IMG/VR virus record: IMGVR_UViG_3300031565_000186
Location: 1 to 35,092 of that record
Direction: 5' to 3' (one strand)
DNA: 35,092 nt
DNA from: a virus
Shown here: positions 1 through 35,092 of the stretch, one piece after another
How positions within the stretch are numbered: the stretch's first letter is position 1
Layout: every line of letters starts with the position of its first letter
Notes under the pieces: model-generated
What the model saw: the letters and a program-made list of their open reading frames with translations, nothing else
Databases searched by the model: none
Told to the model about the DNA's origin: nothing
Position numbers and translations under genes: made by a program

Positions 1-318
1 CTTCAGTAACAGCTTGCGTCTTTTAGCAACCCTGTTTCCCTTTTCTTTTTCAAACTTCTTTCTGCTTTCTTTGCCCTCTGCAATCATTCGAGCACGAGCG
101 GCAGCCTTTGCATCTGGCGCTGTGGCTTTTTTAGAGCCTTTGGAATCATTGTCCTTTAGACTCTTCAAGAATCTCTGATGAGCCGCACTTGTTCTAGCTG
201 ACCTTGCCGGATCACCAGAATTAACAGGTACATTGCCCCTCATAATTACGCCGACCTGCCTTTTAAATTCAGAAAAATCCGATTTTAATGTAGGCTTTTT
301 ACTCCACTCCTGCGGCAT
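1..318 (-). CDS. Small basic phage protein, partial (sibling-strain arm)
   Basis: An open frame starts at an ATG at 318 that overlaps the TAA of the upstream gene (TAATG) and runs off the left edge. The visible 106 residues are rich in Lys and Arg and end in a charged helical stretch (EGKESRKKFEKEKGNR and onward). The gene in the same position of the other copy, 33266-33631, also ends in a Lys/Arg-rich helix (KKGKARRKKYEAAQ), but their N-terminal halves do not align by eye. It is probably a small structural or morphogenesis protein at the connector end of the late operon. Function is unknown. By the assembly argument it belongs to a sibling phage and not to the main genome. Confidence 0.6.
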   Translation of the reverse strand, partial: MPQEWSKKPTLKSDFSEFKRQVGVIMRGNVPVNSGDPARSARTSAAHQRFLKSLKDNDSKGSKKATAPDAKAAARARMIAEGKESRKKFEKEKGNRVAKRRKLLLK

Positions 319-554
319 TAGACTCCACCACCGAGCTTTGTTGATCTAGGTAAGTCGCCCGGACCCTCTCGGCGCGCCGGTGAAAACAACAACCTCATGC
401 CCCCAGTGCGACGAAGACGCCGCCTAGATTGAACACCCTGCATTTCCGTACGCTCTTGTGCAGTCGCACGTTCACCTGCACGAGCCTGAGCGGCCTCTGC
501 ATCTTTTTGCGCTTGGGTGGGAGCGGGCCGACCACCGCCAAATATTCCAGACAT
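318..554 (-). CDS. T7 gp7.3-like small tail-assembly protein candidate (sibling-strain copy)
   Basis: This 78-aa protein begins MSGIFGGG, has an Ala/Gln/Glu-rich middle, and then carries the signature RRRLRRTGGMRLLFSPAR. The order Gly-rich start, charged helix, Arg-rich plus GG plus short hydrophobic patch resembles the small T7 gp7.3-type protein, whose C-terminus also has a basic GG segment. That link is by pattern only. A GAGG motif lies 7 bases before the ATG, and the ATG is 1 base after the stop of the GNAT gene. The allele at 33634-33933 is 99 aa with the same Arg-rich core but a different, Gln-rich C-terminus, so the tail end of this gene is hypervariable between the two strains. Confidence 0.6.
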   Translation of the reverse strand: MSGIFGGGRPAPTQAQKDAEAAQARAGERATAQERTEMQGVQSRRRLRRTGGMRLLFSPARREGPGDLPRSTKLGGGV

Positions 555-555
555 A

Positions 556-1035
556 TTAAAACCTCACCATCATGTAATAGTCAGACCCATCCGGTCCGTA
601 CTTTCTCATAATACTTTCTACCTCGAAACGTAGTGCCTTGGCAAACCTAAATGCGGTATCGTTATCGCTATTTACGCAGATCTGTAGTCTTTTTATGCCA
701 TTATTAGCTATTGCGGTATCGGTTAGTTGTTTAGAAGCTCGTATAACCGATATCGCATGGCGGTCTATCTCCTCTCCAGGTATAAGCCACATTTCTGCAA
801 CACCGTCCCAGAATGGCCTAATACCAAATGCAGAGATAACCTTGCCCCTGCCTATACCTGCCCAGCTCATACCATCTACTGCGTGATCCCAGACGTAATC
901 CAGATAGTTTGGTATCACGTTTACGAAGTCACGGTTTTCTTTCTTGAGCCGTATCCTGGTAAGATGCTCATAGCTTAGAGGCACAATGTGCTCGTCGTGG
1001 CCCATTCTTACCTGGGGGAGCTGCACTAAAGCCAT
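556..1035 (-). CDS. GNAT-fold protein, T7 gp13-like (sibling-strain copy)
   Basis: This 159-aa protein has the layout of a small GNAT acyltransferase-fold protein: a central strand pair (GKVISAFGIRPFWDGVAEMW), a helix after it (RHAISVIRASKQLTD), and a C-terminal strand-helix-strand (KRLQICVNSDNDTAFRFAKA then GF-type FEVES). In T7-like phages this position is held by gp13, needed for virion assembly although not known to be enzymatic. The ATG at 1035 overlaps the TAA of the terminase gene. The other copy (33935-34414) has the same length and differs at 17 of 159 residues by my count, mostly in residues 21-50. Both copies look intact, so both are under selection in their own genomes. Confidence 0.75.
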   Translation of the reverse strand: MALVQLPQVRMGHDEHIVPLSYEHLTRIRLKKENRDFVNVIPNYLDYVWDHAVDGMSWAGIGRGKVISAFGIRPFWDGVAEMWLIPGEEIDRHAISVIRASKQLTDTAIANNGIKRLQICVNSDNDTAFRFAKALRFEVESIMRKYGPDGSDYYMMVRF

Positions 1036-1713
1036 TAGAAGATCTCGAAATCTGTGCTTGCGCTGAATGTTTGCCCACCTGCAAAGCTTCCGCCATAAGT
1101 TCCGCGCCGCAATCTGCGTTGTTCGCCGCCACCAAGCATAAGATACCCGAAAGCATCGCCACAGTGAGAGTGTTCATTCTTCACCGGCGCGTCTTTAAAC
1201 CGATCCTGCCCAGCGCCCATAGACACACGCTTAAAGAAATAGCCGCCGCTCAGAGATTTCCGCAGCCTCAAGCACTTTTTGCTAACGAGAAGACCAGGTT
1301 TGCCACCAACCAGCCGGTTCATAGGAGCCGCAGCAGCCTCACGCCTTACATTGAAAGCATTGCTATCTGTCGGCTGTGCGCGAAACCCAATAGACTGCAA
1401 GTGATCGAAGGCTGTAACCTCATAGATCTCGTCACGCTTGTTTCCAGCAGGGTCTCCCCAGATCTGCACCTCTGCTTTGTTGAAGCTTGCAGCGATCTTG
1501 CCTATCAACTCTTGCCCAAAGCGCTCAAGCCCCATGTCAAATGTCACAAGCTCATCGAGGATCTTCCACGCACCGCCAGATGTTCTCTGCCCAAAGATAG
1601 CCGCCGGTGTCAAACCAAAGTCAACGCCGATCTGTAGCGGGTATTGCGGATCATACTGCACATCCGCAGACATCATTTCATCGTCATACTCCGGCCAAAC
1701 CGGCCTGCCTTCC
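556..1713. repeat. Diverged copy of 33935-35092 (sibling-strain arm)
   Basis: The two segments have the same length and gene order (GNAT gene plus terL 3' end) with a constant offset of 33,379. Divergence is zero over 1587-1713, low and mainly synonymous in the rest of terL, about 11 percent at protein level in the GNAT gene, and much higher further left, where the gp7.3-like genes differ in length. The graded pattern is what a strain-variant branch looks like. Confidence 0.8.
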
Positions 1714-2558
1714 TGCACGAAGGTAAACTTGCCCTCTGCATAGCACCTGATCCAGTCAGCATTCTTTCCGCCTAGAAGCTGCTCATAGTAACCATCCGGC
1801 AAATGCGTCTTGTTCTCCGCAGAAGGATTAACCATCCACCACTTGCCACCGGAAAATACAAAACCATTTGCTTCCGGGTTCTCTGGTAGATCCTTGGCAG
1901 ACACCTCCAAGACACCACCTGGCTGACGAAAGAACTTCCACGGGAACCGGCCACCGATAGGGTTCTTCTCTGATAGCTCATGCCACCAGTGATCCGCATC
2001 GGGCGGGTTAGTATCCATGATAATTCCATACCAGGACGCGCCGCCATCGGATTTGGTAGGATAACGGCCAACGCGGTGTGTCAAACCATCTATCACAGCC
2101 TTCGGCAGCTCTCTAGCCTCGTTAACCCACGCACCAGTTAGCTCCAATGACAGCAGCTTACGCACATCTTGGGGCGTGGAAAGGGCCATGAAGATAACTT
2201 CACAGTCAATACCAGGAGCATTATCTCTGCTGGGGAGTTTAAGATGGTGGGTAATAGGCGGTTGCCAGCGCATCGGACCCCATACATCCTCTGGAAACAA
2301 CTCACCCCACGTCTTGATCGTAGTTGTTCTAAGCTCTGGATAGGTATTACGCACGATCACAAACCGGGAATACCGAATGCCATCACGAGGCGAAGGCTTT
2401 TGCTGGACAGCTTTTAACATAATCTCAGCAGCACAGCCGTATGACTTGCCAGATCCCACCGGCCCCATCAGGCCGCGAACAAAAGACTTATCGTGCAAAA
2501 ACTTCCAGACCGTAGCAGACTTAGAGAAATCCAAGTTCATGCTGGGGAGATCAGTCAT
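1035..2558 (-). CDS. terL: Terminase large subunit (packaging ATPase and nuclease)
   Basis: TerL pumps DNA into the prohead and cuts concatemers. Numbering from the upstream ATG at 2570, the Walker A is GPVGSGKS at 36-43, a Walker B-type segment GAWVNEA is near 146-152, and the coupling motif is MDTNPP near 185-190. The RNase H-like nuclease carries D317 (IGVDFG), D373 (WGDPAG) and D472 (HCGDAF). I prefer the ATG at 2558 (507 aa), because GAGG lies 6 bases before it and the 2570 ATG has no good ribosome site; the gene still overlaps the terS stop. By the assembly argument, bases 1035-1586 belong to the sibling strain and the main phage's own 3' end is 34414-34965. The join is in frame and without indels. 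Confidence 0.93.
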   Translation of the reverse strand: MTDLPSMNLDFSKSATVWKFLHDKSFVRGLMGPVGSGKSYGCAAEIMLKAVQQKPSPRDGIRYSRFVIVRNTYPELRTTTIKTWGELFPEDVWGPMRWQPPITHHLKLPSRDNAPGIDCEVIFMALSTPQDVRKLLSLELTGAWVNEARELPKAVIDGLTHRVGRYPTKSDGGASWYGIIMDTNPPDADHWWHELSEKNPIGGRFPWKFFRQPGGVLEVSAKDLPENPEANGFVFSGGKWWMVNPSAENKTHLPDGYYEQLLGGKNADWIRCYAEGKFTFVQEGRPVWPEYDDEMMSADVQYDPQYPLQIGVDFGLTPAAIFGQRTSGGAWKILDELVTFDMGLERFGQELIGKIAASFNKAEVQIWGDPAGNKRDEIYEVTAFDHLQSIGFRAQPTDSNAFNVRREAAAAPMNRLVGGKPGLLVSKKCLRLRKSLSGGYFFKRVSMGAGQDRFKDAPVKNEHSHCGDAFGYLMLGGGEQRRLRRGTYGGSFAGGQTFSASTDFEIF

Positions 2559-2970
2559 CGTCAGCCTCATACGTTGTGGTGATCTCTGGACCCTTCATGT
2601 TGATCCCAATGATCGAAGGCTTGTCCACGTTCTTCTCTACATCGAGCAAGCCACTAGCCTTAGCCAGAATACGCAGAACACTCACCTTGTCAAACATCTC
2701 AATCGTTGTGCCGTACTGACCAACCGTAACCTTCTTGATCGCAGCCAATGCTTCAGAAGGGATCTCATCTAGAGGCTTAACCTGACCAGTATGAAGATCA
2801 ATGATGTCAGTCATACGAGCCGTACCCATAGCAATCAGCTCAGTCGCAACAGCCTCTTTGTTCTGAGCCAAAGTCTCCGACCGGCCAATCCGGCGCTGCA
2901 ACACACGCGCACCACCGAACCGACCAACCGGCGGGATAGGTTTTATCTTATCCTCTTTCTTTCTAGCCAT
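2551..2970 (-). CDS. terS: Terminase small subunit
   Basis: This 139-aa protein carries the middle and C-terminal pattern of Terminase_2-type small subunits: helices around ELIAMGTARMTDIIDL, then the segment EALAAIKKVTV, then EMFDKVSVLRILAKASGLL. TerS recognises the packaging site and stimulates TerL, and it sits directly upstream of and overlapping terL. The usual N-terminal helix-turn-helix of the family is not obvious. The first 30 residues are a basic, proline-containing arm (MARKKEDKIKPIPP and on), so DNA recognition may use that arm or a partner. The ATG at 2970 overlaps the stop of the upstream gene. Family assignment is by motif and neighbourhood. Confidence 0.8.
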   Translation of the reverse strand: MARKKEDKIKPIPPVGRFGGARVLQRRIGRSETLAQNKEAVATELIAMGTARMTDIIDLHTGQVKPLDEIPSEALAAIKKVTVGQYGTTIEMFDKVSVLRILAKASGLLDVEKNVDKPSIIGINMKGPEITTTYEADDD

Positions 2971-3206
2971 TAGAACGGAATTTCATCGTCCAGCTTACCA
3001 GCGGCAGGAGCCGCTTGCTGAGAACGGTTGCCATCATCCTCAAACAGCTTCAACCAAACCTCACCCTCCTTGTTGGGTAAAGGCAATCCCTCAAGCTTGA
3101 TGCTGATCCCCTTGTCATTCTGAAAGGCAATGCCATGACGCAGCCAAACAGGCTTATCCCGGCCAGGCACTTCCTTCGCTTGCACAACACTAAATCGCTT
3201 GTTCAT
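2970..3206 (-). CDS. Small protein with SSB-like C-terminal tail
   Basis: This 78-aa protein has a compact N-terminal part with alternating hydrophobics (GIAFQNDKGISIKLEGLPLP then EVWLKLFED), a pattern seen in short conserved phage and plasmid proteins of unknown function. A flexible Ala/Gln linker follows, and the protein ends KLDDEIPF. That end is nearly the acidic tip of bacterial SSB (DDDIPF), the docking peptide for repair and replication proteins. It may be a minimal ssDNA-binding protein or a mimic that recruits SSB partners. A strong ribosome site (AGGAGA, 6 bases before ATG) and a candidate promoter at 3239-3267 suggest it opens the terminase transcript. The tail is clear; the function is inference. 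Confidence 0.75.
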   Translation of the reverse strand: MNKRFSVVQAKEVPGRDKPVWLRHGIAFQNDKGISIKLEGLPLPNKEGEVWLKLFEDDGNRSQQAAPAAGKLDDEIPF

Positions 3207-3238
3207 GTGTATCTCCTATACAACGTTACAGTGAGATT

Positions 3239-3267
3239 ACGATATCGCATAGAAAACGATATTACAA
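3239..3267 (-). promoter_or_regulatory. Candidate sigma70 promoter for the SSB-tail/terS/terL transcript
   Basis: On the minus strand TTGTAA (3262-3267) and TATCGT (3239-3244) are 17 bases apart. The interval also carries the 8-base palindrome CGATATCG at 3240-3247 and the heptamer ATATCGT twice. The GATATC core is shared with the perfect palindrome in the early control region (6444-6453), so one regulator might act at both. The -35 overlaps the stop codon of the 44-aa gene. Match quality is moderate and no transcript data exist. Confidence 0.45.
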
Positions 3268-3396
3268 TAGCCCCTTTGCAAGATCCCTAATCACATTGGG
3301 AAACTTATCAGTAGGTATCAAACCAACCTGCTTACCATCATGGTAAATGCGCAGGCCATCTGGATAAACAACCCACACAGTTACACCATCATCCAT
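3262..3396 (-). CDS. 44-aa conserved-type small phage protein
   Basis: The ATG at 3396 overlaps the end of the upstream 54-aa gene and the frame stops at TAA 3262-3264. The protein starts MDDGVTVWVVYPDGLRIY and ends in an amphipathic helix (FPNVIRDLAKGLL). The strand-turn-strand plus helix layout (YPDG, hydrophobic, DGKQVGLIP, helix) resembles tiny proteins often seen in proteobacterial phage early regions; I know of no function. The intact frame and tight overlap support it being real. Confidence 0.55.
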   Translation of the reverse strand: MDDGVTVWVVYPDGLRIYHDGKQVGLIPTDKFPNVIRDLAKGLL

Positions 3397-3553
3397 AAGA
3401 CTTCTTCATCCGCGTCTTGGCAGCCTTGCGAAAAGCAGCGTCACTAGGAGCGCCCTTGCTACCAGGCTTCCGCATCTTCTCGCCAGAGCCCTCAGCAATA
3501 CGCTTCTTCTTAGCATGGATGTTCGCATATAATCCTGGTTTCTTGTTTGGCAT
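3389..3553 (-). CDS. 54-aa basic protein, conserved phage small-ORF type
   Basis: It starts at ATG 3553 with AAAGGG about 7 bases upstream and ends at TGA 3389-3391, overlapping the next gene. The sequence MPNKKPGLYANIHAKKKRI followed by GSGEKMRKPGSKGAP is a pattern I recognise from many small phage proteins: a fixed PGLYANIHAK motif, then a GEKMRKPG motif, then a Lys-rich helix. The role is unknown. The high positive charge suggests nucleic-acid contact. Confidence that it is a gene is high because the motif is well conserved. Confidence 0.75.
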   Translation of the reverse strand: MPNKKPGLYANIHAKKKRIAEGSGEKMRKPGSKGAPSDAAFRKAAKTRMKKSYG

Positions 3554-3776
3554 CGGTAAACCCTTTCATGGTTTTTTGGAAAATAGTTTCGTGGGGGACT
3601 GTAGCTATAGTCGGCGGGGGTGGGGGGCAAGGGGTGCCTGTTGCGATTTGGCCGCCATTTGCCGCCGCTGGGGATCGATTGCCTGCCTGTGATGCGCTGC
3701 CTGCCTCTGTGCTGCGTTGTAGGGTAGGGCCAGTATAAGCCCGAACCATTGCCGGTAAGATCGTTTGGCTACCCAT
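3510..3776 (-). CDS. Possible 88-aa hypothetical protein, weak
   Basis: This open frame starts 2 bases after the stop of the winged-helix gene and fills the otherwise empty 225 bases before the 54-aa gene, which it overlaps by 44 bases. The translation is low in structure, with a proline run (CPPPPPT) and Ala/Gln-rich segments, and resembles no family I know. GAGG lies about 10 bases before the ATG. It could be real or only a permissive frame across a GC-rich spacer. I see no other feature in the gap. Confidence 0.3.
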   Translation of the reverse strand: MGSQTILPAMVRAYTGPTLQRSTEAGSASQAGNRSPAAANGGQIATGTPCPPPPPTIATVPHETIFQKTMKGFTDAKQETRIICEHPC

Positions 3777-3778
3777 AC

Positions 3779-4387
3779 CTATGCCGCCTCTGTTTCGTCA
3801 CTGTGCGGCTCTGTGAGAAGCTCTACGGCCTGATTAGCCAGCATGATCGCTGCTGACTGCACGACATCCGGCTTGATCCTCCATCCAGCGCCGATTGCCC
3901 TCGTGAAATAGTCTGTCGTCAAACACTGAAATTCAGCCCTTAACCTAGATAAGTCCAGTTCAACCTCGCAGTTAGTGCCAGATTTATCTATCTGCTCTTG
4001 AAGCTGTGCGTTTGTTTCTGCTTCACTTAGTTCCATTTGTTGTTTGGCTGTGAGCCTTGAGCGTAATGTGTCTTCGTATTTAACGTGAGGATCGAAGACG
4101 ATGCGGTTGCTGGTGGATCTCTGGCCTTTGTAGAATGGCTTTGCATAGACCATGTATCCGTAGTCTCTGAGCTTCCTGACGTGGTATCCTACTGCGGTTC
4201 GCTTGCTTCCGATGTCTTGTCCGATGCGTTCATTGCTGACGAAGGTGCGTCCGATGCTGTCGCAGTAGCTACAGAAGGCAATGAGAACCCGGAGGGTTTT
4301 GGGCGTGATCCGTGGATCTTTGATCGCTCTGATTGGTACGATTGCAAAGGCTCTTAGATCTTTGGCTCTGAGTTGTTTGGGTCTCAA
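3779..4387 (-). CDS. Winged-helix protein, replication-initiator type, TTG start
   Basis: This 202-aa protein has an N-terminal winged helix (about 28-82): TLRVLIAFCSYCDSIG, then FVSNERIGQDIGSKRTAVG as the helix-turn-helix, then LRDYGYMVY as the wing. This resembles HTH_36-type domains of phage and plasmid replication proteins. The C-terminal half is helical and charged. No ATG exists before the domain. The frame begins at TTG 4385-4387, which overlaps the upstream TGA as TTGA, with GAGGA about 9 bases upstream, so translational coupling from a TTG start is likely. It is one of two winged-helix proteins in this operon and may bind the origin or regulate early genes. Confidence 0.7.
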   Translation of the reverse strand: MRPKQLRAKDLRAFAIVPIRAIKDPRITPKTLRVLIAFCSYCDSIGRTFVSNERIGQDIGSKRTAVGYHVRKLRDYGYMVYAKPFYKGQRSTSNRIVFDPHVKYEDTLRSRLTAKQQMELSEAETNAQLQEQIDKSGTNCEVELDLSRLRAEFQCLTTDYFTRAIGAGWRIKPDVVQSAAIMLANQAVELLTEPHSDETEAA

Positions 4388-4914
4388 AACGGATAGTCCT
4401 CTATTGGGTCGGCTGGCTGCTCTCTCCGGGCGTATGTCTCTATGCGGTTTTCTTCCAAGCTTTGCCGATACATTTGGATCACGTTCATCGTGATGAGGTT
4501 TTTTTCTAGCAGTCTGTCTGCTCCTGATCCGGTGATGTATTCATCTCCTACCGCTTCGCCGTGGTTCATGCGCCTTGCGTTGATTGCATCGCTGTCCCAT
4601 GCGACTGACTTTGCTGGGCCTAGAATTGGTGGCTTGTATGCGTCTGAGCATTTCTGTGCTGCTTTGACCATGTTGTAGATTGTGGGCCATGATCGTGTGC
4701 GATTGTTCTTGCGGATGTCCTTGCCCATGTTTCGGAGGATGTTGGTTAGCCCTTCCTCGTTTATGGAGCTGACGATCTCGCTGTTGATGTCCTCGACCAT
4801 TGCTGTCATTTCTGTGGCTGCTCGATCAGGCGTATGGTTTGCAGGTACATCATACGACTGCAATTCTTTTTGCAGCCATGCGCCGATTGCTTTTGTTCTC
4901 TGCTCGTAATTCAT
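4384..4914 (-). CDS. 176-aa replication-region protein with SSB-like C-terminal tip
   Basis: This mostly helical protein lies between two winged-helix genes, overlapping the upstream one by ATGA and the downstream one by TTGA. Visible segments are an N-terminal helix (RTKAIGAWLQKEL), a helical middle with W and K/R-rich patches (DIRKNNRTRSWPTIYNMV), and a long C-terminal helix. It ends PADPIEDYPF, where the acidic residues plus terminal Pro-Phe resemble the SSB tail. The context suggests a replication accessory, perhaps a loader or adaptor that brings host helicase or primase. I do not recognise the fold, and no Walker motif is present. Confidence 0.65.
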   Translation of the reverse strand: MNYEQRTKAIGAWLQKELQSYDVPANHTPDRAATEMTAMVEDINSEIVSSINEEGLTNILRNMGKDIRKNNRTRSWPTIYNMVKAAQKCSDAYKPPILGPAKSVAWDSDAINARRMNHGEAVGDEYITGSGADRLLEKNLITMNVIQMYRQSLEENRIETYARREQPADPIEDYPF

Positions 4915-5597
4915 TGGATCATCTTTCTGTCTGTTTCCAGTGAGCCTAGAATAGCCTGCATCTGCTGGTCGCTTGTCATATCTTGCAAAGAGGGTTGCTG
5001 GATCTCATCATCCCAACGCTCACCGTTTAGCCATGTTGCCAAATGCGGCATGAATTTTTTATCTTGCTGTCCCCATGATCGGACAAAGAGCGAGAGCGAA
5101 TGTTGGATCTGATCGATGGGAGCTTTCTTCATTGCTGTCGCCAGCGCTTTACGAGCTGTACCCTTGCCAACCTTCTTTGGATAGATCTTCCAGAGATCCT
5201 CAAAAATGGACATATTATTAAGGTTATCTTTTACATGGTTATTACTTACTAGGTTAGTATGTAAATTTTTCACATCGGAACCTGTAAATTTTACATATCC
5301 GTTCTGTAAATTTTTCATATCGGGATTTGTTGACATATGAAGCTTGTAGCTGTTGCTCGTTTTGATGCCATTTCCCTTTGTCCTGGCTGTCTTTGTAATG
5401 AGACCGGCGGCTTCCAGCTTGTCCAGGTGAGTATGCACTGACTTCTCCGACATCTCACAATCTTCAGCAAGCTTGGCAATGCTGGGGAAACATCCATAAT
5501 CAGGATTGAACCGATCAGATAGATAGATCAGCACGATTTTGGTGGCTGGCTTCAGCCCTTTGATGGTCAGCGCCCAATTTGTCGCTTTGAATGACAT
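4911..5597 (-). CDS. Phage replication protein with HTH_36-type winged helix
   Basis: The N-terminus (MSFKATNWALTIKGLKPATK) leads into a winged helix: KIVLIYLSDRFNPDYGCFPS, SIAKLAEDCEMSEKSVHTHL and LEAAGLITK. After a low-complexity Asn-rich linker with two similar short segments (NLQNGYVKFTGS and DVKNLHTNLVS) comes the C-terminal module FEDLWKIYPKKVGKGTARKA followed by MPHLATWLNGERW, typical of replisome-organiser proteins of temperate phages. Such proteins bind the origin and bring the host helicase. I choose ATG 5597 (228 aa) because AGGG lies 8 bases before it. The in-frame ATG at 5615 has no ribosome site. With no phage polymerase visible, this is the best candidate initiator. Confidence 0.8.
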   Translation of the reverse strand: MSFKATNWALTIKGLKPATKIVLIYLSDRFNPDYGCFPSIAKLAEDCEMSEKSVHTHLDKLEAAGLITKTARTKGNGIKTSNSYKLHMSTNPDMKNLQNGYVKFTGSDVKNLHTNLVSNNHVKDNLNNMSIFEDLWKIYPKKVGKGTARKALATAMKKAPIDQIQHSLSLFVRSWGQQDKKFMPHLATWLNGERWDDEIQQPSLQDMTSDQQMQAILGSLETDRKMIQ

Positions 5598-5682
5598 CGC
5601 TTTTACCCTTTTCATTTGGGCAGGATCGTCCTATTCTGACCCTGCACTTGTTTTTGGTTCTTCTAGTGTACTTCAGTCCTAT

Positions 5683-5708
5683 CGCCCTTGCAAGAAATTG
5701 CAGGGGCG
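5683..5708. other. Hairpin with GAAA loop between rusA and the replication gene
   Basis: CGCCCTTGCAA (5683-5693), GAAA, then TTGCAGGGGCG (5698-5708) forms an 11-pair stem on the plus-strand RNA with one G-U and a GNRA tetraloop. On the minus-strand transcript the stem has one C-A mismatch and a TTTC loop. No clean U-run follows on the minus strand; on the plus strand a weak TTTCTGTT follows. It sits 6 bases past the rusA stop, in a 117-base gap that otherwise shows no gene. It could be a processing or attenuation element. Confidence 0.4.
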
Positions 5709-5714
5709 TTTCTG

Positions 5715-6125
5715 TTACCAGGTCACAGTCGTGACTAAACAAGGCTCAACGGCGTATCGCTTGAATACCTTGAGATCATATACCTGGGCATCATCCTCAA
5801 AAACCACGCCATTGAAACTGTCCAAGACGATCTTGGCTATGTTGTCGATGTCTGGCTTGCCGGGGTAAATGATATCAGCCGCAGCCGCCGCCTTCCTTGC
5901 TTTGGTCCAACTCTTGGGGATCTCAAATTGTGCTTTGATAACCATCTGGCACGGCTTTTCTGTCGGTTCCAAGTTGTGCAAAGCCATGTAATCAGATGCA
6001 GCCGCAGCTAATCGATGCTCAAACTTGCGGGTTTTCTCGGGCGTGTAGACCCTGCCCATGCGAGTAAACCGGGGCCGACCCTTGCCGATGGGTTGACCAG
6101 GGAGCCATATATAAGTCGTGGTCAT
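5715..6125 (-). CDS. rusA: RusA-family Holliday junction resolvase
   Basis: RusA cuts four-way junctions formed in recombination and replication. The family signature is plain in 136 aa: the N-terminal GQPIGKGRPRFT (10-21), the segment VYTPEKTRKFE, and the acidic metal-binding core KPDIDN (D92 and D94) with LDSFNGVVFEDDAQV carrying D111 and D112. The length is close to the usual 120-135. The ATG at 6125 overlaps the stop of the RHH gene (ATGA), so it is second in the leftward early operon. It likely works with the annealing protein encoded at 7975-8700 on the other strand. Confidence 0.93.
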   Translation of the reverse strand: MTTTYIWLPGQPIGKGRPRFTRMGRVYTPEKTRKFEHRLAAAASDYMALHNLEPTEKPCQMVIKAQFEIPKSWTKARKAAAAADIIYPGKPDIDNIAKIVLDSFNGVVFEDDAQVYDLKVFKRYAVEPCLVTTVTW

Positions 6126-6376
6126 ATTCGTTTGAGCCAGTCTGTCACATCTGATTTGTCATCGTCTTCGATCACAGCACCGCTGCGCGCCGAAGCCCGT
6201 GCGCCGATGCTTGCTGCGATGGATGTGGTCGGCAACCCTTCCGATATCAATTCACTTGCCAAACGGCTTTGTGATATCCCCTGGGATTGGGAAGCGCTAT
6301 CCAAACGGGCTTTGACCCCAGCAGGCAATCGGACCACCAGAGCTTTCTTTTCTTCCATCTTTGTTTGATACTTCAA
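6122..6376 (-). CDS. Ribbon-helix-helix (Arc/CopG-like) regulator
   Basis: This 84-aa protein has a short strand KALVVRLPAGV, then helix A (KARLDSASQSQG), then turn and helix B (SQSRLASELISEGL), the ribbon-helix-helix layout. Such dimers bind short palindromes with the paired strands. An Ala/Ser linker and an acidic C-terminus (VIEDDDKSDVTDWLKRI) follow. It is the first gene of the leftward operon, beside the palindrome GTGATATCAC, and is the obvious candidate to bind it. The start is probably TTG at 6374-6376, with AAGGG 6 bases upstream. The ATG at 6358 lacks a ribosome site. A role as early-gene switch or auto-repressor is inferred. Confidence 0.75.
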   Translation of the reverse strand: MKYQTKMEEKKALVVRLPAGVKARLDSASQSQGISQSRLASELISEGLPTTSIAASIGARASARSGAVIEDDDKSDVTDWLKRI

Positions 6377-6396
6377 CTTTTTCCCTTTCTTTCAGT

Positions 6397-6425
6397 AATT
6401 TACACCAATTCAAAAAAACTTTAAA
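6397..6425 (-). promoter_or_regulatory. Candidate leftward early promoter
   Basis: On the minus strand TTTAAA (6420-6425) and TAAATT (6397-6402) are exactly 17 bases apart, about 20 bases before the TTG start of the RHH gene. The matches to the sigma70 consensus are weak. The region is AT-rich relative to its flanks, as expected for a promoter, and some leftward promoter is required here because the gene is the first of its block. Confidence 0.35.
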
Positions 6426-6432
6426 TTAGGTA

Positions 6433-6461
6433 TTGACCCTATTGTGATATCACCTTAGTCT
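6433..6461 (+). promoter_or_regulatory. Candidate rightward early promoter with a palindromic operator in the spacer
   Basis: TTGACC (6433-6438) and TAGTCT (6456-6461) are separated by 17 bases. The spacer contains the perfect 10-base palindrome GTGATATCAC (6444-6453). A dimer bound there would block RNA polymerase. The first rightward gene begins at 6496 with AGGAG 9 bases before its ATG. A repressible promoter next to a ribbon-helix-helix gene is a standard switch layout; the pairing of this protein and this site is inferred. Confidence 0.55.
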
Positions 6462-6495
6462 AATTCACAGGACAACACAACAGGAGACTAGGACA

Positions 6496-6780
6496 ATGCA
6501 AACCATTACAACAAAATACCTTGGCCCTACTGACACCAAAGCACCACGGGTCAAGGCCATGACATCCAGTGGTCACAGAGGTTCAACCTATACTGTGGAG
6601 TGGGATGACAGCCTAAACATAGAGGGCAACCACGCTGACGCAGCACAAAAACTGTTAGACAAGCTGGGCTGGCGGGGTGAGTGGCGCATGGGTGCAATGG
6701 AAAGAGGCTATGTATTCGTGAACGCAACCGATCACAATTCACCAAAGCTTATGGCAAAACAACATGATTGGAGGGGCTAA
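6496..6780 (+). CDS. Conserved-type 94-aa early phage protein
   Basis: First gene of the rightward block. It begins MQTITTKYLGPTDTKAPRVK, then a strand (STYTVEWDDSLN) and a helix (NHADAAQKLLDKLGW), followed by a strand-rich end containing GYVFVN. The TKYLGPT-type start and helix ending in LGW are a pattern I associate with short early proteins of proteobacterial phages and plasmids; function unknown. AGGAG lies 9 bases upstream of the ATG. Its position right behind the palindromic promoter makes it likely to be made at once after infection or induction. Confidence 0.8.
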   Translation: MQTITTKYLGPTDTKAPRVKAMTSSGHRGSTYTVEWDDSLNIEGNHADAAQKLLDKLGWRGEWRMGAMERGYVFVNATDHNSPKLMAKQHDWRG

Positions 6781-6781
6781 A

Positions 6782-6877
6782 ATGGACGATTGGAAAGAGT
6801 GGGTCAAAGATACTATCGGAGTGGTGAGCCTGTTTGTCACCTTCTACCTTTTATTCTTTTTTGCGGGGATTTTGTGA
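6782..6877 (+). CDS. 31-aa single-span membrane peptide
   Basis: The ATG at 6782 follows the previous stop by 1 base, and the frame ends at TGA 6875-6877, which overlaps the next ATG (TGATG). The peptide has a charged N-terminus (MDDWKEWVKDT) and one hydrophobic helix (IGVVSLFVTFYLLFFFAGIL). Its role is unknown. It is too small and too early to be the main holin, given the two holin-like genes near the endolysin. A membrane modulator of host or superinfecting phage is possible. Confidence 0.55.
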   Translation: MDDWKEWVKDTIGVVSLFVTFYLLFFFAGIL

Positions 6878-6981
6878 TGTCAAACATGAGGAAACTTTCA
6901 GAAGCTTGCCGCAAGTGTGGCGCTGCCCCGAAAGAGTATTGCAAACATTGCTCCGGCAACAAGCCAGAGGAAAGCAAGTGA
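6877..6981 (+). CDS. 34-aa zinc-ribbon-like peptide
   Basis: ATG 6877-6879 overlaps the previous TGA, and its own TGA overlaps the next ATG. In 34 residues it has two CxxC pairs: CRKC and CKHC, separated by GAAPKEY. That is a minimal zinc knuckle able to bind one zinc ion. Tiny zinc-binding peptides of this kind often contact nucleic acid or a host protein. Overlaps on both sides and the retained cysteines support a real gene. Confidence 0.6.
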   Translation: MSNMRKLSEACRKCGAAPKEYCKHCSGNKPEESK

Positions 6982-7193
6982 TGGGCAGAGTGAAAGACAT
7001 ATTTCAAGACCAACGCGAGAGGGCGTCAAAGATATGCCCGGAGTGCGATGGCGATGGCAAGGTGGTTGAGGTCACTTACCGGCGGCAAAGCTTCAGCCGG
7101 GATATCGGTGAGCCTTACGAAGATCCGGTTGAATGCGAAACGTGCAACGGAGAGGGCGCAATATTCGAGGAGCAAGACGATGAAGATCTATGA
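6981..7193 (+). CDS. 70-aa protein with paired DnaJ-type zinc motifs
   Basis: It starts at the ATG that overlaps the previous stop. Two CxxCxGxG motifs are present, CPECDGDG and CETCNGEG, about 30 residues apart with a strand hairpin between them. In DnaJ such pairs form a zinc module. Here there is no J domain, so it is a free-standing zinc module. The C-terminus is strongly acidic (EEQDDEDL). It overlaps the next gene by 14 bases. The role is unknown; a chaperone-recruiting or RNA/DNA-binding role is possible. Confidence 0.7.
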   Translation: MGRVKDIFQDQRERASKICPECDGDGKVVEVTYRRQSFSRDIGEPYEDPVECETCNGEGAIFEEQDDEDL

Positions 7194-7500
7194 AGTGAAC
7201 ATAAAAAAGATGCACCACCGCGGGGCTGGGGACACAGAGACCGCGGCGGCGCATCAGGCGGCCGCAAAGGTTACAGGCAGGAGATTGGAGACCCTGCGCG
7301 CGCTATCGACCCTGGGAGGAGGGTCAGGGGAGCAGATAAGCGCCTCTTTGCGGCTGCCTATCACTAGCATAAGACCACGCCTAACGGAACTGCAAGAAAT
7401 GGAGCTGATCGAAGACACCGGGCGGCGCCATAAAAACCAATACGGCAACGGCGAGATCATTTGGGCCGTCACAAAACAAGGGGAACAATATGTTTTTTAA
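7180..7500 (+). CDS. Winged-helix DNA-binding protein, 106 aa
   Basis: It starts MKIYEVNIKKMHHRGAGDTE at ATG 7180, with GAGGAG 7 bases upstream inside the preceding gene. After an Ala-rich segment come helices of a winged-helix fold: RRLETLRALSTL, then SGEQISASLRLPITSIRPRL as helix-turn-helix, then MELIEDTGRRH and a strand EIIWAVTKQG. The MHHxGAGDTE start followed by a winged helix is a recurring type in phages of alphaproteobacteria. It is probably a transcription factor or nucleoid modulator acting early. The stop overlaps the Gp157 start. Confidence 0.75.
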   Translation: MKIYEVNIKKMHHRGAGDTETAAAHQAAAKVTGRRLETLRALSTLGGGSGEQISASLRLPITSIRPRLTELQEMELIEDTGRRHKNQYGNGEIIWAVTKQGEQYVF

Positions 7501-7975
7501 GCTAATGGAAATCCGCGAAATGTCCGATCACATCAGGCTATTGACCGGAGACGATCAGGACACATTCTTGGACACGCTGGACGGTGAGACCGATGCGATG
7601 GACATTCTGGGCAAGCTCATTCAGGAGCGCACCGAATGCTCAATCTACGAAGGGTCAGTCAAAGAGTTAGCAGCAACCTACACCGCCAGAGCAAAGCGCC
7701 TCTCAGCCAAGCAGGAAGCGCTCTCGATCACGATTGGTCACTTGCTCGATGCAATGGGCCAGACTAAGATCCAACACGCTCTAGGAACAGTTAGCCGGAC
7801 CAAACCCCGCAAGAAAGTTGTGGTAATAGATCCGCACGACATTCCCAGCCAGCTAACAACAGTAACAGTCAAGCCAGACATGGCAGCAATTAAAAAGCAG
7901 ATGGATGCAGGGGAGCTTGTGCCAGGTTGCGAATATCAAATGGGCAGCGCGTCTGTCACAGTGAGGATCAAATAA
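7490..7975 (+). CDS. Siphovirus Gp157-family protein
   Basis: This 161-aa protein shows the Gp157 layout: long N-terminal helices with EGSVKELAATYTARAKRLSA, then the middle GHLLDAMGQTKIQHALGTVS, then a strand region TKPRKKVVVIDPHDIPSQL ending in KKQMDAGELVPGCEYQM. Gp157 proteins nearly always sit beside an ERF- or Rad52-like annealing protein, as here, and are thought to act in phage recombination; the biochemical role is not settled. AGGGG lies 6 bases before ATG 7490, and the TAA overlaps the ATG of the annealing gene. Confidence 0.85.
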   Translation: MFFKLMEIREMSDHIRLLTGDDQDTFLDTLDGETDAMDILGKLIQERTECSIYEGSVKELAATYTARAKRLSAKQEALSITIGHLLDAMGQTKIQHALGTVSRTKPRKKVVVIDPHDIPSQLTTVTVKPDMAAIKKQMDAGELVPGCEYQMGSASVTVRIK

Positions 7976-8700
7976 TGAGTGAACTACAAAAAGCCATGGC
8001 CGAGGTGAACGATCTTAATCGCACCCACGGCGTCACGCAGCGCGGCGGCAAGAAATACACCGAGGTGTTTGTGCGCGTTGAAGCGTTCCGCAAAGCATTC
8101 GGGACAGATCACGGGATCAACACCGAGATCCTAACAGACGATGGCAAGCGAGTTGTCATCAAGGCAGCGATTACCAACAGCGCCGGAATGATTGTTGGCT
8201 CTGGCATGGCTGAAGAAATCAGGGGCCAAGGTAACGTCAACAAGACAAGCGCCCTGGAGAACGCAGAGACAAGTGCCATAGGCCGCGCTCTGGCTTCTAT
8301 TGGCCTGCATGGCGGGACATATGCCAGCCTCAATGAGATCGATGCTGTACCGCGCAAGGCAGCAGCGCAAAGTCAGCAGGCTCAATCTACGCAGCCGCCA
8401 CCAGCACCACCCGCCGGGGATCTGCTCACACTGAAAAACCACATAGGCCAGGAGAAGGGATCAGGTGATGCGCAAGAGTTTACCGCTAATCTCATCAAGC
8501 TCATTGCAGCCTATACCAAACTGGAAGCCACCAAAGAAGGGACCGTTATCCCACCACGGGAGCGCATGACAATGCTGCGTCAGTTGATCGAGCAAAACCA
8601 ACAATCAATTGACACGCTTTCCGATGGGTTCAAAGAAGAGATCGACAAACGATACAAGAATTGCCTCAAGGTATTGGGCGCACAGTTAGGAAAAGAATGA
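7975..8700 (+). CDS. erf: ERF/Rad52-superfamily single-strand annealing protein
   Basis: This 241-aa protein starts at ATG 7975 (TAATG overlap). The core is KYTEVFVRVEAFRKAFG, the hairpin VVIKAAITNSAGMIVGSGMA, and the signature NVNKTSALENAETSAIGRAL followed by GLHGG. The NKTS plus ENAETSAIGRAL motif is shared by ERF and other Rad52-like annealing proteins, which pair complementary ssDNA. A Pro/Gln/Ala linker (about 125-150) separates it from a helical C-terminal domain. With RusA it can anneal and resolve ends, useful for circularisation or concatemer formation. ERF versus another Rad52-like subfamily cannot be settled by eye. Confidence 0.82.
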   Translation: MSELQKAMAEVNDLNRTHGVTQRGGKKYTEVFVRVEAFRKAFGTDHGINTEILTDDGKRVVIKAAITNSAGMIVGSGMAEEIRGQGNVNKTSALENAETSAIGRALASIGLHGGTYASLNEIDAVPRKAAAQSQQAQSTQPPPAPPAGDLLTLKNHIGQEKGSGDAQEFTANLIKLIAAYTKLEATKEGTVIPPRERMTMLRQLIEQNQQSIDTLSDGFKEEIDKRYKNCLKVLGAQLGKE

Positions 8701-8885
8701 TGGAGACCTGGAAACAAATGAAGGCGCGTCAAAAGCGGGAGTTGATTGGCGTGGTTGAGGATCTGGCTGGACAAGTGACGCAAGTAAAAGCAGCAGAAAG
8801 CCTGGATATGTCGCAAGCCTTGCTCAGTGCCTTCTGCCGCAAGCACAGTATCACATGGGAGACAGACGGAAGGAAAAAGAAATGA
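8700..8885 (+). CDS. 61-aa helix-turn-helix-like small protein
   Basis: The ATG at 8700 overlaps the TGA of the annealing gene, with AGGA 8 bases upstream. An in-frame ATG at 8697 is also possible. The segment TQVKAAESLDMSQALLSAFC reads like a helix-turn-helix, and the end is basic (GRKKK). The N-terminus of the next protein has a similar predicted unit (KKEASAFMSIPYKTVVDIAK). Both are probably small DNA-binding adaptors; function unknown. Confidence 0.6.
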   Translation: METWKQMKARQKRELIGVVEDLAGQVTQVKAAESLDMSQALLSAFCRKHSITWETDGRKKK

Positions 8886-9328
8886 CCGGTAAAGATATAA
8901 TCAAGTGCATTAAGGCAGCAGAAATGAAGCTGACAAAGAAAGAAGCATCTGCTTTTATGTCGATACCGTATAAAACCGTTGTTGATATCGCAAAAAAATA
9001 CGGAATAAAATTTATCGATGGAAGGCAGAAAAGCGATGAACCAAGAAGGCAAACAGGCATTGGCCCGAAGTCAACGTCAACTATTAATCATGATCGAGAC
9101 TGCAAAAAAACAGAACCGGCACAACCTCAAGCAGCAGCTAGAGAGCCTGTTCGCATTAGGCGAGATACTTCAAAGGGCCATTACAAAAGAAAGCTAAAGG
9201 ATAGGTTTCGGGACATACTTCAGAGCGATCTGGATTACGCCGTAAAGCACGAGTTAATCTACGCAGCCAAATGGCAGGATCATCAGCGCAGCATAAAGAA
9301 AAAAACTAAGGTAGGGGGAACGCTATGA
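8882..9328 (+). CDS. 148-aa basic protein with N-terminal helix-turn-helix-like segment
   Basis: It begins at ATG 8882 (ATGA overlap) with AGGA 7 bases upstream. Residues 1-50 contain LTKKEASAFMSIPYKTVVDI and KKYGIKF, an HTH-like unit. The middle (about 52-100) is Pro/Ser/Thr/Arg-rich with no clear fold. The C-terminus is helical and basic (KLKDRFRDILQSDLDYAV and on). The poorly structured middle coincides with a second open frame at 9036-9197 whose product looks more protein-like there, so one part may be a coding overlap. Function unknown. Confidence 0.6.
   Translation: MTGKDIIKCIKAAEMKLTKKEASAFMSIPYKTVVDIAKKYGIKFIDGRQKSDEPRRQTGIGPKSTSTINHDRDCKKTEPAQPQAAAREPVRIRRDTSKGHYKRKLKDRFRDILQSDLDYAVKHELIYAAKWQDHQRSIKKKTKVGGTL
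9036..9197 (+). CDS. Nested 53-aa helical protein in an alternative frame (possible)
   Basis: The frame starts at ATG 9036 with GGAAGG about 10 bases upstream and ends at TAA 9195-9197, wholly inside the 148-aa gene. The translation (MNQEGKQALARSQRQLLIMI, then a Lys/Gln/Leu-rich helix ending RAITKES) has regular heptad-like spacing of Leu and Ile and would make one or two clean helices. The host gene's reading over the same bases is Pro/Thr/Arg-rich and disordered. It could equally be chance. Confidence 0.35.
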   Translation: MNQEGKQALARSQRQLLIMIETAKKQNRHNLKQQLESLFALGEILQRAITKES

Positions 9329-9435
9329 GCGAAGAGGAAATGGAAAAGAAAATTGAGATTGCAGGCGCGGTCGGCGCGTTTGCAGGCTTTGCCAGTGGCA
9401 TTGCCGTAATGGCCCTGGTAGCAATTATATTCTAA
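9325..9435 (+). CDS. 36-aa glycine-rich single-span membrane peptide
   Basis: Last gene of the rightward block, with the ATG overlapping the previous TGA and AGGGGG about 7 bases upstream. A charged N-terminus (MSEEEMEKKIE) is followed by one hydrophobic helix with small residues (AGAVGAFAGFASGIAVMALV), the kind of Gly/Ala-spaced helix that self-associates in membranes. It could be an early membrane effector or an antiholin-like peptide. It is not next to the lysis genes' starts, so no role is assigned. Confidence 0.55.
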   Translation: MSEEEMEKKIEIAGAVGAFAGFASGIAVMALVAIIF

Positions 9436-9440
9436 GAAAG

Positions 9441-9519
9441 ATCGCGCGGGTGGCCGTGTGAATGGTGGCGCATTCGGTAGCACGTTAACCAACAAACAAT
9501 GTTGGACCACCCGCTCGAT
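9441..9519. repeat. Large imperfect inverted repeat at the convergence point
   Basis: Arms ATCGCGCGGGTGG (9441-9453) and CCACCCGCTCGAT (9507-9519) pair at 12 of 13 positions around a 53-base loop that holds a second small stem (CCAAC, 7-base loop, GTTGG at 9489-9505). It lies in the 115-base gap where the rightward and leftward transcripts meet, and AT-rich sequence follows on the endolysin side. A bidirectional terminator is the plain reading. The 7-base acceptor-like pairing with a TCGA end also recalls a degraded tRNA. The remaining bases of the gap hold no gene. Confidence 0.5.
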
Positions 9520-9550
9520 ATTTCTACATTTTGCCTGCTACATTTGCAAA

Positions 9551-10366
9551 CTATTTAATTATTTTGGCATAGGTTTTCGGGCCAACAATTCCATCTGGCT
9601 CAAGTCCATTGTCAGCTTGCCAAACTTTCACATATTTAGCTGTCATCTGGCCAAAGATGCCGTCAGCATCCAACCCCAAGACTTCCTGTATTTTCTTGAC
9701 CTGTTCGCCCTCAGAGCCGACCTTCAAGAGAGTTGGACGCGGGGCTGGATTAACCTTGCCACCCAGAATTTCCAAAGCATCGTGATAATGATGTTTCCGA
9801 TCCTCAAGACCGATTGTTCCGCCATTGATTTTCTTTGTGGCTTTCAGGATGTCATCCGCATATCGGTTCAGATTATTCTCTGACCAAAACCAACAGGCAC
9901 TCTCGAGAGCGCCTTCTTTAGTGTCCAAATACTCAATGGCCCGTTCAATCGTCTTGCCGACACTGTTTGCGAAGGCAGTTTGATTATTTTTGCCCGTGAG
10001 CTGGATTACTCCGGCACCCTTGTGTGTCCAGCCATCACCGCTCTCCGTTGGACCATTGCCCATGCGATTTGCATAGATTAAGTTTGCAATCTTCTCTGGC
10101 TTGCGGTGGTATTCTTGAGCATCGCGCCCAGCGCGTTTGAAATACTTGGGAAAGATCGCATCAAGAGCCTTTGCAGAATAGTTCAGGTTCTCTTTTAGAA
10201 CGCGAAAGTTATTACTTTCGTGACCACACTGAGCCATAAACATCGCTATCCGATTTGGCGTGTCGATCTCATATTTTGGCAGCATGGTCTGCAATGGTGC
10301 GACCCATTCAGCCCAGTCTTTATTGCCGTGAAGTAGTTTGTGAACTTGATCCGAGGAAAGTATCAT
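9551..10366 (-). CDS. Endolysin: GH19 chitinase-like lysozyme plus peptidoglycan-binding domain
   Basis: This 271-aa protein would cut peptidoglycan at lysis. The N-terminal domain (about 1-190) has the GH19 pattern: RIAMFMAQCGHESNNF with catalytic Glu50, LNYSAKALDAIFPKYF, and GAGVIQLTGKNN in the place of the usual GRGxIQLTG. The C-terminal 65 residues form a PG_binding_1 repeat (KVGSEGEQVKKIQEVLGL, DGIFGQMTAKYV, GIVGPKTYAKI). There is no signal peptide, so release depends on a holin. Its start overlaps the stop of the 3TM holin gene. It is the last gene of the late leftward transcript. Confidence 0.92.
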   Translation of the reverse strand: MILSSDQVHKLLHGNKDWAEWVAPLQTMLPKYEIDTPNRIAMFMAQCGHESNNFRVLKENLNYSAKALDAIFPKYFKRAGRDAQEYHRKPEKIANLIYANRMGNGPTESGDGWTHKGAGVIQLTGKNNQTAFANSVGKTIERAIEYLDTKEGALESACWFWSENNLNRYADDILKATKKINGGTIGLEDRKHHYHDALEILGGKVNPAPRPTLLKVGSEGEQVKKIQEVLGLDADGIFGQMTAKYVKVWQADNGLEPDGIVGPKTYAKIIK

Positions 10367-10758
10367 TTCGTCAACCCCTGTTTCTTCTCATAACTTCTGA
10401 GTCCGCCCAGTCCGAGCATCCCCATCATAACGGTCATCAAGCTACCCATGTCAAATGACGGCAGCTCTGGTATCTCAACCCCAGCAGCGGTTACTCCAAA
10501 CACGATAAGCGGCTGCAACACGAAGTGATATGCAAACGCAATGCCGCAAACCCAGCCTATGAATGGACGCCAGCCGCCCTTGAACACTGAGCCAGATGCG
10601 GCCTCGGCCTTGTTGATTTCTAGCTGACCCTTTGCCAGCTCCTGAGCGTGACGCTCAGACATGGTCGCGATCTCATGGGCGAGTGCCGCCTTCTGGTCCT
10701 TATCCTCAATGAACTTATCCAAGATGCCCGTCACGGGGCCAATGAGAGCCTGTAACAT
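10363..10758 (-). CDS. Holin, GTA 3TM type
   Basis: 131 aa: an N-terminal amphipathic part (MLQALIGPVTGILDKF), a charged helix (QKAALAHEIATMSERHAQEL), then KGGWRPFIGWVCGIAFAYHF leading into membrane segments (about 62-92) and a last hydrophobic stretch (LMTVMMGMLGLGGLRSYEK). The GWRPFIGW motif and the GxGGLRSYEK end are typical of the GTA_holin_3TM family. It would form the membrane hole that releases the endolysin encoded immediately downstream, with a 4-base overlap. The closest gene upstream is the EF-hand membrane protein. Confidence 0.85.
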   Translation of the reverse strand: MLQALIGPVTGILDKFIEDKDQKAALAHEIATMSERHAQELAKGQLEINKAEAASGSVFKGGWRPFIGWVCGIAFAYHFVLQPLIVFGVTAAGVEIPELPSFDMGSLMTVMMGMLGLGGLRSYEKKQGLTK

Positions 10759-10760
10759 GG

Positions 10761-11063
10761 CTAGTCCTTTTTCGCTTGATAGGCGTTGGCCCCGAAGAAC
10801 GCGCCAAGGATCAGTGATGTCGCTGGGAAGTAGATGGTTGCCATGCTGCCTAAGATGTCAGAGGCGGCATCCAAGCCTAGATAGCTGGAGATAACCACAA
10901 AAAACGGATAGCCAAGCATCCCAGCCAGAACCCACCAAATCATTTTGCGGGACTGATCGCGCTGGGCGTTGTCATCCTCAATACGCATACGGCGATCTTC
11001 AAGCATCATCGCCTTTTCTTCAGGGTCAAGCTGTCCGTTCCCGTTGAGATCATAGTCTTGCAT
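10761..11063 (-). CDS. Two-span membrane protein with an N-terminal EF-hand loop
   Basis: The first 20 residues hold a complete 12-residue EF-hand loop, DLNGNGQLDPEE, with acidic or amide ligands at positions 1, 3, 5 and 9 and Glu at 12. A charged helix follows (MLEDRRMRIEDDNAQRDQ), then two membrane spans (WWVLAGMLGYPFFVVISSYL and ATIYFPATSLILGAFFGANA). It lies directly before the holin and endolysin, so a holin or holin-control role is likely. If the loop binds calcium, membrane hole formation could respond to cytoplasmic calcium. The loop is seen; the control role is inference. Confidence 0.7.
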   Translation of the reverse strand: MQDYDLNGNGQLDPEEKAMMLEDRRMRIEDDNAQRDQSRKMIWWVLAGMLGYPFFVVISSYLGLDAASDILGSMATIYFPATSLILGAFFGANAYQAKKD

Positions 11064-11072
11064 GATTTTCTC

Positions 11073-11618
11073 CTAATCTGATAGGGGGTTATCCAGAGCC
11101 CTTTGCAATTTTGCGTCAAGGCGGTTTTCTAAATCTTTCATTTCGGTATCTTGCGATGAACGAAGTCTATCACGTTGAGCTTCAAAACGCACGTCTGCAT
11201 TATCAATTAGCGATCTTACTTCAGCTTCGTTTTCTCTCAGAGATTTGTCCACCCGGTCTTCAACGATGCGAACCGTGTCTTCAATGCGATCAGTTTGTTG
11301 CTCAATTCGCAACAGATCATCTTTGAGGCCGTTCTTGATGTCTCTGGAATATTCGACAGCCTCTTCGACTTTCTCCGCCATACCGGAAACCTTTGCATCC
11401 ATCACCTCCATTTGTTGTTGATATGCACCGAGATCTAAACCAGCGACTTCTTCGATCTTTTGATAGAGAACAAAGCCACCGTACAAGCCGCCGACAATGG
11501 TGGAAATGAACGCGAAGATTGCAGCCACCGAGGCAAACGTGAACTTGAAACCGCCAGCCTTGATCTCGCGGTCAGCAAGTCCATCTATGTCATCGGCCAC
11601 TTTGGTTAGGTCAGTCAA
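11073..11618 (-). CDS. Membrane-anchored coiled-coil protein
   Basis: 181 aa. A short N-terminal part is followed by one membrane span (about 27-53, SVAAIFAFISTIVGGLYGGF and on) and then a long region with heptad-like spacing (VMDAKVSGMAEKVEEAVEYS through LENRLDAKLQRAL). The shape, one span plus a long periplasmic coiled coil, is that of an inner-membrane spanin or a gated adaptor, though no Rz similarity is visible and no classic outer-membrane lipoprotein partner is adjacent. The ATG overlaps the stop of the upstream anchored protein by ATGA. Confidence 0.6.
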   Translation of the reverse strand: MTDLTKVADDIDGLADREIKAGGFKFTFASVAAIFAFISTIVGGLYGGFVLYQKIEEVAGLDLGAYQQQMEVMDAKVSGMAEKVEEAVEYSRDIKNGLKDDLLRIEQQTDRIEDTVRIVEDRVDKSLRENEAEVRSLIDNADVRFEAQRDRLRSSQDTEMKDLENRLDAKLQRALDNPLSD

Positions 11619-12061
11619 TTCTCAAACTCCATTTCGCCCTCAGAGTTTGTTTGGCTATTCTGCAAGTCTTGCAGTGCTTGCAACTCAGCGCGAAGCATTT
11701 GCACCTCAAGCCTGCGTTGCGTCAACTCAAGCTGATATAGATCGTCACAGTTTATACGACTGCGCGGCTTGTCCAGCGGTATAACGATTCGAGCATAAAG
11801 CCCGATGTCTTTGCCCTGACCAACATTGCCATCGTTGTTGTTGATTACACCTGTCACGCCCCACTCTAAGGTCGTGCCGCCACCGATGGCGTTGCTGCAA
11901 TCTAGGTTGCCAGCACGAAACCTGTCTGATTGATAGTTCATCGGTGGGTTGGGAAGTTGCACGGCGAGAGAGCTACTGTCAGATCGAGCCTGAATGGCGG
12001 ATATAAACCAAACGGAGACCGCAATGCAGAATACGCCATATGCTCCCCAAAGCAGTCTCAT
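11615..12061 (-). CDS. Anchored periplasmic protein, envelope cassette E
   Basis: I choose ATG 12061 (148 aa), which overlaps the upstream stop as ATGA. An N-terminal anchor (LLWGAYGVFCIAVSVWFISA) is followed by a strand-rich domain with motifs MNYQSDRFRAGNLDCSNAIG and GVYARI-like GLYARIVIPLD, then a C-terminal coiled coil (LYQLELTQRRLEVQMLRAEL and on). Cys55 and Cys105 flank the strand domain and could form a disulfide. The pattern is one I associate with uncultured marine phages, always unassigned. The coiled-coil tail could pair with the protein encoded next at 11073-11618. Confidence 0.6.
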   Translation of the reverse strand: MRLLWGAYGVFCIAVSVWFISAIQARSDSSSLAVQLPNPPMNYQSDRFRAGNLDCSNAIGGGTTLEWGVTGVINNNDGNVGQGKDIGLYARIVIPLDKPRSRINCDDLYQLELTQRRLEVQMLRAELQALQDLQNSQTNSEGEMEFEN

Positions 12062-12441
12062 GGCCTGCCCCCATCTAGCCTCGAGCATATCTTGCTTGCA
12101 ACCATTGGCTTGTCCCCACGATCCTTTACGATCTTTGACGTAGTGCATAGATAAACCGCCCGGTCCATGTCAGCCTTACGAATGTAAACTGCAAAGTCTT
12201 TACGCTCTTCGTGGTCCACCTTCATTATGCGATTAGGGGACGAGAACTTTATGTTTCCCCAAGCCTCATCGAATACTTCGACCTGATAATACTTCACATC
12301 GTTACGAGCATTAAACAAAGACATGTCAGCTCGAACTACACCAGCAACGTGGGACGGTCGAACCTCTGGATATGCAGGCGTCATATCATGTGCCGCCACT
12401 GGCGCAGCAAGACAGAGGAATATGCAGGTTCTAGTCAGCAA
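12058..12441 (-). CDS. Secreted PapD-N-like beta protein, envelope cassette D, TTG start
   Basis: A TTG at 12439-12441, overlapping the stop of the pilin-like gene, gives 127 aa beginning with a clean signal peptide (MLTRTCIFLCLAAPVAA, then HDM). Upstream in-frame ATGs would give a non-signal leader and a long overlap. The mature part has repeated short strands: MSLFNARNDVKYYQVEVFD, NRIMKVDHEERKDFAVYIRK and AVYLCTTSKI. The spacing of these strands, with the MKVDHEERKDFAVYI step, resembles the N-terminal sandwich of pilus chaperones such as PapD. That resemblance is by eye only. It sits beside the pilin-like gene. Confidence 0.6.
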   Translation of the reverse strand: MLTRTCIFLCLAAPVAAHDMTPAYPEVRPSHVAGVVRADMSLFNARNDVKYYQVEVFDEAWGNIKFSSPNRIMKVDHEERKDFAVYIRKADMDRAVYLCTTSKIVKDRGDKPMVASKICSRLDGGRP

Positions 12442-12922
12442 TGCACTCTGCCACAACAAGGGCGGTGTAAGTCCCGCCGGGGAAGGGCTTGCTGACCCCA
12501 TAAACCGCTTCGCTTTCAGTCTTGAACCACGTTGATCCAGCAACGGTTAGGGCAAACTCTGTGGTCGATCCGTAAGTCACCTTTGCTGCGTCATAGCCAG
12601 ACATGCCAGCGTCAGATGTATTGTGAACGGCGGTTGACCCTGTCCAAGTCACCGTATCACTCAAGGATGGCGATGAGCTAAACGAGGTAGGGTGCGTAAT
12701 CTTTGCAGTGTAGTAGTTGGCCAGCGCCACATCGTATCGAACAACAGGAACAACGCCTGCACTTGCGGAAGCTGTGGTCAGCTTGTCGGCGGTAGGGTTG
12801 CCGTAAACACCGACAGTATCAGTTGTGATGACGCAACGCGCCTGAACAGTTCCGTTTATGTTTACGTTGTTTGCAAGGGTAGGTAATGCCACACAAGACA
12901 GAACAAGAGTTAGGTACTTCAT
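12431..12922 (-). CDS. Secreted pilin-like protein, envelope cassette C
   Basis: ATG 12922, with GGAGA 5 bases upstream and 1 base past the previous stop, gives 163 aa. The signal peptide is MKYLTLVLSCVALPTLA. The mature protein starts NNVNINGTVQARCVI and is rich in Thr, Ser, Val and Ala in strand-like alternation (VTWTGSTAVHNTSDAG, TEFALTVAGSTWF), ending GGTYTALVVAECIAD. The two mature cysteines (30 and 160) could join the first and last strands, as in many fimbrial subunits. It could be a pilin-like subunit, an envelope decoration, or a superinfection factor. No usher is encoded in this genome. Confidence 0.6.
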   Translation of the reverse strand: MKYLTLVLSCVALPTLANNVNINGTVQARCVITTDTVGVYGNPTADKLTTASASAGVVPVVRYDVALANYYTAKITHPTSFSSSPSLSDTVTWTGSTAVHNTSDAGMSGYDAAKVTYGSTTEFALTVAGSTWFKTESEAVYGVSKPFPGGTYTALVVAECIAD

Positions 12923-12923
12923 A

Positions 12924-13799
12924 TCAATCTCCATATTGGCTTTGCACCATTTGCTCATGAAGCAATTGTTGGGCCAAGTTATTTCTCAGTGCCTTTTTGT
13001 TATCAGGAATACCAGCGTCCGTCAAAATATTGACATCTCCGTAAGCACCACCACTGATACTTGCATTGTAATACATGGCGATGTTGGTTTGCAAATTGAT
13101 CTGGTTAATTAACTCGGACTGCCCTTGGGTCTGAGTAAGCGTCAGTGCATTGGCAGATGCCATAAGGCCCATCTCCAAGCGTGTCTCCTCTTCCTCTTCG
13201 TCCTCTTCGACAATTAGATTGCCGTCTGCATCATATTTAAATTCGGTCTCATCTTCCAAAACCTCTGCTACGGACTCATCTTCCAGCGCATCATATACCT
13301 CAACCTCGATCACAGGCGGCGCAGGCTTGACGTAGCCCGGACAGTTTGGGTCTAGCTGAGGGTCGTAGCACGGATCAAAGCGGTAGCTGTAGATCACAAC
13401 AGGGTCGATCACTTCGCCTGTACCTTCGACATCAATTGAGCCATTCCCCCAAAGAGACGCCGGGATATAGGGCAAGGAAAACTGTTTGGTGATTGTGTTG
13501 CCTGGAACGCCTGACCAATTGTCAGTCTCGCTGAACGTGTAGCCCGTGCCATCGGCATTGCCGTTGCGAATATGCACCTTCATTGGATCGTCTGCGTTCT
13601 TAACGGTGCTGTATCTGTAGATCAGGCCGTTTACATCTAGGCCGTCTTGTGAGGGAAGCACCGATCCCATCGACCAGGACAGACCGCTTGCGGCGGCATT
13701 GCCTGTCACCCCAAATACATATGGATCAGAGTAACAGCAGGAGGCCCAGAGCGCCCAGCACAGCGCCGATGCCAATGGTTTTGGAGTCTTGTCCATCAA
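12924..13799 (-). CDS. Secreted acidic protein, envelope cassette B
   Basis: 291 aa. The N-terminus has a basic start and a hydrophobic run (PLASALCWALWASCCYS) followed by DPYVFGVTGNAAASG; the WASC step is a marginal lipoprotein site. A strand-rich domain (about 25-155) has two cysteines (144 and 153). It is followed by PAPP and then a very acidic stretch (173-208, about half Asp or Glu), and an Asn/Gln-rich helical end. The first 74 coding bases overlap the previous gene, and they encode the export signal. I recognise no function. The acidic tract could bind cations or spread in the periplasm. Confidence 0.6.
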   Translation of the reverse strand: MMDKTPKPLASALCWALWASCCYSDPYVFGVTGNAAASGLSWSMGSVLPSQDGLDVNGLIYRYSTVKNADDPMKVHIRNGNADGTGYTFSETDNWSGVPGNTITKQFSLPYIPASLWGNGSIDVEGTGEVIDPVVIYSYRFDPCYDPQLDPNCPGYVKPAPPVIEVEVYDALEDESVAEVLEDETEFKYDADGNLIVEEDEEEEETRLEMGLMASANALTLTQTQGQSELINQINLQTNIAMYYNASISGGAYGDVNILTDAGIPDNKKALRNNLAQQLLHEQMVQSQYGD

Positions 13800-14277
13800 T
13801 CAAACTTTCTATAGCACCGCGCTGCATTTCTGGCGCAGGGTCTTCGTTAGCTTCCATCTCCCAAGCGGTTTTAGCCGCATCACCAATCAAGCCATCCTTG
13901 GGGCATGGGGTTCCAGCGTTCATCATTGCATCAAATATGCGCTCGTCTTGGCACATCACAGACACCGCCGCCACCTTCATGCCCATATCGTACATCGTTT
14001 TGGCGTTCTTTAGCTTCTCGCAATTCATGTCGCGCACCGTGCGGCCAGCGGAAATGCCAAGTATCTGCGTCTGCACAGCGCCAGCCACGCCGACAGTACA
14101 CAGGTCACTATTACTTGCGGATATTTGAGGAGAGATAGCAGAGGGCGGTGGAGAGTTGACCGTTGTATCCATTGTTCCGCTACTTGTGACAGTGCTTTCG
14201 CTTTTCACTACGTCACTGTCTTGCGCAGATGCAGCAACCCCTGCAAGCGCAATGGCTATAGCTAAAAGAAACCTCAT
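13726..14277 (-). CDS. Exported protein with C-terminal membrane segment, envelope cassette A
   Basis: 183 aa starting with a signal peptide (MRFLLAIAIALAGVAASAQ, then D). A Ser/Thr-rich linker (20-56) precedes a compact helical domain with four cysteines (60, 86, 109, 125) and motifs VGVAGAVQTQILGISAGRTV and MGMKVAAVSVMCQDERIFDA. The last 16 residues (GIGAVLGALGLLLLL) form a membrane segment. It would sit in the periplasm held by its C-terminus, possibly with two disulfides. Its ATG overlaps the stop of the XhlA-like gene. A role in envelope change before lysis or in exclusion of other phages is possible; none is established. Confidence 0.65.
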   Translation of the reverse strand: MRFLLAIAIALAGVAASAQDSDVVKSESTVTSSGTMDTTVNSPPPSAISPQISASNSDLCTVGVAGAVQTQILGISAGRTVRDMNCEKLKNAKTMYDMGMKVAAVSVMCQDERIFDAMMNAGTPCPKDGLIGDAAKTAWEMEANEDPAPEMQRGAIESLIDGQDSKTIGIGAVLGALGLLLLL

Positions 14278-14468
14278 CCCATCTTCGACAGCACTGCCAG
14301 CAAGAGGACAATGATAGATCCTGTGGCTGCAATCATAATGCTTTCCATTCGTTTGACGCGACCAAACAAATCTTTGAATTGAATCTTCATTTCAGTTTGA
14401 ATTGCAATTACTTGCTTTTCCATGTTGTCGATCCGTTCATGTGCCGATGCTACTGTTCTTTTATCCAT
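14274..14468 (-). CDS. XhlA-like small membrane protein
   Basis: This 64-aa protein has an N-terminal coiled-coil helix (RIDNMEKQVIAIQTEMKI, KDLFGRVKRMES) and a C-terminal membrane span (IMIAATGSIIVLLLAVLSK). This helix-then-anchor order is that of haemolysin XhlA-type proteins, which assist holin-mediated lysis in Bacillus phages. It is the first gene of the 5-kb envelope and lysis block. The assignment rests on topology and length. Confidence 0.6.
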   Translation of the reverse strand: MDKRTVASAHERIDNMEKQVIAIQTEMKIQFKDLFGRVKRMESIMIAATGSIIVLLLAVLSKMG

Positions 14469-14482
14469 TGTATTTACCTTAG

Positions 14483-14899
14483 TTACTCAGGCTTAGTCGG
14501 CCAAGTGATGTCAGTTGGGAAGCCAGCTTGATCTGGGACATTCAGCAAGTCAGTGCGGTACTGTGTCCACTCAGCTTGTTTAGCTGCGGTAAGGTCTGCC
14601 CAGCGCAAAGCGTTAGACACGATAGGGTCAACCTCTGTAACCAAACGCCTGTCACGTTCTGCACGAACCTGTGCGGCTGCGGCTGCGTCTAACTCTGCCT
14701 GAGTAGGCGGAACATATGCTGCGAAGTCTGTGCCGATCAGAGCCATGACTGCATCATTGTCGATGGTAGTGTCTGTATCAGCAGGGTCTAGGGTGTAGGG
14801 TATCCAGCCAAACTTGGGGTGGTTAATCTCTACGTCCATGCGGAGATTGTCAGCTTGGAGGGATGCCGCATTGCGGACTTCTGTTATTGTTACAGTCAT
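14483..14899 (-). CDS. Tail assembly chaperone-like protein
   Basis: 138 aa. The C-terminal half follows the pattern of Phage_tail_APC/DUF4376-type proteins: RAERDRRLVTEVDPIVSNAL, then LTAAKQAEWTQYRTDLLNVP, then FPTDITWPTKPE. The first half is a small beta domain (LRMDVEINHPKFGWIPYTLD). Such genes sit after tail-fibre genes and are thought to help fibre or tail assembly. Its ATG overlaps the stop of the 113-aa fibre-associated gene as TAATG. Confidence 0.75.
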   Translation of the reverse strand: MTVTITEVRNAASLQADNLRMDVEINHPKFGWIPYTLDPADTDTTIDNDAVMALIGTDFAAYVPPTQAELDAAAAAQVRAERDRRLVTEVDPIVSNALRWADLTAAKQAEWTQYRTDLLNVPDQAGFPTDITWPTKPE

Positions 14900-15240
14900 T
14901 ATGAAATCCTCACATGTAAGCCCATTTTCCAGTCATTCCCGCCAATATTTGCACGAAACATTCTGCGCCAAGTCCCACTAAGTGCGGTGCCACCACGAGT
15001 ATGCCCGGTAGATCCTGTCCCGGAGTCTGCAGTAATTTCGCCGCCAAACCCGTAAATACCTCCTGGGAATAAGCTAGACCCAGCTATTGTTGTGTTTTCA
15101 GTAACAGCCCCAACATCTTCGTAACCTAACAAATAAGTCCCAACATCACCATAGGTTGTACTACTACCCGCCCCACTCACAATATTTACAAGGTTCCTGC
15201 TGTCATCAATAACCGTAGTACCATTTACTTTAATCGCCAT
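14899..15240 (-). CDS. Short fibre-associated protein, 113 aa
   Basis: It begins MAIKVNGTTVIDDSRNLVNI, a start used by many marine phage fibre proteins (the KVNGTTVID and SRNLxNI motif), and continues Gly/Thr/Ser-rich with strand-like repeats, ending in RRMFRANIGGNDWKMGLHVR. It lies two genes after the long fibre, so it may cap or adapt the fibre or bind receptor. The C-terminal basic aromatic end is unusual for a fibre stalk and may be the functional tip. No enzyme motif is seen. Confidence 0.65.
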   Translation of the reverse strand: MAIKVNGTTVIDDSRNLVNIVSGAGSSTTYGDVGTYLLGYEDVGAVTENTTIAGSSLFPGGIYGFGGEITADSGTGSTGHTRGGTALSGTWRRMFRANIGGNDWKMGLHVRIS

Positions 15241-15270
15241 CTTCGTGTCCTTCCACTATTAGCGTTATGA

Positions 15271-15573
15271 TTACCAAGGAAGCCCGACAGTCGTAGTTGG
15301 GTTCAACTCAGCGTTAATCTTGTCAGCAATGGCTGTCTCAACGTCAGCCTTCACGACAGTGTTCCAGACCCAAGCAAGCACGTTGGCTTGAGTTAAGTCA
15401 GCAAATGCAATGAAGTCAGAAGCAGATGCGTCCGGTGTCCATGAGGTTGTCCCGTATGAGGAAGCAGTAGCCTCCCCATCAACACCCTCGCACCGCCAGT
15501 GTGCCACTGTGACACCACCGTCTGCTGTGTTGCGCTCAAGTTCTGCGATAGTCCATGTGTATGTGATAGCCAT
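15271..15573 (-). CDS. DUF7936-type fibre-region protein
   Basis: 100 aa, starting MAITYTWTIAELERNTADGG, then a strand HWRCEGVDGEATASSYG, then FIAFADLTQANVLAWVWNTV and the end NPTTTVGLPW. The TYTW...LERNTADG start and the GLPW-type end are typical of a short family found beside tail-fibre genes in cyanophages and other marine phages (I recall DUF7936). Function unknown. It begins 2 bases after the fibre stop, so it is likely co-translated. Confidence 0.7.
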   Translation of the reverse strand: MAITYTWTIAELERNTADGGVTVAHWRCEGVDGEATASSYGTTSWTPDASASDFIAFADLTQANVLAWVWNTVVKADVETAIADKINAELNPTTTVGLPW

Positions 15574-15575
15574 GA

Positions 15576-18500
15576 TTACTCTCCTAGTTTAGCTTTAAGC
15601 TCGTCAATCTGAGCCTGTTGTTCCTTCATGGCTTCAATCAAGAGAGCCACCATGTTTCCGTATTTAACTGACTTGATGCCTTGGTCATTTGTGCTGACTA
15701 CGTCCGGCAGTACAGCTTCCACTTCCTGAGCGATTACGCCGACCTCTGAGTTGCCATTCTCGATCCAATCGAATGAGACACCACGCAGGGACTTAACGGC
15801 ATCCAGAGAGCCTGTGAGCGTCTCTACGTTTGTCTTGAGGGTAGCGTCTGAGGTGGTGTTGAAGTTGGCTGCGTTTACTGTGCCGCCGAAGTAACCGTCT
15901 TTGTAACTGTATGATGAAGTGCCGATGTCAATGCTATTACCTGTGAGGGAACCTGAAGCCATTGGTGCAATAGTACCTGACCCAAAGAATAAACCACTCC
16001 CTGAAGTAGAGTTTATAAGTAAATTAGTTGTTGAGTTCCCAATACTCCCCACAATGGAGCCGCTTTTGTAGAGCTTAACAATGTCGCCATCCGACCCCGA
16101 TCTACCAAAGAAACCACTAGCCGCAGATGCTGCGTTTATGTTGAAAAAACCAGTTGATCCGATTCTCATTCCTGCAACTGAATTGCCTATTGGGTCTGTA
16201 TTCGTAGTCCCCACAAGCAGGTTGCCCGATGCATCCAGCCTCATACGTTCTGAATCATTAGTGCCAAATGCTATTGCACCGTTTTCTTTATTGTTTACCC
16301 CAGCAAGTGTACCCTGCATATACAACTCAAAGCCATCAAAAGTGCCATCACCTGTTGTGGAGTTCTTAAAATTAAGCCTTGGAAGCGTAGCGTTATATAA
16401 ACTTAAACATGACCCACTTGGCGTACTAGGCGAACTCGTCCCAATGCCTACGTTACCGCTGCGTGTTACCGATAGTATATCGCCTGACGTGTCAGAAGAA
16501 ATGACATAAGATGTTAGAGGGTTATCATACCTTGTTCTGATAATCTCAGTGCCAGCACTATTTTCAAAACCAATAAAGCTATCATTTGCACCAGAATTGC
16601 CAGTACCCATGCGAATGGTCATGCCAGCATTGGTTCCACTTCCAGCATCTAGCTCAAGAAGATTACTAGGCGAACTCGTCCCAATGCCCAAGCTCTCCGC
16701 GCTCGCATCCCAGAAGAACTTTGGTGTCGAGCCTGTGTCCTCGTACAGTGACAGGTCGCCGTTGTTGGCAATGATAGCACGTTGTTTATTTGTTCCACCT
16801 TCATTGGTAATAAAACGTAAGTCACCACCAGATGTTGCCGCCTTTATATAATTAGCAGTAGACCCTGTCATATCAATGATATTGTTAATTGTAGCTGTAC
16901 CATCCACAGTCAGCCCATCAGCCGTCACTGTGCCAGTTACGTCAATACCTGTGGAGGTGGTGGCGAGTTTGGGTGAGTTGTTATGATAAAGAGCAACTTC
17001 AGCGTTTGTATCAAAAACAGCAGATGTATTGGCACCACGTTTAACTTGAAAGCTATCGTTTGCATCTAGAATTATATTACCAGTGCCTTGATCGCTAATA
17101 TAGCTATTGCTACCATCGTGATAAATCTGCAAATCACTGCCAGCACCGAAGATGGCCTTGTCGCTGTCGCCGAAGGACACATCCGCAGTAGTAGTTAATC
17201 CTGCAAACGTAGGGCTATCGCTATTACCAAGGCCAAGGTTAGTCCGGCCAGCAGAAGCAGAAGCCAAGTCAGACAGGTTGTTGGCAACAAGCAGAGCGCC
17301 TGACAGAGAAGCATAAGCAGCAAGCCATGAACTTCCGTCATACACCTTCATCACATTGTCAGTGGTATTAAAATATAAAGCGCCTGAAATCAATGCGTTA
17401 CCGTCATTGTCCAGCGTAGGATCGGATGCTTTAGACCCCAGATAACGATCATCGAAGTTATCCAGTGCAGCAAGAGCAGCGTCCTTAGCGGCCTCAGATG
17501 CAGAGGCAGAGCTTGCACTAGCTGTTGCAGATGTTGCCGCCTCTCCGGCCTTGGTCGTTGCTATGCCAGCCTGCGTTGTCGCCGTTGCGGCGCTGGTTGC
17601 TGCGTTGGTCTCGCTTGTTGACGCATTAGATGCGCTTGTAGAAGCAGCAGATGCACTTGAAGCAGCATTAGTCTCTGCTGTCTCAGCGTTGGTCTCAGCA
17701 GTTTCAGCAGCAGCCTGCGCAGCAACACTAGCCACCCTAGATGTTTCACTAGCAGTGGCGCTGTTAGCACTATTGGTGGCGCTAGTAGCGGCATCATTCT
17801 TACTGGCTAAAGCAGATGCAGCATTCGCACTCGCATTCTGAATGTCAGTAATGTTTGTTGCGTTAGTATTGATCGATGCAATGTTTGTTGCGTTTGTATT
17901 TACATTAGCAATGTCTGTCGCAACAGTGTTCACGTTTGTAATAGATGTTGCCACGGTCCCAATGTCAGCACCGTCAGCAGCAACAGTATTAATATTAGAC
18001 GCATTTCCAGCAACCGAAGTCACATTGCCGCTAATACCAGAAACAGTTGTAACATCAGACGATATACCTGCGACAATACCGATATCAGTGCCATCAGCCG
18101 CAACCGTAGTAACGTCCGAGCTAATCCCTGCAACAGTTGTTACATTGCCTGAGATGCCGGATACCGTGGTGACATTTGCCCGGATCGTGTTGACGTTTGT
18201 AATAGCGTCAGTCGCAACCGTACCGTCCTGGATCTCAGCAAGGGTCTTAATATCAGCAGAGATACTTGCTAGTGAATCGACATCAGCAATCTCTGGACCT
18301 GGCTCTGGATCACCCGTAGTCGCATTGAACCCGAGAACTGTACCTTTGCGATCATCCTTCAGAGGAAGCTCTAGGTCAGTAAACACATCACCAGGGTTCA
18401 CAAACAGACCACGCCCAAGCTTCTCATCGAGCTGTTGGGTCATAATCACGTTACTGTCTAGCTGTTCGTTTAAGCTAGAAGCCAAAAGATCCCCGGCTGT

Positions 18501-18770
18501 AACAAAGTCTGTAGTCCGTGAAAGCTCACGACCACCAATGATTGTAAGAACGTCAGATGCTATGAGAGCAACAGTTAGAGTAATAGACCCCGTTCCATTC
18601 GCGTTAATACTGACCGTGTAATCAGTGGTAAGCGTTAGCTCCGTAGTCCCCTTGAAGACTGCGATATCACCATCGACCAAGATGTTGAACGTAAAGGCAT
18701 ATGGACCGGTTCCGGTATTGCCTGTGAACTGAACCCGGCGGGTTACTGGATTAATTGCGATATCACTCAT
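15576..18770 (-). CDS. Tail fibre with T7 gp17-like anchor, decapeptide stalk and S74 chaperone
   Basis: 1064 aa. Residues 1-160 match the T7-type fibre anchor (VTRRVQFTGNTGTGPYAFTF, DIAVFKGTTELTL, LNEQLDSNVIMTQQLDEKLG). Residues 190-310 carry a 10-residue repeat with Val or Ile at each tenth position. Residues 311-436 are Ala/Ser/Thr/Asn-rich and look helical. Residues 440-970 are a Gly/Ser/Thr-rich shaft with phrases such as LGIGTSSPSNLL. The last 91 residues (Ser974 onward, SDATLKTNVETLTGSLDAVK) form a Peptidase_S74 intramolecular chaperone that trimerises the fibre and normally cuts itself off before that Ser. A promoter candidate lies upstream. Confidence 0.92.
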   Translation of the reverse strand: MSDIAINPVTRRVQFTGNTGTGPYAFTFNILVDGDIAVFKGTTELTLTTDYTVSINANGTGSITLTVALIASDVLTIIGGRELSRTTDFVTAGDLLASSLNEQLDSNVIMTQQLDEKLGRGLFVNPGDVFTDLELPLKDDRKGTVLGFNATTGDPEPGPEIADVDSLASISADIKTLAEIQDGTVATDAITNVNTIRANVTTVSGISGNVTTVAGISSDVTTVAADGTDIGIVAGISSDVTTVSGISGNVTSVAGNASNINTVAADGADIGTVATSITNVNTVATDIANVNTNATNIASINTNATNITDIQNASANAASALASKNDAATSATNSANSATASETSRVASVAAQAAAETAETNAETAETNAASSASAASTSASNASTSETNAATSAATATTQAGIATTKAGEAATSATASASSASASEAAKDAALAALDNFDDRYLGSKASDPTLDNDGNALISGALYFNTTDNVMKVYDGSSWLAAYASLSGALLVANNLSDLASASAGRTNLGLGNSDSPTFAGLTTTADVSFGDSDKAIFGAGSDLQIYHDGSNSYISDQGTGNIILDANDSFQVKRGANTSAVFDTNAEVALYHNNSPKLATTSTGIDVTGTVTADGLTVDGTATINNIIDMTGSTANYIKAATSGGDLRFITNEGGTNKQRAIIANNGDLSLYEDTGSTPKFFWDASAESLGIGTSSPSNLLELDAGSGTNAGMTIRMGTGNSGANDSFIGFENSAGTEIIRTRYDNPLTSYVISSDTSGDILSVTRSGNVGIGTSSPSTPSGSCLSLYNATLPRLNFKNSTTGDGTFDGFELYMQGTLAGVNNKENGAIAFGTNDSERMRLDASGNLLVGTTNTDPIGNSVAGMRIGSTGFFNINAASAASGFFGRSGSDGDIVKLYKSGSIVGSIGNSTTNLLINSTSGSGLFFGSGTIAPMASGSLTGNSIDIGTSSYSYKDGYFGGTVNAANFNTTSDATLKTNVETLTGSLDAVKSLRGVSFDWIENGNSEVGVIAQEVEAVLPDVVSTNDQGIKSVKYGNMVALLIEAMKEQQAQIDELKAKLGE
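17841..18203 (-). repeat. 30-base period coding for a decapeptide stalk repeat
   Basis: Within the fibre gene twelve units have Val or Ile at residues 200, 210, 220 and so on to 310, usually preceded by Asn or Asp. The first six read like SGISGNVTTV and AGISSDVTTV and are nearly alike; the last ones become NTNATNIASI. The period is exactly ten residues with no indels. This differs from the 7-residue rhythm of a coiled coil and suggests a stacked beta fold. The DNA copies vary at third positions. Confidence 0.75.
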
Positions 18771-18795
18771 GTCGTTTTCCCGTTCCTTTGTTCAC

Positions 18796-18824
18796 TCTAT
18801 AGCAGATTTCTTTTGCCATTCCAA
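18796..18824 (-). promoter_or_regulatory. Candidate sigma70 promoter for the tail fibre gene
   Basis: On the minus strand TTGGAA (18819-18824) and TATAGA (18796-18801) are 17 bases apart, in the 60-base gap between the 852-aa gene and the fibre. AAAGGA lies about 12 bases before the fibre ATG and GGG about 7. This would give the fibre and lysis genes their own transcript. Confidence 0.5.
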
Positions 18825-18830
18825 TAATAC

Positions 18831-21389
18831 TTATCTGAACCCGCCGCCCGTTTGGACGAAGCTCGATGGTGCGGCCCAATACTTAGTGTCATTCTGATTT
18901 TCAGCCCTTCGCTCTGCTCTCTCCAAATAGCCTGGATTATTCATTTCCTGTAGCTGATACCAAACCATGTAATTCATAGCCTCTTTTGTGTAGAATAGAT
19001 TTGCGAATGGCGTGTTGCTTTTAAGAAGTCTGATTGCATCACCGCCAAAGTCCACATCTCCACCAGTGACAACCCCTCTAGCTCTCTGAAGCAGATCTAT
19101 AGTTTCAGACACCGTTCCGATACCCGGACCAGCCAGCGTCTCCAGTGTGCCGCCGCCATATCTATTGGCTTCACCAAATAAGAAGTCACCGTATATACCT
19201 AAACCGCCGCCCTGCAATGCTGCCGCAAGGAACGCCTCCGGTGAGGCCTCTCTCATCTCCCGGCCCTTTGCAACTTCTTTGAGCTGCATAACATAATAAC
19301 CAAGAACGGTTGTCCCGGCGACTGTGTTGATTAAGCCAAGATTAGCTCCGACACCGCGCTTGAGCTGTTCGTTTAAAGACTTAGAGCCATAGCCATATAC
19401 CTGTCTCGCAAGAGGCTTGGTCAGAGCTGTTACTCCAAATGACTTAAACTGAGTAAGAAAACGAATGCCTTCACCAGCCAATGTGCCGGGACGATACCCG
19501 CGTCTAAGGATTGCTCTCTCTTTTGCACCCGGTGATGGAACCGCGTTATCCGCTTCCGAAACCAGCAGAGCAAACATATTCTCTCTAACATTTAGATCAC
19601 CGATCTCACCGGGGACAAGATAGGTCTGACCGTCCGGCCCTTTCTTTGCTCCCTTTCGAGCAGCGTCCCAGCCTTTTGCATCTATACCGTATATGCCTAG
19701 AATGCGCCTTAAATCTTCTGGGATCTTATCAAAACCCTTAGAGGCCTCACGACCAAGATCGTTTGCAATCATTAGCGTTACGCCACGCTTGTTGCTTTCG
19801 GTCCAAGGTTGCAACAGGTTAAGCTTAAAGAACTGGCCTAATAGCTTAGAGGTTTGCCCTGGAACATCATCAGCCGCATTAAAACGAGACATGAAGTCGC
19901 CAAGCTGTCCTTCTATTCCAACAGAAAGTCGATCTGAAAACTCGCGCATCTCACCAGTGTTCATGCCCTTGAACACCGCAGTCAGACCATCACTCCAGGC
20001 ATCCATCATAGATCGGCCCTGATACATTCTGTTTGATGCTATGAATGCCACATCTGATAGGGCAGAGATCCATGCGCCACCCAGCTTTGCCATGGTCTGC
20101 AACGCACGAAATCCGTGCATCCACCTGGCTATAGGCGTATGTGAACCAATGTTAATATCACCAGTAACCTCATCGAGAGCAGCCTTGAATGTAAGCGCAG
20201 ACGCCTCCCTCTTAATTCTTGCAAGTTTCTTAGGATCGTCTCTGTACTCTACTTCCATGCGCTTGATTACACGATCAACCATAGCCTCTGGGTTAGTCCC
20301 TAGCATCTCCATCAGCGCCGTTGACCTGGCCGCAGAATTTAGGTCTTGCATATAGGCTTCACGCAAAGAGGCTTTGCCAAACTTTTGATCGTAATTGTAC
20401 CAATCATCAGGAGTCTTAAAAGTCAGCAGTGCAGAGGCGCTTTCCTTCTTTGCAAGGTTTCCGGGTCCGGTAAATGCCTTGCTAATCTCTGCGCGGTCTC
20501 CCTGCTTTCTAACGCCACTAACGATTGCCGTGTAAGTTCTGTCTAAAAACTCCATTCTCGAAGCGACTATCGCAGCCTTAGCAGCTTCATCGGTCATATC
20601 CATAGATATCTTATACTCGCCGTCGAGCGTTCTATTCCAATCAATATGCTCATTTACATATTCAGACCAGGCTTGCTTTCCTTCTTTGACCATTCGCCTT
20701 TGATCGTGACTTGCTGTAACTACTCGACCTTCTTTCAGTCTGATAAATGATCCAGCTATGTTTTCTCGCTTGAGAGCCGCACGTTGGTACTTAAATAGGA
20801 TTTCACCAATTTGCTTGGCTTCCTCACTTATTTTAATAATTCTCTCTGTTCCGTCATCAAGCTTATCTTTAATTTCCATAACGCCCTTGGGGTCTTTTCT
20901 GTTTAGATCCCCCAATACGTTTGCAACTTCTCGCTCAAAGTCGCCCTTCATATTATTAAACTGGGTATTGAGCTTGGCTTTTTTTAGATCAGCAATGAGC
21001 CCACCGGCATACTCACCCATTAGCGCACCGTTTAGCGCATCAACTGATCTCCCAGCGCCCTCAAATGCCCTGCTAGTACCAACAATAACTGCGTCTAAAC
21101 CAAGAGAGGGATCGCCGGTCATTTCGTTTGCACGGCGAATTATCGTCATAATTTTTTGCTCTTTGAGAATATTCATGTAGCGATTGCGCTTTTCGATCTT
21201 AGCTGCAATCTCGGCCTCCTTGCCCATGACCAGACCGCGTTCAAAGATTGCGTCCTCTGCGCTCCTTAGCCCCTTTTGTGCGCCCCTGGCTTTCTTCTCA
21301 TTATCTAGCTCTTTAATGATCTGTTTAAGCTGATCTTCGCTTAAACGTCCTTTGTTAGCCTTGGTAATATCAACTAAGCAACTTTCCAT
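18831..21389 (-). CDS. Internal virion (ejection) protein, large, gp16 C-part-like
   Basis: 852 aa, mostly helical. Visible features are an N-terminal charged helix (SEDQLKQIIKELDNEKKARG), long helical runs, a central segment with Trp and Gly (ARWMHGFRALQTMAKLGGAW), and a membrane-prone stretch near 690-705 (INTVAGTTVLGYYVMQL). The C-terminus ends TKYWAAPSSFVQTGGGF. Its position before the fibre and its length fit a T7 gp16-type protein that leaves the capsid to form the DNA channel through the envelope. Its ATG overlaps the stop of the 631-aa gene. I see no lytic transglycosylase motif. Confidence 0.7.
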   Translation of the reverse strand: MESCLVDITKANKGRLSEDQLKQIIKELDNEKKARGAQKGLRSAEDAIFERGLVMGKEAEIAAKIEKRNRYMNILKEQKIMTIIRRANEMTGDPSLGLDAVIVGTSRAFEGAGRSVDALNGALMGEYAGGLIADLKKAKLNTQFNNMKGDFEREVANVLGDLNRKDPKGVMEIKDKLDDGTERIIKISEEAKQIGEILFKYQRAALKRENIAGSFIRLKEGRVVTASHDQRRMVKEGKQAWSEYVNEHIDWNRTLDGEYKISMDMTDEAAKAAIVASRMEFLDRTYTAIVSGVRKQGDRAEISKAFTGPGNLAKKESASALLTFKTPDDWYNYDQKFGKASLREAYMQDLNSAARSTALMEMLGTNPEAMVDRVIKRMEVEYRDDPKKLARIKREASALTFKAALDEVTGDINIGSHTPIARWMHGFRALQTMAKLGGAWISALSDVAFIASNRMYQGRSMMDAWSDGLTAVFKGMNTGEMREFSDRLSVGIEGQLGDFMSRFNAADDVPGQTSKLLGQFFKLNLLQPWTESNKRGVTLMIANDLGREASKGFDKIPEDLRRILGIYGIDAKGWDAARKGAKKGPDGQTYLVPGEIGDLNVRENMFALLVSEADNAVPSPGAKERAILRRGYRPGTLAGEGIRFLTQFKSFGVTALTKPLARQVYGYGSKSLNEQLKRGVGANLGLINTVAGTTVLGYYVMQLKEVAKGREMREASPEAFLAAALQGGGLGIYGDFLFGEANRYGGGTLETLAGPGIGTVSETIDLLQRARGVVTGGDVDFGGDAIRLLKSNTPFANLFYTKEAMNYMVWYQLQEMNNPGYLERAERRAENQNDTKYWAAPSSFVQTGGGFR

Positions 21390-23284
21390 TACGACACCGC
21401 CATACAGGCCGCAGCCTTTTTAGATAAGTCAGAATAAGCTTCTGCCTCTTCATCAATTCGTTTCAATGTTTTCATATCTTCGATATGGTAGTCCATAAGC
21501 TCTCCACGCTCCTGAGATTGTAAAACAAGATATTCTGACGTTGCTATTTCATTATCAAGATTGCTTTCTTCTAATGAAGACCTAAACCTTTCGGCAGCTT
21601 GAGTATCAGCAAAAGGATCGCTATCGATATCTTCTGCATACTCGGCCAGCTTTTGAGCCTTCACTTCTTTTTCCTGAGCGGCAATACGGGATGCAACGTC
21701 TCGGGCCATGTTAGACACATTTGCATAAGCGACCATTACATCAGAGCCGCTTTCAGACATCTCATCAACAGTAAGGGCAATCTCTTCATCAGACGCATCT
21801 TTGATCCCGTTAGCCTCAAGCTCTTGCCGGATATCGTTCCTCATGCTCAACTCAGCTTCGGCATCGCTTACAGAATTATTGGCCCGGCGCCACGATTCAG
21901 CCTCTTCAAAATCTTCTCGGGCGAAGACCGAATTGCCACGTTTTGTTTCACCGATAGCTTCCATAAGAAGGTTTGTGTCTCTGGCATCTATATATCCCGC
22001 TTCGAAAGCAGCTTCAGCCATATCGTCTAAATTGTTTTCACTCTTTGGATTGCTTGCTGAGCGATAGACCATCTTGTTTGTTTTTGAGTTCAAATAACCA
22101 GAAACAGGTGTGATCTCTAGGTTTTTTAGTTTGCCCCGGAATGTAGGGTCATTATCGTTAATACCTCCACGGCGTTTAATAAATGTGAGGATGTCTACAG
22201 GGCGGTCAGAGGCTTTTACTGTTGGAATTAAGACATCGACCTTTACGCCTTGGTCATTAATCATCTGCCTAAGAGCGGTCTCGTAATTAAGCTTCAAAGC
22301 TCGTTGCTGTTTCTTTAGCTTTCTAGCCTTAAACACATTGGACGCCGAAGCTTGCTCTGGAAGTTCTACAGCAGCCATCTCAGCTCTAACTTCTGCCTCT
22401 ATAGTGTCAAAGTTAATGGTGTCTTTTGTGCTGATCTTTCCTAACTTACGGGCAAATGCGGCTGTCAGTGGGCTTAAAATGCCTCCTAGCGCAGCACCGG
22501 CTCCAACATTGAAAAGCGCCTCTGTCATCGTGTAATCAAGTTGTTGTTGCTTTGACATCCCATAGACAAAGGGCTCAACCAATACTGCGCCACCCACACC
22601 CTCGATTGCACCCGTTCTGGCGCGGCCCAAGGTTTTACCATACTTTGCCACAGCCGCAGCCCTCGAACCTGGTCCAACGAATGGAACAAACATCAAACTA
22701 AACTCAAGGGGGTCCGTGGCCATTGCCAACATACCAGCGCCAAATTTAGCCAAGCCAGGGATAAAGCCACTCGGGCTTCTGGAAATAATGGCGTTCCTTA
22801 TGACTTCTGCCTTCTTGTTGTCATACAAAAGTCGAGCTTCTGCTTCCGGCATAAATCTATCATCAGCAAACTCAAGCAAATCGCCAAATTGCTCTTTAAG
22901 TTCATCTGGACTTTTAAGCCTTCCAGCCTGCACGGCTTGTTCAAAGAAAATGTTTTTCTGGGTTTCACGCTCGGCATAGATACCTTCTAACGCAGAGCGA
23001 AGCGCCTCATACTTTACAGGGTCAGTCTCTAACGCCAAGTCTTGCTCTATAAGTCCTTGACGCCGAATGCGCTCTCTATCCGCTTCATAGAACTCAGTAC
23101 GTTGTTCTTCCGTTATAGCCGTTGTTGCCGCTGCGGTCTGCTCAAAAGACTGAGCCAAAAGCTTGCGAAACATCGGGGTTTCAGAAATCTCTGTAGCTGC
23201 GCGGCCCAAAGTTACTCTAAGCCTGTCCGCAGTCGTTACAGCAAGCAATCTATTTTGAGTGTTTAGCGGACGCGGTTGCAACAT
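21389..23284 (-). CDS. Internal virion (ejection) protein, 631 aa, membrane-active
   Basis: The N-terminal 160 residues are charged and helical (LLAQSFEQTAAATTAITEEQ and on). Residues about 170-275 alternate Gly/Ala-rich hydrophobic stretches (FIPGLAKFGAGMLAMATDPL, SLMFVPFVGPGSR, ALFNVGAGAALGGILSPLTA), as in proteins that enter membranes during ejection. The rest is acidic and helical. Coupled by TAATG to the 852-aa gene, it appears to be the first half of a T7 gp16-like function carried on two polypeptides. No transglycosylase Glu-Ser motif is visible, so wall penetration must come from elsewhere. Confidence 0.7.
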   Translation of the reverse strand: MLQPRPLNTQNRLLAVTTADRLRVTLGRAATEISETPMFRKLLAQSFEQTAAATTAITEEQRTEFYEADRERIRRQGLIEQDLALETDPVKYEALRSALEGIYAERETQKNIFFEQAVQAGRLKSPDELKEQFGDLLEFADDRFMPEAEARLLYDNKKAEVIRNAIISRSPSGFIPGLAKFGAGMLAMATDPLEFSLMFVPFVGPGSRAAAVAKYGKTLGRARTGAIEGVGGAVLVEPFVYGMSKQQQLDYTMTEALFNVGAGAALGGILSPLTAAFARKLGKISTKDTINFDTIEAEVRAEMAAVELPEQASASNVFKARKLKKQQRALKLNYETALRQMINDQGVKVDVLIPTVKASDRPVDILTFIKRRGGINDNDPTFRGKLKNLEITPVSGYLNSKTNKMVYRSASNPKSENNLDDMAEAAFEAGYIDARDTNLLMEAIGETKRGNSVFAREDFEEAESWRRANNSVSDAEAELSMRNDIRQELEANGIKDASDEEIALTVDEMSESGSDVMVAYANVSNMARDVASRIAAQEKEVKAQKLAEYAEDIDSDPFADTQAAERFRSSLEESNLDNEIATSEYLVLQSQERGELMDYHIEDMKTLKRIDEEAEAYSDLSKKAAACMAVS

Positions 23285-23287
23285 TGA

Positions 23288-25687
23288 CTATTTATTCCTA
23301 TTGAAATCATCGGCAAACTTTTTACCCTCTGCGGCAGCGCCTTCTGCTGGGCTAACTATTGGAGAGGACTCGACCGTTGAGGGTGTGATGAAGTCACTTA
23401 GTCCGCCGGTTATTCCGCTAGAAAGCACCCTGCCCTCATTTTGAGCCATTCTCATCAAACGCAGATTTTCCTGACCTCCTGGGAAGCTATTGTAGACCCT
23501 ATCGACTACAGCGCCTAAGTCTTTAAACTTAATTACAAAGCCAGTTGGCAGGAGCGTTCCTTCATCATCGTAATGCAACTCAAGACCATCACCTGTGCTA
23601 TTATTTACGAACTCACCATAATCCGCCAATGAAGTGAAAGCTATTGCCTCATCCACAAAATCAGGAACAGTCACAGATCTTGGTATGTCAAAGCCATAAA
23701 TATCAAACGCCGCTTTTAGTGCATCGTCCTGTTTTAATAGCTGAAGATTTTGACTAACATCAATTTGAGAAACGCCGATTGGAACAACGTAGGTTCCTGT
23801 TTCATCGCTAACAGTTTGTTTATAGTCTGGAATAACATCGTTAAGCGCGCTGTTGAATGCTGTCTTAGCATCGGCACCATTCCGCATTCTCCACATTGCC
23901 ACCTTCTTAACAACTTCAAGTTGCTCATCGACAATCGACAATCCCTCGCTATCGGCACCGTTCAGATACGCTTGTTGGTACGAAACGAGCTGTGAGTCTG
24001 TGTTTATAATTTCTCTAAACTTACTGTCTGTGTCTGTTGGAAGATTTTCTTTAAGATCCTTTGCATCCATTCTGGAAACAGTAGCAAGCTCAAGCTTGAT
24101 CTTGTCATTATCCTGCAAGTACATACTTCTGACATACTCGGGAGCCAAACCAGCATTACGAAGCTCAGTAATAAACTTGTTGGCATACTTATCTCCTAGA
24201 TCTTTTCCAATTCTAGAAAAAATCGTAGTAGCTACATCGGCATCAACATTATCCAACATGGTTACAATGCTAGAAGCAAACTCTTTTGGCATAAGGTTTC
24301 TTTGGGCTTCGGGAACGCCGGTCTGTTCGTACTTTGTTTGAATCTGGTCAAAAACAAAAGCCAGCTCTGAACTGGCAAGAGCAAAGTTTCCTTCGTTAAT
24401 GCTCTCTTGAACTTCGGCTAAACTCTGACTTACTTCTTTATTTGTCGATATTACATACTTTGCAGCGTCATCTTGAAGAGCCGTTTGCTTGTCAACAATG
24501 GCTTGGCGAAAAGTCTCCATTCTGCTGATCGCAACCTGAGCGTCATCAGATGTTTTAATATCTTCGTTTAACTGCGTTAATACCGAGAGCGCATCTTCTG
24601 CGGTCATGTCACTAAGGGAGCCAACATTGTTGACGAGATCCATAGTGCTTTCCCATGAGTCAATTACCCTCTGGCCCTCTTCCTCACCAAACAGATCAAA
24701 TATCTTATTTTCGTCTAAAGCAAAATCAGGAGAAGGTGCTCCGGTTTGCATGGCAATGGTTGCATTATTGTTAATATAATCAATAGTTTCTTTTTGCCCC
24801 GTAGCTATTTCACTTGCAAGGTTTGCTTCAAGCCTGTTTACAAAATTTAAATTCTCTGAATAAGAAACCCCAGGCAGAGGCTTCTCTTTATACTTCTCAA
24901 GCAAAAACCTTTTTTCATTTATTCCGGCAGCTTCGTTGAATTGATAAATCCTGTTTTCTTTTATTGCTACCTTGAGGGTTGATTGAGCTACTTTATTGGC
25001 AGTTTTTTCCCCAACACCAAGATCTATTTGAGCCTGCACAAGCTCAGTGACAGCAAGCTCAATGCCGCTTTCTGTAGAACCAAGCCCAGGTGCGGTTGCG
25101 CCGTCTACGATTGCTTGAGATCTTGTGGAAACAGTGTCGTTGACGCGCTGCGCCATAGCAGCTTTAGCCTTCCTAAAGGCTATCTCAGAATATCTATTCT
25201 GATAATCAGATGTTTTACCTTGCAGTCTTGCGCCAAGAACACCGGCAGCAACGGGATCAACTACAGACAATGAAGCTTTGTACCCATCGTTTATGTCCGC
25301 CAATGCAGCTTGATAAGCAGGCATCGACATATTCTTTTTGTCAGCCTCAATCGTTAATGCTTGCATATCAGCAGTGGCAAGAGTTTCAATCTCAACCACA
25401 GCGATCCGGTTAGCGGCCTCGACAGCAGCTTTCTCAGCAATGCCTCTAGGACCGCCCTTTTCTTCTATGGCCTCAAGTGTGGGCAGCGCACCTTCCTCAC
25501 GCACACGCTCCTGTCCGCGCTCAACAGCCATCTCAGAGGCTTTCTTAAATGCGAAGTCAGACATCCGGTTTAATTGCTGAGAAAGAGTGTCGGCATACCT
25601 TGCCTGTTCCCGTATATCAGCAAAGTCAATATTCCCCGGCTGACGGGTTTGTAAGCCCAATCGCTGATATCGTGGAAGTTGTGCCAT
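23288..25687 (-). CDS. Internal virion protein, T7 gp15-like
   Basis: 799 aa, nearly all helical and Ala/Glu/Asp/Lys-rich, with few glycines. It starts MAQLPRYQRLGLQTRQPGNI and continues ADIREQARYADTLSQQLNRM, an N-terminal layout (short basic Pro-containing arm, then long helices) common to gp15-like core proteins of podoviruses. The C-terminus is Gly/Ser/Pro-containing and flexible (GITGGLSDFITPSTVESSPI). It lies between the gp14-like and gp16-like genes in the T7 order. In T7 gp15 forms the middle of the core stack and the DNA tunnel. Identification is by position and composition. Confidence 0.75.
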   Translation of the reverse strand: MAQLPRYQRLGLQTRQPGNIDFADIREQARYADTLSQQLNRMSDFAFKKASEMAVERGQERVREEGALPTLEAIEEKGGPRGIAEKAAVEAANRIAVVEIETLATADMQALTIEADKKNMSMPAYQAALADINDGYKASLSVVDPVAAGVLGARLQGKTSDYQNRYSEIAFRKAKAAMAQRVNDTVSTRSQAIVDGATAPGLGSTESGIELAVTELVQAQIDLGVGEKTANKVAQSTLKVAIKENRIYQFNEAAGINEKRFLLEKYKEKPLPGVSYSENLNFVNRLEANLASEIATGQKETIDYINNNATIAMQTGAPSPDFALDENKIFDLFGEEEGQRVIDSWESTMDLVNNVGSLSDMTAEDALSVLTQLNEDIKTSDDAQVAISRMETFRQAIVDKQTALQDDAAKYVISTNKEVSQSLAEVQESINEGNFALASSELAFVFDQIQTKYEQTGVPEAQRNLMPKEFASSIVTMLDNVDADVATTIFSRIGKDLGDKYANKFITELRNAGLAPEYVRSMYLQDNDKIKLELATVSRMDAKDLKENLPTDTDSKFREIINTDSQLVSYQQAYLNGADSEGLSIVDEQLEVVKKVAMWRMRNGADAKTAFNSALNDVIPDYKQTVSDETGTYVVPIGVSQIDVSQNLQLLKQDDALKAAFDIYGFDIPRSVTVPDFVDEAIAFTSLADYGEFVNNSTGDGLELHYDDEGTLLPTGFVIKFKDLGAVVDRVYNSFPGGQENLRLMRMAQNEGRVLSSGITGGLSDFITPSTVESSPIVSPAEGAAAEGKKFADDFNRNK

Positions 25688-25700
25688 ATTCTAACCTAAC

Positions 25701-26150
25701 CTATATTAACTGACCGGCCATATAAGCGGCCTCGCCAACACTACCAAGTGCAGCAACGTCCGCAGTTTTCTTTGCTGTAGACCCAGCGGATCTGTAAATA
25801 CCACCTTGAGTATAACCCTCACCAAGAGCCAAAGCGGCGTTATCAGCGGCAATATTAAACTCTTCGATGCCTTCGCCCATTGCAAACTGTTGGACTGTAG
25901 CCGCAGACCCAGACGTAGGATCAACACCTCCAGCACCAGCCCTAGCCACGATAGCAGCCAGCGTTTCATTTAATCGCTTCAAGGCTTCGGACCCTTTCTG
26001 CTTGTATGCAATGGCCTCCGATCGACCGCGCAGCTCCGCCTGTTCTGCCTGCCGCTCATAGCTCGCCTGTTGCGCAGCGCCGACATCTCTTTGCGCACTA
26101 GCTTGAGCAAGCTTACTTCCAATCGATACAACTGTAAAAGCAGCTTCCAT
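25701..26150 (-). CDS. Internal virion protein, T7 gp14-like
   Basis: 149 aa. A short hydrophobic start (FTVVSIGSKLAQAS) leads to a long helix of alternating Ala, Gln, Glu and Arg (AAQQASYERQAEQAELRGRS, QKGSEALKRLNETLAAIVAR). The loop AGAGGVDPTSGSAAT follows, then a helical end with Gly/Ala. The helix, the RxGxxGVxPxxGS-like turn and the following helix are the hallmark of podovirus gp14-type proteins, which insert in the outer membrane at the start of DNA ejection. It follows tail tube B by 3 bases, as in T7 order. Confidence 0.8.
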   Translation of the reverse strand: MEAAFTVVSIGSKLAQASAQRDVGAAQQASYERQAEQAELRGRSEAIAYKQKGSEALKRLNETLAAIVARAGAGGVDPTSGSAATVQQFAMGEGIEEFNIAADNAALALGEGYTQGGIYRSAGSTAKKTADVAALGSVGEAAYMAGQLI

Positions 26151-26153
26151 TTA

Positions 26154-28352
26154 TTAACTCCCCACGCTCAACCGGTACTCAAGACCGAGAACAATCATTT
26201 CCAATGGAACATTCTGGCTAATAGTAATCTGCCCCGTTCCGCTATATCCCAGCAAGCCATGCACAGTTTTTATGCCAGTGAAAGGCTCAACGGGCGAATC
26301 CAACACATCTTCGCCAAAGTTTCTAAACGAGATCTGCTTGCCGTTAATCGTCATATCCTTCGTGCTGTTCACAATAGCATCAACCTGGATAATACGTTTC
26401 TTAAAGCCCTGCACAGATCCAGAAGATAGCACCGGCTCCGCAGGCATTGTCCTAGCTGTGACTGTGTAATTCAAGCCAACCTGGTAGCTAGACGTAGCAG
26501 CAGAAGCAAACGTAACTGTGTAAGGAGATCCTGGGACCGTCTGTTCTGGCTCTAGAACGCCATCTCTAATGATCTGGACTGTCTCCCCCTCAAGATGCTG
26601 TAACGTCACTGAGGACGCCGCGCCGCCCTCCTTAGCGCTATCTAGCGTGAGATCTGGGTCAAACTTCTCCAGCATATAGTTGTCAGTGCCATCAATAGTC
26701 CGTTTAACGATCACATAAACATCTGCAACCTCAACGCCCACAGCTATAAACTCACCGTCTGTTGTGAACCGGCTTGGCGCAATAACATTCTGACCGACCA
26801 GGATAGAGTAAACCGCCATCGATCCGTCAGTACCGTTGACCACAAACAGGCGATCAGACTCATCCGTAGACGCAGCCCTGCGCGCCGCCATGTCCACAGG
26901 ATCTTTTAGCAAGTGAGAGCTTAGAGCTGATATGTTCTGCACCTGATAGGATGCTGTAGTGTCGCCAAACTGGAACACATTGATAGATTTACCCTGGCGC
27001 TGAATAAAGATTGACGCGCCGTTCAACTCTTCGATAGGGATACCAGCCTTTGATCCAAGCCGTGTCTGTGGCCGTACAAAGAAACTCGAAGGAGTAATTG
27101 GCTCATTGGTTCCTTGTAAGATTACAAACTCACCACCGGTTGTGAAGATCCGAAAGTCGTTGCCAGAGAACAAGTTGACGATAGTATTGAGCTGATTGGT
27201 GTTGATTGTTGCCTCAACGCTCTCATCGTCAAGTCCAGTACCGGCGTTGAAATCAAAGTAATTGATCACACCAGAGCCCCAGATCGTATTTGGCCGAGAC
27301 TTAGATCCACCAAAATACAACCGGCCCTCATGGAATGCAGCTGACCTGGGCCAACCCCGAGTGCTGGACCAAACATCCTCATAGCCGTGTTCACTCTCCC
27401 AGAAACCAGCGGTAATGGCATCCGTGTCAAAGAAGTCCACTTCCGTAACAGCCTTCATAACTGTAGGCGATACATACTCTACATATCGAGCGCGGCCAAA
27501 TGTGCTTGTGACTTGGGCGTATTCACCAACGGCAGAGGGCGCAAAAGCCTCTACCTTGTAATGCGTGGTATTATCGGGAGCCGTATCCCATGCGGGGTAG
27601 ACAGTCAGCACCTTAGTAGAGGCCACATAATCCTCAACGTGCCGAGTCTGACCTGATCCAGTACCAGAAGTTAAAGTAATAAACATCCCATTCGGCTGAT
27701 CGTCAGTGCTGTAACTAGACGAAGACTTCAAGGTAATTGTATTCGCTCCACCCGCCTGCGCTGTTCCAGTGTCAGTTGTTACGTCAGATGCGGTAATAGT
27801 AATGTTGCCCGTAGATGCACTTGGCGTAATAGTAAAGTCTGGCTGGTGCGTATCAAAAGCATAAGCATACTGAGGCAAGTTCGTAATTGGCAGGTTTTCT
27901 AACGTCCAGCTTGTGTCACTGTTGCGCACAAGCCTCTTGGTTTGGAGATCCTCATGGCAGAGAATGAGCGTATCAACCGCCTGGGTATAGTTGATATCAT
28001 CCAGCATAGAGGTAGTGATATCGGTTGCTGTAATATAGTCATTACCAGATCCGTTAATATTTGTCTGCAAGACACCAGCCTTAAAGACGTAGATCCTTTG
28101 AGTGACAAATACCAACAAGTAGCTATCATCAACGCTAAACTCAAAAGGAATTACCTTAAAGTCAGTAAAGCTTGAGCCAAAGTCATAGATGAACTGCGTA
28201 CCATCCCGGCGCTTGAACCCACCCTGCGGCTGAATAATTACATTCGTAGCTTCCTCAAGAGCGTTCTGATATTGCTGCAAGTCGGTACGAGCGCGGATAA
28301 GCGGATCAAGCTCACCAACCGAGAAATTCGTTTGGAACTGCATAATCCGCAT
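26154..28352 (-). CDS. Tail tubular protein B (gp12-like)
   Basis: 732 aa. It starts MRIMQFQTNFSVGELDPLIR and continues QNALEEATNVIIQPQGGFKR, the standard opening of podovirus nozzle proteins (a FSxGELSP-like motif, then NxxxxPxGGxxRRPG-type). The body is beta-rich (DSYLLVFVTQRIYVFKAGVL, TRGWPRSAAFHEGRLYFGGS). The segment RGWPRSAAFHEGRLYFGGS is a conserved gp12-like motif. It forms the tail nozzle below the tail tube A ring and in T7 bears the fibres. The start is 1 base past the stop of the tail tube A gene. Confidence 0.88.
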   Translation of the reverse strand: MRIMQFQTNFSVGELDPLIRARTDLQQYQNALEEATNVIIQPQGGFKRRDGTQFIYDFGSSFTDFKVIPFEFSVDDSYLLVFVTQRIYVFKAGVLQTNINGSGNDYITATDITTSMLDDINYTQAVDTLILCHEDLQTKRLVRNSDTSWTLENLPITNLPQYAYAFDTHQPDFTITPSASTGNITITASDVTTDTGTAQAGGANTITLKSSSSYSTDDQPNGMFITLTSGTGSGQTRHVEDYVASTKVLTVYPAWDTAPDNTTHYKVEAFAPSAVGEYAQVTSTFGRARYVEYVSPTVMKAVTEVDFFDTDAITAGFWESEHGYEDVWSSTRGWPRSAAFHEGRLYFGGSKSRPNTIWGSGVINYFDFNAGTGLDDESVEATINTNQLNTIVNLFSGNDFRIFTTGGEFVILQGTNEPITPSSFFVRPQTRLGSKAGIPIEELNGASIFIQRQGKSINVFQFGDTTASYQVQNISALSSHLLKDPVDMAARRAASTDESDRLFVVNGTDGSMAVYSILVGQNVIAPSRFTTDGEFIAVGVEVADVYVIVKRTIDGTDNYMLEKFDPDLTLDSAKEGGAASSVTLQHLEGETVQIIRDGVLEPEQTVPGSPYTVTFASAATSSYQVGLNYTVTARTMPAEPVLSSGSVQGFKKRIIQVDAIVNSTKDMTINGKQISFRNFGEDVLDSPVEPFTGIKTVHGLLGYSGTGQITISQNVPLEMIVLGLEYRLSVGS

Positions 28353-28353
28353 T

Positions 28354-28971
28354 TTAGTATCTCACATCAATAAGAGAATAATCCTCAATGATCTGCGGCG
28401 GCTTACCGCGACTATCTATGTTCATTGCCTCACGCATCAAGCCACCACGGTTTGACTCACCGGGTGAGCCATATGCCAAGGCACGGAAGTAGTCCGACTT
28501 GCTAATCTGATCGGTAATTGTAAAAGCTAACTCAGCAGCCAGCGAGGTGCGGAGAAGGCGCACAAAGTAATTTGGCATTTTGCTTTCATCGATTGTACCT
28601 TGGTAGTCGATAAAGACCTTCTCGAAATTTGTGTATAGCTGATCGCCATAGATCTCCCACCCATACCGGACGGGGTTCTCGCCAATACCAACGCTAGTAA
28701 AGAGAGCAATAACGCCTGAGAGCATATCCCCCGGCAACTGATAGGCATACTTCCATTCATCGATAGGAGCAGTGGACAGCCGATTTAGCTGCACTTTCTG
28801 AATGCTCCAACTCCATTGATAGTTTGAAAGCAGCGAGTCACGGAGATCTGGATAAAGTCGATCACAAGCCTGGGCTGAGTCAGATCCTTCTGTAAAAGAA
28901 GAAATGGGCGAAGCGCCCAACAGTATCAGAGCATCCGAGCAGATCGAGAGTGAAGTATCACCAGCAGCCAT
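28354..28971 (-). CDS. Tail tubular protein A (gp11-like)
   Basis: ATG 28971, with GGAGA 6 bases upstream, gives 205 aa. The start MAAGDTSLSICSDALILLGA and the sequence SAQACDRLYPDLRDSLLSNY with WSWSIQKVQLNRL and YAYQLPGDMLSGVIALF are the classic gp11-like adaptor pattern (xxALxxLGxxPI, then Y, then AYxLPxD). This ring joins portal and nozzle. Upstream in-frame codons to 29109 overlap the terminator and the decoration gene and are not part of the gene. Confidence 0.88.
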   Translation of the reverse strand: MAAGDTSLSICSDALILLGASPISSFTEGSDSAQACDRLYPDLRDSLLSNYQWSWSIQKVQLNRLSTAPIDEWKYAYQLPGDMLSGVIALFTSVGIGENPVRYGWEIYGDQLYTNFEKVFIDYQGTIDESKMPNYFVRLLRTSLAAELAFTITDQISKSDYFRALAYGSPGESNRGGLMREAMNIDSRGKPPQIIEDYSLIDVRY

Positions 28972-28993
28972 AATCGTTCTCCGTAAAGGGTAA

Positions 28994-29018
28994 AGGGGGC
29001 CAGTGGGGCCAGCCCCCT
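28994..29018 (-). terminator. Intrinsic terminator between head and tail genes
   Basis: AGGGGGC (28994-29000), an 11-base loop, then GCCCCCT (29012-29018) forms a perfect 7-pair GC stem. On the minus strand it is followed by TTTACCCTTT, and on the plus strand by CTTTCTTTA. It sits just past the stop of the decoration gene and before tail tube A, so it would cut the abundant capsid transcript and let only part continue into the tail genes. The interrupted U-run suggests partial read-through. Confidence 0.7.
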
Positions 29019-29024
29019 CTTTCT

Positions 29025-29264
29025 TTAGATTACTGCCGTTGTGATAACGCCAGCAGTGTTGGTAGCGACAAGCGTTTGACCGCCATCGCTGCCGTGTGTG
29101 TAGATCCAATCACCGGTAGTGATAAGAGCTTCAACTGTGTTGAAATAGCCAGAGCCAGCGATAGTAGCTTTGTTATCACCAGAAGATTTGTAGCTATAGA
29201 TAGCTGGAGCATTGCCGCTTTTAGAAGCGCCAACTGTTGCCCAATTTGCTGTTGCGAATGCCAT
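29025..29264 (-). CDS. Head decoration-like protein, 79 aa
   Basis: It lies 12 bases past the capsid stop, with AGGAG 8 bases before its ATG. MAFATANWATVGASKSGNAP and then AIYSYKSSGDNKATIAGSGY with DWIYTHGSDGGQTLVATNT form a small beta protein with alternating short strands. Proteins of this length and pattern commonly follow the capsid gene in marine podoviruses and are presumed to decorate or stabilise the capsid. It shares the capsid promoter and ends at the terminator, so it is made in large amounts. No domain is recognisable for certain. Confidence 0.65.
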   Translation of the reverse strand: MAFATANWATVGASKSGNAPAIYSYKSSGDNKATIAGSGYFNTVEALITTGDWIYTHGSDGGQTLVATNTAGVITTAVI

Positions 29265-29276
29265 GTCTTATTCTCC

Positions 29277-30110
29277 TTATTCAGTACAAGAAATTTTGAC
29301 AATGCCTTCGCCGTCAATTGAGACGGAACCAGCAGAGAACATGGAGCTAACCAAGAACGATGTCTTTTCTGGGACATAGTTGACTTCGGTTTTCTGAGCC
29401 ATCGACTCAGCATAGCCCATCGAATCTTTGTGCCAGGCAAAGCAAGTACGAGTAGAAGGCTTAGGAATACCGCCTTCGTCACGGTCGCCCATTGTCAAGA
29501 TGTTGAAGCCCATGAATGTGTTGATCTCACCTTGGACAAGAGCTTTGACAGAAGCAAAGTCTTGGCTTGTGATTTCAGTTTCACCGAGCAAAGCGTCAAG
29601 CTGAGAAGCGTGCATGAGCAAGTGACGGCCTTCAGAAGGTACGTTCTTCTCATTCATAGCTTTCGCAGTAGCGCGGAGCTTTTCGATGTTCATGTTTGTA
29701 CCAGCACCACCGATTGTTGTTGCAACAGTAGATGTGCCAGTGGCCGCGTTCAGAGCATCGATCATGATCTGGTCCATGCGCCGAGCAATAGACTTAGATA
29801 CAACCTGTACCAATTCAGAACGCTCATCAAAGTTGATGTGGGACTGTTGGAAGATGTCTGAGTATTCTGCTGCAATGTAGTCTTCCATTGTCGCAGTTAC
29901 TTGGCCGTATGTGACGTTAAGTGGAGTAACATCGGTTTGTGGTACGCGAAGCGTAGCTACACCTTTACCGATTGTTGGGAACTTAACAGTGTTACCGGCA
30001 ACGCCGGTGCGGGTCCGCATTGTGCCACGAAGCACAGATTCGGCTTGATACGCTTGTTTGACCTCAGAATCGAAAAGATCAACAAACGCGGTTGAGACGT
30101 TAATCGCCAT
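29277..30110 (-). CDS. Major capsid protein
   Basis: ATG 30110 (277 aa) has the perfect ribosome site AAGGAGG 9 bases upstream; a TTG frame from 30137 would include that site and is not the start. Landmarks are MAINVSTAFVDLFDSEVKQA, an N-arm followed by RTRTGVAGNTVKFPTIGKGV, a spine-helix region (RRMDQIMIDALNAATG), then SQLDALLGETEITSQDFASV and GFNILTMGD, and a beta end. This is the order of HK97-fold coat proteins of T7-like phages: N-arm, E-loop, spine helix and P-domain. The position after the scaffold gene supports it. The gene has its own promoter and a structured leader. Confidence 0.9.
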   Translation of the reverse strand: MAINVSTAFVDLFDSEVKQAYQAESVLRGTMRTRTGVAGNTVKFPTIGKGVATLRVPQTDVTPLNVTYGQVTATMEDYIAAEYSDIFQQSHINFDERSELVQVVSKSIARRMDQIMIDALNAATGTSTVATTIGGAGTNMNIEKLRATAKAMNEKNVPSEGRHLLMHASQLDALLGETEITSQDFASVKALVQGEINTFMGFNILTMGDRDEGGIPKPSTRTCFAWHKDSMGYAESMAQKTEVNYVPEKTSFLVSSMFSAGSVSIDGEGIVKISCTE

Positions 30111-30282
30111 TTGCAAAAACCTCCTTTTGCGTTTCAATTAAACGCTTCCGTTATCCGAGGTTCCGGGCGGTCGCTTGCGCGTTATGGCCGCGCCAACCAG
30201 TAGATTACTACATCCAACGGGCCGAGCACGGTTAGCCGTTAAGGCTAAAATACACGCAAGCGATATTTATTGCAAGTCTCTA
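30111..30282 (-). promoter_or_regulatory. Promoter and structured leader of the capsid gene
   Basis: This 172-base gap has no gene. On the minus strand TTGCAA (30270-30275) and TATTTT (30247-30252), 17 apart, form a sigma70-like promoter. The leader then holds a 6-pair hairpin (TTAGCC, 5-base loop, GGCTAA; 30232-30248) at its start, GC-rich partly self-complementary sequence near 30170-30200, and a perfect 6-pair hairpin (GCGTTT, 5-base loop, AAACGC; 30129-30145) only 2 bases before AAGGAGG. Hairpins next to a strong ribosome site can guard the mRNA and keep the site open, suited to the most abundant protein. Confidence 0.6.
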
Positions 30283-31044
30283 TCACTTCTGCTGAGATTG
30301 GAACCACTTTTGCTCCATCTGAGTGCGCCAAGCAGCATCGCTTTGCCAGCGAGGATCAGAGATAGCAACCTGTAGATCCTGCTTTGTCATGGTCTCTTGC
30401 TGGATCGTAGGCTTAATAGGAATGTTCTCATTCGTGATTGACTGGTGATACTTCAAGAAAGCATTGATCGCGTCAGCGTTGTTCAGTGAATATGCTATCG
30501 CTTCACGCTCAGAGTTATTCAGAGGAGCTTTCATTAAGACACGCTCAGTCATTTGGATTTTCTCAGAGGCATTGGCCCCTAACTTCTCCATCTCCACGCG
30601 CTGATCGTACTGTACGCTCTCTTGCTCATCCTTAGACAAGGCAAGTACACGGCCTGCGAGATCCTCGAATGCGTCCTGGCTAATCCCGTTTTCTTTAGCC
30701 CAATCCTGATATACGGCGACAGTCGGATCGTCAGAGTCCAAACCCTGATCCGCAAGTGCAGATACATCATACTCTTCCGGTGCTTTATGTTTTCCGGCTT
30801 TAAACTTTTTCTCAAGCTCTGCATAACTCTTTGCCAGCTTTTCAACATCTGGGCCGTCCTCATCCCAAAATTTTTCTGGATAATAATCTGGCCGCTCTAA
30901 CGGCTCATCATCACTTGCAGCAGCAGGCTCACCCTGCGGCGCTTCATGCACAGCAACCGGCGCATTCTCTTGAGGAGTGTCCGGCTCTGCCACGTTAATC
31001 ATTGGGGCGTCAGCCTCCACTTGTTTTGCCATTGCTTCAGCCAT
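30283..31044 (-). CDS. Scaffolding (capsid assembly) protein, gp9-like
   Basis: 253 aa, acidic. A disordered N-terminus rich in Pro, Glu and Ala is followed by the recurring scaffold motif RPDYYPEKFWDEDGPDVEKL and AKSYAELEKKFKAGKHKAP. The middle is helical (YQDWAKENGISQDAFEDLAG), and the C-terminus has a basic helical end (DPRWQSDAAWRTQMEQKWFQ) that would bind the coat protein. The start at 31044 has AAAGG 7 bases upstream; Met5 is an alternative. It overlaps the Bbp19-like gene and precedes the capsid gene, the usual order. Confidence 0.87.
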   Translation of the reverse strand: MAEAMAKQVEADAPMINVAEPDTPQENAPVAVHEAPQGEPAAASDDEPLERPDYYPEKFWDEDGPDVEKLAKSYAELEKKFKAGKHKAPEEYDVSALADQGLDSDDPTVAVYQDWAKENGISQDAFEDLAGRVLALSKDEQESVQYDQRVEMEKLGANASEKIQMTERVLMKAPLNNSEREAIAYSLNNADAINAFLKYHQSITNENIPIKPTIQQETMTKQDLQVAISDPRWQSDAAWRTQMEQKWFQSQQK

Positions 31045-31294
31045 TGTTTGACCTTTCTATTTTTTTCTCAATCATGCGTACCATCTCTGCCATGCCTGTC
31101 CTTACATAGCCGAAACTCGCATCCTCTCCAGGGAACCAAGTCGGTTGCTCAATCGTTATGCTGCGCAAATGACTTAGAACACGTTGCCCCTCTGTGCTTT
31201 TAAACACCTTGCCGTATAGAACATCTATATCAGCAGCCTTTGGGCTTTCGCTTATTGCTTGGGTTAAACCTTCCCACCCATCGGGTGAACTCAT
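31037..31294 (-). CDS. Bbp19-like small phage protein
   Basis: 85 aa. The core ADIDVLYGKVFKSTEGQRVL, SHLRS, then a Phe/Tyr-containing segment and GYVRTGMAEMVRMIEKKIE fits the Bbp19-like domain (pattern YxxvFxtpeGxxVLxdL, then REGqrsvvxxI). Such proteins are found between portal and scaffold genes in many podoviruses; function unknown, perhaps head assembly. Its ATG overlaps the portal stop by ATGA. Confidence 0.75.
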   Translation of the reverse strand: MSSPDGWEGLTQAISESPKAADIDVLYGKVFKSTEGQRVLSHLRSITIEQPTWFPGEDASFGYVRTGMAEMVRMIEKKIERSNNG

Positions 31295-32853
31295 TGCATA
31301 GCCTCCATTGTTGCTCCACCATCATTAGCAGTCGGCGGCCCTTGTTCGGCCATTGCTTGCGCCTGCATCTGTCGCATCATCATTTCCTGCTCTTCTGCTG
31401 TGGTGAGCAAGTCCTGTTTGATGTTCATCTTATCGGCAATGAATGCTGTGATCCGTGGGATCGACAATGCCATCTGACCCTGCGGGCCTAGAGAGTTGGC
31501 AATCTGCATAAACTGCACGATATCGTTTACCTCTTGTAACTTCTGGGCTTGAGCCAGAGGAGCCACCGGCGTGACCTTTACCTCTACACCGTTGACCTTG
31601 AGCGGCAGATCGATGTAACCAGCCTGGTCCATTACATAGAGAATGCGTGACACCAGCGGGATCATAGTCTCATCGATCAATCGACCAAACGCAGAACCCA
31701 GATTAGAAGCAAGCTCACGGGATCTTTCAGCAATCTCAGTCGCAGACCGGGCTGACATATTATCAGGCGGCAACGTATCATCCATCAAGATCTTCTTAAT
31801 GTTCATGCGCAGATCATTCATAACGATCTGACTTGTGTTAAAGTCACCGGCACGGGGCAGAGGAGACAGGGACGGACCCTGTGCGCCACCGTTACGAGCC
31901 ACACCAATAATTGCTCCAGGCTGGATCTTTACGTTCTGAGGATTGAGAACGCCATCGTCAGCAGCAGTATATACGCCAGAGATCGACAGAGAAGCATTCT
32001 TCAGAACCAACTCAACGGTCTTGTTTAGCGTCTTAATGTCAGCAATCGCAGTAACCAGGGGACCACGGCCATATATCTCACCGGCAACCTTCATGTAACG
32101 TGCAACGATGAATGGCGAAGACTTCATGGTGCGGTAAACCAGATCTTGCCGCTTACCAGGCCAGATAACATGATAGCAATAGATCGCTCTTTCGTAATCA
32201 TAGATCACAGCATCCATAAGATCGATCTCTTTAGATGGTGATCGTGATATCGCATCTACCAATTCCGGCGTCATTTCAGCATCAGGGAACTCTTGCGGTA
32301 TCGCTTCAGCCTTCATTCTTAGCTTGCGATACACATTATCGACATTGCCGAATGTACCTTCTTCAATCGAAACGAGATACTGAGGGATGGGTGTAAAGCG
32401 GATCGGAGTTGCCTCATCACCAGGCGTCACCATCATCACGGCAGTACCCACACAGAGATCCAGAAGGAACTCGCCCATAGCCAGATCAAAGTTAGTCTGG
32501 CGCATTACCTCAAACATCCGCTCAGTGTAAGCATCAAGCGCAGCTTGAGCCTGTGGCTGTTGTTCTTTTGGGATGCCAGTGCCAGCCTCTAAGCGACACC
32601 ATTGCTTCTGAGGTGGAAACAAGCCAGCCTGTATGCGGTTAGCGAAACGCTGAGTCGCTGAGATAGCTGTGGAGTCGAACACACGGCCCATCTTCTTTTG
32701 ACCGGCGGTGTTACCCTCATAGTTTCCATCGTACATATTGCGCTGCGGTAGAGCGAACTCGTAGCAATCCTCATAGATAGTACGCCATTGATCCTTGCGG
32801 GATTGGGCCTTGGCCTCACGCTCCATGATCTCTCTTACGTCTAGCCGAGCCAT
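31291..32853 (-). CDS. Portal (head-tail connector), gp8-like
   Basis: 520 aa. The gp8-type pattern is clear: RKDQWRTIYEDCYEFALPQR, then VFDSTAISATQRFANRIQAG and LFPPQKQW, then EFLLDLCVGTAVMMV, YGRGPLVTAIADIKTLN and the crown segment DTLPPDNMSARSATEIAERS. These are hallmarks of the Head_tail_con family. The C-terminus is Gln/Met-rich and likely disordered (EEQEMMMRQMQAQAMAEQ). The protein forms the dodecameric channel where terminase docks and DNA enters. The gene lies between the DUF6321-like gene and the Bbp19-like gene. Confidence 0.92.
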   Translation of the reverse strand: MARLDVREIMEREAKAQSRKDQWRTIYEDCYEFALPQRNMYDGNYEGNTAGQKKMGRVFDSTAISATQRFANRIQAGLFPPQKQWCRLEAGTGIPKEQQPQAQAALDAYTERMFEVMRQTNFDLAMGEFLLDLCVGTAVMMVTPGDEATPIRFTPIPQYLVSIEEGTFGNVDNVYRKLRMKAEAIPQEFPDAEMTPELVDAISRSPSKEIDLMDAVIYDYERAIYCYHVIWPGKRQDLVYRTMKSSPFIVARYMKVAGEIYGRGPLVTAIADIKTLNKTVELVLKNASLSISGVYTAADDGVLNPQNVKIQPGAIIGVARNGGAQGPSLSPLPRAGDFNTSQIVMNDLRMNIKKILMDDTLPPDNMSARSATEIAERSRELASNLGSAFGRLIDETMIPLVSRILYVMDQAGYIDLPLKVNGVEVKVTPVAPLAQAQKLQEVNDIVQFMQIANSLGPQGQMALSIPRITAFIADKMNIKQDLLTTAEEQEMMMRQMQAQAMAEQGPPTANDGGATMEAMQ

Positions 32854-32858
32854 CTCAT

Positions 32859-33131
32859 TTATCCTTTTTTATTACGGTTAGCGAAGTTACGCGCCGCCTC
32901 TACCGATCCAAAACCCCATGCCTTTAGAGCCAGAGCCTTGCGGGTGGGTTCACCCTTCTCATTTTTCATCGGGCCTTTCATCCCAGCGAACCTAGCAGCA
33001 AAGCTAACACGCCGGGGATTGGTCCCTGTCTTGACGGGAGCCTTTAGATTGCCCCCATCTTTACGCTCAAAGTGCTTACGGCCAGCCTCGTTAAGACCAC
33101 CCTTCGGATTTTGGTGCGCCTTCTTTACCAT
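32859..33131 (-). CDS. DUF6321-type basic protein, 90 aa
   Basis: The protein is basic and Gly/Lys/Arg-rich with the motif PKGGLNEAGRKHFERKDGGN, then LKAPVKTGTNPRRVSFAARF and AGMKGPMKNEKGEPTRKALA. The GGLNxxGR, NLKxPV and RRxSFxxRxxGMKGP steps match the DUF6321 pattern common in marine phages. It begins 3 bases past the stop of the 39-aa gene and ends 5 bases before the portal start. The role is unknown, but its place beside the portal suggests a virion or head-assembly function. Confidence 0.75.
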   Translation of the reverse strand: MVKKAHQNPKGGLNEAGRKHFERKDGGNLKAPVKTGTNPRRVSFAARFAGMKGPMKNEKGEPTRKALALKAWGFGSVEAARNFANRNKKG

Positions 33132-33134
33132 AAC

Positions 33135-33254
33135 TTACTTCTTTGGCTTGGCAGCGGCCTTCTTGGGCGCAGCTTTCTTCTCAGGAACCGCAGCCTTTGC
33201 CTCAACAGGCTTTGGTCGAATGTGTACGCGGGGATCTGATTTGATTTGAGTCAT
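33135..33254 (-). CDS. 39-aa Lys/Ala-rich peptide
   Basis: ATG 33254 with AAAGG 6 bases upstream; TAA at 33135-33137. The first 20 residues are MTQIKSDPRVHIRPKPVEAK and the rest is an alternation of Lys, Ala and Pro, like a histone-H1 tail. It may help condense DNA or be a linker peptide. It is small, but its tight spacing and clean ribosome site support expression. Confidence 0.5.
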   Translation of the reverse strand: MTQIKSDPRVHIRPKPVEAKAAVPEKKAAPKKAAAKPKK

Positions 33255-33265
33255 GTCGAGCCTTT

Positions 33266-33631
33266 CTAATCTACAAAAATTAGCTTCATCTTTTTAGCCA
33301 TAGTCTGAGCGGCCTCATACTTCTTGCGCCGAGCCTTGCCCTTCTTTATCTTAGCTTCTCTTTCAGCAGCCCTGGCAGAAGCAACCTGTTGCTCTGGAGT
33401 GGGGCCTTTGGCAGCACCAGTGGCACCCCTGCCGGCATAGCTTCCAGTACCGGCACTCTTGTTGTTACTGCGATCACTATTGCGATTCAGATTTTCCATA
33501 AAAGATTTTTGGGAAGCTGCCCTCTGCCTATTCTCTTGAGGGGTGTACCGTCCTCCGAATGGGTCTAAATCAGCAGTTGTTTTGTTATACTTCTTAATTG
33601 CACTAACAATTTTTCCAGCGACCACAACCAT
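33266..33631 (-). CDS. Basic coiled small protein, 121 aa
   Basis: ATG 33631, 2 bases after the stop of the gp7.3-like gene with GGGGG about 7 bases upstream, gives 121 aa. The upstream frame start at 33682 would overlap that gene and is less likely. The N-terminus is hydrophobic (MVVVAGKIVSAIKKY) and the middle disordered with Gly, Ser and Asn. The end is a strongly charged helix (ARAAEREAKIKKGKARRKKY). The allele at the left edge shares only the charged end, so this locus is highly variable. Function unknown. Confidence 0.6.
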   Translation of the reverse strand: MVVVAGKIVSAIKKYNKTTADLDPFGGRYTPQENRQRAASQKSFMENLNRNSDRSNNKSAGTGSYAGRGATGAAKGPTPEQQVASARAAEREAKIKKGKARRKKYEAAQTMAKKMKLIFVD

Positions 33632-33633
33632 AA

Positions 33634-33933
33634 CTAGCCCCCAAGTGTCGATGATTTTTGCTGTTGCTGGAGCAAGAGCCACTCAGACTGAGACATTCCC
33701 TCCGGCTTCTGATTCGGCCCCTCTTGACGCGCGGGAGAAAACAGAAGCCTTAAGCCACCAGAGCGGCGCAAACGGCGTCTACGCTGCACACCCTGCATCT
33801 CAGAACGCTCAGAGGAAGTCGCACGTTCCTCTGCGCGTGTGTTGGCCGCCGCAGCATCTTGCTCTGCACGAATTTGTGCTGCTGATTTAGGAGGGGGAGC
33901 CGAAGATCCACCACCGCCAAATAATCCACCCAT
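33634..33933 (-). CDS. T7 gp7.3-like small tail-assembly protein candidate
   Basis: 99 aa: MGGLFGGGGSSAPPPK, a charged helix (AQIRAEQDAAAANTRAEERA), and the core QRRRRLRRSGGLRLLFSPAR, then a Gln-rich C-terminus (MSQSEWLLLQQQQKSS). Compared with the sibling allele (318-554), the core is conserved and the C-terminus replaced. The arrangement resembles T7 gp7.3, a virion component needed for adsorption. That link is by pattern. GAGG lies 7 bases before its ATG, and the gene follows the GNAT gene by 1 base. Confidence 0.65.
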   Translation of the reverse strand: MGGLFGGGGSSAPPPKSAAQIRAEQDAAAANTRAEERATSSERSEMQGVQRRRRLRRSGGLRLLFSPARQEGPNQKPEGMSQSEWLLLQQQQKSSTLGG

Positions 33934-33934
33934 G

Positions 33935-34414
33935 TTAAAACCTCACCATCATGTAATAGTCGGACCCGTCTGGCCCGTACTTCCTCATAACACTTTCTAC
34001 CTCAAAACGTAGTGCTTTGGCAAACCTAAATGCGGTATCGTTATTCGTGTTTACGCAGATCTGTAGCCTTTTTATGCCGTTATTAGCTATTGCGGTATCG
34101 GTTAGCTGCTTAGAAGCCCGTATAACCGATATCGCATGGCGCTCAATCTCTTTGCCGGGGATCAGCCACATCTCCGCAACACCATCCCAAAAGGGGCGAA
34201 TGCCAAACGCACAGACAACCTTACCTCTCCCGATGCCAGACCAGCTCATCCCGTCTACGGCGTGATCCCAGACATAGTTAATGTAGTTAGGTATCACGTT
34301 AGCAAAGTCTTTGTTCTCTTCTTTAAGGTTTATCCTGGCTAAATGATCGTAGGTCAGCGGAACAATATGCTCATCGTGTCCCATCCTTACCTGGGGCAGT
34401 TGAACTAAAGCCAT
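33935..34414 (-). CDS. GNAT-fold protein, T7 gp13-like (main-genome copy)
   Basis: 159 aa, the intact main copy of the gene also seen at 556-1035. The main differences lie in residues 21-50 (TYDHLARINLKEENKDF here), while the acyl-CoA-type core (GKVVCAFGIRPFWDGVAEMW) and the C-terminal half are nearly unchanged. It overlaps the terminase stop as TAATG and is followed 1 base later by the gp7.3-like gene. In T7 gp13 sits between capsid-core genes and helps core assembly. Here it sits directly after terL, a different gene order. Confidence 0.75.
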   Translation of the reverse strand: MALVQLPQVRMGHDEHIVPLTYDHLARINLKEENKDFANVIPNYINYVWDHAVDGMSWSGIGRGKVVCAFGIRPFWDGVAEMWLIPGKEIERHAISVIRASKQLTDTAIANNGIKRLQICVNTNNDTAFRFAKALRFEVESVMRKYGPDGSDYYMMVRF

Positions 34415-35092
34415 TAGAAGACCTCGAAATCTGTGCTTGCGTTGAATGTTTGCCCACCCGCAAAGCTTCCGCCATAGGTTCCGCGCCGCAATCTGCGTTG
34501 CTCACCGCCACCGAGCATAAGATATCCAAACGCATCCCCGCAGTGAGAGTGCTCATTCTTTACCGGCGCATCTTTAAACCGATCCTGCCCAGCGCCCATA
34601 GACACACGCTTGAAGAAATAGCCGCCACTCAGAGATTTCCGCAGCCGCAGGCACTTCTTGCTAACGAGAAGTCCAGGTTTACCACCAACCAGCCGGTTCA
34701 TAGGAGCCGCAGCAGCCTCACGCCTTACATTGAAAGCATTGCTATCTGTTGGCTGTGCGCGAAACCCAATAGACTGCAAGTGATCGAAGGCTGTAACCTC
34801 ATAGATCTCGTCACGCTTGTTACCGGCGGGGTCTCCCCAGATCTGCACCTCTGCTTTATTGAAGCTTGCAGCGATCTTGCCTATCAACTCCTGCCCAAAG
34901 CGTTCAAGCCCCATGTCAAACGTCACAAGCTCATCGAGGATCTTCCACGCGCCGCCAGATGTTCGCTGCCCAAAGATAGCCGCCGGTGTCAAACCAAAGT
35001 CAACGCCGATCTGTAGCGGGTATTGCGGATCATACTGCACATCCGCAGACATCATTTCATCGTCATACTCCGGCCAAACCGGCCTGCCTTCC
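34414..35092 (-). CDS. terL: Terminase large subunit, partial (main-genome 3' end)
   Basis: These 679 bases encode the C-terminal nuclease of TerL, running off the right edge. The region matches 1035-1713 with the same spacing and no indels. Only two amino acids differ in the visible overlap (FNAS for FSAS, EVF for EIF), while many third-position changes exist, so purifying selection is strong. Joined at 34965/1587 it completes the terminase gene of the main phage. An internal ATG at 35055 is not a start; the gene continues upstream across the junction. Confidence 0.85.
   Translation of the reverse strand, partial: EGRPVWPEYDDEMMSADVQYDPQYPLQIGVDFGLTPAAIFGQRTSGGAWKILDELVTFDMGLERFGQELIGKIAASFNKAEVQIWGDPAGNKRDEIYEVTAFDHLQSIGFRAQPTDSNAFNVRREAAAAPMNRLVGGKPGLLVSKKCLRLRKSLSGGYFFKRVSMGAGQDRFKDAPVKNEHSHCGDAFGYLMLGGGEQRRLRRGTYGGSFAGGQTFNASTDFEVF
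34966..35092. repeat. 127-base exact match to 1587-1713 (assembly junction)
   Basis: Every base from 34966 to 35092 equals 1587-1713, and the base before differs (G versus T). This marks the ring closure, giving a unit length of 33,379 bp. A length of exactly 127, ending exactly at the window edge, equals the largest k-mer commonly used by de Bruijn assemblers, so the repeat is probably a product of assembly and not a biological direct repeat. Confidence 0.85.

What the first reader, a model, noticed from the sequence alone, without database searches (positions are those of the whole stretch)
6433..6461. Perfect palindrome GTGATATCAC in the spacer of a divergent early promoter beside an RHH gene
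The operator lies between the -35 and -10 of the rightward promoter and next to the start of the RHH gene, the layout of a compact genetic switch. A related GATATC-centred palindrome (CGATATCG, 3240-3247) lies in the promoter before the terminase genes, so the same protein may couple early and late control. No integrase or large repressor is seen, so any lysogeny would depend on this small protein.
Basis: partly seen in the sequence, partly recalled or inferred. Interest (0 to 1): 0.6.

Follow-up and report, generated by a model that had tools for sequence, protein, structure and literature searches.

The report
Phage self-repressor with operators inside genes
A family of marine phages keeps the same short DNA site in its first promoter, inside the gene of the small regulator next door and before its packaging genes, which looks like one tiny protein controlling several stages of infection; nothing has been tested at the bench.

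Summary
The palindrome GTGATATCAC (6444-6453) is real and fills the spacer of the rightward promoter beside an 84-aa ribbon-helix-helix (RHH) gene. The window alone does not make it significant: 1.7 perfect 10-bp palindromes are expected in its non-coding DNA, 1 found. Relatives do: in 43 of 43 records found by protein searches the site sits in that promoter. Its half ATATCAC is invariant, the outer half varies (32 of 43 keep the full palindrome), although the RHH proteins fall to 37% identity. The site is not only in promoters. Of 12,122 coding hexamer positions tested for conservation beyond the amino acids, GATATC inside the RHH gene (6273) ranks first; GATATC at 749, 6243 and 25666 ranks 9, 17 and 31 (repeated). 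The motif GATATCRCAW occurs 8 times, 0.25 expected (one duplicate, partly post hoc). The promoter before the SSB-terminase genes carries the same core. Best reading: the RHH protein represses itself and the rightward early genes and probably acts on the terminase promoter. Binding is inferred. No integrase; no prophage in one pattern-limited scan; lysogeny is unsupported.

The parts
6122..6376 (-). Gene of the 84-aa ribbon-helix-helix (RHH) protein, TTG start; first gene of the leftward cluster
   Evidence: ORF; PHROGs no match; Pfam RHH_5 E 0.0018, 18.4 bits, below the cut-off of 26; 24 relatives in IMG/VR, 16 more with a profile; two helices at the expected places in a low-confidence model
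6433..6461 (+). Rightward early promoter: -35 TTGACC 6433-6438, -10 TAGTCT 6456-6461 (weak, by eye)
   Evidence: sequence; -35 TTGAC kept in most relatives; not found by the generic scan
6444..6453 (.). Operator O_R, GTGATATCAC; conserved half ATATCAC toward the RHH gene (GATATCACAA on the - strand, 6442-6451)
   Evidence: 43 of 43 records keep GTGATAT on the + strand side and ATATCAC on the RHH strand
6266..6280 (-). Intragenic site 1 in the RHH gene, codons 33-37, GGG ATA TCR CAA AGC (GATATC 6273-6278)
   Evidence: rank 1 of 12,122 coding hexamer positions; 16 of 17 comparable relatives keep GATATC, 1.7% expected; same with representatives <80% identical and from a second reference; codon table
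6242..6248 (-). Intragenic site 2 in the RHH gene, codons 43-45 (GATATCG), 30 bp from site 1
   Evidence: 12 of 14 comparable relatives keep GATATC, 4.7% expected, rank 17
3239..3267 (-). Promoter-like element before the SSB-terminase genes: TTGTAA-N17-TATCGT, with CGATATCG over the -10 and AATATCG after the -35
   Evidence: TTG-N20-TATC in 63 of 69 loci examined; GATATC in the 75 bases upstream in 56 of 70; place in window
749..754 (.). Conserved GATATC inside the acetyltransferase-like gene 556-1035 (ATGCGATATCGG on the - strand)
   Evidence: 11 of 12 comparable relatives keep it, 1.9% expected, rank 9 of 12,122
25666..25671 (.). Conserved GATATC at codon 6 of gene 23288-25687
   Evidence: 14 of 14 keep it, 15.8% expected, rank 31; kept through CGA/AGA codon changes; 19 of 19 aligned contigs
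2970..3206 (-). SSB-like gene (C-terminal DDEIPF), first gene behind the second promoter
   Evidence: position next to terS matches MEP301 gp50, annotated ssDNA binding protein; tail motif by eye
6496..6780 (+). First rightward gene; differs between relatives behind the same operator
   Evidence: PHROG 3199, unknown function; different first genes seen
32246..32255 (+). Further GATATCRCAW match inside the head-tail adaptor gene; weakly conserved
   Evidence: GATATC kept in 3 of 6 comparable relatives

Best explanation
GTGATATCAC is the main operator of the 84-aa RHH protein encoded next to it. RHH dimers bind half-sites of the form ATATCAC / GATATCRCAW (inferred). Bound in the spacer between -35 and -10 they keep RNA polymerase off the rightward early promoter (inferred from position). 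Further copies, two inside the RHH gene and one or two in the promoter before the SSB-terminase genes, would let the same protein limit its own leftward operon and act on the terminase promoter, so that the early rightward genes are shut off and the late genes are timed as the protein accumulates. Shown here: the sites, their position and their conservation at the DNA level. Inferred: that the RHH protein is the factor that binds them, and repression as the outcome.
For: Site present in the same promoter in 43 of 43 records found by protein searches, with proteins down to 37% identity and R16-L17-P18 invariant in the presumed DNA-contact strand. The core stays while its distance from the -35 shifts by about 4 bp in the GTGATATTAC group, so it is not simply part of the promoter. 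DNA scans by the site alone found further family loci (L034, L050, L074, L078) and an unrelated prophage group (18 loci by my count, e.g. L036) in which the site lies between two divergent genes, one above Pfam's Arc cut-off (36.4 vs 20.4 bits) and one just above the HicB cut-off (21.3 vs 21). Intragenic GATATC ranks first for constraint beyond the amino acids. GATATCRCAW 8 vs 0.25 expected. MEP301, the nearest isolate phage by terminase (67.5%), has a 53-aa RHH-like gene beside RusA and GATATC in the spacer of its rightward promoter.
Against: No binding data. The protein scores below Pfam's RHH cut-offs and the structure model is poor (mean pLDDT 57.5). In MEP301 none of the coding sites is kept (its acetyltransferase GATATC is at another codon) and GATATCRCAW is absent. 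The late site overlaps a putative -10 box. Spacing from operator to intragenic site 1 varies (173 to 188 bp), which speaks against strictly phased looping. 6 of 10 testable coding GATATC sites show weak or no excess conservation. Other unexplained conserved hexamers exist (614, 3938).
Confidence: 0.7

Rival explanations
1. The sites are bound by a host protein or another phage protein (for example one of the HTH_36 replication proteins), and the RHH gene only happens to be next door.
For: No binding shown. HTH_36 proteins at 4911-5615 and 3779-4387 also exist. Conserved GATATC sites are spread over the genome.
Against: The site stays with the RHH gene in 43 of 43 records while the first rightward gene is swapped. 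An unrelated prophage group has the same palindrome between two other RHH-type genes.
Confidence: 0.17
2. The element before the SSB-terminase genes is only a promoter: GATATC there is part of a TATCGT -10 box and has nothing to do with the RHH protein; the early site alone is an operator. (Compatible with the main explanation for the early site.)
For: TTG-N20-TATC anchors 63 of 69 loci examined; TATC is invariant in 10 of 10 diverged representatives, which were chosen by that anchor.
Against: The bases just before the -10 are nearly as constrained (G in 9 of 10, A in 9 of 10), and some relatives share the 10-mer GTGATATCGT between early and late sites.
Confidence: 0.4
3. The coding GATATC sites serve something other than transcription control: packaging, DNA segregation or compaction, or translation.
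For: Sites at 749 and 25666 have no promoter seen beside them (by eye); RHH proteins can act as centromere binders, e.g. omega of pSM19035 (PMC9499535, passages).
Against: Site 1 lies in the regulator's own gene and shares GATATCACAA with the promoter operator. No ParA found among the window proteins scanned.
Confidence: 0.2
4. A small lysogeny switch.
For: A divergent layout with an operator resembles immunity regions (recalled).
Against: No integrase family found; no prophage copy in the genome scan, which used two peptide patterns only. For the related MEP301 its authors doubt a functional integrase (PMC8024684, passages).
Confidence: 0.07

Closest known systems
[quoted passage not shown]
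   Same: Small viral RHH protein that represses its own gene and binds three other sites, with highest apparent affinity at a structural-gene promoter (PMC5569661, passages read)
   Different: Archaeal virus, different binding consensus; the passages I read do not mention conserved operators inside coding DNA
Arc/Mnt-type RHH repressors of phages such as P22
   Same: RHH fold and phage early control (recalled); an Arc-family gene lies beside the same palindrome in the prophage group found here
   Different: Temperate immunity region (recalled); no Arc-family match for the window protein
Omega of pSM19035 (RHH ParB and repressor)
   Same: Heptad 5'-WATCACW-3' (PMC9499535, passages) resembles the half-site TATCACA here
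   Different: Works on 7-10 consecutive heptads with a ParA partner; here single or inverted half-sites and no ParA found
Cluster A mycobacteriophage immunity repressors with stoperators
   Same: One phage repressor with many sites spread over the genome (PMC9283540, abstract and passages)
   Different: Monomeric two-domain repressor on 13-bp asymmetric sites in promoters and short intergenic spaces; here a small RHH protein and sites inside genes in mixed orientation
Methylophilales phage MEP301
   Same: Nearest isolate by terminase; RHH-like gene gp52 beside RusA; GATATC in the rightward promoter
   Different: Lacks the coding sites and GATATCRCAW

Membership tests
RHH (MetJ/Arc/CopG) superfamily | Match to an RHH profile above the curated cut-off | tested here: not met
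   Window protein RHH_5 18.4 vs 26 bits; relatives up to 23.2 vs 26; a profile of the family hits CopG-family PDB chains only at E 0.19-0.27. I therefore call it RHH-like
RHH (MetJ/Arc/CopG) superfamily | Strand followed by two helices in about 50 residues | tested here: inconclusive
   Helices 21-32 and 36-45, no strand formed in the monomer model, mean pLDDT 57.5
RHH (MetJ/Arc/CopG) superfamily | Dimer binding DNA through the paired strands | not testable with these tools
   needs purified protein
Auto-regulating viral RHH repressor (SvtR-like in action) | Candidate sites at its own control region and at another viral promoter | tested here: met
   O_R, intragenic sites, SSB-terminase promoter; binding itself not tested
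Omega family | Contiguous heptad arrays and a ParA partner | tested here: not met
   No array seen at the site (by eye); no ParA among the window proteins scanned
Temperate immunity region | Integrase or prophage copies | tested here: not met
   the genome scan used two peptide patterns only

The most novel reading that the evidence does not exclude
A probably virulent marine phage family times its whole infection with one 80-residue RHH-like protein whose operators are written not only into promoters but into protein-coding sequence, held there over long divergence by rare codons, including two inside the regulator's own gene.
Probability: 0.35. Interest if true: 0.65.

Novelty: new variant of a known kind. 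Interest (0 to 1): 0.5.

Why it matters
Here comparative sequence alone gives, for uncultured marine podophages, a regulator, its likely recognition sequence and a site map, all directly testable with a gel shift. The coding-sequence sites are the unusual part: they suggest that operator constraint shapes codon choice in phage genes, and that scans of synonymous sites can find regulators in phages that cannot yet be grown.

Tried and rejected
GATATC over-representation as such: significant against dinucleotide shuffles, not clearly so against synonymous shuffles; dropped as evidence.

A 5-codon window test of synonymous conservation: column permutation gave 319 of 5000, and other genes have windows at least as low; replaced by the hexamer test, which conditions on the amino acids and on codon use.

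Strict looping between O_R and the intragenic sites: spacing varies from 173 to 188 bp. Internal promoters at the coding sites: none seen by eye. Rightward promoter by generic scan: not found. Group M loci (9) as a third RHH case: the 63-aa protein of those contigs has no RHH match in Pfam, was found in 5 of the 9 loci, and the site overlaps an open frame; not counted as support. Of the 39 other hit loci checked, 36 have the site in an open frame of 100 aa or more and 3 do not (L029, L093, L094); these look like chance hits, but I did not study each.

Fold search with the RHH model was not run because the model is poor. Literature: searches; the last ('intragenic operator' with phage and repressor) returned no paper. 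I searched no further, so I make no claim that such operators are unreported.

Full report
What is there. The window is a 35,092-base virus record. Leftward genes run from an 84-aa RHH-like gene (6122-6376) through a RusA-like resolvase and replication proteins to an SSB-like gene, the terminase genes and the virion genes; rightward early genes start at 6496. GTGATATCAC lies at 6444-6453 between a -35 TTGACC and a weak -10 TAGTCT. In the window alone this is not beyond chance: 13 perfect 10-bp palindromes, one outside genes, 1.7 expected there.

Conservation of the operator. Protein searches gave 24 relatives in IMG/VR, 16 more with a profile, one from the SSB-side search (L158) and one MAG contig (L196). 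With the window that is 43 records. All 43 carry GTGATAT followed by CAC (32), TAC (6), CGG (4) or CGT (1) in the rightward promoter. Read on the RHH strand, ATATCAC is in 43 of 43 and the outer half varies. The proteins range down to 37% identity, and the rightward gene behind the operator is swapped among relatives. In the GTGATATTAC group the element lies about 4 bp further from the -35. These searches did not use the operator, so the association is not built in.

Searching by the site. Two DNA patterns scanned through IMG/VR gave 67 and 56 stretches. Besides the family they contain a prophage group of 18 loci (my count) in which the palindrome lies between two divergent genes, an 85-aa protein above the Arc cut-off and a 53-aa protein just above the HicB cut-off (examined in L036). 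This is independent support that RHH-type proteins go with this palindrome. Of the 39 remaining hit loci checked, 36 have the site in an open frame of 100 aa or more and look like chance.

Sites inside genes. For 12,122 coding hexamer positions I asked how often relatives with the same amino acids (representatives under 88% identical) keep the hexamer, against codon usage. GATATC at 6273 in the RHH gene is first (16 of 17, 1.7% expected); GATATC at 749 is 9th, at 6243 17th, at 25666 31st. Of ten testable GATATC positions four are in the top 31; by mean score GATATC is first of 1,661 hexamers with at least three positions, and 7th of 1,654 when the RHH gene is left out. The result holds with representatives under 80% identical (ranks 1, 12, 18, 27 of 4,856), and with contig G002 as reference, where 6273, 749 and 25666 recur at ranks 1, 10 and 54 of 11,605. 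The p-values assume independent relatives and are best read as ranks. At 25666 the site survives a change of arginine codon family. Six of the ten sites show weak or no conservation.

A sharper motif. The RHH-strand operator (GATATCACAA), intragenic site 1 (GATATCACAA) and, on the other strand, the sites at 3241 and 749 (GATATCGCAT) share GATATCRCAW. It occurs 8 times in the window, 0.25 expected from dinucleotide shuffles. The motif was drawn from four of these and 34128 duplicates 749, so three (8984, 18755, 32246) are new. Of these GATATC is kept in 3 of 8 comparable relatives at 18759 and 3 of 6 at 32246; 8984 is not in the tested list. MEP301 has no GATATCRCAW.

The second promoter. Upstream of the SSB-like gene, 63 of 69 loci examined carry TTG-N20-TATC; in 10 diverged representatives chosen by that anchor the preceding G and A are kept in 9 of 10. 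GATATC is there in 56 of 70 loci. Most also have an ATATCG-like or GTATCR-like half just after the -35 (by eye). In several relatives early and late sites coincide as GTGATATCGT. The -10 reading remains a fair rival.

Lifestyle. No integrase or known repressor family was found. One scan of 84,980 genomes found only a 6.8-kb MAG contig. In the phage collection tblastn found no relative of the protein at E up to 1. The nearest isolate by terminase is Methylophilales phage MEP301 (67.5%); it has an RHH-like gene beside RusA (RHH_1 17.7 vs cut-off 20.5 bits) and GATATC in the spacer of its rightward promoter, but none of the coding sites. I therefore read the system as a timer in a lytic programme rather than a lysogeny switch; this is inference.

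Known relatives. It works most like SvtR of SIRV1, an RHH protein that represses its own gene and binds a structural-gene promoter (PMC5569661, passages). Membership in the RHH superfamily is likely but formally below Pfam cut-offs, with a poor model.

Noticed in passing
360-1713 and 33715-35092: The right end of the window is an 86%-identical second copy of the terminase/acetyltransferase region, so the contig overlaps itself through a diverged strain; counts over the whole window double this part.
   Followed up: partly
6492-6784: The first rightward gene is about 84-85% identical in DNA to genes near the left ends of Roseobacter phages CRP-5 and CRP-13, which match nowhere else in the 3-kb query; suggests exchange and perhaps a Rhodobacterales host.
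   Followed up: partly
L036:9427-9959: Prophage group with two palindromes between divergent HicB-like and Arc-like genes, followed by a ParA-like gene.
   Followed up: partly
614-619 and 3938-3943: AGAAAG in the acetyltransferase-like gene and TTAAGG in gene 3779-4387 are also strongly kept beyond the amino acids; no explanation.
   Followed up: no
L233:2190: Contig G003 carries a second copy of the SSB-promoter element about 630 bases upstream of the first.
   Followed up: no
L111:9600-9760: Another marine phage group has the palindrome in a promoter-like stretch after a terminator-like sequence, with a LexA-like HTH gene upstream.
   Followed up: partly

Follow-up and report, generated by a model that had tools for sequence, protein, structure and literature searches.

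An exact 127-base repeat in a phage contig most probably marks the closure of a circular genome map entered from another strain's allele

Results

The window analysed here is the whole 35,092-nucleotide stretch of the IMG/VR record IMGVR_UViG_3300031565_000186, a metagenomic contig of a podovirus-like, uncultured tailed phage. Its two ends carry versions of the same group of genes, all on the minus strand. On the left, terL is assembled as a complete gene of 511 aa (1035-2570; PHROG terminase large subunit), next to a GNAT-like gene of 159 aa (556-1035), a small ORF (318-554) and a further small ORF truncated at the left end of the contig (1-318). On the right, the portal gene (head-tail adaptor; 31291-32853; phrog_332, E 7e-85) is followed by small ORFs at 33266-33682 and 33634-33933, by a second GNAT-like gene, also of 159 aa (33935-34414), and by 225 codons of a terL 3' end (34414-35091) that runs off the contig end. 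Both GNAT-like genes match phrog_4177 and score below the Pfam cut-off for Acetyltransf_4 (22.4 and 18.1 bits for a cut-off of 24.3); given this score and an additional match to phrog_308 (internal virion protein), the label "acetyltransferase" is tentative. Between the portal and the GNAT-like gene lies a variable slot of small genes (1-555 and 33150-33934) whose alleles are reshuffled among relatives, and which in the Methylophilales phage MEP301 holds seven small ORFs (gp37-gp43).

Several genes elsewhere in the window can be assigned from family matches. Matches to replication-initiation families were obtained for two nearby ORFs, at 3779-4387 (phrog_270, E 2e-6) and 4911-5615 (phrog_270, E 3e-44); one may be a diverged second copy inside the replication module. 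A Mu Gam-like end-protection protein is encoded in a plus-strand module (7490-7975; phrog_253, E 9e-20), not far from a RusA-like resolvase (5715-6125). The long tail-fibre gene (15576-18770) is a mosaic, with piecewise matches to many PHROG tail-fibre families.

Comparing the window with itself, we found that its last 127 bases (34966-35092) are identical to positions 1587-1713 at 127 of 127 bases. The base just before the two copies differs (G vs T), and the second copy stops exactly at the contig end while the first is internal, inside terL. This is the configuration expected of a k-mer overlap from a de Bruijn assembler, in which the overlap ends at the contig end and is preceded by a different base. 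The offset between the two copies, and between the homologous genes that flank them, is constant at 33,379, as the earlier note had described. With the exception of a single 25-mer within the tail-fibre gene, all self-repeats of at least 25 bases lie on this diagonal. Given 4% mismatches locally, a clean run of 127 bases has a probability of ~0.006.

Beside the repeat, the two versions are diverged alleles, in agreement with the earlier reading. Of the 1,031 positions aligned between 556-1586 and 33935-34965, 114 are mismatched; the longest mismatch-free run is 71 bases, and the differences are mostly synonymous. The GNAT-like alleles differ at 82 of 480 bases, 63 of them at third codon positions, with 17 of 160 codons non-synonymous; in the 3' part of terL, the 552 bases compared as far as the junction show 32 differences, 27 at third positions, with two non-synonymous codons. 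Because the differences concentrate at third positions, both the terL 3' and GNAT-like alleles look functional rather than decayed, and on this codon pattern both look to be under purifying selection. To the left of 556, divergence rises: the next small ORF (318-554) shares 60% protein identity over 77 aa with its allele at 33634-33933, and the one beyond (1-318) is a weak homologue of 33266-33682 (~26% over 90 aa, E 5e-6). A direct terminal repeat of the virion genome was considered for the 127-base repeat and rejected, one copy being internal at 1587 and the flanking copies diverged; the claim that this is no virion terminal redundancy therefore stands.

We then compared each version with related sequences. 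The left version, 1-1586, is found at 98.9% identity over 1-1585 and contiguous with terL in an independent contig (locus L005 of G001, IMGVR_UViG_3300020187_000087). On its other side, after fewer than 200 bases, L005 continues with the equivalent of window position 33149 downward through the portal gene at 96%, making the portal the natural neighbour of both slot alleles. Since the allele adjoins the portal region there, 1-1586 is an alternative version of 33.2-34.97 kb and not extra sequence, a placement also resting on ~99% identity and contiguity with terL in L013; it bears out the proposal that 1-1586 is the allele of a co-occurring relative. G007 and G009 carry the right version at 94-95%, directly adjoining terL. 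For each of the left-hand and right-hand junctions, six other contigs contain exact 30-mers that span it, which makes both of them natural haplotypes. Among the 28 relatives that gave a match, none carries two copies of the GNAT-like/terL region; in these relatives and in MEP301, terL and the GNAT-like gene each occur once and in the same order, and the earlier warning that two terminases and two GNAT genes would be a miscount is upheld. Alleles are combined in several ways: L023 has a GNAT allele like the left version, yet its match at 33.25-33.5 kb is of the right-hand type, and L004, L006 and L007 combine a right-hand GNAT allele with sequence like the left version at 1-118. As judged from these sequences, the population is a mosaic in which recombination between alleles is common.

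In 19 relatives, one end of each contig was compared with the other. Overlaps were found in four of them: 95 bases exact in G001, 118 exact in G002, 187 at 98.9% in G005, and 55 exact in G019, repeated at its two ends. No end overlap was found in the other 15, many of which are fragments. The overlaps lie at differing map positions, which argues against a fixed physical end. In G001 and G002, as in the window, a diverged arm is combined with an exact terminal match, giving three lasso-shaped contigs among the records examined. G001 differs from the window in that the allele seen at 1-1586 lies beside its own portal region; its own arm and 95-base overlap are near the region of the tail-fibre gene. 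The terminal matches of G001 and G002 are not 127 bases long, so the group as a whole does not share that length, and those contigs would come from other settings or have other causes of ending.

The closest cultured phage found, MEP301 (MW452941.1), has a circular assembly in which terL and the acetyltransferase each occur once. It resembles the window in its gene order (portal, small ORFs, acetyltransferase, terL, terS), in its 67% identical terL, in its circular map and in its similar size (34,774 bp), and differs in GC content (40% vs 49% for the window). MEP301-type phages are defined by sharing at least 40% of their genes with MEP301 (PMC8024684); with tblastn matches (E up to 1e-3) to 17 of the 55 MEP301 genes (31%), the window falls outside this type.

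Finally, we built a toy de Bruijn graph with k = 127 from a circle, 1587-34965, and an arm, 1-1713. It resolves into two unitigs, one of 1,713 bases that ends with the 127-mer and one of 33,506 bases that both starts and ends with it. Joined with one overlap, they give the window base for base. The graph shows that a circle plus an arm suffices to yield the window, which is sufficiency and not proof of occurrence. Positions 1587-34965 form a closed walk, one full turn of 33,379 bp, and the same junction occurs in relatives. Once the circle is closed, its terL likewise has an uninterrupted frame of 511 codons. Two residues (503 and 510) distinguish it from the assembled terL, whose 5' part belongs to the shared body and whose 3' end is the arm allele. 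The earlier proposal of a circular 33,379-bp genome is thus retained and refined: "circular" refers to the map, and the DNA in virions may have terminal repeats or be permuted.

Discussion

A de Bruijn assembler merging two variants at a k-mer they have in common leaves contig ends that overlap by exactly k. Contigs produced by metaSPAdes share ends of exactly the maximal k-mer length, maxK, and within-population variation is one simulated cause of contig breaks (COBRA, PMC10914622). The window resembles this case in its exact overlap, probably of length k, in the variant-shared sequence at which the contig breaks and in a circular genome left unclosed. It differs in that the overlap joins the contig end to an internal site and not to the other end. 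The strain arm at the start of the contig displaces the overlap inward, and the circle goes undetected when the two ends alone are compared.

The usual largest k-mer of metaSPAdes is 127, and the earlier note can be refined accordingly: the length of the repeat matches an assembler k-mer length. In the mechanism we propose, two incoming edges would converge on a single k-mer of 127 bases within terL, one carrying the other strain's allele (1-1586) and the other the genome's own allele (33380-34965). The contig would start on the strain arm, go once round the circle and halt on meeting the same k-mer again, at the putative graph vertex 34966-35092; the first copy, 1587-1713, would be the junction of arm and circle, and the repeat a graph overlap of length k. 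We consider it highly probable, at roughly 0.94, that the repeat reflects an assembler closing a circular 33,379-base phage genome after starting on another strain's 1.6-kb piece, with the circle's allele linked to the body. The assembler and its k, like the linkage of the circle's allele rather than the arm to the body, we infer, the latter from graph topology. The earlier claim that the second terL piece is the true 3' end of the main genome therefore holds as far as it is the terL 3' end of the circle, its attachment to the body following from that topology.

The phase of the two alleles is where the main alternative lies. The same artefact of circle plus arm could have arisen with the roles exchanged, 1-1586 belonging to the dominant genome and the ~1.6 kb at 33.38-34.97 kb to the co-occurring strain. 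Both junctions are natural haplotypes, the region past the junction is about equally close to relatives of either type, and natural mosaics such as L004, L006 and L007 exist, all of which are compatible with this reversal. Against it, the contig carries the right-hand allele in one continuous stretch with the whole body, to which the arm is joined solely through the 127-mer, and G007 and G009, which carry the right-hand type, match the portal region somewhat better than G001, which carries the arm type. As alleles are reshuffled among relatives, similarity cannot settle the phase; we regard the reversed phase as unlikely. Note that "stray" describes 1-1586 in this contig, not the allele as such.

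Readings in which the contig is physically real fare worse. That some phages hold two diverged copies of the portal-side small genes, the GNAT-like gene and terL as a standing partial duplication is very improbable. Less probable still is that the molecule is truly linear, with the GNAT-like/terL region present at its termini as long diverged copies: the contig as printed does show such a form, but virion terminal repeats are copied from each other and should be identical, the end overlaps of relatives sit at other map positions, no searched relative has two copies, and the MEP301 assembly is circular and has each gene once. If the contig spanned the joint between two related prophages lying in tandem on a host chromosome, one map segment could appear as diverged flanking copies, but we give this reading as negligible a chance, since no relative of the terL was present in the 84,980 bacterial and archaeal genomes searched, no integrase was found among the ORFs searched, and the exact 127-base repeat at the contig end would be left unexplained.

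Under the favoured reading, assembler closure of a circular map, a lasso-shaped contig represents a complete circular genome, one that escapes a test for repeats between the two ends and that, counted as is, gives two terminases and two GNAT-like genes; this calls for caution only. The phage is ordinary, and the feature is most likely a known type of assembly artefact that would matter little beyond gene counting and completeness. For the phage group itself, terL and the GNAT-like gene are most likely single-copy, and the variation seen here would be ordinary allelic mosaicism between co-occurring relatives.
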